This document shows positions 1 through 64,000 of a DNA stretch of 64,000 bases, piece by piece. The notes under the pieces were generated by a model, which worked only from the letters and a program-made list of their open reading frames with translations, ran no database searches and had not been told where the DNA came from. Made by a program: the position numbers and the translations under genes. Every line of letters starts with the position of its first letter. The first letter of the stretch is position 1. Source of the stretch: Methanocaldococcus lauensis (lineage in GTDB: Archaea; AGJL01; Methanococci; Methanococcales; Methanocaldococcaceae); contig LR792634.1 in assembly GCA_902827205.1 (NCBI GenBank), positions 62,001 to 126,000 of the forward strand, written 5' to 3'.

Positions 1-355
1 AACCCCAAATAAACCTCTCACTGTTTGGAGCGTTTAAAGATGTTGCAAAAACCTCATCCGTCAATCCAAATGCAGTTATAAATGGATTTCTTATTTCAAA
101 CCTTTGAGATACCACGCAACCGTAAACTATATGCCTTAAATTTAAAATTATTGGAATAGTTACCGCATCAATTAACGAATTCGATGCAAGTGAAATTAAT
201 GCAAATTGACTTGCTCCGGCAAAGATTAATGCTGATGCGAGAAGTGCTTCGACTTCATTGAATCCTAACGCCAACGCAGTTACTCCGAATGTTATGGCGA
301 TGGGAATGTAACCAATCACAATTGGAAAGCTTGTGATCAATCCCTTTTTAAACAT
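1..355 (-). CDS. azlC: AzlC-family branched-chain amino-acid exporter subunit, N-terminal part (gene runs off the window)
   Basis: About 118 residues are visible, starting MFKKGLITSFPIVIGYIPIA and running off the left edge. The segment is hydrophobic and carries the family-typical start of AzlC, with small-residue-rich helices such as ALIFAGASQFALISL followed by the NLRHIVYG stretch. AzlC proteins pair with a small AzlD partner to export branched-chain amino acids or analogues; azlD would be expected further left, outside the window. The ATG lies 2 bases after the stop of the upstream HTH-cupin regulator, so the two are almost certainly one operon. Family assignment is from recognised sequence pattern; the substrate is not shown by the sequence. 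Confidence 0.8.
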   Translation of the reverse strand, partial: MFKKGLITSFPIVIGYIPIAITFGVTALALGFNEVEALLASALIFAGASQFALISLASNSLIDAVTIPIILNLRHIVYGCVVSQRFEIRNPFITAFGLTDEVFATSLNAPNSERFIWG

Positions 356-357
356 CT

Positions 358-2307
358 TTACCCCTCCTTTTTTAGAGCGAAGATGTGTGTTCCCGCGTCC
401 ATCTCGTTTGCTCCGTGAGTGGCATAGATTCTTGTGTGGTGTAATAAAGAAAATCCAGTTTCTTCTGCAAGTGATTTAAACCTTTCAGGGTATGTTTTTC
501 TTTCAACTTCGTAATCAAGACCTGCAATCATTGCTGATAGCTCTAAGTATTGAAATATGTAGTAAGATATAAACGGATGAGAGATTTTGGGAGGAATTAA
601 AATCTTATTGAGATCTCTAAAGAGTTGAAATGCATAGCTCATAGCAGTTCTAACCTCTCCAATCTCTGCAAGATATGAAATCAAAGGTATATTTCTCGAT
701 AAAAGTTTGACTAACCTTCTTTCTTCATCCGTTAGATTAGCATTTTCTGGTATTTCAACCAAAGTTTCCAGCATGTATTTCGTATGATGGGATATAATAT
801 TCCTCGCTCTTTCTAAGCGATCATGGTAGGGTGAGATAAACTCGTCGGAAACAATCAGAATACCACCATTTTCAAGTAAATCATATGATTTCTCTAAGAA
901 GAACAGAGTATTCATGTGATGAGATGAGCCGACAGAAATTATCAACGGCACTTTTTTATCATACTCGAATTCTAGGAAGTCTTCAAGAATATAACCAAAA
1001 TTAAACCCTTTAAGATTATTTTTAAGGTATTCTATGGCTTTTGGGCTATTTTCTACGCATAGAACACTAAGGTAAGGTACTAACTCATATAACATTTTTA
1101 AGTGATGACCTGGACCAGTTCCTACATCAAGGGCTTGAATTTTTTCATCTCCAAAGTATTTTCTGACGATATAAGCAATAAACAATGCTTGCCGAGCATA
1201 ACCGGGGCGAAGTAGTTCAAAAGCATTGTATAAACCGACATTAATCCTCTCTTCGAATGACGTTTTAGGCTTGTAAAATATCTTTACATCCTTTTCGTAT
1301 AACTTAAGAATTATATTGGGAATTGTAGGATATGCATGGATTAAGAGCACTTCTGATGCTAAGACACTTAGCAAGAATGATGAGTCACTTGTTAAATCTT
1401 GTAAATACTTAAACTCATCTTCTGATAATTTTTGCTTATTAGAGAGTTTAAGAATTTTTACCGCTTCATGGAATTTCTTGTCATTTAAGCTAACTGAATC
1501 AAAACTCCTAAAAGTTCCCGGAAAGGTACTAAATAAGTATATTAATACCCTGTGATTATCTTCAATTAGGTAGGGCTTTAGATTTTTTACTTTCAGCGAA
1601 TAAAGGATGTCCTTTAGTTTTCTTAGATCATCTCTCGTATAGCCTCCATGGAGTTCGATTCTAAATACTGGGATACCTAAAAGAGATTCTTCACTTAACC
1701 TGCTTAACAAGGATTTTAAGCCATCCCATTCAACGTCATTCTCCGGAAACGGCTTAATAATGTCGTATTGACTATAAAAGTCCTCGAGCAATGGATATTT
1801 TATTGTGATTATTGCTGTTGCTCCTTCATCCATAGCCATGTATACGTGAGGCACATCAGCTTTGAATTCCATCTCTTCTCCAGCTTTTAAGAGTTTAGGA
1901 GATGATACTGGTCCTGTTAGCATGCTACCGCTTACTACGAGAACCTTCTCAATCACACCTTTTTGATGGGGATTAGCTCTTCTAACACTCTTTGGGCTTA
2001 GGATCATCTTGTAAACTTCAATTTTTGGCTCTCCCTCCGATCGTTCGATAAGTCGAACAGTTATTCCAGACTCATCAACCTCCTTAAATTCTTCTGGAAG
2101 AAGTTCTCCAAATGGAACATTAAGGGCATCTGCTATTGCCCACAATGTAGATATTGTAGGATTCGCATCCCCAGATTCTATCGCAGATAGCGTTGATTTT
2201 GAAATTCCAGCAATTTCAGCAAGACCTGATAATGTAATCCCTCTTTCCTTTCTTAATCTAGATATCCTTCTTCCAACAGCTACTAATAGGCTATCCTTCT
2301 TGTCCAC
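358..2307 (-). CDS. HTH (XRE)-cupin regulator fused to a SAM-dependent methyltransferase domain
   Basis: A roughly 649-residue three-part protein. Near the N terminus is a classical XRE helix-turn-helix (about residues 12-68, containing GLAEIAGISKSTLSAIESG). Next comes a cupin-like ligand or metal domain (about 85-170). The C-terminal half holds a Rossmann methyltransferase with motif I ALDVGTGPGHHL at about residue 390 and a DEF motif further on. HTH-cupin proteins commonly regulate adjacent transport genes, so control of azlC is the natural inference; what the methylase does is unknown. I place the start at the GTG at 2307 because GAGGTGA lies 5 bases upstream; a GTG three codons earlier overlaps that ribosome site. 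Base composition is less AT-rich than most neighbours, which suggests transfer, perhaps from another hyperthermophilic archaeon. Confidence 0.75.
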   Translation of the reverse strand: MDKKDSLLVAVGRRISRLRKERGITLSGLAEIAGISKSTLSAIESGDANPTISTLWAIADALNVPFGELLPEEFKEVDESGITVRLIERSEGEPKIEVYKMILSPKSVRRANPHQKGVIEKVLVVSGSMLTGPVSSPKLLKAGEEMEFKADVPHVYMAMDEGATAIITIKYPLLEDFYSQYDIIKPFPENDVEWDGLKSLLSRLSEESLLGIPVFRIELHGGYTRDDLRKLKDILYSLKVKNLKPYLIEDNHRVLIYLFSTFPGTFRSFDSVSLNDKKFHEAVKILKLSNKQKLSEDEFKYLQDLTSDSSFLLSVLASEVLLIHAYPTIPNIILKLYEKDVKIFYKPKTSFEERINVGLYNAFELLRPGYARQALFIAYIVRKYFGDEKIQALDVGTGPGHHLKMLYELVPYLSVLCVENSPKAIEYLKNNLKGFNFGYILEDFLEFEYDKKVPLIISVGSSHHMNTLFFLEKSYDLLENGGILIVSDEFISPYHDRLERARNIISHHTKYMLETLVEIPENANLTDEERRLVKLLSRNIPLISYLAEIGEVRTAMSYAFQLFRDLNKILIPPKISHPFISYYIFQYLELSAMIAGLDYEVERKTYPERFKSLAEETGFSLLHHTRIYATHGANEMDAGTHIFALKKEG

Positions 2308-2330
2308 TATATTCACCTCATTTTATTATG

Positions 2331-2350
2331 TTGTTCATTATATAGAACAA
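2331..2350. promoter_or_regulatory. Palindromic operator candidate at the HTH-cupin gene promoter
   Basis: TTGTTC and GAACAA form a perfect 6-bp inverted repeat with an 8-base AT spacer, 24 bases upstream of the GTG start. A TATA-like stretch (GTATATAT, 2355-2362 on the plus strand) lies just upstream, so the palindrome sits at the expected transcription start. That is the usual position for autorepression by an XRE-type protein. Binding is inferred, not shown. Confidence 0.5.
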
Positions 2351-2478
2351 AAGGGTATATATGATTTACTAAACGGATGAGTGTGTCTAAAATCAAATAA
2401 TATTTATATATTAATATAATAACAAAATAAAAAAATATGGTAACAAAATATACTGTATTGACTGTAAAAAAATAAATT

Positions 2479-3088
2479 TTCCATCCCCTTAGGGGTCTGA
2501 TTTTAGACTAATGTAGAAATTGAAACAGATTATGTTTGCTCACGTGGAAAGAATCTTTCCATCCCCTTAGGGGTCTGATTTTAGACTTAATATAAAATAC
2601 ATTAATTTAACAATAAAAAAAGACATAATGTTTCCATCCCCTTGGGGGTCTGATTTTAGACATTGTTTAAGATGTTCGTGTTGTTGTGGTTGTGATAAGT
2701 TTCCATCCCCTTGGGGGTCTGATTTTAGACCGAGTTTTTAGAAATGACAAAAATGTTTATAAAGTATATGTTTCCATCCCCTTGGGGGTCTGATTTTAGA
2801 CAAACGAAGAAGACATTTACAACTTTGCAACGAGTGTTGAGTTTCCATCCCCTTGGGGGTCTGATTTTAGACTTTATACCTATTTTTTTGTATCTCATAA
2901 AATTGAATAATGGATTCCATCCCCTTGGGGGTCTGATTTTAGACACAGTTGAAAGTGTCCATGCTTCCACCGAAAATTGAAAGATTCCATCCCCTTGGGG
3001 GTCTGATTTTAGACGACGACATTCCAATTATAATTCTTGCTGATGGTAGTGGTTGGGATTCCATCCCCTTGGGGGTCTGATTTTAGAC
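2479..3088 (-). CRISPR. CRISPR array, 9 repeats of 30 bp and 8 spacers
   Basis: Repeats start at 2479, 2557, 2632, 2701, 2772, 2843, 2915, 2985 and 3059, each 30 bp, with spacers of 48, 45, 39, 41, 41, 42, 40 and 44 bp. Read on the minus strand, each repeat begins GTCTAAAATCAGACC and ends GGGGATGGAA, resembling the 3' tag that becomes the crRNA 5' handle, so transcription is from right to left. An internal CCCC/GGGG palindrome gives a short stem. The two leftmost repeats differ from the other seven by one base (CTTAGGGG versus CTTGGGGG on the plus strand), as expected for the old, leader-distal end. No cas genes lie anywhere in the window, so it must rely on Cas proteins encoded elsewhere. 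Short ORFs through this stretch are repeat artefacts. Confidence 0.97.
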
Positions 3089-3374
3089 AGGGCATAATTT
3101 GAAGAAATAAACTTTTAAAATTACTTTATTATGCTTCTTTGTTGGGGGGTTATAGTTCGGAGGGTCAGTAACCCTTGTTATTTATATACCTCCGAACTTA
3201 TATATAAACTTTTCTATTTTTATTTATTTGCTTAAAAATCCTTTAAATTTTTAATATCAACCTTTTTATCGGGGAAAATTGAAGATAAAAATAAACTATC
3301 AAAATCTCCTAAAAATCTCAATAATTTAATAAAACCAAATATTCAAATTAATCAAAATAGACGACCCTCCGAAA
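3089..3374 (-). promoter_or_regulatory. CRISPR leader with TATA box and flanking inverted repeats
   Basis: This AT-rich noncoding stretch borders the conserved end of the array. On the minus strand a TATATAAA box lies at 3181-3188, placing transcription start near 3157. The box is bracketed by a perfect 10-bp inverted repeat, AGTTCGGAGG at 3154-3163 and CCTCCGAACT at 3189-3198. A third related site, GACCCTCCGAA at 3364-3374, is an exact 11-bp complement of 3156-3166. The arrangement looks like operator sites for a dimeric protein around a promoter. The remainder (3199-3470) is AT-rich with no gene that I can see. Confidence 0.6.
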
Positions 3375-3470
3375 TTTAATAAAATCTTTTAAAATTTAAA
3401 AATATTAAATTAAAATCCTTCAAATTAAAAAATAAAAATTTTTAGCGAGGAAAGATATTATGAAAAAGAG

Positions 3471-3568
3471 GCATTGCTTCCTTTAGGAAGCAATGCATCG
3501 GTAGTATAGCAATAGAGGGTTTCCCTCTATGCGGTGTATAACAATAGAGGGGGCTACGCCCCCTCTAT
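3471..3568. terminator. Three tandem perfect hairpins downstream of the TFS gene
   Basis: Three loop-and-stem units follow one another: GCATTGCTTCC/GGAAGCAATGC at 3471-3496 with loop TTTA; ATAGAGGG/CCCTCTAT at 3512-3530 with a 3-base loop; ATAGAGGGGGC/GCCCCCTCTAT at 3544-3568 with loop TAC. The last ends 2 bases before the TFS stop codon. All stems are perfect. They are best read as a terminator or 3'-end stabilising cluster for the TFS-Nudix operon; they also insulate it from the CRISPR leader. Confidence 0.55.
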
Positions 3569-3570
3569 GG

Positions 3571-3897
3571 TTAATCATACTCTCTCCATGTATGACCACA
3601 TTTCTTACACTTGTAGAATCTTGTTTCTGGTTCATCGGCACATCTTGTCTGTTGTAGCCACCAATATGCCTCATTGTGCCCACATTTTGGACATTCAATT
3701 CTTGTAGTTGGTAATGTTTCTAAACCTTCTCCCTCAATAACCGTAATTTCTACTTTTTTACTCTCTAAGTGTTCTTTATATTCATATTCTTTACTGCTAT
3801 TTTCAGTAGTTTCTTCCTCATAACCACAGACAACACATTTTAATTTTCCATCTTTTGGTAACATTAGGTTATTACACTTTGGACAAAACTTAACCAT
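3571..3897 (-). CDS. tfs: Transcription elongation factor TFS (TFIIS-like, archaeal)
   Basis: A 108-residue protein with two zinc ribbons: an N-terminal CPKCNNLM...CVVCGY ribbon (residues 5-26) and a C-terminal CPKCGHNEAYWW...CKKCGHTWREYD ribbon. The latter contains the TFIIS/RPB9 signature, including the acidic DEPET turn whose D-E pair enters the polymerase active site to stimulate transcript cleavage. Length matches archaeal TFS. The ATG is preceded by GGTGGA and overlaps the end of the upstream Nudix gene by 8 bases, so the two are co-transcribed. Its role is rescue of backtracked RNA polymerase in the cytoplasm. Confidence 0.95.
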   Translation of the reverse strand: MVKFCPKCNNLMLPKDGKLKCVVCGYEEETTENSSKEYEYKEHLESKKVEITVIEGEGLETLPTTRIECPKCGHNEAYWWLQQTRCADEPETRFYKCKKCGHTWREYD

Positions 3898-4405
3898 TCT
3901 TCCACCTCAAATAATCTTCAATTATTTTTTTATGGTCAAAAGCCAATTTTGGTAGGTTATATATATCAAAAAATAATGCCTCTTTTGCATCATCTCCAGC
4001 ATTTAATTCGCCTTCAACAATGTCTAAGATGAACACTATTGATATTACATGCCCTCTTGGGTCTCTATCTGGAGAGGAATAAACACCCAATAAACTTTTT
4101 ACTTTTGTTATTAAACCAGTCTCTTCATAAACTTCTCTAACAACGGCATTTTCAACGGTTTCTCCACATTCAACAAATCCTCCTGGTAAAGCAAAACAAT
4201 TCTTAAATGGATTATTTTTTCTTTTTATTAATAGAATTTTATTGTCTTTTTCAACAATTCCATCGACTGCTACACTTGGATGAAGATATAAATTGTATTT
4301 TTTTAAATCCCTCTTTTTTATAATTTTTTTAGAAAATCTTTTACCAAATAAATTTAAACCAATTATTTTTCCAGATATACAGAAGCATTTTTTATTTTTG
4401 TTCAT
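3890..4405 (-). CDS. Nudix hydrolase, probable ADP-ribose pyrophosphatase type
   Basis: 171 residues. The complete Nudix box is visible, GGFVECGETVENAVVREV followed directly by YEETGL, at about residues 73-97, which binds divalent metal and activates water for cleavage of a nucleoside diphosphate linked to another group. An N-terminal region of about 45 lysine-rich residues precedes the fold. ADP-ribose is the commonest substrate for close archaeal relatives but the sequence alone does not prove it. The start ATG has GTGAG just upstream. The gene leads into tfs with an 8-base overlap and is divergent from the DUF99 gene. Confidence 0.88.
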   Translation of the reverse strand: MNKNKKCFCISGKIIGLNLFGKRFSKKIIKKRDLKKYNLYLHPSVAVDGIVEKDNKILLIKRKNNPFKNCFALPGGFVECGETVENAVVREVYEETGLITKVKSLLGVYSSPDRDPRGHVISIVFILDIVEGELNAGDDAKEALFFDIYNLPKLAFDHKKIIEDYLRWKNG

Positions 4406-4514
4406 ACTCTCACATTAATTATTAAAAACTATAAAAAGTCCAAACTTTTATATTGAGAAATCACAATAAAAATTTTTAACATACATATAGTTCTATTTAA
4501 AATTTGTGGTATTT

Positions 4515-5084
4515 ATGAAGGATGAGATAGAAGTTATTGGATTTGATGATGCTCCATTTAATAGAACAGATAAAATTTGTATATTGATAGGCACTTTTAT
4601 GAGGGGAAATAAAATAATTGATGGTGTCTATTTTAGAGAGTTTGAAAAGGATGGAATGGATGTCACAGATAAAATAATAGATATTACAAAAGGAAAACAT
4701 TACAAAAAAATAAAGGCTATTTTTTTATCGGGAATTACTTTTGGTGGCTTTAACATAGCAAATCTCTGGGAAATTTATAATAAAACTAAAAAGCCAGTTA
4801 TTGTAGTTATTGATAAGTATCCAAATAAGAAGAAAATATTTTCAGCCCTTAAAAAATACTTTGACGATGCAGATGAAAGGATAAATCTCATAAAATCCTT
4901 TCCAGAGCCAGAAAAATTGGATAATATTTATGTTCAGTATGTTGGAACTAATAGAGATTTTGTTAAAAATATTATTAAAAAGACACGGCTCAAAAGTAAG
5001 ATTCCAGAATGTTTGAGAATATCCCATATAATTGGTAGAGGATTCTTAGAGTTGAAAAAAATAAATTATAAAAATTTAGAATAA
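4515..5084 (+). CDS. DUF99 (UPF0215) family protein
   Basis: 189 residues of a conserved archaeal family of unknown function; I recognise the family-typical GFDDAPF near the N terminus, IFLSGITFGGFNIANL in the middle, and the closing RISHIIGRG segment. The first in-frame GTG (4506) is part of the GTGGT ribosome site, so the ATG at 4515 is chosen. Members are cytoplasmic and have been linked by context to nucleic-acid metabolism, but no reaction is established. The 3' end overlaps the convergent HD-domain gene by 19 bases. Confidence 0.85.
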   Translation: MKDEIEVIGFDDAPFNRTDKICILIGTFMRGNKIIDGVYFREFEKDGMDVTDKIIDITKGKHYKKIKAIFLSGITFGGFNIANLWEIYNKTKKPVIVVIDKYPNKKKIFSALKKYFDDADERINLIKSFPEPEKLDNIYVQYVGTNRDFVKNIIKKTRLKSKIPECLRISHIIGRGFLELKKINYKNLE

Positions 5085-6427
5085 TTTTTATTTAGACAGT
5101 AAATGTATTTTCTTCTGTTGAATTTTTCTCTTATTAATCCACAGAATATTAACTTATGTAATTCATTGTAAAACTCTTTTGGTGACATACCTTTTTCTTT
5201 TGCAAGATCTAAAAACCTTCCTTTACCTTTTATTGACCCATATTCTTTTAAAATATCTATTAACTTACTCTCAACCTTCATATCTAATTTTTTTAAGATT
5301 TTATTTATTCTATCCTTTATATTGTCTTCTTTAAGCTCTTTAATTTTTTCTTTTGGAGTGTAAATAGAGATGTTCCACAGTCTAATTTCGGATGGTTTTA
5401 AGCTTTGAGCTAAAGGAGAAACTTCGTCTAATCTATTAACTCCTTTATCAGATATTACATAAACATTGTGTTCCTCCATTTTAGGTATTGGATATATGTC
5501 AATAAATAAATCGCATCCAAATTCCTCATAAAGTTTTTCCTCTAATGATAATATCTCTTTTTCTCCTAAATTAACAAAAATCCATCTTTCTATTGGTTTT
5601 AAGTCAAAATAACTGTAGGTTATAATATTTTTGTATAAATTTCTTTTGTCTATTCTATTCATTAAGTAGTTTTCAGCATTTCTTAAAAATGATACCAAAT
5701 CAATGTCATCCATTTTAGATAAATCCTTTAAATTTAAATTCTTTTTGTGAATTTCTCCAATAACTGCTCTTTTTAACATTGTATCTGCTATTCTAACCGT
5801 TGGATGCATATAAACAGCAGAATACATTTGATGCCTTGCAACTAACAAAGATTCAATCGCCTGAATTCCCTTCATCAATATGCCAATTTTAGAAGTTCCA
5901 AAACTTTCAAAAGTCGTTATACTTCTTAAAATTCTTGGTAAATCTATCATTCCATAGGCAGTTCCAGTGTGATAACTATCCCTCAATAGATAATCCATTC
6001 TATCAGCATCAACATCTCCTGATATTATCTTTCCTTCTAAATTTTTCCTTTTTAAAGTATTTATCACATCTTTTTTTGAAAAGTTTCCTAAATCCATATG
6101 TTTAAGTTTTTCTCTTGTAATATGTTCATGGTTGTAGCCACAAATTTCCAATGTGTGAGAAAATGGAGGATGTCCAATATCGTGTAATAATGCTGAAACT
6201 TTTGTAAGTTCAACATCTGCATTAATTTTCTCTGCTATCTTTGATGCAATAAACATAGTTCCTAAAGAATGCTCAAATCTTGTATGATTTGCTGACGGAT
6301 AAACTAAGTGTGTTAAACCTGTTTGTTTTATGTTTCTCAATCTCTGAAATTCCTCACTATCAACAATCTTTAATTCATTTTCATCCAAATATATGTCTTT
6401 ATGGATGGAATCTCTAATAACCTTCAT
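5066..6427 (-). CDS. HD-domain phosphohydrolase (dNTPase/SAMHD1-like)
   Basis: 453 residues. The HD metal site is plain: an N-terminal His in HTRFEHSLG (about residue 50), then LLHDIGHPPFSHTLE (about 83-97) with the paired H-D, and a later D in GDVDADRMDYLLRDS. This layout (HD plus the DADRMDYL segment) is that of the dGTPase/SAMHD1 branch, which removes triphosphate from deoxynucleotides. The C-terminal third (about 360-453) is lysine-rich and helical, resembling a winged-helix tail. Start ATG follows GGGAGA. It lies 18 bases downstream of the YgiQ-like gene and is probably co-transcribed with it. Confidence 0.88.
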   Translation of the reverse strand: MKVIRDSIHKDIYLDENELKIVDSEEFQRLRNIKQTGLTHLVYPSANHTRFEHSLGTMFIASKIAEKINADVELTKVSALLHDIGHPPFSHTLEICGYNHEHITREKLKHMDLGNFSKKDVINTLKRKNLEGKIISGDVDADRMDYLLRDSYHTGTAYGMIDLPRILRSITTFESFGTSKIGILMKGIQAIESLLVARHQMYSAVYMHPTVRIADTMLKRAVIGEIHKKNLNLKDLSKMDDIDLVSFLRNAENYLMNRIDKRNLYKNIITYSYFDLKPIERWIFVNLGEKEILSLEEKLYEEFGCDLFIDIYPIPKMEEHNVYVISDKGVNRLDEVSPLAQSLKPSEIRLWNISIYTPKEKIKELKEDNIKDRINKILKKLDMKVESKLIDILKEYGSIKGKGRFLDLAKEKGMSPKEFYNELHKLIFCGLIREKFNRRKYIYCLNKNYSKFL

Positions 6428-6444
6428 CTTCTCCCAGATTTTTA

Positions 6445-8262
6445 TTATATTTTTTTATTATTATTCTTTTTATTTTTATCTTTTTTCTGATTTTTTCTCT
6501 TTTCCATTTGCTCTATAATCCATTTATAAATAATTCCTTTATATCCAACCATTTTAAAGCCTTCTAATGCCTTTTTCCAATTCTCCTCTTCTCTATATAA
6601 GCAGATGGCTTTTTGAATCTTTTTCTCTTTATAGGTGTATGGAACATAAACTTTCTCGTTAGTTATTGGATTTATACCAGTGTGATACATTGTAGTTGAT
6701 AAAGTCATTGGTGTTGGAGTGAAAACTTGCACTTGTCTTGAATAGCAGTTATTTTTATGGATGAATTCTGCTAACTCAATCATCTCTTTAATAGAGCAGT
6801 TTGGATGAGCAATAAGCCAATATGGTAAAACTTCTTTTATACCATTAACTTTTTCAGATATTGTTATATATTTCTCTAAAAATTTTTTAAATAACATTCC
6901 GTCAGGTTTTTGTATGGCTTTACAAACTTTTTTAGAGATATGCTCAGGAGCTACTTTCAATCTTCCAGAGACATGATATTTAGAGAGCTCTTTTATGTAT
7001 TCCTCTCCATACTCTTCATCATACATTATTAAATCATATCTAACTCCACTTCTGACATAAACTTTAGTATCATCTCCTACAATATCCCTAATTTTTCTAT
7101 AGAGTTTAATTAGTGGTTTATGATTAATAATTAAATTTTCACATGGCTCAGGATAGAGGCAATTTTTTGGACATTTATGGGCTATTTCCTTTTTACATCC
7201 CATTCTATACATATTTGCTGTTGGAGCTCCAATATCTTGAATAACTCCTTTAAAATCTTCATGATTTAACAGCTTTCTAATTTCCTTTAATATGCTTTTT
7301 TCACTTCTATTTTGAATAACCTTACCTTGATGATGTAATATTGAGCAAAAAGAGCAGCCTCCAAAGCATCCTCTATGTGTTACAACTGAAAATTGAACTG
7401 GAACTAAGCCAGGAACATAAGAATATGAAGGATGAGATTTTCTCTCAAACGGCATCTCATATATTTTATCCATTTCCTTTTCAGTTAAATAAATTGGTGG
7501 AAATTGGATTAAATATTGATTCCCAACTTTTTGATAAATAACTTTATCCATTGTCATTAATTTTCTATGCATTTCAGCATATTTTTCTTTACTATTTACA
7601 ACTTCTTCATGAGAAGGTAGTTCTTTAACTTCATATTTCTCTTTTATCTCATCTAACTTTTTTTTATTAGCTCTAATTGCAGTTCCATTTATTTCTAAAT
7701 CTTTTATGTTCTCTCCATTTTCTAATGCTTTAGTTATTGATAAGATACTTTTTTCTCCCATCCCATACATCAAAATATCTGCTTTAGCATCAATTAAAAC
7801 ACTCTTCCTAACTTTATTATCCCAATAGTCATAGTGAGAAAATCTCCTCAAAGAAGCTTCAATCCCACCTAAAGCTATAGGAACTCCTTTGAAAGCCCTT
7901 TTTATTAAATTGGTATAAACAATTGTAGCCCTATCTGGCCTCTTTCTTATACCTTCATTAGACATTGAGTCAAAATCTCTCAATCTTTTTTGAGGAGTGT
8001 AATGGGCAAGCATACTATCCAAATTCCCAGCAGTTACAGCAAAAAAGTAATTTGGTTTTCCTAATCTCTTTATATCATCTAAATTTTTCCAATCTGGTTG
8101 AGATATTATTCCGACTCTATAACCATGCTCTACCAAATATCTCCCAACAACAGAAGCTCCAAATAGATAATGGTCAATATATGCATCTCCAGTAACAATA
8201 ATAACATCCAATTCTTTCCATCCCCATGCATCCATTTCTTCTTTAGTAGTTGGTAAAAACAT
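6445..8262 (-). CDS. YgiQ-family radical SAM protein (UPF0313)
   Basis: 605 residues. An N-terminal B12-binding-like region (YgiQ N-terminal domain, including DVIIVTGDAYIDH) is followed by the radical SAM core with the cluster motif CFGGCSFCS at about residue 298 and conserved GAPTANMYRMGC and VAPEHIS segments. A very basic lysine/asparagine tail closes the protein. The family is widespread in anaerobes and its substrate remains unknown. The ATG follows GTGAT. It heads a likely two-gene unit with the HD phosphohydrolase, 17 intergenic bases apart. Confidence 0.9.
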   Translation of the reverse strand: MFLPTTKEEMDAWGWKELDVIIVTGDAYIDHYLFGASVVGRYLVEHGYRVGIISQPDWKNLDDIKRLGKPNYFFAVTAGNLDSMLAHYTPQKRLRDFDSMSNEGIRKRPDRATIVYTNLIKRAFKGVPIALGGIEASLRRFSHYDYWDNKVRKSVLIDAKADILMYGMGEKSILSITKALENGENIKDLEINGTAIRANKKKLDEIKEKYEVKELPSHEEVVNSKEKYAEMHRKLMTMDKVIYQKVGNQYLIQFPPIYLTEKEMDKIYEMPFERKSHPSYSYVPGLVPVQFSVVTHRGCFGGCSFCSILHHQGKVIQNRSEKSILKEIRKLLNHEDFKGVIQDIGAPTANMYRMGCKKEIAHKCPKNCLYPEPCENLIINHKPLIKLYRKIRDIVGDDTKVYVRSGVRYDLIMYDEEYGEEYIKELSKYHVSGRLKVAPEHISKKVCKAIQKPDGMLFKKFLEKYITISEKVNGIKEVLPYWLIAHPNCSIKEMIELAEFIHKNNCYSRQVQVFTPTPMTLSTTMYHTGINPITNEKVYVPYTYKEKKIQKAICLYREEENWKKALEGFKMVGYKGIIYKWIIEQMEKRKNQKKDKNKKNNNKKI

Positions 8263-8462
8263 AAAATATCACTTCGTTTGTGGATTATAACTAATCATAA
8301 TTTTATAAAAATAGTTATAGATTTAATATATAATTATGGGGAATTTTAAAGGTATTTACTGCTTATAAAATTTTATATAGTAAATTGATTTTTAACTTTA
8401 AAATTTATTGGCATATTTCAACCTCTAATCCACACACATTGTAATATATGAGGGGGATTAAA

Positions 8463-10709
8463 ATGGGTTCTTATTTACATATAAAAGAGCTTAAAAAGAA
8501 AGCAATAAATTTAGAAAATGAAGCTAAAAAGGAGAAACAAAATAAAAATTTTAAAAAAGCTGCTAAATTATTTTTAGAATCATCTAAGATATATGGTGAA
8601 ATTGGAGATGAAAAAATAAAAAATGGACTCTTGCAAATTACCATTCTACTATAGCAAAAGAGTATTCATTTTCAAATAATTTTGATAGAGCAAGAGAACA
8701 TTATAAAAAAGATGAAGAGTTGTTTTTAGAATTGAATATAAATAAATCTGCCATGTCTTGTTTCTTTTGGTATTTGGAGACATATAGACATGAATCAAAG
8801 AATATATACGGTAAAAAATATAAAAAAATTATTGATAATTATATAAAAGAGATAGAAAACTTTTTGAATAAATATAAAGATTTTTCAGATGTAGATAAGT
8901 ATTTAGAAATGATGCTTACTTATTACAAGTTATTAGCTATAAAATATAGAAAATTTGAAGGAAATCTTGATAAAGCCATTGAATTCACAGAAAAATGTTA
9001 TAATCTTGCTGAGGAATTATATAAAAAATTTGGTTATAAAGATTTGAAAAATGCAGCACTATTTAATAAACACATATATTATAATTTAATGGCTCGAAAA
9101 TATGAAAATGAAAGAGAATTTACTAAAGCAGCTGAATATTATAAAAAATCTGGAGATGTTATAAAAGAAATTGATGAAAATATAGCGTATGATGAATATA
9201 CCAACTATTATAAATGGCTGGCTATTGAAAATAAATACGAAAAAGAAAAATTTGAAGAGCATATAGACAAAGCAATTGAATTTGCGAAAAAAAGAAACGA
9301 TGAAAAACAAGAATACTATTATTTAGGATTAAAGTATAACCATTTAGTTAAATTTGCTGATTCATTAAAAAAGAAAATAGAATATCCCAAGAAAGCTAAG
9401 GAATATTATTACAAATCAGGTAACCGCCAAGATGCTCTATTTATGGAATATTTACAATATTACTACCAATCAAAGTATGAGTTAAAAAATAGAAACTATG
9501 AAAAAGCTTTAGATATGTTAAAACATGCTAAAAAAGCACTTAATAAGATTAATGAGCTAAAGGTATCTAATATATTAATTTCTAAAATTAAACAGAGTAT
9601 TACTATTGATGAATTGCTGTACAATTTTTACTTATATATTTCAAAAGGAAATTTTGATAAATCCATAGAAATGCTGAATAAATATTTAGAACTCTCATTG
9701 AATTGGAAAAATACAAAAAAATATAGGTTTTATGAATATTTAAAAGATTGTATAATAGTATTAAGTAACAAAAATATTTCAAAGAAAATGGCTTTAGAAT
9801 CATTACAAATGTTAGAAGAGGCAATAATAAATATACGAGAAAATAGAATTAGTCTTAATTTATATAAAATAGCTATATTAACTCATGCTTATTTATCATT
9901 GTGGATAAACAATATAACAGATAAGGAACTATTTGAAAAAATAAAATTAGAAATTATTAAACGAATAACATCGGAAGATGTAACTAAAGATTTAGAAAAT
10001 AAAATTAAAATACAATTAGCAATCGAGAAAAACGATTAGATGTTAAAACTACATCCAACACTTATAGAGAAATTGATAGTTGTTTATACTTCTTAGAGGA
10101 AGTTTTAGATGAATTTAAACATACTGCTTATAGGGAGTTCTATACTTTATTAGAAAACTATTTAAAAATAGTTGTTGAATTCAATGCAAAGCATTTATAT
10201 GGTGATGATTGGAAACAGATATTAGAGGAGAGAATATCATCAACAAAAAACCATTTGAAAAATTTACTTTTGGAGACCTTTTCCAATCTTTAAAATTACT
10301 TAAAAAAGATGGAAGTATATATTGTGAATATATTGATGATGAAATACTTGAAATGTTAGATGAACATGTAAATATTAGAAATAGACTAACTCATGATTTC
10401 ACAGGAGATATACCAGAAGACATTGATATAAAAGAAGATACTCTCAAAATAATGTATGGGATTTTAAAAGCATTTCCAACATGCATAAAGATAATAAATG
10501 ATAAGAAAAAACCTTGGTATAATGTAGAGCTTATATGGAATCAATTGCCTAAAAAAGTTTCCCTATATTCAGAAAAAGATTTAAAAAAAGGAGAATTATA
10601 TTTCATTGAGCCATATTCCTACATTATAGATAAAAACAAGATGCATCCAAAGATACATCCAATTCCTATAGGGGTATCAAAGGATATAATTTATCCAAAC
10701 AAAAAATAA
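8463..10709 (+). pseudogene. Large helical-repeat (TPR-like) protein with C-terminal HEPN-like motif, broken by three frameshifts
   Basis: The reading frame runs [20 protein letters not shown]... but is interrupted three times. Each break sits in an A-run (8611-8623, 10028-10032, 10245-10250), and adding a single A restores the frame, giving [32 protein letters not shown] and [18 protein letters not shown] across the joints. The restored product is about 748 residues. Most of it is regularly spaced helices rich in Tyr and Lys ([36 protein letters not shown]) that look like degenerate TPR units. Near the C terminus [10 protein letters not shown] matches the RNxxxH motif of HEPN domains. ATG at 8463 follows GGGGGAT. 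Real decay, base-calling error or slippage expression are all possible. Function unknown. Confidence 0.7.
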
Positions 10710-10727
10710 AAAATAAAAATTAAGGAT

Positions 10728-13454
<2,727 letters not shown>

Positions 13455-13570
13455 TTATTTTTATATTAATTTTTTCATATTTTTATCACATTAGATAATA
13501 TGCCGTTGAAGTTCTATATAAACTTTTTGGTTTTGTTCATACTTATTTCACAATCTTACATAATCATAAT

Positions 13571-13924
13571 TTATTTAGGAATATCTAAGATATGAAACTG
13601 ATAAACCCTTGTAAATCCACAATTTCTACATCTTACAATTAACTTAGTTTCTGTTATTGCTATATCCTGTATTGCCTCTTTTCTACAGTTAAAACATACT
13701 GCTTTTTTTTCTAAGAACCACGGCTCATACTTATGCTTTTTCTTTTTTTCATCTTCAATTATGCTTATATCTTCAACCCCCACTCTCCTTAAAATATAAT
13801 ATCTTGTAGCCCCACAGTTAGAACATTTAACAAATGCCTGATTAGTATAAATCTCTATAATTTGATCCACTTCTTTTTTACAATTAAAACAAACAGCTAA
13901 TTTTTTCAGATGCCATTTTTCCAT
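13571..13924 (-). CDS. Small protein with two tandem four-cysteine zinc ribbons
   Basis: 117 residues built of two homologous halves: W-x-LKKLAVCFNCKKE...CSNCGATRYY and WFLEKKAVCFNCRKE...CRNCGFTRVY. Cysteines at 12/15/34/37 and 77/80/99/102 form two zinc sites, so the gene arose by internal duplication. I do not recognise a named family; nucleic-acid binding is a reasonable guess only. I start at the ATG at 13924, which has GGTGA 5 bases upstream; the in-frame GTG at 13933 is part of that ribosome site. Confidence 0.8.
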   Translation of the reverse strand: MEKWHLKKLAVCFNCKKEVDQIIEIYTNQAFVKCSNCGATRYYILRRVGVEDISIIEDEKKKKHKYEPWFLEKKAVCFNCRKEAIQDIAITETKLIVRCRNCGFTRVYQFHILDIPK

Positions 13925-14028
13925 ACATCTCACCCTACATATTAATATTTTCTATTTTTTTATTTATAAATATTTTTATTTCTATAGCCATATAAAGTAG
14001 TTTAATAAACATTGTTTAGGGGAAAATT

Positions 14029-14961
14029 ATGAAATGTGACTATTGTGGTAATGAAGCATTTTATTACCAAAGATATTCAAATAAACATATATGCAAAGAA
14101 TGCTTTAAAAAAGACATTGAGAGTAGAGTTAAAAAGATTTTAGGAAGAAAGATAATTAAGAATAATGTAAAAATAGGAATTGGTATCAGTGGAGGGAAGG
14201 ACAGTTTAGTTATGGCACATATACTAAAAAAACTCTTTAATCATATTCCAAACGCTAAATTAATATGTTTTTTCGTTGATGAGGGAATAAAAGATTTTAG
14301 GGAGACTGCAAAATTTTATGTTGAAGATTTTTGTAAAAAGAATAAATTAAAGTTAAAAATTATAAAATTTAAAGATGAAATTGGTTATACATTAGATGAA
14401 ATCGTAAAAAACAATTATTTAAAGGAATTAAATATTGGTAAGCCCTGCTCTTTTTGTGGGGTTGTGAGAAGATACTTATTAAATAAATATGCTTTAAAAG
14501 AAGGATGTGACTATTTAGCAATTGGACACAACTTAGATGACTTCTGCCAAACAATTTTAATGAACTACATCGAAGGAAATATAAAAAATATTATCCAATT
14601 TGGGAAAGAAATAGATGATGATAAATTTGTTAAAAGAATTAAGCCCTTAAAATTAATTCCTGAGGATGAAGTAAAAATTTATGCAAATATTAATAAAATA
14701 GAATATCAAAAAGAAAGTTGTCCATATTCCTCAATCTCTTATAGACACAAAATTAAGGAGATTATTAAAATATTGGAGGAGGAAAAACCTGGAGTTAAGT
14801 TTAGCATATTGAAAGGTTATGAGAAACTTTTAAAGTATATTGAATTTAAAGAAGATATTAAAAAGTGTAGAATTTGCAACTATCCATGTAGTGGTGAGAT
14901 TTGTAAAGTATGCTTATGGTTAAAGAAATTAGAACAATTAAATAAAATAAATAAAAATTAA
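14029..14961 (+). CDS. ncsA: TtuA/NcsA-type tRNA 2-thiouridine synthetase (PP-loop ATPase)
   Basis: 310 residues. N-terminal zinc site CDYCGNEAF...CKEC (C3, C6, C22, C25), then the PP-loop [11 protein letters not shown] at about residue 48 that adenylates the tRNA base. Mid-protein Cys in [12 protein letters not shown] and a later Cys in ESCPY are placed like the residues that hold a catalytic Fe-S cluster in the TtuA/Ncs6 group. A C-terminal zinc cluster [16 protein letters not shown] closes it. It thiolates a tRNA uridine using a sulfide or ThiS-like donor. The start follows GGGGA. RPA begins 20 bases downstream, so the pair is probably one transcript. Confidence 0.92.
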
Positions 14962-14981
14962 TAAAATTTTTGGTGATAATA

Positions 14982-16916
14982 ATGACAGATAACTACGAAC
15001 AGTTTAAAAAACTTAAAAAGAAAGTAGCCAAAGCATTAGGAATTAGTGAAGAAGAATTGGATAGGATGATTAGAGAAAAAATTGAAGATTATGGAGGAAT
15101 ATTATTAAAAGATGCCGCTTTAATGATGATAGCTAAGGAATATGGAATTGGCTTTGAGAAAGAGAGTGTTGAGGAGTTTTCAATTAAAGACATTGAGGAA
15201 GGGCAAATAAATGTTGAGATTGTTGGAGTAGTTACAGATGTTTCAGATGTAAAAAGTTTCAAAAAAAAAGATGGAAGTGTTGGAAAGTATAGAAGGATAA
15301 TGTTGGCTGACAAAACTGGGAGTATAAGAGTTACATTATGGGATGATTTAACAGATATTGATATTAAAGTAGGAGATGTTATAAAAATCAAAAGAGCGAG
15401 AGCGAGAAAATGGAATAACATATTGGAGTTAAGTTCTGTCCCAGAAACGAAGATTGAAAAGTTAGAAAACTATAATGGAGAGTTACCAAAAATTAAAGAA
15501 TCATATAAAATTAATGAGTTAGTTCCCGGAATTACTGCAACATTTGAGGGAGAGGTTATTTCATCTTTACCAATCAAAGAGTTTAAAAGACCTGATGGTA
15601 GTGTGGGAAGATTAAAGTCATTTATTGTTAAGGACGAAACTGGGAGTATAAGAGTTACATTATGGGATGATTTAACAGATATTGATGTTGAGAGAGGAGA
15701 TTATGTTAGAGTTAGAGGATATATAAGGAAAGGATATTACAGTGGCTTAGAATGTAACGCCAATGATGTGGAAATACTAAAAAAAGGAGAAAAAATTGAA
15801 AGTAAAGAGGTAGATATTAACGATTTAATTAACTATGAAAATGAGTTGGTTACAGTTAAAGGAAGAATTATGGCTATGGGAAGTAAAAAAAGCGTTGATT
15901 TAAATGGAGATATAGTGAAGGTTCAGGAAATTTTATTAGATAATGGAACTGGAAAAGTTAAAATATCTTTCTGGGGTGGAAAAACAGTACTATTAGAGAA
16001 TGTAAAAGAAGGAGATTTAGTGAAAATAACTAATTGTAGAGTTAGGACATACTACGATAGAGAGAGAAATAAAAGATCTGAGTTATTAGCAACATCTGAC
16101 ACTAAGGTTATTAAAGACGAAAGTATTGAGGCTCCTGAATATAAAATAAAGTATTGTAAAATTGAAGATATTTATAATAGAGAAGTTGATTGGAACGATA
16201 TAAATTTAATCGCTTATGTAGTTGAAGATTTCGGAATTAATGAGTTAGAATTTGAGGATAGAAAGAGAAAAGTAAGAAATTTAATGTTGGAAGATGAAAC
16301 TGGCAGAATAAAGTTAAGTTTATGGGATGATTTGGCTGAATTAGACATTAAAGAGGGAGATGTTATAAAGGTTTTACACGCTTACGCTAAAGAAAAAGAT
16401 GAATATGTTGATTTAAATATTGGTAGATTTGGTAGAGTAATTGTGAATCCTGAGGATGTTGAAATTTCAATTAATAGGAAGTTTATAGCAGATGTTAAAG
16501 AAGGAGAAAATGTTGAAATTAGAGGGGCAATTGTTAAAATATTAAGTGACACTTTATTTTTATATCTATGTCCAAACTGTAAAAAGAGAGTTGAAGAAAT
16601 TGACGGAACCTATAATTGCCCAATCTGTGGAGATGTAACTCCTGAAGAAATTTTAAGGTTAAACTTTGTAGTTGATGACGGAACTGGAACTATAGTGTGT
16701 AGAGCATACGATAGAAGAGTGGAAAGATTGTTAAAAATGAAAAGAGAAGAATTAAAAAATATAAATATGGAAAATGTAGAGAGTGAGTTATTGGGAGAGG
16801 AGTTTGTTTTGTATGGAAATGTTAGAATTGATAATGATGAGTTAGTTATGATTGTTAAAACAGTTAAGGATGTAGATGTTGAGAAAGAAATAAAAATATT
16901 GGAAGAAATGGAATAA
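14982..16916 (+). CDS. rpa: Replication protein A (single-stranded DNA-binding, multi-OB)
   Basis: 644 residues with at least four OB folds, recognisable from repeats of the pattern [18 protein letters not shown] (near 110, 220 and, in variants, 330 and 440). A C-terminal zinc finger follows ([22 protein letters not shown], about 530-552) with a fifth OB-like region. This is the large archaeal RPA that coats single-stranded DNA in replication and repair. Two of the internal OB units share almost identical 18-residue segments, a trace of recent duplication or conversion. ATG at 14982 is chosen because GGTGAT lies 4 bases upstream; an in-frame TTG at 14970 lacks a site. Confidence 0.95.
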
Positions 16917-17056
16917 TAAACAATAAATCTTTAATATCTTTAAAAGTTTAAAAGAGGATTATAAAGATTACTACAAATTACAAATTACAAAAACAATGAA
17001 ATAAAAATAAAGAAATAAAAATAAAAGGTAATTATAAAAAGTTCTGTGGTGATTTT

Positions 17057-18361
17057 ATGATTGTTGAGAGAGTAGAGGAATATTTAGATAGAATAGAAAA
17101 AATTAACAAGGATATTAATGCCTTTATAGAAGTAAAACCTGAAAGAGTTTTAGAAGAAGCAAAAAAATTGGAAAAAGATGATAAAGCTAAGAAAAAGCCA
17201 TTATATGGTAAAATTATTGCAGTCAAAGCAAACATAAATGTTAAGGGATATACAATATCTTGTGCGTCAAAGACATTAGAAAATTACATAGCCCCTTACG
17301 ACGCCACAGTTATTCAAAAAATTAAAGAAAATGGTGGCTTAATAATTGGAATTGCTAATATGGACGAATTTGCCTGTGGTAGTAGTGGAGAAACTTCCTA
17401 TTATGGCCCAACAAAAAACCCTAAGGCGAAGGATAGAATTCCAGGAGGAAGTTCTTCAGGAAGTGCCGCTTCTGTTGCCGCAGATTTATGTGATATGGCA
17501 TTAGGTAGTGACACTGGAGGAAGTATTAGGAATCCAGCATCTCACTGTGGAGTTGTTGGATTTAAGCCAAGTTATGGGGTTGTTAGTAGATACGGATTAT
17601 GTGATTTGGCTATGAGTTTTGACCAAATAGGACCATTAACAAAAACAGCAAAAGATGCATTATTATTAACAAATATAATTAAAGGTAAGGATTTGAAAGA
17701 TACTACAACAGTTGAAACTAAACCATTTGAAAAAATAGACATTAAGGGCTTTAAAGTAGGGGTTGTTAAAGAGTTTATGGATGTTGTTGATGAAAAAATA
17801 AGAGATAAAATAGAAAAAGGTATTGAAGTTTTTAAGGATTTAGGATGTGAAATTGTTGAGTTAAGTTACAAATATGTTGATTTAGCACTACCAACTTACT
17901 ATTTAATAAATTATGTTGAGTTTTTCTCAGCAACAAGAAGATATGATGGAAGAAGATATGGATATAAAATAGAGGAGGTTTGTGGAGAAGAAGTTTTAAG
18001 AAGAATTATGATTGGTTCAATGATTAGTCAAAAAGAATATAGTGGTAAATACTACAAAAACGCTTTAAAAGCAAGGAATTTAATGAGAAATGAGATGATT
18101 AGAATTATGAAAGATGTTGATATTATCGTAGGAGCAACAGTTCCTAAACTACCTCACAAGTTAGGAGAAAAATTAACTCCAATGGAAATGTATAGTTATG
18201 ATGTATTAACAGTTCCAGCCAATATATGTGGTTTATGTGCAGGTGTAGTTCCATGTGGTGATGTTAATGGAATTCCAGTTGGCTTACAGATTCAAGGAAA
18301 GCCATTTGAAGATGAAAAAGTTTTAAGTGCAATGATTGAGTTTGAAGATGCTATAAAATAA
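17057..18361 (+). CDS. gatA: Glutamyl-tRNA(Gln) amidotransferase subunit A
   Basis: 434 residues of the amidase-signature family. The Lys-cisSer-Ser catalytic set is visible: Lys in IIAVKANINVKG, and the serines of GGSSSGSAASVAADLCDMAL and GSDTGGSIRNPAS. GatA releases ammonia from glutamine, which GatB uses to convert Glu-tRNA(Gln) to Gln-tRNA(Gln). GatB and GatC are not in the window, so the complex is encoded at scattered loci, as is common in this genus. ATG follows GGTGAT with the usual spacing. Confidence 0.95.
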   Translation: MIVERVEEYLDRIEKINKDINAFIEVKPERVLEEAKKLEKDDKAKKKPLYGKIIAVKANINVKGYTISCASKTLENYIAPYDATVIQKIKENGGLIIGIANMDEFACGSSGETSYYGPTKNPKAKDRIPGGSSSGSAASVAADLCDMALGSDTGGSIRNPASHCGVVGFKPSYGVVSRYGLCDLAMSFDQIGPLTKTAKDALLLTNIIKGKDLKDTTTVETKPFEKIDIKGFKVGVVKEFMDVVDEKIRDKIEKGIEVFKDLGCEIVELSYKYVDLALPTYYLINYVEFFSATRRYDGRRYGYKIEEVCGEEVLRRIMIGSMISQKEYSGKYYKNALKARNLMRNEMIRIMKDVDIIVGATVPKLPHKLGEKLTPMEMYSYDVLTVPANICGLCAGVVPCGDVNGIPVGLQIQGKPFEDEKVLSAMIEFEDAIK

Positions 18362-18497
18362 TTTTATTTATATACCATTTTTCAATATTTTTGACGAATT
18401 TTTTACTACAATATTTAAAACATATTCGAAAATCTATACAAATTTTTTATATTAGTATTATGTTAAATTTATATTATTGGATTTTTAAGGTGATAGC

Positions 18498-18915
18498 ATG
18501 AAAAATCTTAATCACTATCTCTATATTTTATTATTAATCACTATCTCTTGGAGATATTATTGATAGTAAAGTATATCCTAAACCAACTACTAATACTATT
18601 CACTATGAATATAATGTAAATTCAAACTATAAAATTACAGTTGAAATTTACCCAGATGAAGATAATTATGTAAGTATCGTTCAGGATACGAGCACCCATG
18701 GTAATTTTTACTTATCTTTAGGTGATTTAGAAAATAATAATCCTGAAGAAGAGGATTTTAATAATATTCGTGTTATTGTGTCATTAACAAACTACAATTT
18801 TAATACTCCAAATACTAACAATAACACAAAAGCTCCAATTCCCTTAAATGTCTATCTGTTAATATTTGCATTCCTCACTTATATTGTATATAGAAAATCT
18901 AAAAATTTAACTTAA
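18498..18915 (+). pseudogene. Secreted or membrane-anchored small protein gene with a frameshift in the signal peptide
   Basis: ATG at 18498 behind GGTGATAGC opens MKNLNHYLYILLLITIS, a signal peptide, then stops at TGA. In the adjacent frame, LGDIIDSKVYPKPTTNT continues without stop to 18915, through an Asn/Thr-rich linker and a hydrophobic C-terminal helix (LNVYLLIFAFLTYIVYR) ending in a basic patch. That layout (signal peptide, outer domain, Asn-Thr stalk, C-terminal anchor) is typical of archaeal surface proteins. A single insertion, or two-base loss, near 18540-18550 splits it. I do not recognise the family. Confidence 0.55.
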
Positions 18916-18968
18916 TATCCAGCAAAATCATCTAATAAAAATTTTAGTCTTTCCTCTAAATATATTTT

Positions 18969-19655
18969 TTATATGTTCTTTAAATATTTTTCTAAGTAAT
19001 AATTAATTATATCTTCTCCACTAAGATAAACTAAATTATGCTTTTCAGCGTATTTTTTTGTTTCATTTTTGCTCATTGCCTCTCCATCATCTCCTAACAT
19101 TTCACATATTGTTGTGATAGGGATAAGATTAGCCATCTCTGCTAAGGCAACAGTCATCTCAGTATGTCCTTTTCTATTTATTACTAAACCTTCCGATGCT
19201 CTCAACAAAATAACATGTCCTGGACTTCTAAATTCTTTACCAAAATCATTATATCTATTTTCTTTAACTAATTCAGTTAATTTTTTTATAGTAAATGCCC
19301 TATCTTTGTCAGTAATTCCAGTAAATGTTTTTCTATGATTTATAGTAATTGAAAATGACGATTTTTCATCATAAGGAATGTCATTTGGATATAATTCTTT
19401 CAAAACTTTAAATTTTTGAGAGGCAAACTCTAAAATATCGACCATAAAAGGAATTCCTAACTTGTTACATATATCTGGATGTATAGCAGTGCAAATTAAA
19501 CCTCCAGCATCTTTTCTCATCCTTTTTATATGTTCTGGAGTTATGAATTGAGATGCTACAACTAAATCAGTTTCTCCTTCTCTATCATCTGAATCATAAA
19601 CTAAAATAAATTCTCCTTTTTTTAAAGCTTTTAATGCTTTTTCTACATTATTCAT
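18969..19655 (-). CDS. ribB: 3,4-dihydroxy-2-butanone 4-phosphate synthase
   Basis: 228 residues with the family's acidic loop [13 protein letters not shown] at about 20-32 that binds Mg and ribulose 5-phosphate, [11 protein letters not shown], and the late [12 protein letters not shown] stretch. It makes the four-carbon unit of the riboflavin (and F420/flavin) xylene ring. The start is the second ATG (19655): GGGAG lies 6 bases before it, whereas the first ATG (19661) abuts that site. It overlaps the CTP-dependent riboflavin kinase gene, so both flavin enzymes are in one operon. Confidence 0.95.
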
Positions 19656-20046
19656 CTTCATCTCCCTTGATTAATATTTTTATAGTATCTCCATCTTTTA
19701 AATTAAATTTTTTTCTTAAATTTATTGGAGCAATTATCTCTATAATATCTTTACTATGATGTGTTTTTTTTGGACATACGATTGCTCCATATATTTCTTC
19801 ATTATTTATTAATATAGTTACTGGCAAAATTTTAACTCCAAAAAACTTTTTACCATTATATTCAAAATCCTCAGTCTCAATATATTTAAATTTGTTTATC
19901 TCAAACTCATTGTCTATTTTTAAATTTAATGTCCCCTCGTAAGGTTCAAAGTTTAAAATTTTTTTAAAAGATTCTTTATATTGAGGAATTGACAAAAAAT
20001 ATTTTCCCTCTCCAAATCCAGAGACAACTTTACCCTCTAAAATCAT
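19648..20046 (-). CDS. ribK: CTP-dependent riboflavin kinase (archaeal RibK)
   Basis: 132 residues of the archaeal cradle-loop-barrel kinase that uses CTP rather than ATP to make FMN. Recognisable are [15 protein letters not shown] at the N terminus, [13 protein letters not shown] in the middle and the [19 protein letters not shown] end. It overlaps ribB at its 3' end and overlaps the end of the Na+/H+ antiporter gene by 4 bases at its start, giving a tight three-gene unit. Confidence 0.93.
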
Positions 20047-21320
20047 AAATTTTCACCTTTTGATTTATACTTACCAATTAACTTTAAAGCCAATATCTCA
20101 GCCCAAGATGCCTCTATTATAACACTCAACAGTATTGTTAAAAAAGTTCCAATTAGTATAGTTCCAGCAATATCTATTGGAGTTATATACTTAGTTATCT
20201 CCTTTGGAATCTTATCTGCATTTTTTAAAATTTCCACTCCAACAGTTGCCGCCAATGCCGCTGGAACTACTCCTCTCGGCCCCTCTAAGGCAAAGTATAA
20301 CTTTTCTTTAATCGAATGTTTTGTTCCTATCAACCCAACAAAAACTCCCAGTGGTCTTGCTAAGAATATAGAACCTAAGGCAATCAACAAACCTGGAATT
20401 AAATAGTTTTTAAACATACTTAATTCAACACACGCTCCTAAGAATACAAATATAAATATCCTTGCCAACAAAGATAAATCGTCGCAAAATCTTACTATAT
20501 TTTCATAACTTTCAAATATCTTCCTTCTAAATAAGACATCTCCTAAATATAGAGCCATTATTGCAATAGCCATATAGCCACTAAATCCATAGCCAATAAC
20601 ATTTGGTAATAGTTCATCTCCAATATATAAAATAATCATAGCCCCACCAAGAACTAATGGGGCTACATATTCGTGAAAATTACAATGCACAATAATTTTT
20701 TCGTATATTTTACCTAACAGTAATCCGATGATAATTGCTCCAACAGATAAGGATAATATATCAATTACTGGATTTTTTATAGTTGATGAAACTCCAAGTA
20801 ATCCTAAGACAACACTTGCAGAAACAATTCCTAAGGGGTCGTTAAATATACTCTCTGCCTCTAAGGTTATAGCAATTTCAGGGTTCGTTTTTACTCTTGA
20901 AAATACTGGTATTAAAGTGGCTGGATCTGTTGGAGAACATATAGCTCCAAATAAATACCCTACTGGAGATGTGTAAGGAAGATTTAAAACCATATTAAAT
21001 ATTAATCCTGAAATAAACAGAGTAATTAAAAAAGTTATAGTATCTAAACGAATAACTGTATGTATTACTTTTTTAAGTAAAGAAACTCTCATTGTAAAGG
21101 CTCCTCCTAACAAAATAAATATTAATCCTATTGGTCCAGCATATTCAAAAATCTCCATAGCAGATTCAGAAGGAATTATTTGCAAAAAGGGTCCTATAAT
21201 TAAACCTAATAACAGTAATAACGGTATATCTGGGATTTTTAACTTTTCAGAAACTTTTGCTACTAAAGCCCCTAATGCTAATGCTAACCCTAAATAACCT
21301 ATAGCCATCATAAGTTCCAT
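20043..21320 (-). CDS. Na+/H+ antiporter, CPA1/NhaP family
   Basis: 425 residues, about 12-13 membrane helices. The ion-binding motif of electroneutral NhaP exchangers is present as [12 protein letters not shown] (N-D pair at about 160-161), along with [12 protein letters not shown] and [14 protein letters not shown]. It closely resembles the structurally studied MjNhaP1 of M. jannaschii. It exchanges Na+ for H+ across the cytoplasmic membrane, feeding sodium homeostasis needed for methanogenic energy conservation. Start ATG follows GTGAT; the gene heads the ribK-ribB unit. Confidence 0.93.
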
Positions 21321-21471
21321 ATTATCACATATTTAAAATTATAGAATATTATAAAATCATTAAAATTAATAATAAATTTAAATGACATTTAATTTCTTTA
21401 AAAAAAGATAATTAAAATTATATAAATACTTTTATCATATATTAAGAAACATATCTTAAAAAACTATAATT

Positions 21472-22632
21472 TTACTCTTCTGAGTATGCCCTTACTTGTA
21501 ATACTGCTTCATCTAAACCTGTTTTCTCAACATTCTCTGGAACTCTTAAACCAATTGTCATATCTAATCCTTTATAAATTATGAATCCTCCAACAACTGC
21601 TATTATTGCAATAGTAATTGCCCCAATTATCTGTCCCAATAATGAAACATTTGCTCCAGATTTTAATAAGAATGGAATCCCTGCACAAATAACTCCAATA
21701 AAACCACTCATAGCATGAACTGGACCAATTGCACAGACATCATCTATCTTCAACTTTTCTTCGATGAATTTAAATGTAAATGGCTGTTGTAATCCTGCCA
21801 ACAAACCAACTATAAATGCTCCTATTGGTGTAAATAAATTAACACCACTACAAACTGCCACTAAACCAGCACACATACCGTTTGCTGTATATAATGGGTC
21901 GTTTTTTGAACTTAAGGCTCCTCCAATTATACCCCCTGCAAGAGCCATCGTTGTAGCAATCCCTACACTCGCTAACTCTACACCATTACTAACTCCTACA
22001 GCACTTCCTATGTTAAATCCATACCATCCAAACGCTAAAATAAAAGCTCCTAAAACTGCTAAGGGTATATTATGCCCAGGAATTGCCTGAGGTTTTCCAT
22101 TAATGTATTTTCCAATTCTTGGTCCTAAAACATATGCCGCCATTAAACCAACTAATCCTCCAAATAAATGAACTGCTCCACTTCCAGCATAGTCATGGAA
22201 GTTTATTCCAAAACTTGCAAAGCCACCTCCCCAAACTAAGTGTTCAACAATTGGATATAGAATTCCAGCAACTAACAATGCTCCAATAAAATATGGGAGA
22301 ATTTTTATTCTTTCAGCAACACCACCAGTTATAATTGTAACCGCCGCAGCGGCAAACATTGCCATTTTTAGAAACCAAGCTCCTAACTCAGCATCAAAAT
22401 TCCCTGTAATTAGAGGCATTATATTTTCTAAACCATAAGAAATTCCATATCCAATTAAAAGATATGCAATAAATACAGCCGCTAAGTCTAACAATTTTAA
22501 AACACAATGATACGCAACATTTTTAGATCTAAATTGCCCAATCTCTAACGCTATAAACCCTGCTTTCATAAAAAATATCAACGATGCCGCCCACATAAAG
22601 AAGAACACATCAACACCATTCATAATTTTCAC
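21472..22632 (-). CDS. amtB: Ammonium transporter AmtB
   Basis: 386 residues, about 11 membrane helices. The pore histidines sit in SGAVHLFGG and GPVHAMSGFIG, and the ADYxGS-like HDYAGS turn is present. AmtB trimer conducts NH3 from captured ammonium and is gated by the PII protein. The PII gene glnB lies divergently 220 bases away with a shared NrpR-type operator between them, so both genes answer to nitrogen status. The ATG is preceded by GGTGAAAATT. Confidence 0.95.
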   Translation of the reverse strand: MKIMNGVDVFFFMWAASLIFFMKAGFIALEIGQFRSKNVAYHCVLKLLDLAAVFIAYLLIGYGISYGLENIMPLITGNFDAELGAWFLKMAMFAAAAVTIITGGVAERIKILPYFIGALLVAGILYPIVEHLVWGGGFASFGINFHDYAGSGAVHLFGGLVGLMAAYVLGPRIGKYINGKPQAIPGHNIPLAVLGAFILAFGWYGFNIGSAVGVSNGVELASVGIATTMALAGGIIGGALSSKNDPLYTANGMCAGLVAVCSGVNLFTPIGAFIVGLLAGLQQPFTFKFIEEKLKIDDVCAIGPVHAMSGFIGVICAGIPFLLKSGANVSLLGQIIGAITIAIIAVVGGFIIYKGLDMTIGLRVPENVEKTGLDEAVLQVRAYSEE

Positions 22633-22729
22633 CTCAAAGTTTTAGTAGGAACAAACTTACCTTCCACCCCATTTCCTTATGCCTTTAAAAAACAAAGTAT
22701 TATAATTAAATAAATATTTTACTACGGAA

Positions 22730-22743
22730 GGAAATTGCCTTCC
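22730..22743. promoter_or_regulatory. NrpR-type nitrogen operator between amtB and glnB
   Basis: The sequence is GGAA-ATTGCC-TTCC, an exact match to the GGAA-N6-TTCC operator of the methanococcal nitrogen repressor NrpR. An additional GGAA directly precedes it (22726). It lies about 100 bases from each divergent start codon, and no second such palindrome occurs in the intergenic stretch. NrpR is known to repress glnK-amtB, nif and glnA under ammonium excess; 2-oxoglutarate relieves it. Confidence 0.8.
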
Positions 22744-22843
22744 TTTAAGAGGTAGGGATAAAAATAAAGATAAATAATAAATAAAAAAAGTTAGAAAAAT
22801 AAAAAAATAAATTATAAAAAGAAGAAAATAAAACTATAATTAG

Positions 22844-23191
<348 letters not shown>

Positions 23192-23205
23192 TTCTTAAAC
23201 CGTTT

Positions 23206-23285
23206 CTAAGAAACTCTGCTTTAGGATGGTTATGAATTCAGCGGCGACGATGAGGAGTAGGGTTTGGAGTAGTTTCTTAGTTTTT
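23206..23285 (+). terminator. Long hairpin with T-run downstream of glnB; possible small RNA
   Basis: CTAAGAAACT (23206-23215) and AGTTTCTTAG (23271-23280) are a perfect 10-bp inverted repeat followed by TTTTT. The 55-base loop is unusually GC-rich for this genome (it contains GCGGCGACGATGAGGAG). As a terminator the loop is large; a small structured RNA ending at the T-run is an alternative. The right arm is also the first part of a sequence repeated upstream of the second noncoding RNA copy. Confidence 0.45.
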
Positions 23286-23293
23286 GTAGCATA
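23260..23293 (+). repeat. Upstream element of the noncoding RNA, copy 1
   Basis: A 34-base stretch starting GGGTTTGGAG and ending TTTTTGTAGCATA. It matches 31 of 34 bases at 39795-39828 (minus strand) and, less closely over the last 26 bases, 38884-38909 (minus strand). In the first two RNA loci it lies just upstream of the TATA box. Confidence 0.7.
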
Positions 23294-23299
23294 TCGTAA

Positions 23300-23307
23300 T
23301 ATATAAA
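23300..23307 (+). promoter_or_regulatory. TATA box of noncoding RNA copy 1
   Basis: TATATAAA, 33 bases before the conserved start ACCGATGAGAGGG. The same octamer sits 28 bases before the same start at copy 2, while the sequence between box and start is not conserved, which supports promoter function. Confidence 0.65.
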
Positions 23308-23339
23308 TATAAATATCAGTGGAATAATATTGTTATATA

Positions 23340-23555
23340 ACCGATGAGAGGGCTCTGTCTTCGAGGTTATTATAAATGCTTATAAATTTTATTTGAGGGG
23401 CTGTCTCCGTTCAGCCCGAAGTCCAATGAATCTATGGCAGAGAGATTGGTATTCTCGATGAATCTATGAGTTGAGGACAACCCATTTCCATAGCTATCGG
23501 TTTGTATGGTATATTGTTAAATACTACGAAATATGCTATGGAAATGGGAAACGGT
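23340..23555 (+). ncRNA. Structured noncoding RNA, copy 1 of 2
   Basis: About 216 nt, GC-enriched, with no reading frame. The first 73 bases match copy 2 (38641-38843, minus strand) at 70 positions; the remainder aligns with more change but keeps its structural elements. Possible helices: terminal ACCG/CGGT closing pair; TTATAA-ATGC-TTATAA hairpin; GGGCTG/CAGCCC; GTCC/GGAC; and a perfect 14-bp stem CCCATTTCCATAGC/GCTATGGAAATGGG near the 3' end. A TATA box precedes it. GC-rich RNA families of unknown role are known from M. jannaschii computational screens; I cannot tell whether this belongs to one. Confidence 0.7.
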
Positions 23556-23597
23556 GGTACCTATGGGAATCTTCATCCCTTTAGGTGGAAGAGGATA

Positions 23598-24248
23598 TCA
23601 GTCTTTAAAATCTTCATTTTCATAATTATCATAATTTTGATTCATTTTTTCATACAACTCATCAACTTCACTTTTCTTCCACAATTCAAATTTGGATCTC
23701 TTTATTTTCTGCCTCTCTCTTTCTAAGAATTTGAAAGTTTTTGCATGAGATGCTCCTCTTAAAAGCATTTCAATAGCCTCTTTTGCTATTTGTACAGAGT
23801 CATGCTCTCCAACAATTGAAACTGTTTTTCCATAGACAGATACATTTGATCCTGTTAATTCCTCAATATATCTTCTTGATTTTCCTTCTTTACCAATAAC
23901 TCTTCCTTTTAGTCTTCTTAAACTCTTTTCTGAGCCTGCATAATTTTCTATATCTATAACTTCTAAAACATACTCATCACTAACTAATTTTAAAGCGATT
24001 TCTGGATTAAATCCCCTTCCAATTGCTCTAACAATATCTTTAGCTTTCCAAACAGCTAAAGGATCTTTCTGATCATCAGTTCCGTAAATAGTTACAGTTC
24101 CATCTTCATCTATTTCCAATTTAACTCCCAACTCTTTTTCAATTGTTTTTTTAACACATCCCTTTTTACCAATTAATACACCAACTCTTTCTCTTGGGAT
24201 TTTTAAAATCTCAATATTTTTATCTTGGCTAATATTTTTAAATACCAT
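23598..24248 (-). CDS. KH-domain RNA-binding protein (archaeal PNO1/Dim2-like)
   Basis: 216 residues with two KH domains, each with its GxxG loop: VGVLIGKKGCVKKTIE (about 25) and GRVIGKEGKSRRYIEELTG (about 115). The architecture matches archaeal relatives of eukaryotic Pno1/Dim2, which help 40S pre-rRNA 3'-end maturation. The C-terminal 40 residues are basic then acidic. It lies directly downstream of rio1 and aIF1A, both small-subunit/translation genes, which fits a role in ribosome assembly. ATG follows GGTGAGAGA. Confidence 0.92.
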   Translation of the reverse strand: MVFKNISQDKNIEILKIPRERVGVLIGKKGCVKKTIEKELGVKLEIDEDGTVTIYGTDDQKDPLAVWKAKDIVRAIGRGFNPEIALKLVSDEYVLEVIDIENYAGSEKSLRRLKGRVIGKEGKSRRYIEELTGSNVSVYGKTVSIVGEHDSVQIAKEAIEMLLRGASHAKTFKFLERERQKIKRSKFELWKKSEVDELYEKMNQNYDNYENEDFKD

Positions 24249-24339
24249 TCTCTCACCAACACAAAAACAAATAACTACAATTAATTACTAAAGCTATCTA
24301 AAATAATATTAATCTATAAATTAAAATCATTAAAAGACT

Positions 24340-25236
24340 TCACAACTGCTTAATCATAGCCTCGTCAACTGGATTTATATCATTTCCTGTAATATACTTA
24401 TATAACTCCTTATAATTACAATTAACTTTCTTTCTTCTAAAGAAATTACAGATGTTTATGCAATCTCTTATAAGTAAAGGATTAGCCAAAGGATGTTGAG
24501 TTATAACACTCTGTGAGAAGTCAATAAAAACTGGCTCGTCATCTTTTACTAAAATATTATATTCGCTTAGATCTCCATGAATTAACTCTCCCTCTTCGTA
24601 AAGTTTTTTCATACTATCTCTTATAATTTTATAGTATCTCTCCCAATCTAAATCTTGAAATTCTTTAAGTTTTGGAGCAGGAATTCCTCTATATCCAACA
24701 AAATCCATAACTAAAACATTTTCCCTCCTCAATCTCGCCTTAGGAGCATTTATAATTTCAGAAGCCCTTCTTAAATTTCTAAATTCTTTTTCTACCCACG
24801 CGTGTATAATTTGCCTCCTACTACTCTTTCTCAAATGAAATCTTGGATCACCTTGTATATACTTACTCATAGTTTTAAAATCACATGTAGAAACTCTATA
24901 AACTTTAACAGCCCTATAAAACTTCCCTTTTCTGGCTTTAAATACAACAGCCTCTTTTCCTGAATTTACTATTCCTATATACTCTGTTAAATGTTTTCCT
25001 GCCAACAAACTAAATAATGTCATAAGGGTTCTTTTATCAAAAACTTCATTGGCTGTTTTTAAATCTTCTAAAAACTTTCTTTCTTTTTCTAAAATTTCTT
25101 TTTGATATTCTCTATCTAATTGAAACTCTTCCTTTTCAGATAGTAATTTATTCAATTCATAAATTTCTTTGTCAATATCTTTAACTTTAAAATCTAAATC
25201 TTTAGCTATATTCATCACCTTTTTATAATATCTCAT
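24340..25236 (-). CDS. rio1: Rio1-type serine kinase
   Basis: 298 residues. N-terminal coiled region (about 1-70) then RIO kinase core: [15 protein letters not shown] (nucleotide loop), [11 protein letters not shown], catalytic [13 protein letters not shown] with Asp and Asn, and metal-binding VFIDFSQSV. Rio1 acts in late small-subunit maturation. It overlaps the aIF1A gene by 14 bases. An alternative start 7 codons in (MNIAKDL) overlaps a GGTGATG sequence; which of the two ATGs is used is open. Confidence 0.93.
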
Positions 25237-25528
25237 CTAAGTAACCTTTTCTCTTAAGCCATTCAACTTGTGTTTTTGTGTATCTCCAAATTATGTCACA
25301 CTTTTTATCTCCTTGAACTACCCATGGTTTTATTATAACAATATCTCCTTCTCTAACCCAAATCTTTTTCTTTAATCTTCCGGGAATTCTACCCAATCTT
25401 GTTTTTCCATCTAAACATCTAACTCTTACTCTACTTGCTCCTAACATTTGCTCTATAATTCCTAATATTTCATTCTCCTCTTTTTTTGGTAATCTTACTC
25501 TAATTTGTTGTTCTTGTTGCTCTGCCAT
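25223..25528 (-). CDS. eif1a: Translation initiation factor aIF1A
   Basis: 101 residues with the OB fold of eIF1[40 protein letters not shown], and [21 protein letters not shown]. The basic/flexible N-terminal tail [10 protein letters not shown] is typical. It assists scanning-independent start-site selection on the small subunit. First gene of the aIF1A-rio1-KH group; RBS GGTGA precedes ATG. Confidence 0.96.
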
Positions 25529-25763
25529 ATTGTCTCACCTTTTTTATTTTTGTTTGTTATTTTTTGAAATTTTAATAGTGTTTCTTATAAATACTAAGTT
25601 TTTATTTATGCTTATTTAAACTCTATAGTGTTTTTTAATTTACTTTTAATATACTCAATTAACTTTTTACTGCAAATAGTTTTATATTACTCATTATATA
25701 TATTGCTTTATGGTCGATATAAAATTATTAAAGGTTCAATTATTTAAATATAAGGGGATATGT

Positions 25764-26840
25764 ATGATAAGTAGAGAGATGGCGATAAATTTTCTCAACT
25801 CTACATCTGTTGATGATATATTAAATTATATAAATTTAATTAACAACAACTTTAAAAGGAAATATGTAACTTACTCAAAAAATGTATTTATTCCTCTTTC
25901 TAAGTGGTGTAGAAATAGATGTGGATACTGCATTTTTAGAGAAGATAACCCAAGTTTAATGAAACCTAATGAAGTTAAGGAAATCTTATTGAGAGGGGAT
26001 AAGTTAGGTTGTAGAGAGGCATTATTTACCTTTGGAGAGCGAGTAGATGAAAACAAAGAGATTAAAGAACAGTTAAAATCTTTGGGTTATAGCAATATAT
26101 TAGAATACCTTTACGATTTAGAAGAATGGACATTAAATAACACTTCTTTATTACCACACACTAACTGTGGAATTTTAGATTATGAAGAGTTAAAGATGCT
26201 TAAAGAGGTTAATGCCTCTATGGGGTTAATGTTAGAAAACGCCTCAGAGAGGTTGATGAATACTATTGCCCATAAATACAGCCCAGGCAAAGATCCAAAG
26301 TTAAGGATAGAGATGATTGAAAATGCTGGAAAATTAAAAATTCCATTCACTACTGGATTATTAATTGGAATAGGAGAAACTAACGAGGAAATTGTTGATT
26401 CCCTCTTTAAAATAAAAGAAATCCATGATAAATATAAGCATATTCAAGAAGTTATAATTCAAAACTTCAAACCTAAGAAAGGCATTTTAATGGAAAATTT
26501 TAAGGAGCCAACACCTATAAAGATGTTGAAGGTTATAATTTTAGCAAAGTTGATTTTAAAAGATATCTCTATTCAGATTCCTCCAAATTTAAATAGAGAG
26601 ACGGGACAGTTATTTTTATTGGCAGGAGTGGATGATTGGGGAGGAGTTTCTCCACTAACAAAGGATTATGTAAATCCAGAAGCAGAGTGGCCAGAAATAG
26701 AGGAATTAAGAAATATGACTGAAGAGTTGGGATTAAAGTTAAAGATGAGATTGCCTGTCTATGATAAGTATATAAGTAGAGAGTGGTTGAGTGAAAAAGT
26801 TTATAATAAAATTATTGAGATGGGATGGTTAAAGGAATAG
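25764..26840 (+). CDS. cofG: F0 synthase subunit 1 (FO synthase CofG)
   Basis: 358 residues. Radical SAM cluster CRNRCGYC at about residue 51, preceded by VFIPLSKW, and later [17 protein letters not shown]-like ([14 protein letters not shown]) and [18 protein letters not shown], all typical of CofG. With CofH it builds the deazaflavin core F0 of coenzyme F420. I place the start at ATG 25764 because GGGGAT lies 4 bases upstream; an in-frame ATG at 25710 has no ribosome site. cofH is not in the window. The 3' end overlaps the convergent hypothetical gene by 29 bases. Confidence 0.93.
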
Positions 26841-27291
26841 AGTTTTCAATTATAGATATTTGCTTTTTTAAAATGTCTTCGTATCTATTTTTTAATATTT
26901 GCAACGCCTTATATGTAGATTTTCCATCTAATGTTAAAATCTCCTCTTTTCCTCTTTCAATGTATTTAACATAGCCAATATTATCATCAAAACTTACAGT
27001 TAAAGATATAAATTTATTTGAACTTAAAATATCTTTTAACATCTCTTCATAAACATTATTTCCACAGAATAAGTTTAATTTAGCAATTTCCTTTATATCC
27101 TCATCCTCAATAAGTTTTTCTATCTTTTCATATTCAATAACAATATGCTCTAAATTTTCTACTAATTTTTTAAAACTTTCTGCTCTCTCAATTAGACAGA
27201 TAAATTTAATCTCAACCATTCCCTTACCTTTCCACCTCCACTCTCTATTTTTCCATTCATTAATTTTTTCTTTAATTTTATTAAGTTCCAT
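26812..27291 (-). CDS. Hypothetical protein, methanogen-type
   Basis: 159 residues, charged and helical, starting [18 protein letters not shown]; contains [15 protein letters not shown] and a C-terminal [21 protein letters not shown]. No family recognised. The ATG at 27291 is preceded by GGTGTTAG; an open frame extends further upstream to 27462 but lacks a ribosome site and would enter the neighbouring promoter. It is divergent from the MBL gene and overlaps cofG at the 3' end. Confidence 0.65.
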
Positions 27292-27408
27292 ATCTAACAC
27301 CAAAAATATTTTTAATATGACTCTGTTAGGAAAAGTATTAATTATTACGCGTAAATTATTTATACGCATATGCGGAAAAATAAACTTATAACTGTATGGG
27401 GTGAAATT

Positions 27409-28179
27409 ATGATTAAGATATTGGTTGATAACACAGGATATAAAAAATTTTTTGCTCAGCACGGCTTTTCAGTATTAATTGAAATTAACAATAAAAGAAT
27501 TCTGTTTGATGCTGGGCAAAACCCAATAGTTTTGAGAGAAAATTTAAAATTGTTCAATGAAAATGAAGGTTTTGATTATGTAGTTATATCTCACGGCCAT
27601 TATGATCACACTGACGGTTTAAAATATATTATAGAGAACGATTTAATTTGTGGAAAGATTATAATCCACAAGGACGCTTTTTTAGACAAATATTCTGGAA
27701 ATAGATATATTGGAATAGATAAAGAAATAAAAGATTATCTTCTAAAAAAAGCAGACCTAAAGATTATAGAGAAGCCATACAAAATAGACAAAGATATTAT
27801 CATCTCTGGATACATTCCAAGAGAATATGAGTATGAAATGGAAGAATTTCAGTGTATTAAGGATGGAAAAAAAGTAAAAGATGAAATAAATGACGATATG
27901 TTTTTAATTGCTAATGGAGTTTTAATTACTGGCTGTTCTCACAGTGGAATAATAAATGTAGTTGAATATGGAAAAAAGTTGAGTGAAATTAAAGGAGTTT
28001 TAGGTGGTTTTCACTTAGTATCTGTTTCTGATAACTACTTAAATAAAATTGTAGATTACTTTAAATCACAAGATTTTTGGATTATGCCAATGCATTGCAC
28101 TGGATTTAAGGCATTAACAAAACTATCTCAATTAAACAACTTCATCTATGGACATGTTGGAAAAGTTATCTGTGTTTAA
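27409..28179 (+). CDS. Metallo-beta-lactamase-fold hydrolase
   Basis: 256 residues. The dinuclear metal site is present: SHGHYDHTDGL (HxHxDH) at about 61-71, GCSHSGIIN further on, and a late PMHCTGFKA histidine. The overall pattern, with FDAGQNP near the start, is that of the archaeal group that includes the dihydropterin-beta-RFAP synthase of methanopterin synthesis; this one is a paralogue and its substrate is not shown. ATG at 27409 has GGGGTGA upstream. The CDF gene begins 19 bases downstream. Confidence 0.85.
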   Translation: MIKILVDNTGYKKFFAQHGFSVLIEINNKRILFDAGQNPIVLRENLKLFNENEGFDYVVISHGHYDHTDGLKYIIENDLICGKIIIHKDAFLDKYSGNRYIGIDKEIKDYLLKKADLKIIEKPYKIDKDIIISGYIPREYEYEMEEFQCIKDGKKVKDEINDDMFLIANGVLITGCSHSGIINVVEYGKKLSEIKGVLGGFHLVSVSDNYLNKIVDYFKSQDFWIMPMHCTGFKALTKLSQLNNFIYGHVGKVICV

Positions 28180-28198
28180 AATTTAGTTTGGGATTTTT

Positions 28199-29050
28199 AT
28201 GGATGAAAAAGAAAAGCCAATAATTGTGAGTATTGTTGGTAATATCTTTTTAGGAGTAATAAAAATAATAGTTGGTTATATATATTCGAGTATATCTTTA
28301 ATCTCTGATGGAGTTCATTCTTTATCTGATGTTTTAACAAGTGTTTTAGGATATATTGGGATAAAACTTGCTTCAAAACCTGCTGATAAATCTCATCCAT
28401 TTGGACATTCAAGATTTGAGCCATTAATTGCTTTTTTAATGGGACTGGCGCTATTTTTTACTGCCTGCGAGATTGGTAAATTTGCAATTGAAAGACTTTT
28501 CAGTAAGGTAGTAATTACTGTCAATATTATAATGCTTACAGTAGCTATAATTTCAATAGTATCTAAGGAGTTAATGACACAATATAGTTTATATGTAGGA
28601 AAAAGGTTAAATAGTCAAATATTAATTGCAGATGCCTATCACCATAGAAGTGATGTTTTAAGTAGTATAGTAGTTTTAATTGGTTTGTTGTTAGAGAAAT
28701 TTGGAGTAAGTTATGGTGATGCTATTGCTGGGATAATTGTTTCAATTATGATTGTTAAGGTTTCTATTGAAATAATTATAACTAACATAAACTATCTTAC
28801 TGGAAGCTCTCCTCCAGAGGATTTTTATGAGATTGTAAAAAAAGAGGCATTAAGTGTAGATAGGGTTATAGGTGTCCATGATATAAAAGCTCACTATGTA
28901 GGACCTAAAATCTATGTTGAGTTACATGTTGAAGTGCCTTCAAATATATCTGCAAAGGAAATGCACGATATTGAGGTAGATGTTAAGAAAAGATTAGAAA
29001 AATTAGATAATGTTGAAAAGGCATATGTTCATGTTGATATTGTTGATTAA
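28199..29050 (+). CDS. Cation diffusion facilitator (CDF) metal exporter
   Basis: 283 residues, about six membrane helices and a cytoplasmic C-terminal ferredoxin-like domain. Metal site A residues are visible in SLISDGVHSLSDVLTS (helix 2) and DAYHHRSDVLSS (helix 5, H-D-type, suggesting Zn). GIKLASKPADKSHPFGHSRFE is the typical loop after helix 2. It exports divalent cations in exchange for protons. ATG follows TTGGGAT; probably expressed with the MBL gene. Confidence 0.92.
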   Translation: MDEKEKPIIVSIVGNIFLGVIKIIVGYIYSSISLISDGVHSLSDVLTSVLGYIGIKLASKPADKSHPFGHSRFEPLIAFLMGLALFFTACEIGKFAIERLFSKVVITVNIIMLTVAIISIVSKELMTQYSLYVGKRLNSQILIADAYHHRSDVLSSIVVLIGLLLEKFGVSYGDAIAGIIVSIMIVKVSIEIIITNINYLTGSSPPEDFYEIVKKEALSVDRVIGVHDIKAHYVGPKIYVELHVEVPSNISAKEMHDIEVDVKKRLEKLDNVEKAYVHVDIVD

Positions 29051-29171
29051 TTAAATAATATTAATTAATATTTTCCTAATTTATTCTATTTTTAACAAAT
29101 TTAATTAAAAAATTTAAATATAATAATTTATTTCTCTAAAAATAAAAATAACTATGCTCAAAATATACTAT

Positions 29172-29199
29172 CTATTTAAGGATTGGTGGGTTCGAGGAG
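29172..29199 (-). repeat. Duplicate of the tRNA-Val 3' end and flank
   Basis: 28 bases matching 29248-29275 at 26 positions, exactly 76 bases apart. The repeated part covers the acceptor 3' strand, encoded CCA, and 15 bases of downstream flank. The remaining tRNA is missing. It is either a short tandem duplication or the trace of an element that used the tRNA 3' end as its target. Confidence 0.8.
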
Positions 29200-29206
29200 T
29201 CTCAAA

Positions 29207-29228
29207 GCATAGGGCTTCGCCCTATTGC
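29207..29228. terminator. GC hairpin beside tRNA-Val
   Basis: ATAGGGC-TTC-GCCCTAT, a perfect 7-bp stem that extends by GC pairs with one bulge. It lies between the partial duplicate and the tRNA gene, downstream of the tRNA in transcription. The core resembles the third hairpin near tfs (ATAG-GGGC-TAC-GCCC-CTAT type). Confidence 0.5.
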
Positions 29229-29262
29229 TATACCCAAAATGCTCTGCCTATTTAAGGATTGG

Positions 29263-29336
29263 TGGGCTCGGGGAGATTCGAACTCCCGACCACCGCCGTG
29301 TCAGGGCGGCATCATAGCCAGCTAGACCACGAGCCC
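29263..29336 (-). tRNA. tRNA-Val (anticodon GAC)
   Basis: 74 nt that fold as a full cloverleaf: acceptor GGGCTCG/CGAGCCC with A73, D arm GTCTAGCTGGCTATGAT, anticodon stem CCGCC/GGCGG with loop CTGACAC giving anticodon GAC, T arm GGGAG-TTCGAAT-CTCCC. CCA is encoded (29260-29262). A TATA-like TTTATATAT (29375-29383) is about 40 bases upstream. No intron. Confidence 0.96.
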
Positions 29337-29410
29337 ACAACAATCAGTCAGCGAGATTATAGTATGAATAACTCATATATAAACATTTCGGTTGTCCGGT
29401 TGAGAGAGAC

Positions 29411-29565
29411 TGTCAAGATAAGAAAGATTTAAAAATATGGAAATAAAAAATGTTATTCGTAAGAAGTATATTAAAATTTTGCTCGAATAAACCAATAAAT
29501 ACAATTATCTCTTGGCTTAATTCTTTTGCCTCCATCTATAACTTCCTAATATCTTTATCTTGACA
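29411..29565. repeat. Element bounded by inverted repeats upstream of tRNA-Val
   Basis: TGTCAAGATAAGAAAGAT (29411-29428) pairs with ATCTTTATCTTGACA (29551-29565), a long near-perfect stem around about 120 AT-rich bases. Outer GGTTG and CAACC extend the pairing, and an 8-base direct copy GTCCGGTT occurs on both outer sides (29394-29401, 29578-29585). No coding frame is seen. A small mobile-element relic or an RNA are both possible. This and the tRNA account for the noncoding stretch 29051-29654. Confidence 0.4.
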
Positions 29566-29654
29566 ACCTCCAACCTCGTCCGGTTTATATTGTAGTTCTA
29601 TGTTTATAAATCTTAGATTACAAAAATAGAAAAGTGAGATTATATTTATGATTA

Positions 29655-31526
29655 TTAATAGTAATACCAAATAGTTTTATATTCTTCAATATTTTCTCCA
29701 ATTTCCTTTAAGCTGTCTAAGTATTCTTTAATTGGCGTATCTTCGTAAGTGTATAACTTAGTTGGATATATTCCTTTTTCCCATGGATGCATTAGATAAA
29801 CTCTACTTCCATTAGGTTTTATAGCTATCAATTCTCTATCCTGCCAACCTCTTAAATGATTCTTGCCCATTCTTGGAACATTAAATATTGGCTCATCTGT
29901 TCTAAATGATCCTGGCAATAATCTAGCTTCTTCTTTAACTTCTTGAACTACTCTTGCTATTGGAACTAAGTAATCTTTATGCTCTATCTTTCCTTTAGGA
30001 TAGAATGTATAGTATGGAATTATTCCTGCTTTCTTTAAAGCTATTCTTAAAGCTACATTTTCAAATCTTCTGCTTACATATCTATGAAATACATGCTGAT
30101 TATAAACCTTAATATTTTTCTCTCCTAATTTTCTAACAGTTTCTTTAACTTCTGGTGTAATTTCATAACAACTTTCAACATGTGTAGAAATCATTAAACT
30201 CTTTTCATAATTGTCTAATATCTCTACCAATTCATCTGTTATTCTCATAGGAACTGTGACTATTGTTCTCGTTCCAAATCGTACTCCAATAACATGATTC
30301 ATTTCAGAGATTCTATTTAACATCTTTTCAATAGCCTTATCACTTAAACTGAATGGATCTCCACCAGTAATTAATATTTCTATCATTGAGTCATGCTCAG
30401 CAAACCAATCTAAAGCTTTTTCAACTTTATCCCAACCTTTAAATGCCTTTTCGTCAAAATCTTGAACCATCCAGTTTCTTTGACAATAGACACAAATTTG
30501 AGGGCATGATTCATATGGCTTTATAATTGCAATTGTAACATACCTTCTTGTTATTAAGTCACATGGAGAAGTGTCATGCTCTCCCATAAAGTCAAAGAAT
30601 GTTGATCTATCCTCTTTATGTTCAATCATCTTTTCAACATACCATTTTGGAGGAATAACCTGCCTTCTAACTGGTAGATCTTCGACATAAGGATTTTCGA
30701 AGTCAAATAAATGTAAATAGTAAGGAGTTATTCCAAATGGTATTCCATTTTTTATACATTCTTCTATAAGTTCTAAATCTTCATCAGATATTTTAAAGTT
30801 TGTCTCTTCTCTAAGTTCTTTTAAAATTTCTACTCCTTTTTTACCTTTTATTACATTTTTAAACTGCCACTTATAGTTAAACCATTCATCATCAGTAATT
30901 CCAAAGAAATCTTCTAAAATTTCCCTATTCTTTTTTCTTTTTAATATAATTCTCTTATCTAACCCGCTTGGATATTTACTAATGTATTCTCTCATAATTT
31001 CATAAACTTTATCTAAAAAGTTGGATCTCGCAATTCCTGCTTTTCTACCTTTTATCTTACTAAAATCTACAAATTCAACACCTTCATTTAATAATCTTTC
31101 TCCTAAGAAACCTAAGGAATAGTTAGCCTTTCCAGACATAGCCAAAAACAAATGTCTAAATTCTTCAATAAAACCCTCCCCTATTTCTTTTAAAGCATCT
31201 TCGTAACCTTTATATGCTTTCCATAAATATTCCAATGTGCTAAATCCAGATAATTTTTCGTTGTGTTTAGAGATTATATTTAAAAATATTTCAATAGATT
31301 TTAATGATAACCATCTATCTATTTCATTTTTAAATTTTATATTTCCACTTCTAACTTTCCACTCTAACTCTTTACAAAATTCAAATAACTTTTCTCTTGC
31401 CTCTTCTATACTTTCACTCTTCTCTAAAATTTCTCCAATTTCTGGAACTTCAGAAAATATCTCTAAAAAAGACTTATAATTATTTATAACTTTGTATTCC
31501 TCGTTAATTGTTGAATTCGCTATCAT
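29655..31526 (-). CDS. kamA: Lysine 2,3-aminomutase (radical SAM, PLP)
   Basis: 623 residues. The C-terminal half is the aminomutase core with cluster motif CPQICVYCQRNW (C-x3-C-x2-C, about 365), the GGDPFSLSD strand and YNQHVFHRYVS; the PLP lysine region follows. The N-terminal half of about 280 residues is longer than in bacterial enzymes, as in methanococcal relatives. It makes beta-lysine, precursor of the osmolyte N-epsilon-acetyl-beta-lysine in methanogens; the acetyltransferase partner is not in the window. The ATG at 31526 follows GGAGGGG at good spacing; an upstream in-frame ATG at 31544 lies before that site. Confidence 0.92.
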   Translation of the reverse strand: MIANSTINEEYKVINNYKSFLEIFSEVPEIGEILEKSESIEEAREKLFEFCKELEWKVRSGNIKFKNEIDRWLSLKSIEIFLNIISKHNEKLSGFSTLEYLWKAYKGYEDALKEIGEGFIEEFRHLFLAMSGKANYSLGFLGERLLNEGVEFVDFSKIKGRKAGIARSNFLDKVYEIMREYISKYPSGLDKRIILKRKKNREILEDFFGITDDEWFNYKWQFKNVIKGKKGVEILKELREETNFKISDEDLELIEECIKNGIPFGITPYYLHLFDFENPYVEDLPVRRQVIPPKWYVEKMIEHKEDRSTFFDFMGEHDTSPCDLITRRYVTIAIIKPYESCPQICVYCQRNWMVQDFDEKAFKGWDKVEKALDWFAEHDSMIEILITGGDPFSLSDKAIEKMLNRISEMNHVIGVRFGTRTIVTVPMRITDELVEILDNYEKSLMISTHVESCYEITPEVKETVRKLGEKNIKVYNQHVFHRYVSRRFENVALRIALKKAGIIPYYTFYPKGKIEHKDYLVPIARVVQEVKEEARLLPGSFRTDEPIFNVPRMGKNHLRGWQDRELIAIKPNGSRVYLMHPWEKGIYPTKLYTYEDTPIKEYLDSLKEIGENIEEYKTIWYYY

Positions 31527-31858
31527 ATTCCCCCTCCATATCATTTTATTAATTTAAATTATTTAATATATTAATTATAGTTTTTTAAACAACTTTAAAG
31601 GTAAAGACAAAAATTTTAAATTAAACCTTGTCAAATAAAAATAGAAAATCCGCTAAAACAAGTTTTAGATGTTCGTAAATTATGAAAAAATTAAAATTAT
31701 TTGGATTTATTATATTTATTAAAAAGATATTTATGATTATTTAATACAATATTTCTAAAAATAATTATATTGATAATCATATAAAAAGTTTTCGTATCAG
31801 GACTATTTTTATTATATAATTTTAATTTAATAATTTTAATTAAAAAGTAAGAATAGTT
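31527..31858. other. AT-rich intergenic stretch without recognised feature
   Basis: Between leuS and kamA, both on the minus strand. Very AT-rich; I see no open frame, repeat or hairpin that I would defend. It must hold the leuS 3' end signals' counterpart, namely the terminator of leuS is not here but the kamA promoter and leader are at its right edge only; otherwise nothing is visible. Confidence 0.3.
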
Positions 31859-34678
31859 TTATTCTAAATAAATTGCTGGCTTGTATGGAATTGCTACTCT
31901 CTTTTTGTTACCTTTATCTTCTCCATTGATAATAACTTCATCTACATTAAACTCTCTTTTTATAAATTCTTTGGCATTTTTTAGGATTTCTACTTCATTA
32001 ATAATGTCATCATTAACTTTTAACAATTGATTAACCAACTTTGGAATTTCTTTACCATACTTTCTGAACTCTGGATTTTTCATAATAATTGGCATTAACT
32101 CTTTAATTGTCTTTCCTTCATTTTCCTTAATTATTTTTAAGACATCATATTTCCATTCATCAGCAGTATATAGATAAATTCTTTTTGGTTGAACTTTTGT
32201 AACATTTATTATCTCCTTTATGTCATCAATCACAGATTTTAAATATTCCTCTCCTTTTTCTATACTGTCATCAATAAACTCCTCTTTAACTTCTGGCAAT
32301 TTAGATAAAGAAACAAATCCTTCTTTTCCTAACATTTCCCACATTTCTTCACATAGATGTGGAGTAAATGGAGCCATTAATTTTATTATAACTTCTAAGA
32401 ACTCCCTCAATACATTTATATTATTTCCCCCTCTTCTTCTATACCATTTTAAGTCATCTAACAGTTGATAGAGTAGTATTCCCGCTTTTCTAAGTTCAAA
32501 GTTCTCCATATATTCATCGTATAACTTAACAAATCTATATAATCTACTTAATAACCATTTGTCAATGTAATTATATTCACTTCCTTCTTCATCCTTTCTT
32601 TCAGCAATGTCTTTTGCAAATAAATACAATCTTTCTAAAACTTTTTTAGTATTTTCCAATTCTTTAAATTTAATATCAGCATCTTGTGGTAATTCAGCAC
32701 AGGTTGTTATATAAAACCTTCCAACATCTGCCCCATAATTTTCAGCCACTTCTATTATTGGAACTAATGGACCCTTTGACTTAGACAGCTTTTGTCCTTC
32801 AATTGTAACATACCCATTGACTACAATGCCTCTTGGCCAATACTCTTCTGGAAAGATTGCTACGTGGTTAAAGATGTAGAATGTTAAATGATTAGGAATT
32901 AAATCCTTAGCAGAACATCTCCAATCAACTGGATAATAATAAATAAACTCTTTCCTCATATCTTCAATAATATCCTTTGGAATTCCAGTATCTTTGGAGA
33001 TTTTATCAATATCTCCTTTACCTAAGAATACATAGTCAAACAACTCTAAGGTTAGTTGTTCTGGTTTTATGTTATATTCATTTATATATTTTGCAATTGT
33101 ATAGTATGCAGGATAAATTGTTGAATCTGACAAAGATTCAATTACCCAACCCTCTTCAAATGGAAACTTAGTACCTAATCCTCTTCTTCTTACACAAGCC
33201 TTATCTTTCATCCAGTCAATTTTTTCATGAAACACTTGTCTTAAATGTTCAGGGATAAACTTCATTTTATCTACACATTTGTGAGCCAATTCCTTCCATT
33301 TTTTATCAGAGTATTTTATAAACCATTGTCCTTTAACCATCTTCACTATACAAGGAGTTCCACATCTACAGATAACTTTTTCTTCACTAAATTCATACAT
33401 AACCTCAGCAAGTCCTTTATCTATTAAATCCTTTGTTAATTTATCTTTAATTTCTCTAACTGGAATGCCTTTATAATCTAAACAATTTTCATTTAAAACT
33501 CCCTTGTGGAACTCATCTTTGTAAATTTTTTTAGTAGCCTCCTCTAACTTATCAACATCTTCTTGGCTTTTAATACCCATTTTTTCTACAATTTCCTTTG
33601 CGGGATACTCTCCATATCCGGGAACATCAATTAATGGAATTAAATCTATTTCATCAACTAATCCTAAATCTCTTAATGCTATATAATCATAAGGTGCATG
33701 TGCTGGAACACTCATAACGCAACCAGTTCCAATATTAGTTTTTACGAATTTAGCAGGTAGTATAGGAACTTCCTTACCAGTTACTGGATTTATAACCTTT
33801 TTGTTAATAAGTTGTTCTCCTTTAAACTCCTCAAGAATCTCTATTCTTCTATTTTGATGTTTTAGTTTTTCAGCACATTCTTTTGACATTATCCAAATTC
33901 CATTATCAATTAATTCAACTCCATCCTCTTTTTCTATCTCTAAATAAACTTTTGCCTTTACATATGTAGCAGAAGGATTAATCCAAACATTTGTAACTCC
34001 AAAAACAGTTTCTGGTCTTAAAGTAGCCATAGGCATTATGTAGCCATCCTCTGTTCTAAATTTAATTAATATATACTCTACCAAAGTGGCATTTTCTCCA
34101 ACTAATATGTCGTGATCTTCAACAGGGTTATCACATCTTGGACAGTATCTAACAGGATGAGAACCTTTAACAATTAAACCTTTTTCCTTTAATTTGTGAA
34201 ATTGCCATTCAATAAACTTATTGAAAACTTCATCATCCGTCTTAAAATTCCTTCTCCAATCTAAACTGAATCCCATTCTTTTAAATGCCTCAGTTGCCTT
34301 TTTTGAGAAGTATTCAACAATTTTCTCTGGTGTTGTTAATTGTAAAAGGTCTTCTTCTGGAATTCCGTGTAAATTTGTATATGCCCATATTGTTTTTTCA
34401 TCTCTATTTTTTATCAACTCAGCCAAACCTAATATTGGAGTTCCAGTTACATGATAACCAAAAGTCCATAAGACATTTTTATTTTTCATTCTTTGGAATC
34501 TCGCAACAACTTCAGGAATTGTAAATGTTCTTAAATGCCCAGCGTGTAATACACCATTTAAGTAGGGAAATGCCGCAGTTATAAAGAACTTCTCCCTATC
34601 ATCAGGATCTGCCTCAAAAATCTTTGCCTCTTCCCATCTTTTTTGCCATTTTTTTTCTATTTCCTTAAAGTCAATCAT
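31859..34678 (-). CDS. leuS: Leucyl-tRNA synthetase, archaeal type
   Basis: 939 residues. Class I motifs are present: HIGH-like LHAGHLRT at about 50, and KMSKS-like GQKLSKSKG at about 650. Between them lies the CP1 editing domain, including LRPETVFGVTN. A zinc-like CPRCDNPVEDHD motif and CRCGTPC appear in the insert. The C-terminal helical domain ends in an archaeal-type tail for the tRNA variable arm. Start at ATG 34678 (MIDFKEIEKKWQ) preceded by GTGATTGAT; an in-frame GTG 9 bases earlier forms part of the ribosome site. Confidence 0.96.
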   Translation of the reverse strand: MIDFKEIEKKWQKRWEEAKIFEADPDDREKFFITAAFPYLNGVLHAGHLRTFTIPEVVARFQRMKNKNVLWTFGYHVTGTPILGLAELIKNRDEKTIWAYTNLHGIPEEDLLQLTTPEKIVEYFSKKATEAFKRMGFSLDWRRNFKTDDEVFNKFIEWQFHKLKEKGLIVKGSHPVRYCPRCDNPVEDHDILVGENATLVEYILIKFRTEDGYIMPMATLRPETVFGVTNVWINPSATYVKAKVYLEIEKEDGVELIDNGIWIMSKECAEKLKHQNRRIEILEEFKGEQLINKKVINPVTGKEVPILPAKFVKTNIGTGCVMSVPAHAPYDYIALRDLGLVDEIDLIPLIDVPGYGEYPAKEIVEKMGIKSQEDVDKLEEATKKIYKDEFHKGVLNENCLDYKGIPVREIKDKLTKDLIDKGLAEVMYEFSEEKVICRCGTPCIVKMVKGQWFIKYSDKKWKELAHKCVDKMKFIPEHLRQVFHEKIDWMKDKACVRRRGLGTKFPFEEGWVIESLSDSTIYPAYYTIAKYINEYNIKPEQLTLELFDYVFLGKGDIDKISKDTGIPKDIIEDMRKEFIYYYPVDWRCSAKDLIPNHLTFYIFNHVAIFPEEYWPRGIVVNGYVTIEGQKLSKSKGPLVPIIEVAENYGADVGRFYITTCAELPQDADIKFKELENTKKVLERLYLFAKDIAERKDEEGSEYNYIDKWLLSRLYRFVKLYDEYMENFELRKAGILLYQLLDDLKWYRRRGGNNINVLREFLEVIIKLMAPFTPHLCEEMWEMLGKEGFVSLSKLPEVKEEFIDDSIEKGEEYLKSVIDDIKEIINVTKVQPKRIYLYTADEWKYDVLKIIKENEGKTIKELMPIIMKNPEFRKYGKEIPKLVNQLLKVNDDIINEVEILKNAKEFIKREFNVDEVIINGEDKGNKKRVAIPYKPAIYLE

Positions 34679-34693
34679 ATCAATCACATCCTT

Positions 34694-35212
34694 TTATTCT
34701 GTTAGATTTAATTTTTTTATACAGTTTATTAGAGTTTCTATCAATTTATCTCCAGATTCTATAACCTCCTTAGACATAGGACAAAAATCAATAACCTTTG
34801 GCTGGATTCCTATAATTATTACATCAAAATTTACAAAATTCTTTAAATATTTAATTATAAATGATATTGGTAATGTGTGAGTCGATAGACTGTAATTTAT
34901 TATTTCATCTTCTTTTATAATCTTAACTTTGCCAGGAAGTTCATTCATCAAAGCACAATCAATAATTATGAGATGAGTAGGCTTTACCTCTTTCAAAATA
35001 TCAGTATAAAAATCAGGGACAGTTCCAGCATTTATTAAATATAAATTTTTTATTTTTAAAATTTCATTATTTAAATTATTATTTTCAATAAAGTAATTCA
35101 TTAATTTTTTGATCACATATACTCCTATACCATCGTCCCCTTTTAGTTCATTTCCTACTCCCATAATTACTAATTTTTTACAACCTTTTAAAAGTTCTAT
35201 TAAATTGTTCAT
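34694..35212 (-). CDS. Hydrogenase maturation protease (HycI/HyaD family)
   Basis: 172 residues. Family marks are VIMGVGNELKGDDGIGVYV at the N terminus, with the Glu/Asp that contact the nickel, IIDCALMNELPGKV in the middle, and STHTLPISF with the conserved His. It clips the C-terminal tail of a [NiFe]-hydrogenase large subunit after metal insertion. Which hydrogenase is served is not shown. It sits upstream of leuS with a 15-base gap and downstream of the phosphate permease gene. Confidence 0.88.
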   Translation of the reverse strand: MNNLIELLKGCKKLVIMGVGNELKGDDGIGVYVIKKLMNYFIENNNLNNEILKIKNLYLINAGTVPDFYTDILKEVKPTHLIIIDCALMNELPGKVKIIKEDEIINYSLSTHTLPISFIIKYLKNFVNFDVIIIGIQPKVIDFCPMSKEVIESGDKLIETLINCIKKLNLTE

Positions 35213-35226
35213 AATAATCTCCTTAA

Positions 35227-36111
35227 TTACATTAGTTTTTTCTTAATAATAAACCCAATTATTAAGGCAATTATTGGAGCCACAACCCACCAAAAAATAA
35301 TTTTTTTAAATACACTCCACTTTATTGTTTTTATTCCTTTGGTTAATCCAACCCCTAAAATACCCCCAACTATTGCCTGAGTTGTTGAAACAGGCATTCC
35401 CAATGCAGTAAATATAGTTACAGCCAAACCTCCAGATAGTTGGGCTATAAATGCAGATGTTACACTCAAATTGGTAATCATAGCAAATGTTTCTGAAATT
35501 TTGTTTCCATATAGATATGCTCCTAAGCATAAAAAAACTGCTCCAATAAGATAGATTGTTTGAGATGTCGTAAAAGTTCCTAAAATGGTTGGTAAATCGT
35601 TACTTCCTAAGTTAAATGCAATTATTCCAGAAGTTAGTAATAATAAAGTTCTAATTATAGATAATTTTTTAAAAATTGGAATCTTAATTCTTTCATAAGT
35701 TAAATAAAATACATAGGCGATAATTATAGCAATAATTGGAGAAAAAATCCAACTTAATAATATTTTAAAAAAAACTTTTAAATTTGAAGAACTAAAATTT
35801 AAGCCAATTAATGAGCATACTATAATTGTATGTAGGGAAATAGGCACTTTTTTGTATGTTGAGATTGTCATAACTAAAGAAGAAATTATTAAGGAAATTA
35901 AAGCTTCTGAGGATATACTATTTACAGTATTACCAACATTTTTAGCAAATAAAGAACCAACAATAACACTAACACTAAATAAAATTAATAAACTTTTATA
36001 AGATGCCGCTTTTGAAGCATATGCTGTGCCAATAGCATTTCCAACATTGTTAGCACCTAAAATAAACAATAAGTAAAAACTTACTATTAAATTTAAAATT
36101 TGGGAATTTAT
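35227..36111 (-). CDS. pitA: PiT-family inorganic phosphate (or sulfate) permease, apparently with ATA start
   Basis: About 294 residues, some 8-9 membrane helices, with duplicated PiT signatures: FILGANNVGNAIG near the N terminus and GMPVSTTQAIVGGILGVG in the C-terminal half. The typical RBS GGTGAT (36115-36120) is followed by ATT and then ATA where ATG would be expected, so translation probably begins at that ATA (36111). The first conventional alternative, TTG at 36069, would cut into the first helix and has no ribosome site. The neighbouring DUF47/PhoU-like gene ends one base before the RBS, the usual pairing for this transporter. Confidence 0.8.
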   Translation of the reverse strand: MNSQILNLIVSFYLLFILGANNVGNAIGTAYASKAASYKSLLILFSVSVIVGSLFAKNVGNTVNSISSEALISLIISSLVMTISTYKKVPISLHTIIVCSLIGLNFSSSNLKVFFKILLSWIFSPIIAIIIAYVFYLTYERIKIPIFKKLSIIRTLLLLTSGIIAFNLGSNDLPTILGTFTTSQTIYLIGAVFLCLGAYLYGNKISETFAMITNLSVTSAFIAQLSGGLAVTIFTALGMPVSTTQAIVGGILGVGLTKGIKTIKWSVFKKIIFWWVVAPIIALIIGFIIKKKLM

Positions 36112-36120
36112 AATATCACC

Positions 36121-36750
36121 TTATTTAATATGGAAATACATTATCTGTAATTCATCTGCAACATCCTCTATGTAGTCGCTAATATCCACTATGTTATCAA
36201 TAAAATCACATAGTATCTTCCCATCCCAAAAAGATATGATTTTTAAATTAATTAAATATTTATAAATTTTGTTTTGATAAATATCGTCAATAAATTTCTC
36301 TTTATCTTTAATTTCTTTAATTATTGTATCTAAGTCTCCTCCATTTTCAATAACATCTAAAATTCTTTCTAAGTGTTTGAACATATCAACAGTTATCATT
36401 AAAATGAGATCTATTTCATCTTTTAAATAACTGTCTATTTCATATTTTAATAATTCATAAAGCATAGCTGCATGCTTTAAACTATCTAAGGTTTCATCTA
36501 AAAGCTCAGCAGACCTCGATAGTTCTCTCTTCATATTTGGCAAAAATGCATTTTCTAAGTTTATTCTTATATTTTTAGTTATTTCATCCCCTTCTTCCTC
36601 TATTTTTATAATTTCTTTCAATAGTTTTTCATCCTTAGAGTGCATATACTCCTTCAAAAGATTAATGCTATTTAAAGCCATTTTAATAAGTTGTCTAATA
36701 TTGTTAATTACACTCTTCTCTTTATCTCTCTCAAATAAAAAAATAGACAT
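36121..36750 (-). CDS. DUF47 (PhoU-like) phosphate-transport accessory protein
   Basis: 209 residues, all helical, with E/D-rich repeats (EEGDEITKNIRINLENAFLP, VADELQIMYF) of the PhoU/DUF47 fold that bind metal clusters. Such proteins are encoded next to PiT permeases and are thought to regulate them. Here it precedes pitA by 9 bases. ATG at 36750 follows GTGAT; the in-frame GTG before it is that site. Confidence 0.87.
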   Translation of the reverse strand: MSIFLFERDKEKSVINNIRQLIKMALNSINLLKEYMHSKDEKLLKEIIKIEEEGDEITKNIRINLENAFLPNMKRELSRSAELLDETLDSLKHAAMLYELLKYEIDSYLKDEIDLILMITVDMFKHLERILDVIENGGDLDTIIKEIKDKEKFIDDIYQNKIYKYLINLKIISFWDGKILCDFIDNIVDISDYIEDVADELQIMYFHIK

Positions 36751-36798
36751 AACAATCACACAATGATGCTAATTAAAATTAAAAAATTATTTTAGAAA

Positions 36799-37407
36799 TT
36801 ATTTATTTTTAGTAGATATCTCTACTTTATCTTTGTCAATAACAGCTACAGCACATGCTACTGGATGTTCAAACTCTTTGTAGTTTAAAATGTACTCTGC
36901 TATCTCTTCTGCAGAATTTCCTTCAATGTCTATAACTTGATTTTCATCTATTTTGCAGGAGTTATATACACCTAAATAATAACCTTTTCCTTCTTTTAAT
37001 TCAACTTTTTTAACTCTAATATCTTCATGAGTAACATATCCCATATAGCATTCATTTTTATCTAATATTGCCGCTATCCTTGGAGTTTTGTAATCATCTT
37101 TCTCATAGTCCATAACGGTTAATACATAAGCTAATGCCTCTCTTTTACCAAAATGTAATTTCTCACCTATGAAATCAGTATGAGAGCCATTAGAGGCTAC
37201 AACAACATCATTAACTACTTTTATGCAGTTATAGGTTATATAAGGATTTTTAAAAATTTCATTTAAGTCTTTTGGAATTATTGCCACTGTATTATCGTTT
37301 ATTTTTTTAGCCACTCTATTTGGAAAACTTCTACTCGAAACTCTGTAAGCGGCAAAGGATTTTCCATCCTTTGTCTTACCAACCACTAAAAACCTTCCTA
37401 TATACAT
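36799..37407 (-). CDS. purO: IMP cyclohydrolase, archaeal PurO
   Basis: 202 residues. The PurO pattern is evident: MYIGRFLVVGKTKDG, AAYRVSSRSFPNR at about 20-32, NPYITYNCIKVV and SNGSHTDFIGEK. It closes the purine ring, converting FAICAR to IMP, the last step of purine synthesis in archaea lacking PurH. ATG follows AAGGAGG. It stands alone with AT-rich flanks. Confidence 0.95.
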   Translation of the reverse strand: MYIGRFLVVGKTKDGKSFAAYRVSSRSFPNRVAKKINDNTVAIIPKDLNEIFKNPYITYNCIKVVNDVVVASNGSHTDFIGEKLHFGKREALAYVLTVMDYEKDDYKTPRIAAILDKNECYMGYVTHEDIRVKKVELKEGKGYYLGVYNSCKIDENQVIDIEGNSAEEIAEYILNYKEFEHPVACAVAVIDKDKVEISTKNK

Positions 37408-37521
37408 TTTTAAACCTCCTTATATCTTTACATTGTTATCTTTCTATTACATTATATTACTTTAGTTCGTTTTAATTTTTATTAGTTTATTTTTTATCGT
37501 TTTATTTGAATAAATTCATTT

Positions 37522-37683
37522 TTAGTCTATCGCAATAGCATCAATTGGACAGTATTTTGCACATATACCACAATTTACACATTTATCATTATCTACAATC
37601 GCCACTCCATAGGTTTTTATTGCCTTTTTTGGACAAAATACAACACAATTACCACATCCAACACATTTATTTAATATTTCCAT
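37522..37683 (-). CDS. 2[4Fe-4S] ferredoxin, 53 residues
   Basis: A short gene with two complete CxxCxxCxxxCP clusters: CVGCGNCVVFCP (residues 7-18) and CVNCGICAKYCP (about 35-46). The internal repeat of two half-domains is clear. It carries electrons between soluble oxidoreductases. ATG (MEILNK) follows GGTGTTAGG. Lies between purO and a phosphodiesterase gene in the same direction. Confidence 0.93.
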   Translation of the reverse strand: MEILNKCVGCGNCVVFCPKKAIKTYGVAIVDNDKCVNCGICAKYCPIDAIAID

Positions 37684-37713
37684 TCCTAACACCAAAAATA
37701 AAATTTATAAAAA

Positions 37714-38190
37714 TTATTCAATTGGAATTAGCTTAGCTTTAACATTATCCTCAATATTTAATTTCATAATTGACTTAATAGGACACCTTGGAACTGTTGG
37801 AGAGCCGGGATTTAGTAATAAAACATCTCCACAGTCATCTATAAATGGGGTATGTGTATGTCCTGAGATTAATATATCTACTCCCATCTCCTTACCTAAT
37901 AATCTTAATTTTAGTTTATCCCCTCTTGGATAAATAATATCTCCATGAATAACTCCTACTTTAAAATTATTTATAGATAAAATTTGTTGTCTTGGAAGAT
38001 TAAGATAATCCATATTTCCTCTAACTGCTACAATTTCTGCTAAATCACTTAATAAATCTAAAACTTCTTTGTCTGTAACATCTCCACAGTGTATAATTAA
38101 ATCAACATTAGAAAATTCATCAAAAACAGTTTTTGGTAATTTAGAGGCTCTATCGTAAATATGAGTGTCAGATATTACACCAATAAGCAT
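37714..38190 (-). CDS. YfcE/MJ0936-type metallophosphoesterase
   Basis: 158 residues. All five metal-binding motifs are in order: GVISDTHI, IIHCGDVTD, AVRGNMDY, VIHGDI and ISGHTHTP, then NPGSPTVPR. The small size matches the YfcE/MJ0936 branch, which cleaves phosphodiesters with Mn or Ni. The physiological substrate is unknown. Confidence 0.93.
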   Translation of the reverse strand: MLIGVISDTHIYDRASKLPKTVFDEFSNVDLIIHCGDVTDKEVLDLLSDLAEIVAVRGNMDYLNLPRQQILSINNFKVGVIHGDIIYPRGDKLKLRLLGKEMGVDILISGHTHTPFIDDCGDVLLLNPGSPTVPRCPIKSIMKLNIEDNVKAKLIPIE

Positions 38191-38263
38191 TATTTTCCCT
38201 CATATTTAAGTTTTTATTAATTAAAATATTCAGAAAATAAAATTTAAGATATATAAAAAATAG

Positions 38264-38590
38264 TGGTGTGCATGGCTTCCCTGGGGTGGGTATGTCCTCC
38301 AGCCCCCTCCTACCCACAGGTCTCTTCTCAACCCCGTTTACCCCGTGAGCGCCGACGTCCTGCCTACCGTTGCTCCCTTCCGGGCCTGGCGGGGTTCGGC
38401 AGGTAAAGGGGGTTACACCTTCCCTACAGAAGGTGCTCCCCCACCGCCGAGCCCCACGGGACGAGGCATCATCGAGAGACCTGTGGAGAGAAGACTGGAG
38501 GACATACCGCCCCCAGGTTTTCGGCCCCCGCATAAGGACGATTTCGGGTTACAGGGGACGCCCAACCCCCCGGCCTAGCCATGCACACCA
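38264..38590 (-). ncRNA. ffs: 7S signal recognition particle RNA
   Basis: A sharply GC-rich island. Read on the minus strand, the 5' end GGTGTGCATGGCT pairs with the 3' end AGCCATGCACACC. Near the 5' end the Alu-domain GUAACCC motif appears; in the middle GGCCCGGAAGGGAGCA is the helix 8 sequence bound by SRP54. Length of about 327 nt fits archaeal SRP RNA. Open frames here on either strand are not genes. Confidence 0.96.
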
Positions 38591-38614
38591 ACTTTATATT
38601 ATAATATAATCGGG

Positions 38615-38622
38615 TTTATATA
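38615..38622 (-). promoter_or_regulatory. TATA box of SRP RNA
   Basis: TATATAAA on the minus strand, about 25 bases before the RNA 5' end, the standard archaeal distance. Confidence 0.7.
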
Positions 38623-38640
38623 GTTTATGATGGTTAATGG

Positions 38641-38843
38641 TTACCGTTTCCCATTTCCATGGCGTATTATAACATATAATAACTTACGGCTATGGAAATG
38701 GATCGTCCTCAACCTATAGTTTCATTGGGAATACCATTCACTCTGCTATGGGTTCATTGGACTTTGGGTAGAACGGAAACAGCCCCTCAAATGAAATTTA
38801 TAAGCATTTATAATAACCTCGAAGGCAGAGCCCTCTCATCGGT
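38641..38843 (-). ncRNA. Structured noncoding RNA, copy 2 of 2
   Basis: About 203 nt from ACCGATGAGAGGG to ...GGAAACGGT on the minus strand, inverted relative to copy 1 at 23340-23555. The 3' stem is kept as CCATTTCCAT/ATGGAAATGG although the loop between differs completely, and the TTATAA hairpin, GTCC/GGAC pair and closing helix are also kept; the GGGCTG/CAGCCC helix of copy 1 is weaker here. TATATAAA lies 28 bases upstream. The SRP RNA promoter begins directly behind its 3' end. Confidence 0.7.
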
Positions 38844-38870
38844 TAATTAGTAATATAATTAAATTGAATA

Positions 38871-38878
38871 TTTATATA
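38871..38878 (-). promoter_or_regulatory. TATA box of noncoding RNA copy 2
   Basis: TATATAAA on the minus strand, 28 bases before the conserved RNA start. The upstream conserved block (38884-38909) adjoins it. Confidence 0.65.
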
Positions 38879-38883
38879 CTGTG

Positions 38884-38909
38884 ATATGTTACAGAAATTA
38901 AGAAATTGC
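38884..38909 (-). repeat. Upstream element of the noncoding RNA, copy 2
   Basis: Reads GCAATTTCTTAATTTCTGT then AACATAT on the minus strand and aligns with 23269-23294 at most positions. It precedes the TATA box as at copy 1. The rest of 38910-39042 is AT-rich with no gene seen. Confidence 0.55.
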
Positions 38910-39042
38910 CGTCTAACACTGTTTAAAAATATATAGGCATAGATAGACAAAGATACTCATTTATCGACAGTTAAAAAAGAAAACTTTTTATACTTTGTAA
39001 AATAATTCTTATACAAAAAGAGATAAAAATTTCGGTGATAAA

Positions 39043-39768
39043 ATGAGGAATAAAATCCCTAACCAAATCGTTCTGGCATATAAGGTTTCTCACAATTATA
39101 ATATAAATAATTTTCTAATCGATTTTTTAAATCTCTCTCAAAAGGCAGTTGATATTATCTGGAACAATATCCAATGGAAAGAGAGAATAGTTAAACATCG
39201 GTATAAAGTTGGAAATAATTATAAATACTACTCTACCGTTCGGTTAATCCCAGAAATTTCTAAAGATAGAGAGTTTAAAAGATTTTTGAGAAATACTTTA
39301 TTAAACGGTTGGAATTATGCCTCTCACTATGTCGATGCGGCTATTAAAGTGGCATATTCAACAATAGATAGTTGGAAATCGAATTATTTAAAGGGATTAA
39401 GAAAAAGAGCTAAGGTGATATTTAAAAGACCCTTCGTTAGAGTTAAAACTACTTTAATAAAATACAATAAAGAAAAAGGAGAAATAAAAATAACGATAAA
39501 ACCGAGAAAGGAATATTTAATTTTAAACATTAAAGATGAATGGTTTTTCGATAAGGTTAAAGATTGGGAGATTGGAGAAATCATTTTGAAGGAGAACTCT
39601 GCTTATCTAACATTTAAACAATCTTTAAACCATTCGAATAGAGAAATAATTGTCGGAGTTGATAGCAATCTAAAATCTCTTATTTTAAATGTCTATAATT
39701 GTCTATATTTGACTACATCGGGAAGACCCCTCGAACCTCTACACATCTTTATAAGAATCACAATATAA
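39043..39768 (+). pseudogene. tnpB: TnpB (IS200/IS605 family OrfB) with the catalytic half deleted
   Basis: 241 residues. The N-terminal part is TnpB-like (helical DNA/RNA-binding region, then the beta-rich KRPFVRVKTTLIKYNKEKGEI and KDEWFFDKVKDWEIGEI). It reaches the first RuvC catalytic aspartate in IIVGVDSNLKSL (about 207), but then runs into unrelated sequence and stops. RuvC motifs II and III and the zinc ribbon are missing, against a usual length of 370-430. The tail DNA (CGGGAAGACCCCTCGAACC) looks like the GC-rich right end of such elements, so an internal deletion is likely. No TnpA is present. ATG follows GGTGATAAA. Confidence 0.8.
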
Positions 39769-39794
39769 TATAATGTTACTATAAGTATCAATAT

Positions 39795-39828
39795 TATGCT
39801 ACAAAAACTAAGTAACTGCTACAAACCC
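39795..39828 (-). repeat. Orphan upstream element of the noncoding RNA, copy 3
   Basis: 31 of 34 bases match 23260-23293, starting GGGTTTGTAGC on the minus strand. No TATA box or RNA body follows; instead the deleted TnpB gene lies in that direction. It suggests that a third RNA locus stood here before deletion or insertion. Confidence 0.65.
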
Positions 39829-39829
39829 T

Positions 39830-40009
39830 CTAAGATTTATATAAAATACAATATACTTTATTTTTGTCTAACCTATTGTTTATTACCTCGTTAATTAGGG
39901 TATTCTTATCATTATTTATAGGTCCAAATATAAAGTAAATAAAATTAGGTTCTTCCACTATAATTGATAAAATTTCCTTTATCTTATTCTCTCTGTTGAA
40001 GAGTTCATA
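39830..40009 (-). pseudogene. N-terminal remnant of an archaeal ATPase (Arch_ATPase family)
   Basis: On the minus strand the frame reads YELFNRENKIKEILSII, then VEEPNFIYFIFGPINNDKN and TLINEVINNRL before stopping. This is the start of the archaeal STAND-like ATPases, which begin FxRExEIKxL and carry a P-loop GPxxSGKTTL; here the P-loop is degenerate (GPINNDKNTL). No start codon remains and the gene is cut off where the orphan repeat begins. The remaining bases to 40069 are the promoter region of the next gene. Confidence 0.5.
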
Positions 40010-40069
40010 ACAATATCACTAAAGTTTTTTGCTTAATAATTATGTATTATCGTAAATAATGGTGATAAA

Positions 40070-41245
40070 TTGACAAAAATTGCTGTTGTCGGCTCTGGGC
40101 CCGCAGGGAGGACTTGTTCAATGTCTTTAGCAGATTATGGTTTTGATGTTGATTTATTTGAAAAAGATAAAATAGGAGGGACATGTTTAAATTATGGATG
40201 TACATATATAACTGGTCTTAGAGAAATGGCAGATATTCTCAACGATTTAAGTATTTTAAAGAATAAAAAGATAAGATTAGAAGAAATTATATCATTTAGA
40301 GAATTACAGGAAAAGATAAGTAAAATTCAAAGTAAAATTAGAGATAAATTAGAAAAAGAAACCAAAGAGAAAGGAGTAAATATAGAATATAAAGAATTCA
40401 AGGAAAAATATGAAGATAACTATGATTATATTGTCTATGCAGTTGGAAAAAAATATCCCAAATCATACAATGGATATGAAAATGTATTAACCCACAGAGA
40501 TATACCTAATCTAAAAGAGCTTCCTGAAAATATATTAATCATCGGTGGAGGGACGGTTGGAGTCGAATATGCATCAATATTTTCTGACTTTGGAAGCAAT
40601 GTTGTTTTATATACAAGGTCTAAAATTTTAAAAGAAATTAAAGATGAAGATATTAGGAATTATATAATGAAAAATCTTGTTAATTTTAAAATTATAAATG
40701 ATAAAGATAAGTTTGAGAAATTATTAAAAGATGAAGGCTATACAAAAATCTTAGCCATTGGAGGAAAAGGATTATTTGAGACAGATGAATATTTGAGGAT
40801 AAAAAATAAAAACAAAACTTATGCATGTGGAGATTGTTTAATAAATGGAGGAGGAAATACTCCAATTTCAAGAATGGAAGGAAGAATTGTGGCTCAAAAT
40901 ATATACAATGAAATAAACAACAGAGAATTAAAAAAACCAAACTATGATTTAATTCCAAAAACTGTTAGAATGTCTTTAACTATTGCCTATGTGGGAAAAC
41001 AAACTAATAAATACAAAATATTAAAAAGCCACATAGGTAAAGGAAACTTTTACAAGGTTTTAAAGAGCGTTGGCTTAAATAAAATATATTACGAAAATGG
41101 GAAGGTTGTTGGAGCAATAATAATGACTCCATGCCCTGAAATTCTTCCATACTTTGCTCAATTAATTAGAGGAATTGATGTATATAACGACTTTATAGAG
41201 GTTCATCCATCAACAGACATATTTTATAAGGAGTTTAGAACTTAA
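40070..41245 (+). CDS. FAD-dependent pyridine nucleotide-disulfide oxidoreductase
   Basis: 391 residues. N-terminal FAD site VVGSGPAGRTCS, redox-active pair in GGTCLNYGCTYI (C-x4-C), NAD(P) site NILIIGGGTVGVEYASIF at about 155, second FAD motif KTYACGDC, and C-terminal EVHPSTD reminiscent of the dihydrolipoamide dehydrogenase interface His. It is shorter than bacterial lipoamide dehydrogenase (about 460). Substrate unknown; no 2-oxoacid dehydrogenase genes are nearby. Translation starts at TTG, supported by GGTGATAAA directly before it. Confidence 0.87.
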   Translation: MTKIAVVGSGPAGRTCSMSLADYGFDVDLFEKDKIGGTCLNYGCTYITGLREMADILNDLSILKNKKIRLEEIISFRELQEKISKIQSKIRDKLEKETKEKGVNIEYKEFKEKYEDNYDYIVYAVGKKYPKSYNGYENVLTHRDIPNLKELPENILIIGGGTVGVEYASIFSDFGSNVVLYTRSKILKEIKDEDIRNYIMKNLVNFKIINDKDKFEKLLKDEGYTKILAIGGKGLFETDEYLRIKNKNKTYACGDCLINGGGNTPISRMEGRIVAQNIYNEINNRELKKPNYDLIPKTVRMSLTIAYVGKQTNKYKILKSHIGKGNFYKVLKSVGLNKIYYENGKVVGAIIMTPCPEILPYFAQLIRGIDVYNDFIEVHPSTDIFYKEFRT

Positions 41246-42051
41246 TCAAAAACAGGATATCTTCCCAAAATATTAATAAAAGTAGTATGTTTTTTTAGTG
41301 ATTTTATAATTTCCTCTAAATCCTCTTTAGAATCTTCAAAGTCAATATAAAAAATATATGTTCCCAATCTCTTTTTTGAAGGTCTTGATTCAATCCTTGT
41401 TAAATTTATATTCCTTTCTGCAAATTCCTTCAAAATATGATATAACGCCCCTGGCTTATCTTCTTTTAATTCAAAAACAATTGAAACTTTGTATTTTTTT
41501 GGAAGTGTTTTAAATTTCACATTTTTACCAATTAAAATAAATCTTGTTTTATTATTTTTGTAATCTTCAATATTTTTATCTAATATTTTTAAATTATAAT
41601 ATTCTGCTGATTCTTTTGAACCAATAGCCCCTAAATTTTCGTCCTTACTTTCAGCGACAATTTTTACAGCCTTTGCCGTGCTTTCTACTGCCTTAACCTC
41701 CCAACCATGCCTTTTTATGTAATTTCTGCATTGAGCCAACGCCTGGGGATGAGATAAAATAACTTTTATTTTATTTTTATCATAACCTATTAAATTGTGA
41801 TGTATATCTAAGGATAACTCTCCTAATATTTTAATATTTTTAAATTGTAGTAATAAATCTTGTGTTAATGATACAGAGCCCTCAATAGAGTTCTCTATTG
41901 GAACTACTCCTAAACCTCCATTACTTACACTTTCAAATATGTCGTATATTGAATTACAGTATTTTATATTATAATCTCCATCTATATACTCTAAAAATTT
42001 TTTTGTAGCCTTTTCACTGTATGTTCCTTTTGGTAAGGTATAAATATTCAT
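41242..42051 (-). CDS. pheA: Prephenate dehydratase with ACT domain
   Basis: 269 residues. The catalytic domain has IENSIEGSVSLTQDLL and the TRFILIGK motif at about 168-175; the ACT domain (about 185-265) has the GALYHILKEFAERNINLTRIESRP signature split between GALYHIL and ESRP that binds phenylalanine. It converts prephenate to phenylpyruvate and is feedback-inhibited by Phe. It overlaps the next upstream gene by 4 bases, and its stop overlaps the convergent oxidoreductase gene by 4. Confidence 0.95.
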   Translation of the reverse strand: MNIYTLPKGTYSEKATKKFLEYIDGDYNIKYCNSIYDIFESVSNGGLGVVPIENSIEGSVSLTQDLLLQFKNIKILGELSLDIHHNLIGYDKNKIKVILSHPQALAQCRNYIKRHGWEVKAVESTAKAVKIVAESKDENLGAIGSKESAEYYNLKILDKNIEDYKNNKTRFILIGKNVKFKTLPKKYKVSIVFELKEDKPGALYHILKEFAERNINLTRIESRPSKKRLGTYIFYIDFEDSKEDLEEIIKSLKKHTTFINILGRYPVFD

Positions 42052-42740
42052 TCTTTCACCATATTAAGAACTAAAAACTGCCCTCTATTTTTAAAAATCT
42101 TTGATAATCTTTTATCCAAAGGTTTCCAATATTTTAGAATTCTCTTTAAAATTACTGGTGGGAATATTTTAAAAATTGGTGGCAAATAGTATAATGAACT
42201 TAAATAAACAATTTTAAAGTTTATATTTGTTTCTTCAAAATCTTTGTAAGATAAAGGTTTATGAAAAATTTTAAAATCGTTAAAAATTTCTTCTTTAATT
42301 AAGCTATCTCTATTTACAACAACTACAATTAAATGTCCCTTATTTTTTAAAACTCTACAGATCTCATTCAAAGCTTTTAAATAATCTACATGCTCCAAAA
42401 CATTTATACATAGAACTAAATCAAAAGTGTTATCTTTAAAAGGTAAATTTAATATATTGCCACAAACTTTTCGCTCTTTGATTTTGAATTTTTTAAGTAA
42501 ATTTAATGAAATATCTAAATATATCGTATTAAAATCTTTTGTTAAATTATAAAAGGCTCCATAACCACATCCACAATCTAAAACTAAAAAATTATCCTTA
42601 TTTTCATTATTTACAATAGTTTTTATTAATTTCTTTAGTTCTTCAAAGATTAATTCATCTGCAAAATTTATAATACACTTTATGTATTTTGGAAAGTTAT
42701 TAGGATTCCAACTGTCGTAAAAATCTTTAACTTCTTTCAT
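42048..42740 (-). CDS. Class I SAM-dependent methyltransferase
   Basis: 230 residues. SAM site FLVLDCGCGYGAFYNL at about 52-67, LCINVLEHVDY at about 104 and ICRVLKNKGHLIVV. This is the UbiE/type-11 pattern of small-molecule methylases; substrate unknown. It overlaps pheA by 4 bases and the small upstream gene by 4, so expression is coupled. Confidence 0.87.
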   Translation of the reverse strand: MKEVKDFYDSWNPNNFPKYIKCIINFADELIFEELKKLIKTIVNNENKDNFLVLDCGCGYGAFYNLTKDFNTIYLDISLNLLKKFKIKERKVCGNILNLPFKDNTFDLVLCINVLEHVDYLKALNEICRVLKNKGHLIVVVVNRDSLIKEEIFNDFKIFHKPLSYKDFEETNINFKIVYLSSLYYLPPIFKIFPPVILKRILKYWKPLDKRLSKIFKNRGQFLVLNMVKE

Positions 42741-43024
42741 AATATTTCACATGTTAATGTATAAATTATCTCATTTTCAAACAATTTTTTAATTTTTTCT
42801 TTAATTTCTTCAATTTCTTCTCTGCTAAGTTCTCTATCTAATTTTTTGTCAATCATAAATCCGCATCTGTAATAATACCCCTCTTCCGAAATTAAAGCCA
42901 ACTCTGGATATTCGACAGATAAAATTTTTACATCTTCTCCTAAAATTTTCAAAACTTCTTTAAATGCTTTTTCAAAATTAAAACCCTCCCTTACATAAAA
43001 AACAGCATCTACAGCTAATTTCAT
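42737..43024 (-). CDS. Small conserved hypothetical protein
   Basis: 95 residues, alpha/beta, starting MKLAVDAVFYVREGF, then an acidic/basic helix near the C terminus (REEIEEIKEKIKKLFENE). No family recognised. ATG at 43024 follows GGTGGTTTTT. It sits between the AIR-synthase-like gene and the methylase gene, overlapping the latter. Confidence 0.7.
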   Translation of the reverse strand: MKLAVDAVFYVREGFNFEKAFKEVLKILGEDVKILSVEYPELALISEEGYYYRCGFMIDKKLDRELSREEIEEIKEKIKKLFENEIIYTLTCEIL

Positions 43025-43052
43025 AAAAACCACCTAAAATAAAGTTTAAAAA

Positions 43053-44027
43053 TTAACATCCGCAAATGAATTCTTTTTCAAAGTCAAAGACAATTTCTTT
43101 GTTAGTTCCATCAGTAATGTATAACTTTTTGTCTGAGATAACTTCCCCACAAATTTCAGCAGTCATTTCTACATCTTCAAAAATATTTTTAATCTCTTTG
43201 AAGTTTTCTTCCTTTGTTGTTAAAACATATCCACTTCCCGGATAAACCTTAAGCCAATGAATTAAATCAATCTCTTCTGGTTTTGGAATTTTTGTAATAT
43301 CAACAATTCCTCCTTTTCTTGAAACTTCTAATAACATTCCCAAAGTTCCAATAGCTCCCGGATTGCTTATATCTTTGCATGAATTGGCTAATTTATTTTC
43401 AGCAATTTGAACTAAAGCATCCATCTGAGCTTTAATTAACTTTTTTGATTTCATTGTAGTAGTATCCCAATTTAACGAGAATGATTTATATATTTGTCCA
43501 ACCAAGTCATAGGCAAATATTATTTTGTCTCCAACTTTTGCATTGTCACTTCTCAATATGCAATCCTTTTTAGCTATACCAGTTATAGAAACATCTAAGA
43601 CATTACACATAGCATCAGGATGTGTATGTCCTCCAACCATTGGAACTCCAAATTTCTTTACACCATCTTTAACTCCTTTTAAAACTTTTCTACAAACATC
43701 TTTATCTTTTATGCTTATTATATTTGTCATTCCTATGCACTTTCCACCCATTGCCGCTATATCTTTACAATTAACTAAAACTGAACAGTAGCCAGCCCAC
43801 CAAGGATCAGCCTCTAATAGTTTTCCCCATATTCCATCAGCGGCTAACAAAATAGCGTTATCTCCATCAATGCCAATAACTGCCGCATCATCACCAAAAT
43901 CTACTATAATTTCAAATTCATAATCTTCATCATTAAATTTAAAATTCTCCACAACATCTTTAATAGCTATTTTCCTCAAAATCCCTTCAAAATTCCTTAT
44001 TTCATAAACTATTTTTTTTAAATTCAT
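43053..44027 (-). CDS. AIR synthase-related protein (methanogenesis marker 2 type)
   Basis: 324 residues of the PurM/SelD/ThiL superfamily. The ATP/Mg region IIVDFGDDAAVIGIDGDNAILLAADGIW splits as VDFGDDAAVIG and LLAADGIWG; GHTHPDAM and KVGDKIIFAYDL follow. In methanogens one branch is a phylogenetic marker of methanogenesis with unknown reaction. ATG follows AGGGGATTGT. Confidence 0.85.
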   Translation of the reverse strand: MNLKKIVYEIRNFEGILRKIAIKDVVENFKFNDEDYEFEIIVDFGDDAAVIGIDGDNAILLAADGIWGKLLEADPWWAGYCSVLVNCKDIAAMGGKCIGMTNIISIKDKDVCRKVLKGVKDGVKKFGVPMVGGHTHPDAMCNVLDVSITGIAKKDCILRSDNAKVGDKIIFAYDLVGQIYKSFSLNWDTTTMKSKKLIKAQMDALVQIAENKLANSCKDISNPGAIGTLGMLLEVSRKGGIVDITKIPKPEEIDLIHWLKVYPGSGYVLTTKEENFKEIKNIFEDVEMTAEICGEVISDKKLYITDGTNKEIVFDFEKEFICGC

Positions 44028-44105
44028 ACAATCCCCTTTTTTATTTATTTAGTAATACAACCGAAATAAAAAATAATATAAAATAATATTATTTAAAGTT
44101 AATTG

Positions 44106-45356
44106 TTAGTTCTTTCTTTTATATTTCTTGTAAGATTCCTTTAACATTTCTATTACTGGCAACTTTTCTCCACCTAAAAACTCTAATGTAGCCCCTCCAC
44201 CAGTGCTAACATGATCTATCTTATTAGCAAATCCAAATAATTCTGCTGCGGCTGATAAATGACCTCCTCCAATAACTGAAAATCCATCTGAGTTTGCTAT
44301 CGCCTTTAACAATTCCTTAGTCCCTTTTGCAAATAATTCTTTTTCAAAAACCCCAGCAGGTCCATTTGCTACAATAGTTTTTGCCTCTTTTATAATCTCA
44401 CTATAATGTTCTATAGTTTTTTCTCCAATATCGTTAATTAAACCTTCTATTTTTTTGTCTTTTTGTAAATCTGTCTCTTCTCTATTTTCATCTATATTTA
44501 AAGCTACATCTACTGGAACAATAATTTTATCTTTAAACTTATCTAACAACTCTTTAGCTATTTCTATTTGATTAGTTAATCCAAGATTCTCAATAACATT
44601 CATATTAACTCCTAAATCGTATCCCATAGCTATTAAAAATATATTGGCAACGATTCCAGAGGTTAAAACTTTATCAGCCACTCCTTTTTTTAGGACATTT
44701 TTCATAACTTTTATTGAATCATCTGCCTTTGCTCCTCCTAAAACATAAACGCAAGGTCTCTCTGGATTTTCTAAAACTTTTGATAAAATACTAACTTCTT
44801 TTTCCAGTAATCTTCCAGCAATCATTGGCATATAATAAGAAAAACCAACTAATGAGGGCTGTGCTCTATGTGCCGCCGCAAAGGCGTCATTAACAAAATA
44901 GTCAAATAATGGATACAGTTTTTTAATTATATTTGTCTCTGCCTGTTTTTTTGGAGTTATTCCTTCCCACTTTTTCCAATCACTCAAAACCTCTTCAGAA
45001 TAAAATCTAATATTTTCCAATAAAATGACATCACCACACTTCATATTAATTATAGACTCTCTTGCTGTATAGCCAATTACTTCATCTATAAACTCTACTT
45101 CCTTACCAATAACATTAGATAAAACTTTTGCATGATTTTTTAATGTTGTAAAATCTTTTTTTCCTGGTCTGCTTTGATGTGCCAATATTACAACTTTGGC
45201 ATTTTTATTTATCAACTCTTTAATTGTATCTTTAACCTCTCTAATTCTCTTATCGTCTAAAATCTCTCCAGTATTTGGGTCTATTGGACAGTTTATATCT
45301 ACTCTCAAAACTACTCTTTTATCTTCAAAGTCAAAGTCGTCCAATGTTAAAAACAT
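44106..45356 (-). CDS. pgk: Phosphoglycerate kinase
   Basis: 416 residues. Substrate-binding VDINCP at about 19-24, [37 protein letters not shown] and the C-terminal ATP region [10 protein letters not shown] and [15 protein letters not shown]. It interconverts 1,3-bisphosphoglycerate and 3-phosphoglycerate, mainly in gluconeogenesis here. Monocistronic by appearance; divergent from the FIST gene. Confidence 0.97.
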
Positions 45357-45560
45357 ACCTATCCCTCAGAATATATTCTATATGGTAGGAATAATTTTTA
45401 TTTTAATAAGGTTTATAAATTTTATCAAACACTATATAACCACTATAATCTAATTTAAGATGAAAATATTCAAAAAGATTAATCTTATTTTTGTATTCAT
45501 AAACTCGAATAACTAAATACCTAAAAATATAAATATAAAATCTATAATAGGAGGGAACTT

Positions 45561-46796
45561 ATGGCAATTAAAGATGTATTAAAAGTAGGAGTGGGGCATT
45601 CGGAAGACCCAAAAGAGGCTATAAAAATGGCATTAGAGAAAACTGGGGGTAATCCAGATTTAACAATAGTTTTTTCTTCCTCTAATTTAAATCCAGAGGA
45701 AGTTTATAATGCAATTAAGGAGGAAGTTGGCAATTCAGCAATAATTGGAGGAACTACTGCTGGGGAAATTACCAATATAATGGAGAAACCTACAACCAAC
45801 ACAGTTGCAGTTATGACATTAAAGAGTCCCTATTTAAAGGTTGGAGTAGGAGTTGGAAAAAATTTATCTGAAAAACCTTTTGAGGGTGGTAAAGAGGCAA
45901 TACATAATGCATATGCTTCTTTAAAAAATAATCCAACAGCATCTGCCATAATATCAGTTGCTTTTATGAACAAACATAGTAAGGATATTTTAAAGATGAA
46001 ACCTTTTGTAAATATAGTAATTCCAGATGGTTTGTCTGGTAAAGAGGAGGAGTTTTTAAGAGGGATAGTTTCAGAAGTAGGATGTAATGTTCCTATTGTA
46101 GGAGGTTCCACAGGAGATGATTTAAAATTTGAGAAAACATATCAATTTGCTAATGGGGTTTATTCAAATACAGGAATCGTTGCTACATTAAGTAGTGCAT
46201 TAAAAATTGGAGTAGGTTATAGCCATCCATATTTCCCAACGAAAAAAGGTGCAATTATTACAAAATCAGAGGGTAGAACTGTTTATGAACTCAGCCATAG
46301 ACCAGCAGTTGAGGTTATGAAAGAACTTCTTGAAGTGGATGAACTTACACCAGAAATATTTGCTCAAAAACCTATGGGAGTTAAATCCTCAGATGTCTTT
46401 GGAGAATATACAATAAAAAGTGCTATGAAAGCCAATGACGATGGAAGTATTACATTCTATTCTGAGGTTAATGAAGGACAGTATTTAACGGTAATGGATA
46501 CAAATAGAGAATATGCTATTGAGGCATTTAAAAAAGCATTAAATAATGCCATAATTAATGCAGGTTCTCCAAAAAGGATAGGGGCAATTATAATATTTAA
46601 CTGTATATTAAGACATCTATTGAATGAGAGATTAAATAATAACGACCTTGAAATTATTAAGGAAGTTATTGGAGATGTCCCAGTAATTGGATTTAATACT
46701 TATGGAGAACAGGGGACAACATTGGGAGGTTCAATTGGACATTACAATCAGACATCAACTATTTTAGTAATTGGAAATGAAACTATATCTCAATAA
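45561..46796 (+). CDS. FIST-domain sensor protein (FIST N and FIST C)
   Basis: 411 residues. The N-terminal FIST core (about 8-200) has GVGHSEDPKEAI, AIIGGTTAGEI and NVPIVGGSTGDDLKF; the FIST C part (about 225-380) ends GFNTYGEQG. FIST domains are thought to bind small ligands, perhaps amino acids, in signalling. There is no attached output domain. ATG follows GGAGGGAACTT. Downstream come HmdII, a Ras-like GTPase (broken) and a roadblock protein, all potential signalling parts. Confidence 0.9.
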   Translation: MAIKDVLKVGVGHSEDPKEAIKMALEKTGGNPDLTIVFSSSNLNPEEVYNAIKEEVGNSAIIGGTTAGEITNIMEKPTTNTVAVMTLKSPYLKVGVGVGKNLSEKPFEGGKEAIHNAYASLKNNPTASAIISVAFMNKHSKDILKMKPFVNIVIPDGLSGKEEEFLRGIVSEVGCNVPIVGGSTGDDLKFEKTYQFANGVYSNTGIVATLSSALKIGVGYSHPYFPTKKGAIITKSEGRTVYELSHRPAVEVMKELLEVDELTPEIFAQKPMGVKSSDVFGEYTIKSAMKANDDGSITFYSEVNEGQYLTVMDTNREYAIEAFKKALNNAIINAGSPKRIGAIIIFNCILRHLLNERLNNNDLEIIKEVIGDVPVIGFNTYGEQGTTLGGSIGHYNQTSTILVIGNETISQ

Positions 46797-46947
46797 ATCG
46801 ATAAATCTTTTTTTAATTTTTATTTTATAAGAATAGTTAAATAATATTTTATTATGAGTTATTAGGAACTTTACATATGTAAAGTATATATATTTTTTTG
46901 GTTAATATTTATTTTATGGTAAGTTCTGATTGTAATATTATCATACC

Positions 46948-47087
46948 AATAATAAGTAATAATAAGTAATAATAAGTAATAATAAGTAATAATAAGTAAT
47001 AATAAGTAATAATAAGTAATAATAAGTAATAATAAGTAATAATAAGTAATAATAAGTAATAATAAGTAATAATAAGTAATAATAAGT
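46948..47087. repeat. 14 perfect copies of a 10-bp unit (AATAATAAGT)
   Basis: 140 bases of uninterrupted identical decamers directly upstream of the hmdII promoter, ending 7 bases before the TATA box. The period equals about one DNA helical turn, so each copy faces the same side. The stretch contains stops on the plus strand and encodes only low-complexity frames on the minus strand, which I do not count as genes. The rest of 46797-46947 is AT-rich without visible features. Confidence 0.95.
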
Positions 47088-47093
47088 CGAAAA

Positions 47094-47101
47094 TTATATA
47101 A
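47094..47101 (+). promoter_or_regulatory. TATA box of hmdII
   Basis: TTATATAA with purines before it, about 65 bases upstream of the ATG and immediately after the decamer array, so initiation near 47127 is expected. Confidence 0.5.
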
Positions 47102-47162
47102 AGGTAAGATACACAAAATAAATATATAATTAAATTTTTTGTGATGTAAAGAGGTTGAGAAT

Positions 47163-48194
47163 ATGAAAGTATCAGTATATGGGGCTGGAAATCAGAAGTT
47201 GTATATAGAACAGTTAAATTTGCCAGAAAAATTTGGTGGAGAGCCTCCTTATGGAGGCTCAAGAATGGCGATGGAATTTGCTGAGGCAGGACATGATGTA
47301 GTTTTAGCAGAACCAAATAAAAATATAATGAGTGACGATTTATGGAAAAAGGTTGAAGATGCAGGAGTTAAAGTTGTTACTGATGATATAGAAGCGGCAA
47401 AGCATGGAGAAGTTCATATTTTATTCACTCCATTCGGTAAAAGAACATTTAACATTACAAAAAATATCTTAGAGCATGTTCCTGAAAATGCTGTTATTTG
47501 TAATACTTGCACTATTTCACCTTTAGTATTGTATGTCTCATTGGAAAAAGAATTAAGATTTAATAGAAAGGATGTAGGAATTAGTTCAATGCACCCTGCA
47601 AGTGTTCCAGGAACTCCTCAACATAAACATTATGTAATTAGTGGTAAAACTCTTGATGGTGTAGAATTAGCAACAGATGAACAAATAAATAAACTTGTAG
47701 AACTTACTAAGAGTGTTAATAAAAAACCTTATGTAGTTCCAGCAGATGTTTCTCCTGTAGTTGCTGATATGGGTGTATTAGTTACAGCCATTGCATTGGC
47801 TGGAATCTTAGATTACTACTCAGTAGGTACAAAAATAATTAAAGCTCCTAAGAAGATGGTTGAAATGCAAATTATTAGATCCTTAGAGTGTTTAGGGTCA
47901 ATAATTGAAACTCATGGTGTTCCAGGTTTATTGAAAATAATAAACCCAGAATTAGTTGTAAATAGTGCCATATCTATGAAATTATCTGAAGAGCAAAAAG
48001 AAGTAGATGTATGTTTAGAAATCATTAGAAATATTAATGAGCCACTATTAAAAGAAAGTGAAAAAGTAGAATTAAAACCTACAACATTAGTGGCTACTCA
48101 AGCATTGGTCAAAGAATTAAAAACATTAATGGGAGAAAAGGCTTCTGAAGGAGCAATAAAAAGAAGTAGATTAAGATTATTTAGGGAACTATAA
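47163..48194 (+). CDS. hmdII: HmdII, paralogue of [Fe]-hydrogenase (Hmd)
   Basis: 343 residues. N-terminal Rossmann domain starts VYGAGNQKLYIEQLNLPEKF; the cofactor cysteine of Hmd is kept (ICNTCTIS, C116), followed by SSMHPASVPGTPQHKHY. The helical C-terminal dimer domain (about 200-343) is complete. The GAGCYRTHA segment of true Hmd, with its H2-activating histidine, is replaced, so it should bind the FeGP cofactor without being a normal hydrogenase. HmdII proteins are suspected sensors or regulators tied to translation. ATG follows GAGGTTGAGA. Confidence 0.93.
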   Translation: MKVSVYGAGNQKLYIEQLNLPEKFGGEPPYGGSRMAMEFAEAGHDVVLAEPNKNIMSDDLWKKVEDAGVKVVTDDIEAAKHGEVHILFTPFGKRTFNITKNILEHVPENAVICNTCTISPLVLYVSLEKELRFNRKDVGISSMHPASVPGTPQHKHYVISGKTLDGVELATDEQINKLVELTKSVNKKPYVVPADVSPVVADMGVLVTAIALAGILDYYSVGTKIIKAPKKMVEMQIIRSLECLGSIIETHGVPGLLKIINPELVVNSAISMKLSEEQKEVDVCLEIIRNINEPLLKESEKVELKPTTLVATQALVKELKTLMGEKASEGAIKRSRLRLFREL

Positions 48195-48262
48195 ATACAT
48201 AATTTTTTTATAAAATTTTTAATAATTTTTAACATTAATAGAATAGTAATATAGGGGGTGTT

Positions 48263-48732
48263 ATGTAAAAAGATGGAGAAGTAAAAGTTGTAGTGGTTGG
48301 TTCAAGTGATGTAGGAAAAACTACATTGATGGAAAATTTGATTGGTAAAATTGGAAAAGTCGAACATAACAATATTACAATAGCAATTGACTATGGTTCA
48401 TTAACGATAAATGGTAAAAAATTCATTTCTTTGGAACTCCAGGACAAAAAAGATTTAAGTTTATGAGAGAATTAGCATTAATTGGGGCTAATTTGGCTTT
48501 AGTTATATTAGATGCTTCAAAAGGAATAAGTAAAGAAGATGAAGAAATAATAAAATTATTGGAATATAAACAAATTCCATACGGAGTTTTTATTAACAAA
48601 ACAGATATTGGAAAAACTAATATAGATGAAGTTTATAAACTATGTAATCCAAAATTTGTCATTAGTGGTAGTGTAATAAAAAAAGAGGGGTTAGATGACA
48701 TAATTTATAATATCTTAAATCATAGTCAGTGA
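48263..48732 (+). pseudogene. Ras-like/MglA-like small GTPase with stop at codon 2 and a frameshift
   Basis: G-box motifs survive: P-loop VVVVGSSDVGKTTLM, switch/G3 FFGTPGQKRF, G4 FINKTDIG and G5 VISGSVIKK, so the parent was a small GTPase of about 155 residues. Two defects: the ATG behind GGGGGTG is followed at once by TAA (then AAAGATGGAGAA in frame), and one base is missing in the A6 run at 48416-48421; one more A gives GKKIHFFGTPGQ. The intact part from 48463 alone lacks the P-loop. The next gene encodes a roadblock protein, the usual GAP-like partner. Confidence 0.8.
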
Positions 48733-48814
48733 TGATATTTAAAAACTTTAAAAAATTTTATATAGCAAAACAATATATAATTGTGTTGTGGTAATTTATA
48801 ATTTAGGTGAAAAA

Positions 48815-49159
48815 ATGATAGATAGAGTATTAGTAGAATTAAATAAGACAGAAGGGATTAAAGGATCAATGGTTGTAGGAAAAGATGGTTTAGTTATAGC
48901 CTCACAATTGCCAGGAAATGTCGATGCTGAACTTGTAGGGGCTATGGCATCTGCGGCATTTGGGGCCTCTGAAAGAACAATATCAGAAATAGGGATGGGT
49001 AATTTAGAGCAGGCAATGGTTGAAGGAGAGCATGGAAAAATATTGATGATTGATGCAGGAGAAGGGATTTTAGTCGTTTTAACAGATGCAAAAGTTAATT
49101 TAGGTTTAATTAGAATTAACATGAAAAGAGCCGCTGAAAAGATAAAGGCTATGATTTAA
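48815..49159 (+). CDS. Roadblock/LC7 (MglB-like) protein
   Basis: 114 residues of the roadblock fold: [19 protein letters not shown], then [22 protein letters not shown], and [22 protein letters not shown]. Such proteins dimerise and act on Ras-like GTPases. Here the neighbouring GTPase gene is broken, so this one is either orphaned or serves a GTPase elsewhere. ATG at 48815 follows AGGTGAAAAA. Its 3' end overlaps the convergent PLP-fold gene by 11 bases. Confidence 0.92.
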
Positions 49160-50099
49160 TCTCATCTAAAATAGAATTTAATATATCAACAATTCCATAT
49201 ATAGTTTCACTGTTTAACTCTGAAATTTCAATTTTTTTTGTTTCAAATACTATTCCTTTTTTTAAAATTCTGTCATACTTTGGGCATATAGTTGTTATTG
49301 ACTTTCTATTGTCTAATTTTATTAGACTGTTAATTTCCTTAGAAATAGCTTTTGGATTTTCACATTCAATAAATGTAGAAATTCCTTCGTATTCTTTAAA
49401 ATAGGCATTTTTAAGATTTTTTTTAATTATTTTATTAACTTCAACATACTTTTTGTAAGTTTTTTTAGCATTTAATAATTCTTCTTTTAAAAGACCAAAA
49501 TAGTTTATAGTTTTATATACCCTATAGATTAATTTAATTTCATTTAAAATATCTTTTAATTTTTCCTCAACTTCATAACTTATTCCTAAAAAGCCACCAT
49601 ACTCACAGTTCAATATTTTTGGACTACCTGTTGAGCATACAATTATATCTCCATAGCCACAATCTCCTCCAATTTTTCCTGAGATATCTTCAATAAATAG
49701 AATTTCTTTTTCTTCACATACTTTTTTTATGTCTTTCAATGGTTGAGGGGCTAAATAACCTGCTAAAGATGTTAAAATTATTGATGATTTATTATTTACT
49801 TCTTCTAAATTTTTTATGTCAATTATTCCCAAGTTAGTTTTGATTTCTTTAGTTTTAATATCTAAAATTTTTGGAAATTTTAAAAATCCATTCCATCCTC
49901 CCATATCTGGAATCAAAAGTTCGTTACTATAAGATTTTGCTATCCACATTGATAAAAATACTGCTGAACTTCCAGAGGGTAGAAATATTATTTTATAGTC
50001 ATTATTTAAAAGTTCATTTATAATTATCTCAACTTCTTCTTTATCTCCTTCTTTTTTCATTAGTCCATATAAATTTGGTCGTCTATGCCTTAATATCAT
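49149..50099 (-). CDS. PLP-dependent aminotransferase-fold protein (DegT/DnrJ-like)
   Basis: 316 residues. The fold-type I landmarks are discernible: phosphate-binding [13 protein letters not shown] at about 40, [12 protein letters not shown] with the Asp expected to contact the PLP nitrogen, and [18 protein letters not shown] with a Lys placed where the internal aldimine forms. It is shorter than most DegT enzymes (about 370), with a reduced C-terminal domain. Reaction unknown. It overlaps the RlmI-like gene by 4 bases. Confidence 0.75.
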
Positions 50100-51265
50100 T
50101 TTATCTCACCATATTGATTAACATAAAAAAATATACATTTTAAATACTCAAGATTTTTGTTTCCTATGGATATTGGATGGTCTGGAGATTGTCCTTTATA
50201 ATCAATCATTATTAACTCTTTTTTTGCTCTAAATGCAGATGATATAACTGTTTTTTTAAACAACTCTCTGTCTATGTGATGAGAGCAGGAACAAGTAACA
50301 AATATTCTTTTACACAGATTTATTCCTAAGTAGTTTAATGTTGAATAAGCCCTTAAAGCATTTTTTATATCTTTTTCAGTTTGTGTAAATGCAGGAGGGT
50401 CTAAGATAACAATATCAAATTTTTTTCCATTCTCTATAAACTCTTCCATAACCTTAAATGCATTTCCTTCTATAAATTCATATCTATCTTTTGGAATATT
50501 ATTTAATTCCATATTTTCCTCAGCAACTTTTAATGCCTTTTTTGACAAATCTACTCCTACAACTTCAGCCCCTTTAATTGCACAATGGACAGAAAATCCA
50601 CCAGTATAGCAACAAACATCTAAAACCCTATCCCCTTCTTTTATAAACTTCTCTATAGCCAATCTATTCTCTCTTTGGTCTAAAAAAAATCCTGTTTTGT
50701 GCCCTTTTACATTCACTTTAAATTTTGCATCCCCTTCTTTAATAATTGTTTCATATTTTTTCTTTTCCCCAAAAATTTTATCTTTAATTTTTTCTCCTTT
50801 TTTTCCTCTTTTCACATATACTGTTTCTAAGTCAGATAATTCAAATAAAATGTCAATAATATCCTTTAAATACTCCTTCTCAATAAGTTTTGACATTAAC
50901 TGCATAGCCCCTATATTATTATATTTGTCAAATATTATTGTTGGTAAATTATCTCCTTCAGCATAAATCCATCTGTAAGTATCTTTGTAATTTAAAATTT
51001 CCTCTCTATAAATTTTTGCCTTTAATATCCTTTTATAAAAAAAATTGTAATCAATATCCTCATTTTCAGTAGTTAAAATTTTTAATATTACTGATTTTGG
51101 ATTATACAATGCCTTGGCAACAAATTTTCCATTATATGTTAGAGTAACAATTTCTTCCTTTTTAGGTAAATCTTCTAAATTTTTTATTGCCTTAGTATAT
51201 ATCAATTTTGAAAAATTTTTTGTTATAGAGTTGTATGCCCTTTTGTCAATTTCTAATTTAATCAT
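50096..51265 (-). CDS. RlmI-like 23S rRNA cytosine-C5 methyltransferase (PUA + SAM domain)
   Basis: 389 residues. An N-terminal PUA-like region (about 1-75) is followed by an EEHEAD-like linker domain and a Rossmann methylase: [35 protein letters not shown] at about 216-232, and catalytic/motif [15 protein letters not shown] and VTCSCSHHI (Cys after TCSC). The pattern matches the RlmI/YccW class that makes 5-methylcytosine in large-subunit rRNA. Context with NMD3 supports a ribosome link. Confidence 0.9.
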
Positions 51266-51283
51266 TTAATTCACCTTATTATC

Positions 51284-52396
51284 TCACTTTTTGTTTTTAT
51301 CTTCCTTAACTTTATTTACTAAATAAGGAATTTCCTCTTTTTTAAGTATTTTAACTTTATCACCCTCTTTTACTTCAATATCTCCAATGTTGTCAAACTC
51401 ATAAACTTCATAATTTTTATCGTCCATAACCATAATATTTGGCGTAGTGGCTATAACAGTTGCAGTATCTAACTCTTCATTTTTCTTAACCATTTTAGTT
51501 TCTTTTTCTGCCACATGCCAAGATAAGCCAATTTTTTCTCTTTTGTAATCAATAGATTTCATATATACTTTATCTTCTGTTATACTTGTTACTTGATAGT
51601 ATCTATCTCTATATTCAACGACATCTCCTACTTTGTATTCAGGAATTCTCACAGAGACAGTAACTCTATATAAATCCTTCCCAGTGTTTCTATCTACTCC
51701 TACCAATGTAGCGGTTTCTGTAATTTTTCCTCCATATTTCTCTTTAATTTTTTGTGCTACATTTCTTGCCGCCCCTACTGAACCAAGTTGATAGTCTAAA
51801 CCCTCTTTTTGAGGAATAAACTTTGCTATAAAAGCCATTCTGTCTTTTTTTAATCTTTTAGCTAACTCTTCCCTAACAAAACTATCTAATTCTTCTCTTT
51901 CTTCTTCAGTAAGATACCTATTCATAGCTCTAACTTGCAATGTAGCCTCGTAATAATTAGACATAAATCTCGAACATCTTGGACACTGAACCATTTGTAA
52001 ATGAACCTCTATATCCTTTTCATAAGTTCTGTCTTCTTTCTCTCCGGGTAATCTTCCCTTTGCCACAATATGAACAGGAATTATTAACTTACTTCTCTTA
52101 CCTCCAGGAAGTTGGGTAATTTTAGGATATATTTCAAAATCAACCATAACACTTTTCTTTTTAATAGCATCTTTTGTAGCATAGTATGCAATTTCATACA
52201 ATATTTCATAAGCATCTTTACTCTTTGGAGTTTGCCATATCTTTCTCTTGTATGAACCACACATATGACAAACTTCAATCTCCACTCTTTCAGGCACTTC
52301 AATTAGTGGATGCTCTTGAGCATAGCAAATTGGACAGAGTCCATCTATAAGTTCATCCTCAGCACCACATCTGTAACATATCCCTCTAATTTTCAT
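51284..52396 (-). CDS. NMD3-family ribosome export/assembly protein
   Basis: 370 residues. N-terminal zinc-binding [20 protein letters not shown] and [12 protein letters not shown], then CPRCSRF, the NMD3 pattern. Archaeal NMD3 homologues lack export signals and presumably act on the large subunit inside the cell. A basic C-terminal SH3/OB-like end is present. ATG follows GAGGTGAGATT. The downstream gene is the RlmI-like methylase, 18 bases away. Confidence 0.92.
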
Positions 52397-52476
52397 AATC
52401 TCACCTCAATATTACAATAATCTATATATATAATTAATAAAAAACATATTTATAATAGATTTATATTGGTGAAAAT

Positions 52477-53067
52477 ATGGACATTATGGAAGGTTTAAAA
52501 TTTCCTATGAATGATAAAGATTGGATTAAAAAAGTTCTCATTGGGGGATTATTAAATATTATTCCAATTGTAAATTTTATAAGCACTGGTTATTCATTGG
52601 AGACTATGAAGTTAATTATAAATAATACAGAAAAACTTCCAGAATGGGATAATTTTGGTTCTAAATTTGTAAAAGGATTGGTAAGTATAATAATATCAAT
52701 GATATATTTAATAATTCCGTTCATTATTATGTTAGTGTTATTATACCTAAATAAAATAGCAGGATTGATAATTGGATTTATATTAACAATGATATTTGGA
52801 TTTATTATTCCAATGGCTATAGCTAATTTTGTTGCTAAAGATAGTTTTGGAGCCGCTTTTGAATTTGGAGAAATAATTAATAGAATAAAATCTGTATTTG
52901 AAGAATATTTTATTTGTTATTTAGTAATAATAGGCTTATATATAATTGTAAGTATAGTAATGTTAATACCAATAATAGGATGGATATTAGGTTCAATATT
53001 TATCTTTTATATTCAATTGGTTTATGCATATTACTTTGGAACTCTATATGCTAAAAGTAGTCCATAA
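52477..53067 (+). CDS. DUF4013 membrane protein
   Basis: 196 residues, about four to five hydrophobic helices, with GLLNIIPIVNFISTGYSLETMK near the N terminus split as LLNIIPIVNF and GYSLETMK, which I recognise as DUF4013. A duplicated glycine-proline helix (LIPIIGWILGSIF) lies near the end. Function unknown; cytoplasmic membrane. ATG follows GGTGAAAAT. Confidence 0.82.
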   Translation: MDIMEGLKFPMNDKDWIKKVLIGGLLNIIPIVNFISTGYSLETMKLIINNTEKLPEWDNFGSKFVKGLVSIIISMIYLIIPFIIMLVLLYLNKIAGLIIGFILTMIFGFIIPMAIANFVAKDSFGAAFEFGEIINRIKSVFEEYFICYLVIIGLYIIVSIVMLIPIIGWILGSIFIFYIQLVYAYYFGTLYAKSSP

Positions 53068-53075
53068 AGAATATT

Positions 53076-53837
53076 TTAATTAATAATCTCTACATCATCT
53101 AAGTAATCAACACCCAATAATTTTGAGGCATTGTCCATAAACTTAGATATTTCTAAGAATCCTTCACTATTTATTAAACATATAAAGTTATCTCCTCCTT
53201 CAAAATATGATTTAACAAATTTGCATTTAATTATTTTATCTCCATTTTTTGTTTTTATCTTAATTAAAACATCATCATAAATATTAAATTTAACTTCAGA
53301 AGCTTTAATATTTGTTATTATGTTTCCAAACCTATCTATGTGTATAACTCTCTTTTTTTCATTGTCCAATGTAACTATACTTTTTAATTTCTCTCCCTCA
53401 TAATCGTTATTTATTAATATCTCTGCTCCAACTACTGCATATACATCTCTGCCATGAAAGGTTGAAGACGGGTTATATTTACTTTCATCAATTTTTATAA
53501 TCCTCTCTATTCCTAATCTTTCAACAACATAAGTAAATAATCCATTGTCTGGACCAACTAAGTAGTGACCATTTTTCGTTTCAACAACAATTGAATTCCT
53601 TTCACTACCTACAGTTGGATCTATTACAGCAACATGAACTGATGGTGGAAAGTAAGGGATAGATGTTAATAAAACATAAGCCCCATGATATATATTAAAT
53701 TGCTTTACTTCATGAGAGATATCAACTATTTTTGCATCTTTATTATGTTTTTTTAAAATTTCTAAAATTCTGCCCTTCATTGCTCCTACATATCCTTCAC
53801 TAAATCCAAAGTCAGTTGTTAATGTTATAATATCCAT
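53076..53837 (-). CDS. S-adenosyl-L-methionine hydrolase (adenosine-forming), DUF62 family
   Basis: 253 residues. Family motifs: ITLTTDFGFSEGYVGAMKG at the N terminus, HVAVIDPTVGSERNSI in the middle, VGPDNGLFT and SSTFHGRDVYAVVGA. These enzymes split SAM with hydroxide to adenosine and methionine. The C-terminal beta-barrel domain with FGNIITNI completes the fold. ATG follows GGTGATGAG. Confidence 0.93.
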   Translation of the reverse strand: MDIITLTTDFGFSEGYVGAMKGRILEILKKHNKDAKIVDISHEVKQFNIYHGAYVLLTSIPYFPPSVHVAVIDPTVGSERNSIVVETKNGHYLVGPDNGLFTYVVERLGIERIIKIDESKYNPSSTFHGRDVYAVVGAEILINNDYEGEKLKSIVTLDNEKKRVIHIDRFGNIITNIKASEVKFNIYDDVLIKIKTKNGDKIIKCKFVKSYFEGGDNFICLINSEGFLEISKFMDNASKLLGVDYLDDVEIIN

Positions 53838-53946
53838 CTCATCACCAAATTTATATAGTTCGTATATTTACTTTAAACTTTAAATTAAATTTTTAGTTAT
53901 CCTTATATATTAACATAAATTAGTAGATTAAGCATATGGTGATATT

Positions 53947-54558
53947 ATGATTCTAAGCGATAAAGATATAATTAAGTTGATAAATGAAAATAAATTAATT
54001 ATAGAACCTTTTAACAGAGAGTATTTAGGCCCGTCATCTTATGATGTAACATTGAGCGATGAATTTATAATATATGATGATGAAATTTATGATTTATCAA
54101 AAGAATTGAAATATAAAAAGATAAAAATAAAAAAATCTATATTAGTTTGCCCTATAAATTATACTCTAAATAAAGAAAAAATAGAATACTTTAAAGAAAA
54201 ATATAATGTTGATTATGTAGTTAAAGGAGGAATATTAGGATCTACAAACGAGTATATAGAACTACCTAAGGAAATAACATCTTTTTATCAAGGTAGAAGT
54301 AGTTTAGGAAGGGTATTTTTAACATCACATCAAACTGCTGGATTTATTGACGCAGGTTTTAAAGGAAAAATAACCTTAGAAATTGTGGCTCATGATAAAC
54401 CAGTTATATTATATTCTGGAATGAGAATAGGACAGTTAATATTTTTCAAATTAAACACTCCAGCAGAAATTGGCTATTGTGAGAAAAAAGGCTCAAAATA
54501 TGCATATCAAAAAACTGTCATGCCTTCCTTAATACATAATGATTTTAAAGGAGTCTAA
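53947..54558 (+). CDS. dcd: Bifunctional dCTP deaminase/dUTP diphosphatase
   Basis: 203 residues. The dCTP deaminase/dUTPase fold shows LGPSSYDVTLSDEF, YQGRSSLGRVFLTSHQTAG and the catalytic IDAGFKGKITLEI with the essential Glu. Its strong resemblance to the M. jannaschii bifunctional enzyme suggests that it both deaminates dCTP and cleaves dUTP, yielding dUMP directly. ATG follows GGTGATATT. Confidence 0.95.
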   Translation: MILSDKDIIKLINENKLIIEPFNREYLGPSSYDVTLSDEFIIYDDEIYDLSKELKYKKIKIKKSILVCPINYTLNKEKIEYFKEKYNVDYVVKGGILGSTNEYIELPKEITSFYQGRSSLGRVFLTSHQTAGFIDAGFKGKITLEIVAHDKPVILYSGMRIGQLIFFKLNTPAEIGYCEKKGSKYAYQKTVMPSLIHNDFKGV

Positions 54559-54756
54559 AAATAATTGCATATATTACTAAAATTTCAACTAAAATAAGTA
54601 ATAATACCATACCTATTAAAACTGCTATTGATATATATTAACCTATTTGATTTCGAGACGTACAATACAATAGACTAATAAAAACTATTAATGTAATAAC
54701 AATAGAAACTAATAAGATTCCTAAAATTACTGAATACACTAATAAAAAATATGGAT
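54545..54756 (-). pseudogene. Possible membrane-protein remnant in the dcd-YkgJ gap
   Basis: The minus strand reads LVYSVILGILLVSIVITLI... then a TAA, then YISIAVLIGMVLLLILVEIL, suggesting two former membrane helices. There is no start codon. AT-rich DNA often translates to hydrophobic residues, so this may be chance. The rest of the gap to 54919 shows only AT-rich sequence. Confidence 0.2.
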
Positions 54757-54919
54757 TATCAAATATCTATCTTACATAAATTAATATACAAAAAATTTAT
54801 ATACTATTTCTTGCTATTTTAACTTAATTTTTATACTTGCGAATAGTCATTAAAATCTTTTTTAAAACTTTCTTTATTTTATAAAACACTTATATTTATA
54901 TTTCACATGGAGAGATACT

Positions 54920-55252
54920 ATGAAAACATTGAGATTCAAAAAAGATAAAGTTATAAAAATAAGTGAAGAGATGTTTCCAGATGAATTATGTGAAAGATGT
55001 GGAAGATGTTGTATATTACATGCATACAAAACAGAGAAAGGTTTAGAACTTATCTACTGCTCACACCTTGATAAAAAAACAAAATTATGCAAAGTTTATA
55101 ATAATAGATTTGAACATGGATGTTTAACAGTTATGGAAGGTATTATGGCTGGAGTTTTCCCAAAAGATTGTCCTTATGTTAAAGATTTAAAAAATTATGA
55201 AGAACCTTGGTTCTATATATTACTTAGAGAAGAAGAAAATAAAAAAGAATAA
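54920..55252 (+). CDS. YkgJ-type cysteine-cluster protein
   Basis: 110 residues with CERCGRCCILHAY (CxxCxxCC) followed by YCSHLDKKTKLCKVY, HGCLTV and FPKDCPYV. This is the zinc- or iron-chelating YkgJ/UPF0153 pattern with eight cysteines. Role unknown. ATG follows GGAGAGATACT. Confidence 0.87.
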   Translation: MKTLRFKKDKVIKISEEMFPDELCERCGRCCILHAYKTEKGLELIYCSHLDKKTKLCKVYNNRFEHGCLTVMEGIMAGVFPKDCPYVKDLKNYEEPWFYILLREEENKKE

Positions 55253-55402
55253 TTTAACTAAATTTTTCTTTTTAATCTATTTTAATTTTTCAACAACAAG
55301 ATATCATTAATATTGATATAACCTTTTTATATTTAAGATATGATTATATGATAGTATTATCAACATTATCAATAATATTGTCTAAGATAACATGGTGATA
55401 GT

Positions 55403-56680
55403 ATGGGAATGACAATTGTTGAGAAAATTTTAGCAAAAGCTTCTGGAAAGAAAGAGGTTAGCCCAGGAGATATTGTAATGGCAAACATTGATGTGGCAAT
55501 GGTTCATGATATTACAGGACCTTTAACAGTCAATACATTAAAAGAGTATGGAATTGAGAAAGTTTGGAATCCAGAAAAAATTGTTATCTTATTTGACCAC
55601 CAAGTTCCTGCTGATAGTATAAAAGCAGCTGAAAACCATATATTAATGAGAAAGTTTGTTAAAGAACAAGGTATTAAATACTTCTATGATATAAGAGAAG
55701 GTGTTTGCCACCAAGTATTGCCAGAAAAAGGGCATATAGTCCCTGGAGAAGTTGTTGTTGGTGCTGATAGCCATACATGCACACATGGAGCTTTTGGAGC
55801 TTTTGCTACTGGTATAGGTTCAACTGACATGGCTCACGTGTTTGCTACTGGTAAATTATGGTTTAAAGTTCCTGAAACAATTTACTTTAACATTACTGGA
55901 GATTTACAACCTTACGTTACTTCAAAGGATGTTATTTTATCAATTATAGGAGAAGTTGGAGTTGATGGAGCTACATATAAGGCATGTCAATTTGGAGGAG
56001 AAACTGTAAAGAAGATGAGTATTGCCTCAAGAATGACTATGACTAACATGGCTATTGAAATGGGAGGTAAAACTGGAATTATTGAGCCAGATGAAAAAAC
56101 AATACAATATGTAAAAGAGGCTATGAAAAAACATGGAACTGAAAGACCATTTGAAATTATAAAGGGAGATGAAGATGCAGAATTTGCCGAAGTTTATGAA
56201 ATTGAGGCTGACAAGATAGAACCAGTATTTGCCTGCCCACACAATGTAGATAATGTTAAACCAGCAAGAGAAGTCGCTGGAAGACCAATTGACCAAGTAT
56301 TTATCGGCTCATGTACAAACGGAAGATTAGAAGACTTAAGGATGGCTATTGAAATTATTGATAAACATGGAGGAATAGCAGATGATGTTAGAGTTGTAGT
56401 TACTCCTGCATCAAGAGAAGAGTATTTAAAAGCTTTAAAAGAGGGAATAATTGAGAAATTCTTAAAGTATGGTTGTGTAGTTACAAATCCATCTTGCTCT
56501 GCATGTATGGGTTCATTGTATGGAGTTTTAGGGCCAGGAGAGGTTTGTGTTTCAACATCAAATAGAAACTTTAGAGGAAGGCAAGGTTCCTTAGATGCTG
56601 AAATTTATTTAGCATCACCAATAACTGCTGCAGCTTGTGCTGTTAAAGGAGAATTAGTAGATCCAAGGGATTTAGAATAA
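55403..56680 (+). CDS. leuC: Isopropylmalate/homoaconitate hydro-lyase large subunit (aconitase family)
   Basis: 425 residues. The Fe-S ligands are visible as [10 protein letters not shown] and [13 protein letters not shown], with [21 protein letters not shown] as the conserved substrate region. Methanogens have two such large subunits, one in leucine synthesis and one in coenzyme B synthesis; the near-identity I recall to the isopropylmalate form favours LeuC, but the large subunit alone cannot settle it. The small subunit is not adjacent. ATG follows GGTGATAGT. Confidence 0.88.
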
Positions 56681-56744
56681 AAACCAAAAATATTAAATAA
56701 CAGTTAAGATGAACATAACATAAAAATAATAAAAAATCATTCTA

Positions 56745-56802
56745 ACCCTACCTCAAAGTAGGTAGGGTGTATATTTTAACTGCACCCCATAGTGGGTGCA
56801 GT
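56745..56802. terminator. Two tandem hairpins between convergent genes
   Basis: ACCCTACCT/AGGTAGGGT (56745-56768) and ACTGCACCC/GGGTGCAGT (56779-56802), each a perfect 9-bp stem with a 6-base loop, the second followed by a T-run. They lie between leuC and the convergent THUMP-SPOUT gene and probably end both transcripts. Confidence 0.6.
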
Positions 56803-56832
56803 GCATTTTTTATTATAAAATTTAAAAATTAC

Positions 56833-57885
56833 TTATTCTTCGTCTTCTGAACTCTTTTCACCACTATATATACTCCATAAAGCTATTAATGCAGATGGAA
56901 TGGCATGTTCTGTAGCAAATGTCATATGAGGCGCTAAGTCAATTACATAATCAGCAAATCTAAACAATCCTATTGGTATTCCCTCTCTTGAACCACAAAA
57001 TACTACTATTTCCTTCTTTTTTCTTAAATCATAGGATAATTTATCTTTTATTTTTGAAATTTCCTCTCCTTTTGGGTCAGTTATTATTATTAATCTATTA
57101 TTCCTTTTTTTATCTCTAATAACTTGATATAGATCCTGAACAGTTACAGGAACTAAAGAAATTTCAAATGGATATGCTCTCTTTTGAATCTCATATCTTG
57201 AATGTTGCCCAATTTTAACCCCTTTTATGAATTCCATTAACTCGTAGGCATCTACTTTCTCTTTTGGAGCTATAATTAATTCCTTAACCTCAAATCCTTG
57301 GGCAGCTCTACCTATTGCCTCTCCAAACCTTTTACAAACTATCTTTTCTCCTAAATAAGGCATTTGAACAATAACAACTTTTTTAAATAATTCTCTTGCA
57401 TTTCTTTTATCTTTTGTGTATTTTTTATATCTATCTTTATTATTTATACAGATGTATGCCTTATCTTTAAAGATTTCAACATTAATAACTTTATCAGGTC
57501 TCTCTAAATCAACACTTGCATTAGTTAAATCTTTAATCTTAGCCCCCAAGACGATATTTACATCAATTGAATTAAAATCGTGTTTTCCTCTTTTTTTGGT
57601 CTCTACTGCAAATGTTTCTCCTTCTTGTATATAATCTTTAATTTTTTCAGCCATATTGACTATTTTTTCAAAGTCTGCCTCAGTTTCAAAATAAACCTTT
57701 AAACATCTCTCAACTTCTGGAATTTGTAAAATTTTATCTTCTATATCTTCATCACTTTCAATTATTACAACTCCATGATAACCATCTGGTGACACAATAT
57801 AGTTAAAGTTTTCAACATAATCTTTTAATCTATTTACAACAATATTTTCAAAGCCTCTCTGTGTTTTTACTATATACTTTACCAT
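56833..57885 (-). CDS. THUMP-domain SPOUT-class RNA methyltransferase
   Basis: 350 residues. N-terminal THUMP-type RNA-binding region (about 60-160, with VLGAKIKDLTNASVDLERPD) and a C-terminal SPOUT knot: IVVFCGSREGIPIGLF and VIDLAPHMTFATEHAIPSALIALWSIY. The combination points to tRNA or rRNA methylation; the target is not shown. The ATG at 57885 follows GAGGTGGATTTTG; the TTG codon before it is not needed. The acidic tail SSEDEE is short. It overlaps the membrane-protein gene upstream by 38 bases. Confidence 0.85.
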   Translation of the reverse strand: MVKYIVKTQRGFENIVVNRLKDYVENFNYIVSPDGYHGVVIIESDEDIEDKILQIPEVERCLKVYFETEADFEKIVNMAEKIKDYIQEGETFAVETKKRGKHDFNSIDVNIVLGAKIKDLTNASVDLERPDKVINVEIFKDKAYICINNKDRYKKYTKDKRNARELFKKVVIVQMPYLGEKIVCKRFGEAIGRAAQGFEVKELIIAPKEKVDAYELMEFIKGVKIGQHSRYEIQKRAYPFEISLVPVTVQDLYQVIRDKKRNNRLIIITDPKGEEISKIKDKLSYDLRKKKEIVVFCGSREGIPIGLFRFADYVIDLAPHMTFATEHAIPSALIALWSIYSGEKSSEDEE

Positions 57886-59008
57886 CAAAATCCACCTCTA
57901 ATGAATTTAAATATATTAAGAAAAGTAAAACAATCAAAAAGCCATAGTTAATTCCTACTTCACAGTAAGTTAATAGTATCGAGGCATAAATGGCATAGAG
58001 TTTTTTATCTCCATTATATATATACTTTGAAACATAACCTAAAAATATAGCAAATAAAAAACTAAATATTCCAAAGTCTAAGAATACACTTCCTAACATT
58101 AATGTTGTTATATTATGATTATAACCAAAAAGTATTTGTCCTATATACCTCTCTCCGTTAGGAGTTAATATTATATTATATCCTAAACCAAACAATGAAC
58201 TAATATCCAAAATTTTATTAAATACAGTCAAATCAAAGTATGCCCTATAACATAATAAATTTAAAAAACCTATTTTCCAATGTTGATTTGAATTTAAAAT
58301 TACAATAAAGCCAACGATATTTAAGATTAAAAATAGCCCTAAAAATATCAAAATAAGATGTTTTAAATTTATTTTATTTTTGTATTTGTAAATTATATAT
58401 GAAACAGTGAGCATTAAAATTCCAGCTTTATATCCTAAGAGAGTTAATAAAACAAATGCTACTGCAAAATAAAAAATATTTTCAATGCCCGAATATATTA
58501 ATAAGCCAGTTGATATTAATCTCAATGGCTCAGAGTTTATAGCCATCCTTATATTATAATTTAGTAATGGAATCCCTTTATACTTTAAAACAATTAAAAT
58601 AAAAGATAAAATCCCTCCTAAGAATACTAAATTATTAAAAAACTTACTATTTTGATATTTTACAAATAACTTAACTATTAAGATTATAATCATTAAATAA
58701 ATAAGTGTAAAAAGTATTGAGTGAGTTATAGCAAAAGAACCATAACCTGCCAATATCAAAAAAGACAATAAAGATAAATTTTTAATAATATTTTTATTTA
58801 TTAATTTTATATCTACAAAAAATGGCAAAGAAAAGGATATTAAAAAAATCCCAACAACTAACAAAATTTTTAAAAAATTATAAATTCCTATTTTATTTAA
58901 ATATGGTAATGCCAATAAAATTATTGCCAAATGCCCAAAAACTACTATAAAAACTGGATGAAATAAATCTATCTCTTTAAGAATCTTTTTAATGTTGCGT
59001 AAATACAT
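57848..59008 (-). CDS. Multi-span membrane protein, polysaccharide-polymerase-like (A)
   Basis: 386 residues, about 10-11 hydrophobic helices, with PLLNYNIRMAINSEPLRLISTG, a charged outer loop and the GYNHNITTLMLGSVFLDFGIF segment. The distribution of helices and the big loop resemble Wzy/O-antigen polymerases and the oligosaccharide repeat unit polymerase family. Its start overlaps the similar upstream gene by 40 bases. Function is inferred only from topology and a partial pattern. Confidence 0.7.
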   Translation of the reverse strand: MYLRNIKKILKEIDLFHPVFIVVFGHLAIILLALPYLNKIGIYNFLKILLVVGIFLISFSLPFFVDIKLINKNIIKNLSLLSFLILAGYGSFAITHSILFTLIYLMIIILIVKLFVKYQNSKFFNNLVFLGGILSFILIVLKYKGIPLLNYNIRMAINSEPLRLISTGLLIYSGIENIFYFAVAFVLLTLLGYKAGILMLTVSYIIYKYKNKINLKHLILIFLGLFLILNIVGFIVILNSNQHWKIGFLNLLCYRAYFDLTVFNKILDISSLFGLGYNIILTPNGERYIGQILFGYNHNITTLMLGSVFLDFGIFSFLFAIFLGYVSKYIYNGDKKLYAIYASILLTYCEVGINYGFLIVLLFLIYLNSLEVDFDGKVYSKNTERL

Positions 59009-60033
59009 AGTAATACACCAAAGACATAATAGATTATAACATCTAAATCTAAGATTCCACTCTCAACTGCTATCAATGTATATGCAAAGACTACTCCATA
59101 AATACCTAAATAAACTCCTCCTTTATGCTTTGCCAACATATATAAATATCCTAAATATATCCCTAAAAAACCAAAGTAAGGAATAATAGATAATGTTCCA
59201 AAATCTGCTATTACACTACCAACAATAGTTGGAGTTATACTCACCCCATAAATTCCTAATATATTGGCTATAACAGTCCTTGGTCCATTACATAACCCAA
59301 AATATGAAAATATTGCCGCATAGTGTAAATATCCATCTAAAACTCCATTAAAGTAATTAAATAATATATCATAAACTGACATAGTTAATTCAATTCTTGA
59401 AAGTATTGGATTTCCACCAGTACCAAGGAAATACATCCTTAAAATAGACATTATTACCAATAAAATGAATATAATTCCAAAGTATTTTATAATATCCTTA
59501 GTTTCTATTAAATTTTTGTAGTATAAGACAGCAATCGTTGATAAGAGTAGAACTAAAACATTTGTTCTATAACCTAACAAAGCAATAGGAATTGATAAAA
59601 TTAAAGTATAAAGTATAACTTTTTTTACTCTCTTTTTTTCTATATTATAGTATGATAGAATCAAAGCCCAGCCAATAAATATTAAGTGAGATAAGGTTGT
59701 GAAATAAACATTTAAATGATATCTAACTATTGGATTAAAAAGAGGAATATCATTAATCCAAATTATGTCAGCCAAAATCGATATTAAACCAATAAACACA
59801 AATAACAACCCTATATAAAGCCAAATAGATTTATTTTTTTTGTTAAAATTATTTATTCCCTCATTTATATTATTTTCATTAAATATCCTAAAATATAATC
59901 TTTTGCCAACTACAAAGGATATGTAAAAAAATATCGCAGAGAATAAAAACACTAAGGATGAATATAAAGAAATATCTGAAAAAATTAGATAAATACAACA
60001 AATTATTAAAAATAAATGGTTTAATTCTATCAT
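58969..60033 (-). CDS. Multi-span membrane protein, polysaccharide-polymerase-like (B)
   Basis: 354 residues, about 10 helices. NPIVRYHLNVYFTTLSHL, LGYRTNVLVLLLS and TPTIVGSVIADFGTLSIIPYFGF are reminiscent of the oligosaccharide repeat unit polymerase family. It is related in pattern to protein A (both contain an S-x-x-DFG-x-x-S/F turn), so the pair may act on related glycans or as a heteromer. ATG begins 1 base after the stop of the DUF4330-like gene. Confidence 0.7.
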   Translation of the reverse strand: MIELNHLFLIICCIYLIFSDISLYSSLVFLFSAIFFYISFVVGKRLYFRIFNENNINEGINNFNKKNKSIWLYIGLLFVFIGLISILADIIWINDIPLFNPIVRYHLNVYFTTLSHLIFIGWALILSYYNIEKKRVKKVILYTLILSIPIALLGYRTNVLVLLLSTIAVLYYKNLIETKDIIKYFGIIFILLVIMSILRMYFLGTGGNPILSRIELTMSVYDILFNYFNGVLDGYLHYAAIFSYFGLCNGPRTVIANILGIYGVSITPTIVGSVIADFGTLSIIPYFGFLGIYLGYLYMLAKHKGGVYLGIYGVVFAYTLIAVESGILDLDVIIYYVFGVLLCIYATLKRFLKR

Positions 60034-60034
60034 A

Positions 60035-60796
60035 TTATCCCAAAGTAATTACTGGATATTTATTACTAATGTTATCTATATTTGAATTATTTATTACGAT
60101 ATAAACTACTAAGTTGGAAGTAGAGACATTTGAAGTGTTAATAATACTATCAAGATTTTTTAGGGTTTTTAAATTAATTCCTTCACTTAATAAAACTCCA
60201 TTATCTAAAAAATTTATGGATAAACCTTTATTTATATCAACATATAGTTTATTTCTTATATTTACTATCTCAGTTGGTGTATATTCCTTAGTGTCTGCTC
60301 CAAACATACCATTTATATAAACATATGTTATATTTAAATCTTTAAAATTATTGTTTATCTGTTTTTGAATATAGTTGGCAATATCTTTGAACGATTTTCC
60401 ATTTGTATGATTAACCTTATAAATAATTACAGCATTACCCAACGGTTTTAAAATTATCTTCTTTGCAGAAATATCCTCTTTATATGCATTAACTCCTCCA
60501 ATAGTTATTGTTGAATTTTGATATATAGCGTATAATGTCCCACCAGATGCTTTATAAATTTCAACAGTTCCATTAAACGGTTTTCCATATCTCCATTTTC
60601 CTATAACTTCAGCATATAAGGGAATATTTTTATTTAATATGTTTTCACAAACCCACGCACATTTATACATCTGGCTTCCATCAAACACATATTTATTATT
60701 TTCATTACTTAAAGTAAAATACTTATAACTCAAAGCTCCTGCAGTTATTAATATTGATAATATTACTACAATTTCTAAGATTCCTAATTTTCTCAT
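60035..60796 (-). CDS. Single-span exported protein, DUF4330-like
   Basis: 253 residues: a short N-terminal cytoplasmic tail, one hydrophobic helix (LEIVVILSILITAGALSY, 6-23) and a large outer domain with several Asn-rich potential glycosylation sites. A small soluble domain with KWRYGKPFNGTVEI and GGVNAYKEDI recalls DUF4330, which often accompanies polysaccharide polymerase genes. First gene of a three-gene surface-polymer-like unit ending in the two membrane proteins. Confidence 0.6.
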   Translation of the reverse strand: MRKLGILEIVVILSILITAGALSYKYFTLSNENNKYVFDGSQMYKCAWVCENILNKNIPLYAEVIGKWRYGKPFNGTVEIYKASGGTLYAIYQNSTITIGGVNAYKEDISAKKIILKPLGNAVIIYKVNHTNGKSFKDIANYIQKQINNNFKDLNITYVYINGMFGADTKEYTPTEIVNIRNKLYVDINKGLSINFLDNGVLLSEGINLKTLKNLDSIINTSNVSTSNLVVYIVINNSNIDNISNKYPVITLG

Positions 60797-60917
60797 AAGA
60801 TTCCACCATTTATTATTAAAAAAATTTTTATTAAAATGTAAATATTTTGCTTAACATACTATAACTATAAATAAATAACCATTCACATTTACTTAAACAA
60901 TAATTAAAGTGGTTTAA

Positions 60918-61631
60918 ATGAAAGTAGATTTGCACATTCACACTATAAAAAGTAAATGCTCTTTAAATCCTAAAAGATTACTACAAAAAGTTTGTATAAA
61001 GAAAAATATTCTTCCAGCAATTTGTGATCACAATAAACTAACTAAAACTAATTTTTCTATTCCTGGGGAAGAAATTGCTACAAATAGAGGGGAATTTATA
61101 GGCTTATTTTTAAATGAAGAAATTCCTTCAAATTTAGATTTATATGAGGCATTAGATAGAGTTAGAGAGCAGGGAGGCTTAATATATATCCCACATCCTT
61201 TTGATATTCATAGAAGTAAAAGTTTAGTTAAATTTAAAGTATTGGAAGAAAAGGAATTTTTAAAGTATATTGACATTGTTGAGGTTTTTAATAGTAGATG
61301 CCGTAGTTTAGAGCCAAACATAAAGGCGTTAGAATTTGCTAAAAAACATAAGTTTTCAATAGGTTTTGGAAGTGATGCTCATTTTATTTGGGAAGTTGGC
61401 AACGCATACACGATATTTGATGAGATAAATATAGAGGATATAATTAATATTTCACCAAAAGAATTTCTAAATTTATTAAATAAAAAAACTAAAGAACTTT
61501 TAAAATCTAATCTTAATTTATATGCAAATCCTTGGAAAACAAAATATCACTTTGGAACGTTGGGAAGTAAATATAATATTACATTGTATAGCAAAATTCT
61601 AAAAAAGATTAGAAGGCGTTTAAATATATAA
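60918..61631 (+). CDS. PHP-domain phosphoesterase
   Basis: 237 residues. Metal ligands appear as MKVDLHIHTIKSKCS (HxH), ICDHNKL, GEEIATNRGEFIG, IPHPFD and GFGSDAHF, the PHP set. Such proteins hydrolyse phosphate esters; exact substrate unknown. The C terminus is basic. ATG follows AAGTGGTTTAA. Ends 3 bases before the convergent zinc-ribbon gene. Confidence 0.9.
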   Translation: MKVDLHIHTIKSKCSLNPKRLLQKVCIKKNILPAICDHNKLTKTNFSIPGEEIATNRGEFIGLFLNEEIPSNLDLYEALDRVREQGGLIYIPHPFDIHRSKSLVKFKVLEEKEFLKYIDIVEVFNSRCRSLEPNIKALEFAKKHKFSIGFGSDAHFIWEVGNAYTIFDEINIEDIINISPKEFLNLLNKKTKELLKSNLNLYANPWKTKYHFGTLGSKYNITLYSKILKKIRRRLNI

Positions 61632-61634
61632 TAA

Positions 61635-62207
61635 TTATGGTTTTTTCTTTAATCTATAACCACAGTATGGACAAACGATCCAATCGGGTTGAATAGGTCT
61701 TTTACAATTAGGACATCTTAAAATTTCTTCTTCCTCTTCTTTTAATTTAGTTCCACAGTGCGCACAAAATTTCCATGAATCTGAAATGTAATTGTTACAG
61801 TTTTTACATCTTTCTATTTCTTCTTCAAATACCATACTTTTAATTTCAGCTCCGCAGTTAGTACAGTAATTCCAACCCAAATCTATTGGAGAGTTGCAAG
61901 AAGTACATAATGGAATAAATGTTGAAAATTTGGTACCTAATGCCTTTTTAATTTTTTCTAAAGTGATCATTGCTTCTCTTCTTAAAATCTCATCAGGATC
62001 GTATTCCATTATTTGATTTAGTAGTGTAATTATTTCATTTAATGTTACTTTATCATAGACATCTAAATATACAATAGCCTCTGGTCGATTTTCAGCAATA
62101 TCTTGTAATTTTCTTAAGGTAACTAACTTTGTTGCAGGAACTGTACTTCTTAATCCTGAAACTATACTCATTTTTTCTTCGTCAGTTAATGGGATTACTC
62201 TAACCAT
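61635..62207 (-). CDS. Zinc-ribbon protein with three CxxC-CxxC units
   Basis: 190 residues. The N-terminal half is helical (HEAT-like or regulatory, about 1-95); the rest has three zinc ribbons: CTSCNSPIDLGWNYCTNCGAE, CKNCNNYISDSWKFCAHCG and CPNCKRPIQPDWIVCPYCGY, split here as CTSCNS/CTNCG, CKNC/CAHCG and CPNC/CPYCG. These double-zinc-ribbon proteins probably mediate protein or nucleic-acid contacts. ATG at 62207 follows GGTGGAGAAG; two earlier in-frame GTG codons overlap that site. Confidence 0.82.
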   Translation of the reverse strand: MVRVIPLTDEEKMSIVSGLRSTVPATKLVTLRKLQDIAENRPEAIVYLDVYDKVTLNEIITLLNQIMEYDPDEILRREAMITLEKIKKALGTKFSTFIPLCTSCNSPIDLGWNYCTNCGAEIKSMVFEEEIERCKNCNNYISDSWKFCAHCGTKLKEEEEEILRCPNCKRPIQPDWIVCPYCGYRLKKKP

Positions 62208-62279
62208 CTTCTCCACCACAAAACTTAATAATATAAAATATAAATTATATATATTTAAGATTTTATTTATTCTATTATA

Positions 62280-62765
62280 TTACTTTTTTTGTATATATAG
62301 CTTGTCATTTACCCAAAGATCTCCTAATGATTTAAGTTTAGGATAACAATATAAAACCCCAGTATTTAGATCCTTTTCAGATAAATTTAAAAGTCCAGAT
62401 AACTCAGCATCTTTTCTTTTTATTTTAAACTTATAGTAAGGTTGTAGTCGTCCCCTTCCAGCATAGTAACAAATAATTTGTACCTCATCAACATCTGTAT
62501 TTTTAAAAACATAGTAAGTTATTATTCCAATGTCCCTTTTACTATCTGCGTCTAAATCATAGCCATTATATTTAATATTTGTTTTTATTTGATATACTAT
62601 TGCCGTTTTAACTCCATTTATAGTTCTATTCTCAATCTTTATTACATTGTAATTTTTATACAAAACGTCTGGATATTTTAGTGGGAACAAGATTACACAC
62701 CCACACATTACTAATAAACTAGTTAATATTAAAATTATTATAGTTAATATTCTATATACCTTCAT
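62280..62765 (-). CDS. Exported small protein with N-terminal hydrophobic helix
   Basis: 161 residues. MKVYRILTIIILILTSLLV then MCGCVILFP forms a signal anchor with a Cys pair that could be a lipoprotein-like site. The remaining 130 residues are beta-rich, with KTNIKYNGYDLDADSKRDIG and GILTYYVFK-like strands. No family recognised. ATG at 62765 follows GTGGGGTTAAA; an in-frame GTG-start extension is not supported. Divergent from the RNA ligase gene. Confidence 0.65.
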   Translation of the reverse strand: MKVYRILTIIILILTSLLVMCGCVILFPLKYPDVLYKNYNVIKIENRTINGVKTAIVYQIKTNIKYNGYDLDADSKRDIGIITYYVFKNTDVDEVQIICYYAGRGRLQPYYKFKIKRKDAELSGLLNLSEKDLNTGVLYCYPKLKSLGDLWVNDKLYIQKK

Positions 62766-62885
62766 TTTAACCCCACTTACTATCAATATTATTTAAAGTA
62801 TAACTATTTATTAAATTTTGTAATTTCCAGTTATAAATAGATTTACCTATGATTATTAAAATAGTAATGTAGGGAGCTGATATCT

Positions 62886-64000
62886 ATGCAAGTTACAACA
62901 TACGACTTAAAAAAAATATCTGAAAAACTTAGATTATCTTTAAAAGATATAAATAAAGCATTTAAAAAGAAAATTTTAAGAGAAGGAGAATATAGAGATA
63001 CAAGAACACTATTATTTAAAAAGAACTTTAAACATATAGAAAAGGGGACTGTAATATTCTTAAACGAGAATCTTGATATAGTTAGAGGTTATCCTAAAAC
63101 TTATAGAGCTTTAACTCTCTATCCTACGATAAAAAAGCATTTTATAGATAAAGTAGTTATTGAGGAAAAATTAAATGGATATAATACAAGAATTGTGAAA
63201 ATAAATGATGATATTTATGCATTAACGAGGAGTGGATACATTTGCCCATTCACTACAAAAAAAGCTAAAAAACTATTAAATTTAGAGATTTTAGATGATT
63301 ATCCAAACTATATGTTATGTGGAGAGATGATTGGATTAAACAATCCCTACACTCCCTATTATTACGAAGAAGTTGATAGAGGTTATGAAAATTTAGGGTT
63401 TTACATTTTTGACATAAAAGAGAGAGAAACTAATAAATCTCTTCCAGTAAAAGATAGAATAGAGCTTTGTGAAAAATATAATCTACCCTATGTTAAGCCA
63501 TTAGCCATTGTAAATAAAGAAAAGGCAGATATTTACATAAAAGAGATTATTAAAGAGTTGGATAAAAAAGGGAGAGAAGGGGTAGTTTTAAAAGATCCAG
63601 ATATGGATGTTCCTCCTTTAAAATATACTACTCACTATACGCAATGTGAAGATTTAAAGTCAGCATTTACATTCTTCTTTGACTTGGGCGTTGATTTTAT
63701 ATTTAGCAGAATTGTAAGAGAAGGTTTTATGAGTTTTGAATTTAGAGAATCTATTGAAGAGAGAAAACAAAGGGCTAAAGACTTAGGAGAATCTATATTA
63801 CTCCCAATGATTGAAACTATTGAGAAAGTAGCAAGAGGAGAAAGAGTTTCAGAGGACTTTGAACTCATATTTGATAGTGAAGAAGATTTGGAGGAATTTT
63901 TAGAGTTTATGAGGAAGATGAAGATGGTTATAAAGATAAAAAATGTTAAAAAAATAAATACTGATGAGGGTTTAAAAATCAAAGTATTAATTGGTAAGAT
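62886..64000 (+). CDS. ATP-dependent RNA ligase (Rnl3 family), incomplete at the window end
   Basis: 371 codons are visible with no stop. The nucleotidyltransferase lysine is in VIEEKLNGYNTRI (motif I K-L-N-G, K95), motif III-like GFYIFDIKE and motif IV/V EGVVLKDPD follow. The C-terminal region with FTFFFDLGVDFIFSRIVREGF and an EESIEERKQRAK-like dimerisation part fits the archaeal dimeric Rnl3. It seals 3'-OH/5'-phosphate RNA ends and can circularise RNA. ATG follows GGGAGCTGATATCT. The long open frame opposite it is a shadow. Confidence 0.9.
   Translation, partial: MQVTTYDLKKISEKLRLSLKDINKAFKKKILREGEYRDTRTLLFKKNFKHIEKGTVIFLNENLDIVRGYPKTYRALTLYPTIKKHFIDKVVIEEKLNGYNTRIVKINDDIYALTRSGYICPFTTKKAKKLLNLEILDDYPNYMLCGEMIGLNNPYTPYYYEEVDRGYENLGFYIFDIKERETNKSLPVKDRIELCEKYNLPYVKPLAIVNKEKADIYIKEIIKELDKKGREGVVLKDPDMDVPPLKYTTHYTQCEDLKSAFTFFFDLGVDFIFSRIVREGFMSFEFRESIEERKQRAKDLGESILLPMIETIEKVARGERVSEDFELIFDSEEDLEEFLEFMRKMKMVIKIKNVKKINTDEGLKIKVLIGK

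Follow-up and report, generated by a model that had tools for sequence, protein, structure and literature searches.

What does it mean that the upstream block of an RNA stands alone beside a truncated TnpB gene? In the window, by which we mean the whole 64,000-nt stretch of Methanocaldococcus lauensis DNA analysed, a 34-nt block precedes both copies of this RNA and occurs a third time as an apparent orphan. The third block reported in the earlier note was confirmed: the minus strand of 39795-39828 is identical to 23260-23293 at 31 of 34 positions, it has the orientation of RNA copy 2, and no further place in the whole window reaches 23 of 34 on either strand. The gene next to it is a TnpB ORF (39043-39768, plus strand) that stops just after RuvC-I, the remainder being missing. 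The feature as a whole is very probably best explained as two nested IS607-type TnpB transposons, here called type A and type B, both decayed. Sequence comparisons showed the observations behind this reading: one element is split by the other, the ends are common, insertion was at GG and duplicated nothing, the RNA is structured, and RNA and TnpB occur together. The features are as follows.

38644-39828, minus strand: A2, an IS607-derived type A miniature split by type B, running from its left end (39828) to its right end (38644)
39729-39828, minus strand: outer left-end part of A2, the orphan, with the 34-nt core at 39795-39828 (31/34 to copy 1; homology with the type A copy L076)
38909-39728, plus strand: type B IS607 element in A2 at GG, its 820 bp counting one GG/CC core
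39043-39768, plus strand: relic type B tnpB ORF of 241 aa, residues 1-213 being TnpB up to RuvC-I, the tail chimeric
38853-38908, minus strand: inner left-end part of A2 between type B and the RNA (from the L076 alignment; left-end form as in L003 and L005)
38644-38852, minus strand: RNA copy 2, right end and predicted omegaRNA scaffold of A2 (L004:1502-1710 in the alignment)
38624-38643, minus strand: position predicted for the guide of RNA copy 2, the first ~20 nt past the right end, after the IS607 TnpB reRNA architecture (PMC10711439)
23260-23554, plus strand: copy 1, a complete type A miniature, left end at 23260, right end at 23554
23331-23554, plus strand: RNA copy 1, right end and predicted omegaRNA scaffold (L001:1592-1815 in the alignment)
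39830-40005, minus strand: archaeal ATPase_2 gene remnant (PF01637, E=1.3e-11), truncated at the A2 left end, boundaries approximate

The ATPase_2 gene is multi-copy in the genus. On the other side of A2, the 5' end (38585) of the SRP RNA gene (38269-38585, minus strand) is only 58 bp away from the A2 right end at 38644.

Nested insertion at RNA copy 2

When 38909-39728 is removed, A2 aligns end to end with L076, an uninterrupted type A miniature of the relative G010, at 334 of 404 positions (83%), and the alignment is continuous across the joint. Because of this end-to-end alignment, the orphan block is the outer left end of the element of RNA copy 2. The shared end extends beyond 34 nt to ~95 nt, up to the insertion point. 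At the joint, the minus strand of the insert-free A2 reads ..TTATAAAGATGTGTAGAGGTTCGA-GG-CAATTTCTTAATTTCTGTAAC.. and L076 reads ..TTATAAAGATGTTTAGAAGTTTGAGACAATTTCTTAATTTCTGTAAC.., that is GGTTCGA-GG versus GA; L076 lies at a different locus and is an uninterrupted homologue, not an allelic empty site. GG is found at both outer ends of A2. Type B likewise has GG ends and sits in GG without target duplication, as judged from the A2 joint against the non-allelic homologue L076, and its boundaries match two full-length relatives in the conspecific genome G005 (737343-738820 and 1265346-1266824).

Compared with these full-length copies, type B in the window has an internal deletion of ~650 bp between 39680 and 39681, so that the protein ends after RuvC-I (..IVGVDSNLKSL). 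The tail of the 241-aa ORF is not TnpB, its last codons running through the right end of type B into the flanking left end. The relic ORF matches the TnpB at C1:735473 at 71%. Type B inserted at GG within the element of copy 2, pushing the outer left end ~820 bp away, and it has itself decayed by loss of its RuvC half. The A2 locus without type B is predicted to read GGTTCGAGGCAATTTC uninterrupted. Since G005 has the same nested arrangement (94% identity), the nesting event is older than the split of G005 from the genome that holds the window (G000). The reverse nesting also exists: L003 is a type A miniature inside a type B tnpB, and L003 and L005 share the left-end form of the inner left-end part of A2.

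The earlier note had suggested, as one of two alternatives, that a TnpB element entered and destroyed a third RNA locus. A TnpB element did enter at the orphan site, namely type B inside A2, and a left end that adjoins a TnpB relic and is not directly followed by an RNA is what a lost locus would leave. However, the flanks of type B join into one uninterrupted element, as in G010, and the second left end belongs to the same double-left-end form, so that the existence of a third locus is very improbable. An origin of the orphan by inversion was rejected as well: the flanks are rearranged between species, but nested insertion explains the orphan without inversion. One element nested in another is an ordinary situation, and the apparent orphan resolves into a documented case of nested transposition.

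Ends of the type A element

Across G000, a genome of 1.48 Mb in one contig, the region of copy 1 matches ~18 places, so both RNA copies described for the window stand but are part of a larger set. At two of these places, L038 (C1:493.5k) and L039 (C1:1031k), a tnpB gene of 315 aa has the RNA as its 3' end, and the 34-nt block lies at the opposite end of the element. Nearly all RNA copies contain GATGAGAGGGCTCTGCCTTCGAGG, which codes for DERALPSR beside the tnpB zinc finger. Two elements of ~1.47 kb in G006 (L072, L073) have these same two ends on either side of a gene for a 421-aa TnpB, and L074 in G009 has a serine-recombinase fragment and a 425-aa TnpB between type A ends. In L038, L072, L073 and L074 the RNA is located at the right end, downstream of or overlapping tnpB. 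Because full elements of relatives carry the block and the RNA as ends around tnpB, the 34-nt block is the left end of a TnpB transposon, type A, which we class as IS607-type. Its right end is the RNA, composed of a short conserved 3' coding piece of tnpB and a covarying structure capable of forming a pseudoknot; this structure is best read as a predicted TnpB guide-RNA scaffold (omegaRNA/reRNA). The supposition that TnpB elements carry this RNA family along when they move is borne out by the full type A elements, and intact tnpB genes in related genomes do carry the RNA at their 3' end, a point the earlier note had proposed to check.

In several copies a TATA-like TATATAAATA follows the 34-nt block, ~30 nt before the RNA, as would fit a general promoter motif, the case that the earlier note had named as refuting its idea. 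In G000, however, genomic matches to the left end with E < 0.01 all lie at type A RNA copies; the search of this genome thus revealed no such motif, and we regard this explanation as extremely improbable. A CRISPR leader, an idea derived from the long repeats of M. jannaschii, was discarded too: no CRISPR repeats follow the copies in the window, and only L017 is near an array.

Type A tnpB copies without stops are present in G006. In G000 no intact type A TnpB was found, all copies found being defective. They lack 127 residues including RuvC-I, which makes nuclease action in G000 unlikely at present. L038 and L039 are letter-identical over 1126 bp in this genome without an intact TnpA, which we read as recent copying or gene conversion.

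Transposon family assignment

The label IS605-type in the earlier note did not hold. An IS200/IS605 (Y1) origin was rejected, as PF01797 has no match in G000 and the partner recombinases are of the serine type. Type A elements end in GG and also target GG. G004, G001 and G009 have the site of the L038 insertion in empty form, contiguous over a single GG without duplication, and the left boundaries of the tabulated type A copies carry GG with flanks that are mostly ..A-GG. Insertion at GG without target duplication is the reported behavior of IS607 (PMC6188088), and type A fits this family on that account. Short repeated end motifs are a further likeness.

A complete type A recombinase gene was not found; the traces are a fragment in L074 and a relic at C1:634382. 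L074, the only full type A element found with a recombinase, contains a catalytic-domain fragment (PF00239, E=8.9e-21) without the N-terminal part and also lacks part of the scaffold. The resolvase relic at C1:634382, directly upstream of a type A tnpB end/right end, is the sole recombinase trace in G000, and no intact IS607 TnpA was found in this genome, so that movement of the elements may belong to the past. In the type B relatives L142, L143 and L147 a complete IS607 TnpA with a MerR-type HTH and a resolvase domain (NF033518 E=7.9e-71, PF00239, PF00376) adjoins or overlaps tnpB. Type B is an IS607-type family distinct from type A. Unlike typical IS607 elements, the window copies have neither tnpA nor an intact tnpB, type B lacking the MerR-HTH and serine recombinase TnpA of its relatives and type A keeping just a recombinase fragment in one relative.

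RNA structure

An alignment of 37 sequences was used, in which seven helices were proposed by eye, and helix partners slid by 1-3 columns served as controls. Paired states were found in 91.2% of cells compared with 31-46% in the slid controls, and 18 pairs changed on both sides compared with 6-9. The 28 miniatures alone, in which the tnpB frame is generally broken, gave 91.5% against 31-46%, with 12 pairs changed on both sides against 4-8. As the copies recombine, compensatory states common to several of them are not all independent events. The RNA is a conserved structured scaffold with covariation over seven helices. G-U cells outnumber A-C cells in the helices (150 vs 87), which modestly favors the strand as read here. 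By alignment column counts, 93% of cells allow pairing between the apical loop CCGUU and the 3'-terminal AACGG; these pairs are nearly invariant and of little weight as evidence, and a simple pattern used to locate the loop sometimes matched GGCTGTTT instead. Unconstrained RNAalifold of the 37-sequence alignment recovered only part of the proposed structure.

Assignment to a known RNA family was tried and rejected, as no Rfam family matches the RNA. Like the reRNAs/omegaRNAs of ISXfa1, ISFba1 and ISDra2, the type A RNA is a structured right-end RNA that extends as far as the transposon boundary, and it may form a pseudoknot with its own 3' terminus; it differs from them in having no Rfam match and in being known here from sequence alone. 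IS607 reRNAs contain a pseudoknot, and a fixed flanking nucleotide belongs to their scaffold (PMC10711439). Bacterial IS607 TnpBs have AG-rich TAMs, and their RAGATH-18 reRNAs do not extend into the coding sequence (PMC11061315). In contrast, the type A RNA overlaps the 3' coding region of tnpB, whereas the left flanks of type A, mostly ..A-GG, fit such a motif.

The structure may also be an inherited shadow of the parent's scaffold, the miniatures being nothing but dead transposon debris. Neither an intact TnpA nor an intact type A TnpB was found in G000 and several copies are truncated, as expected for debris, but pairing and both-side changes persist in the frame-broken miniatures, and a short tnpB coding piece is kept although transposition should need just the ends. 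We consider debris a plausible reading that nevertheless falls somewhat short of probable.

Distribution in the genus and chromosome rearrangements

RNA copies were found in 7 of 14 genomes of the genus (G000, G001, G004, G005, G006, G009 and G010), with just one marginal short match in G013. Type A TnpB occurs in exactly the same seven genomes. The chance of an identical 7-of-14 split is 1 in 3432 for independent genomes, which these are not. Type B, by contrast, also has matches in G002, G007, G011 and G013, where the RNA does not accompany it; the adjoining type B TnpB was therefore ruled out as the partner of the RNA. The link between RNA and TnpB that the earlier note had thought conceivable is thus supported, but with type A TnpB, to which the RNA appears to belong, and not with the neighboring gene.

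Several type A copies are associated with exchanged flanks. The left flank of L003 and the right flank of L040 are adjacent in G009 (C21:5052-5349), G001 and G004; in G000 they are ~550 kb apart, each beside a type A element. The flanks of copy 1 (23260-23554) are paired differently in G005, with those of L008 (L008, L131, L132): the KH-gene flank comes after the L008 left flank and the L008 right flank is continuous with the GlnK flank, this being a comparison of two strains of one species (G000, G005). Type A copies mark points of flank exchange and chromosome rearrangement among strains and species of the genus. L129 in G005 is a mosaic in which the linker and right end of a miniature follow a tnpB body, which suggests recombination between copies. 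Three near-identical type A miniatures in G004 (L078, L125, L126) have a different linker and are possibly a separately derived lineage that kept the same RNA pieces. In L017 (1-1100; C1:~891.9-893.0k) a CRISPR array of at least 14 repeats is immediately followed by a type A fragment.

With many copies per genome, several of them intergenic near genes, the RNA might have been taken over by the host for a regulatory role unrelated to TnpB. This is very improbable, however, as the RNA is absent wherever type A TnpB is absent, three relatives have no insertion at the L038 site, and copies are located where chromosomes were rearranged.

Miniatures and their possible function

The type A miniatures, to which both window copies belong as internally deleted forms, are 220-295 bp long and consist of left end and scaffold, with tnpB deleted except for a short conserved piece in most copies. 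Their copy number (~18), parental ends and broken frames agree with non-autonomous elements of the MITE/PATE type. They were presumably moved in trans by an IS607 TnpA, a serine transposase. The PATEs of Haloquadratum resemble them: these are tnpB-element derivatives formed by core deletion, outnumber their parents and are often invaded by other elements (PMC3119063). In contrast to the IS607-type miniatures of type A, PATEs are IS605-type (Y1) and can shrink to 52 bp, whereas type A miniatures retain ~210 bp of guide-RNA scaffold. Miniatures bearing a guide-RNA scaffold, at ~18 copies per genome in this methanogen, are a little-described variant; the literature that we covered contained no omegaRNA-bearing IS607 miniatures, though IS605 elements may have been described in this respect elsewhere.

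The miniatures may be transcribed from the left end as stand-alone omegaRNAs, the guide then being the flank past AAACGG, just beyond the right end. A further step, which we think unlikely, is that they act as dispersed stand-alone omegaRNA genes with flank-derived guides, used in trans by a TnpB or by its RuvC-I-deleted 315-aa form as a DNA-binding protein. If so, a single nuclease or repressor would serve many tnpB-less elements. Should the miniatures be expressed, they would provide a test of whether TnpB can serve non-autonomous copies in trans. An omegaRNA-like family absent from Rfam survives in the tnpB-less miniatures of this hyperthermophilic archaeon and has retained its structure there.
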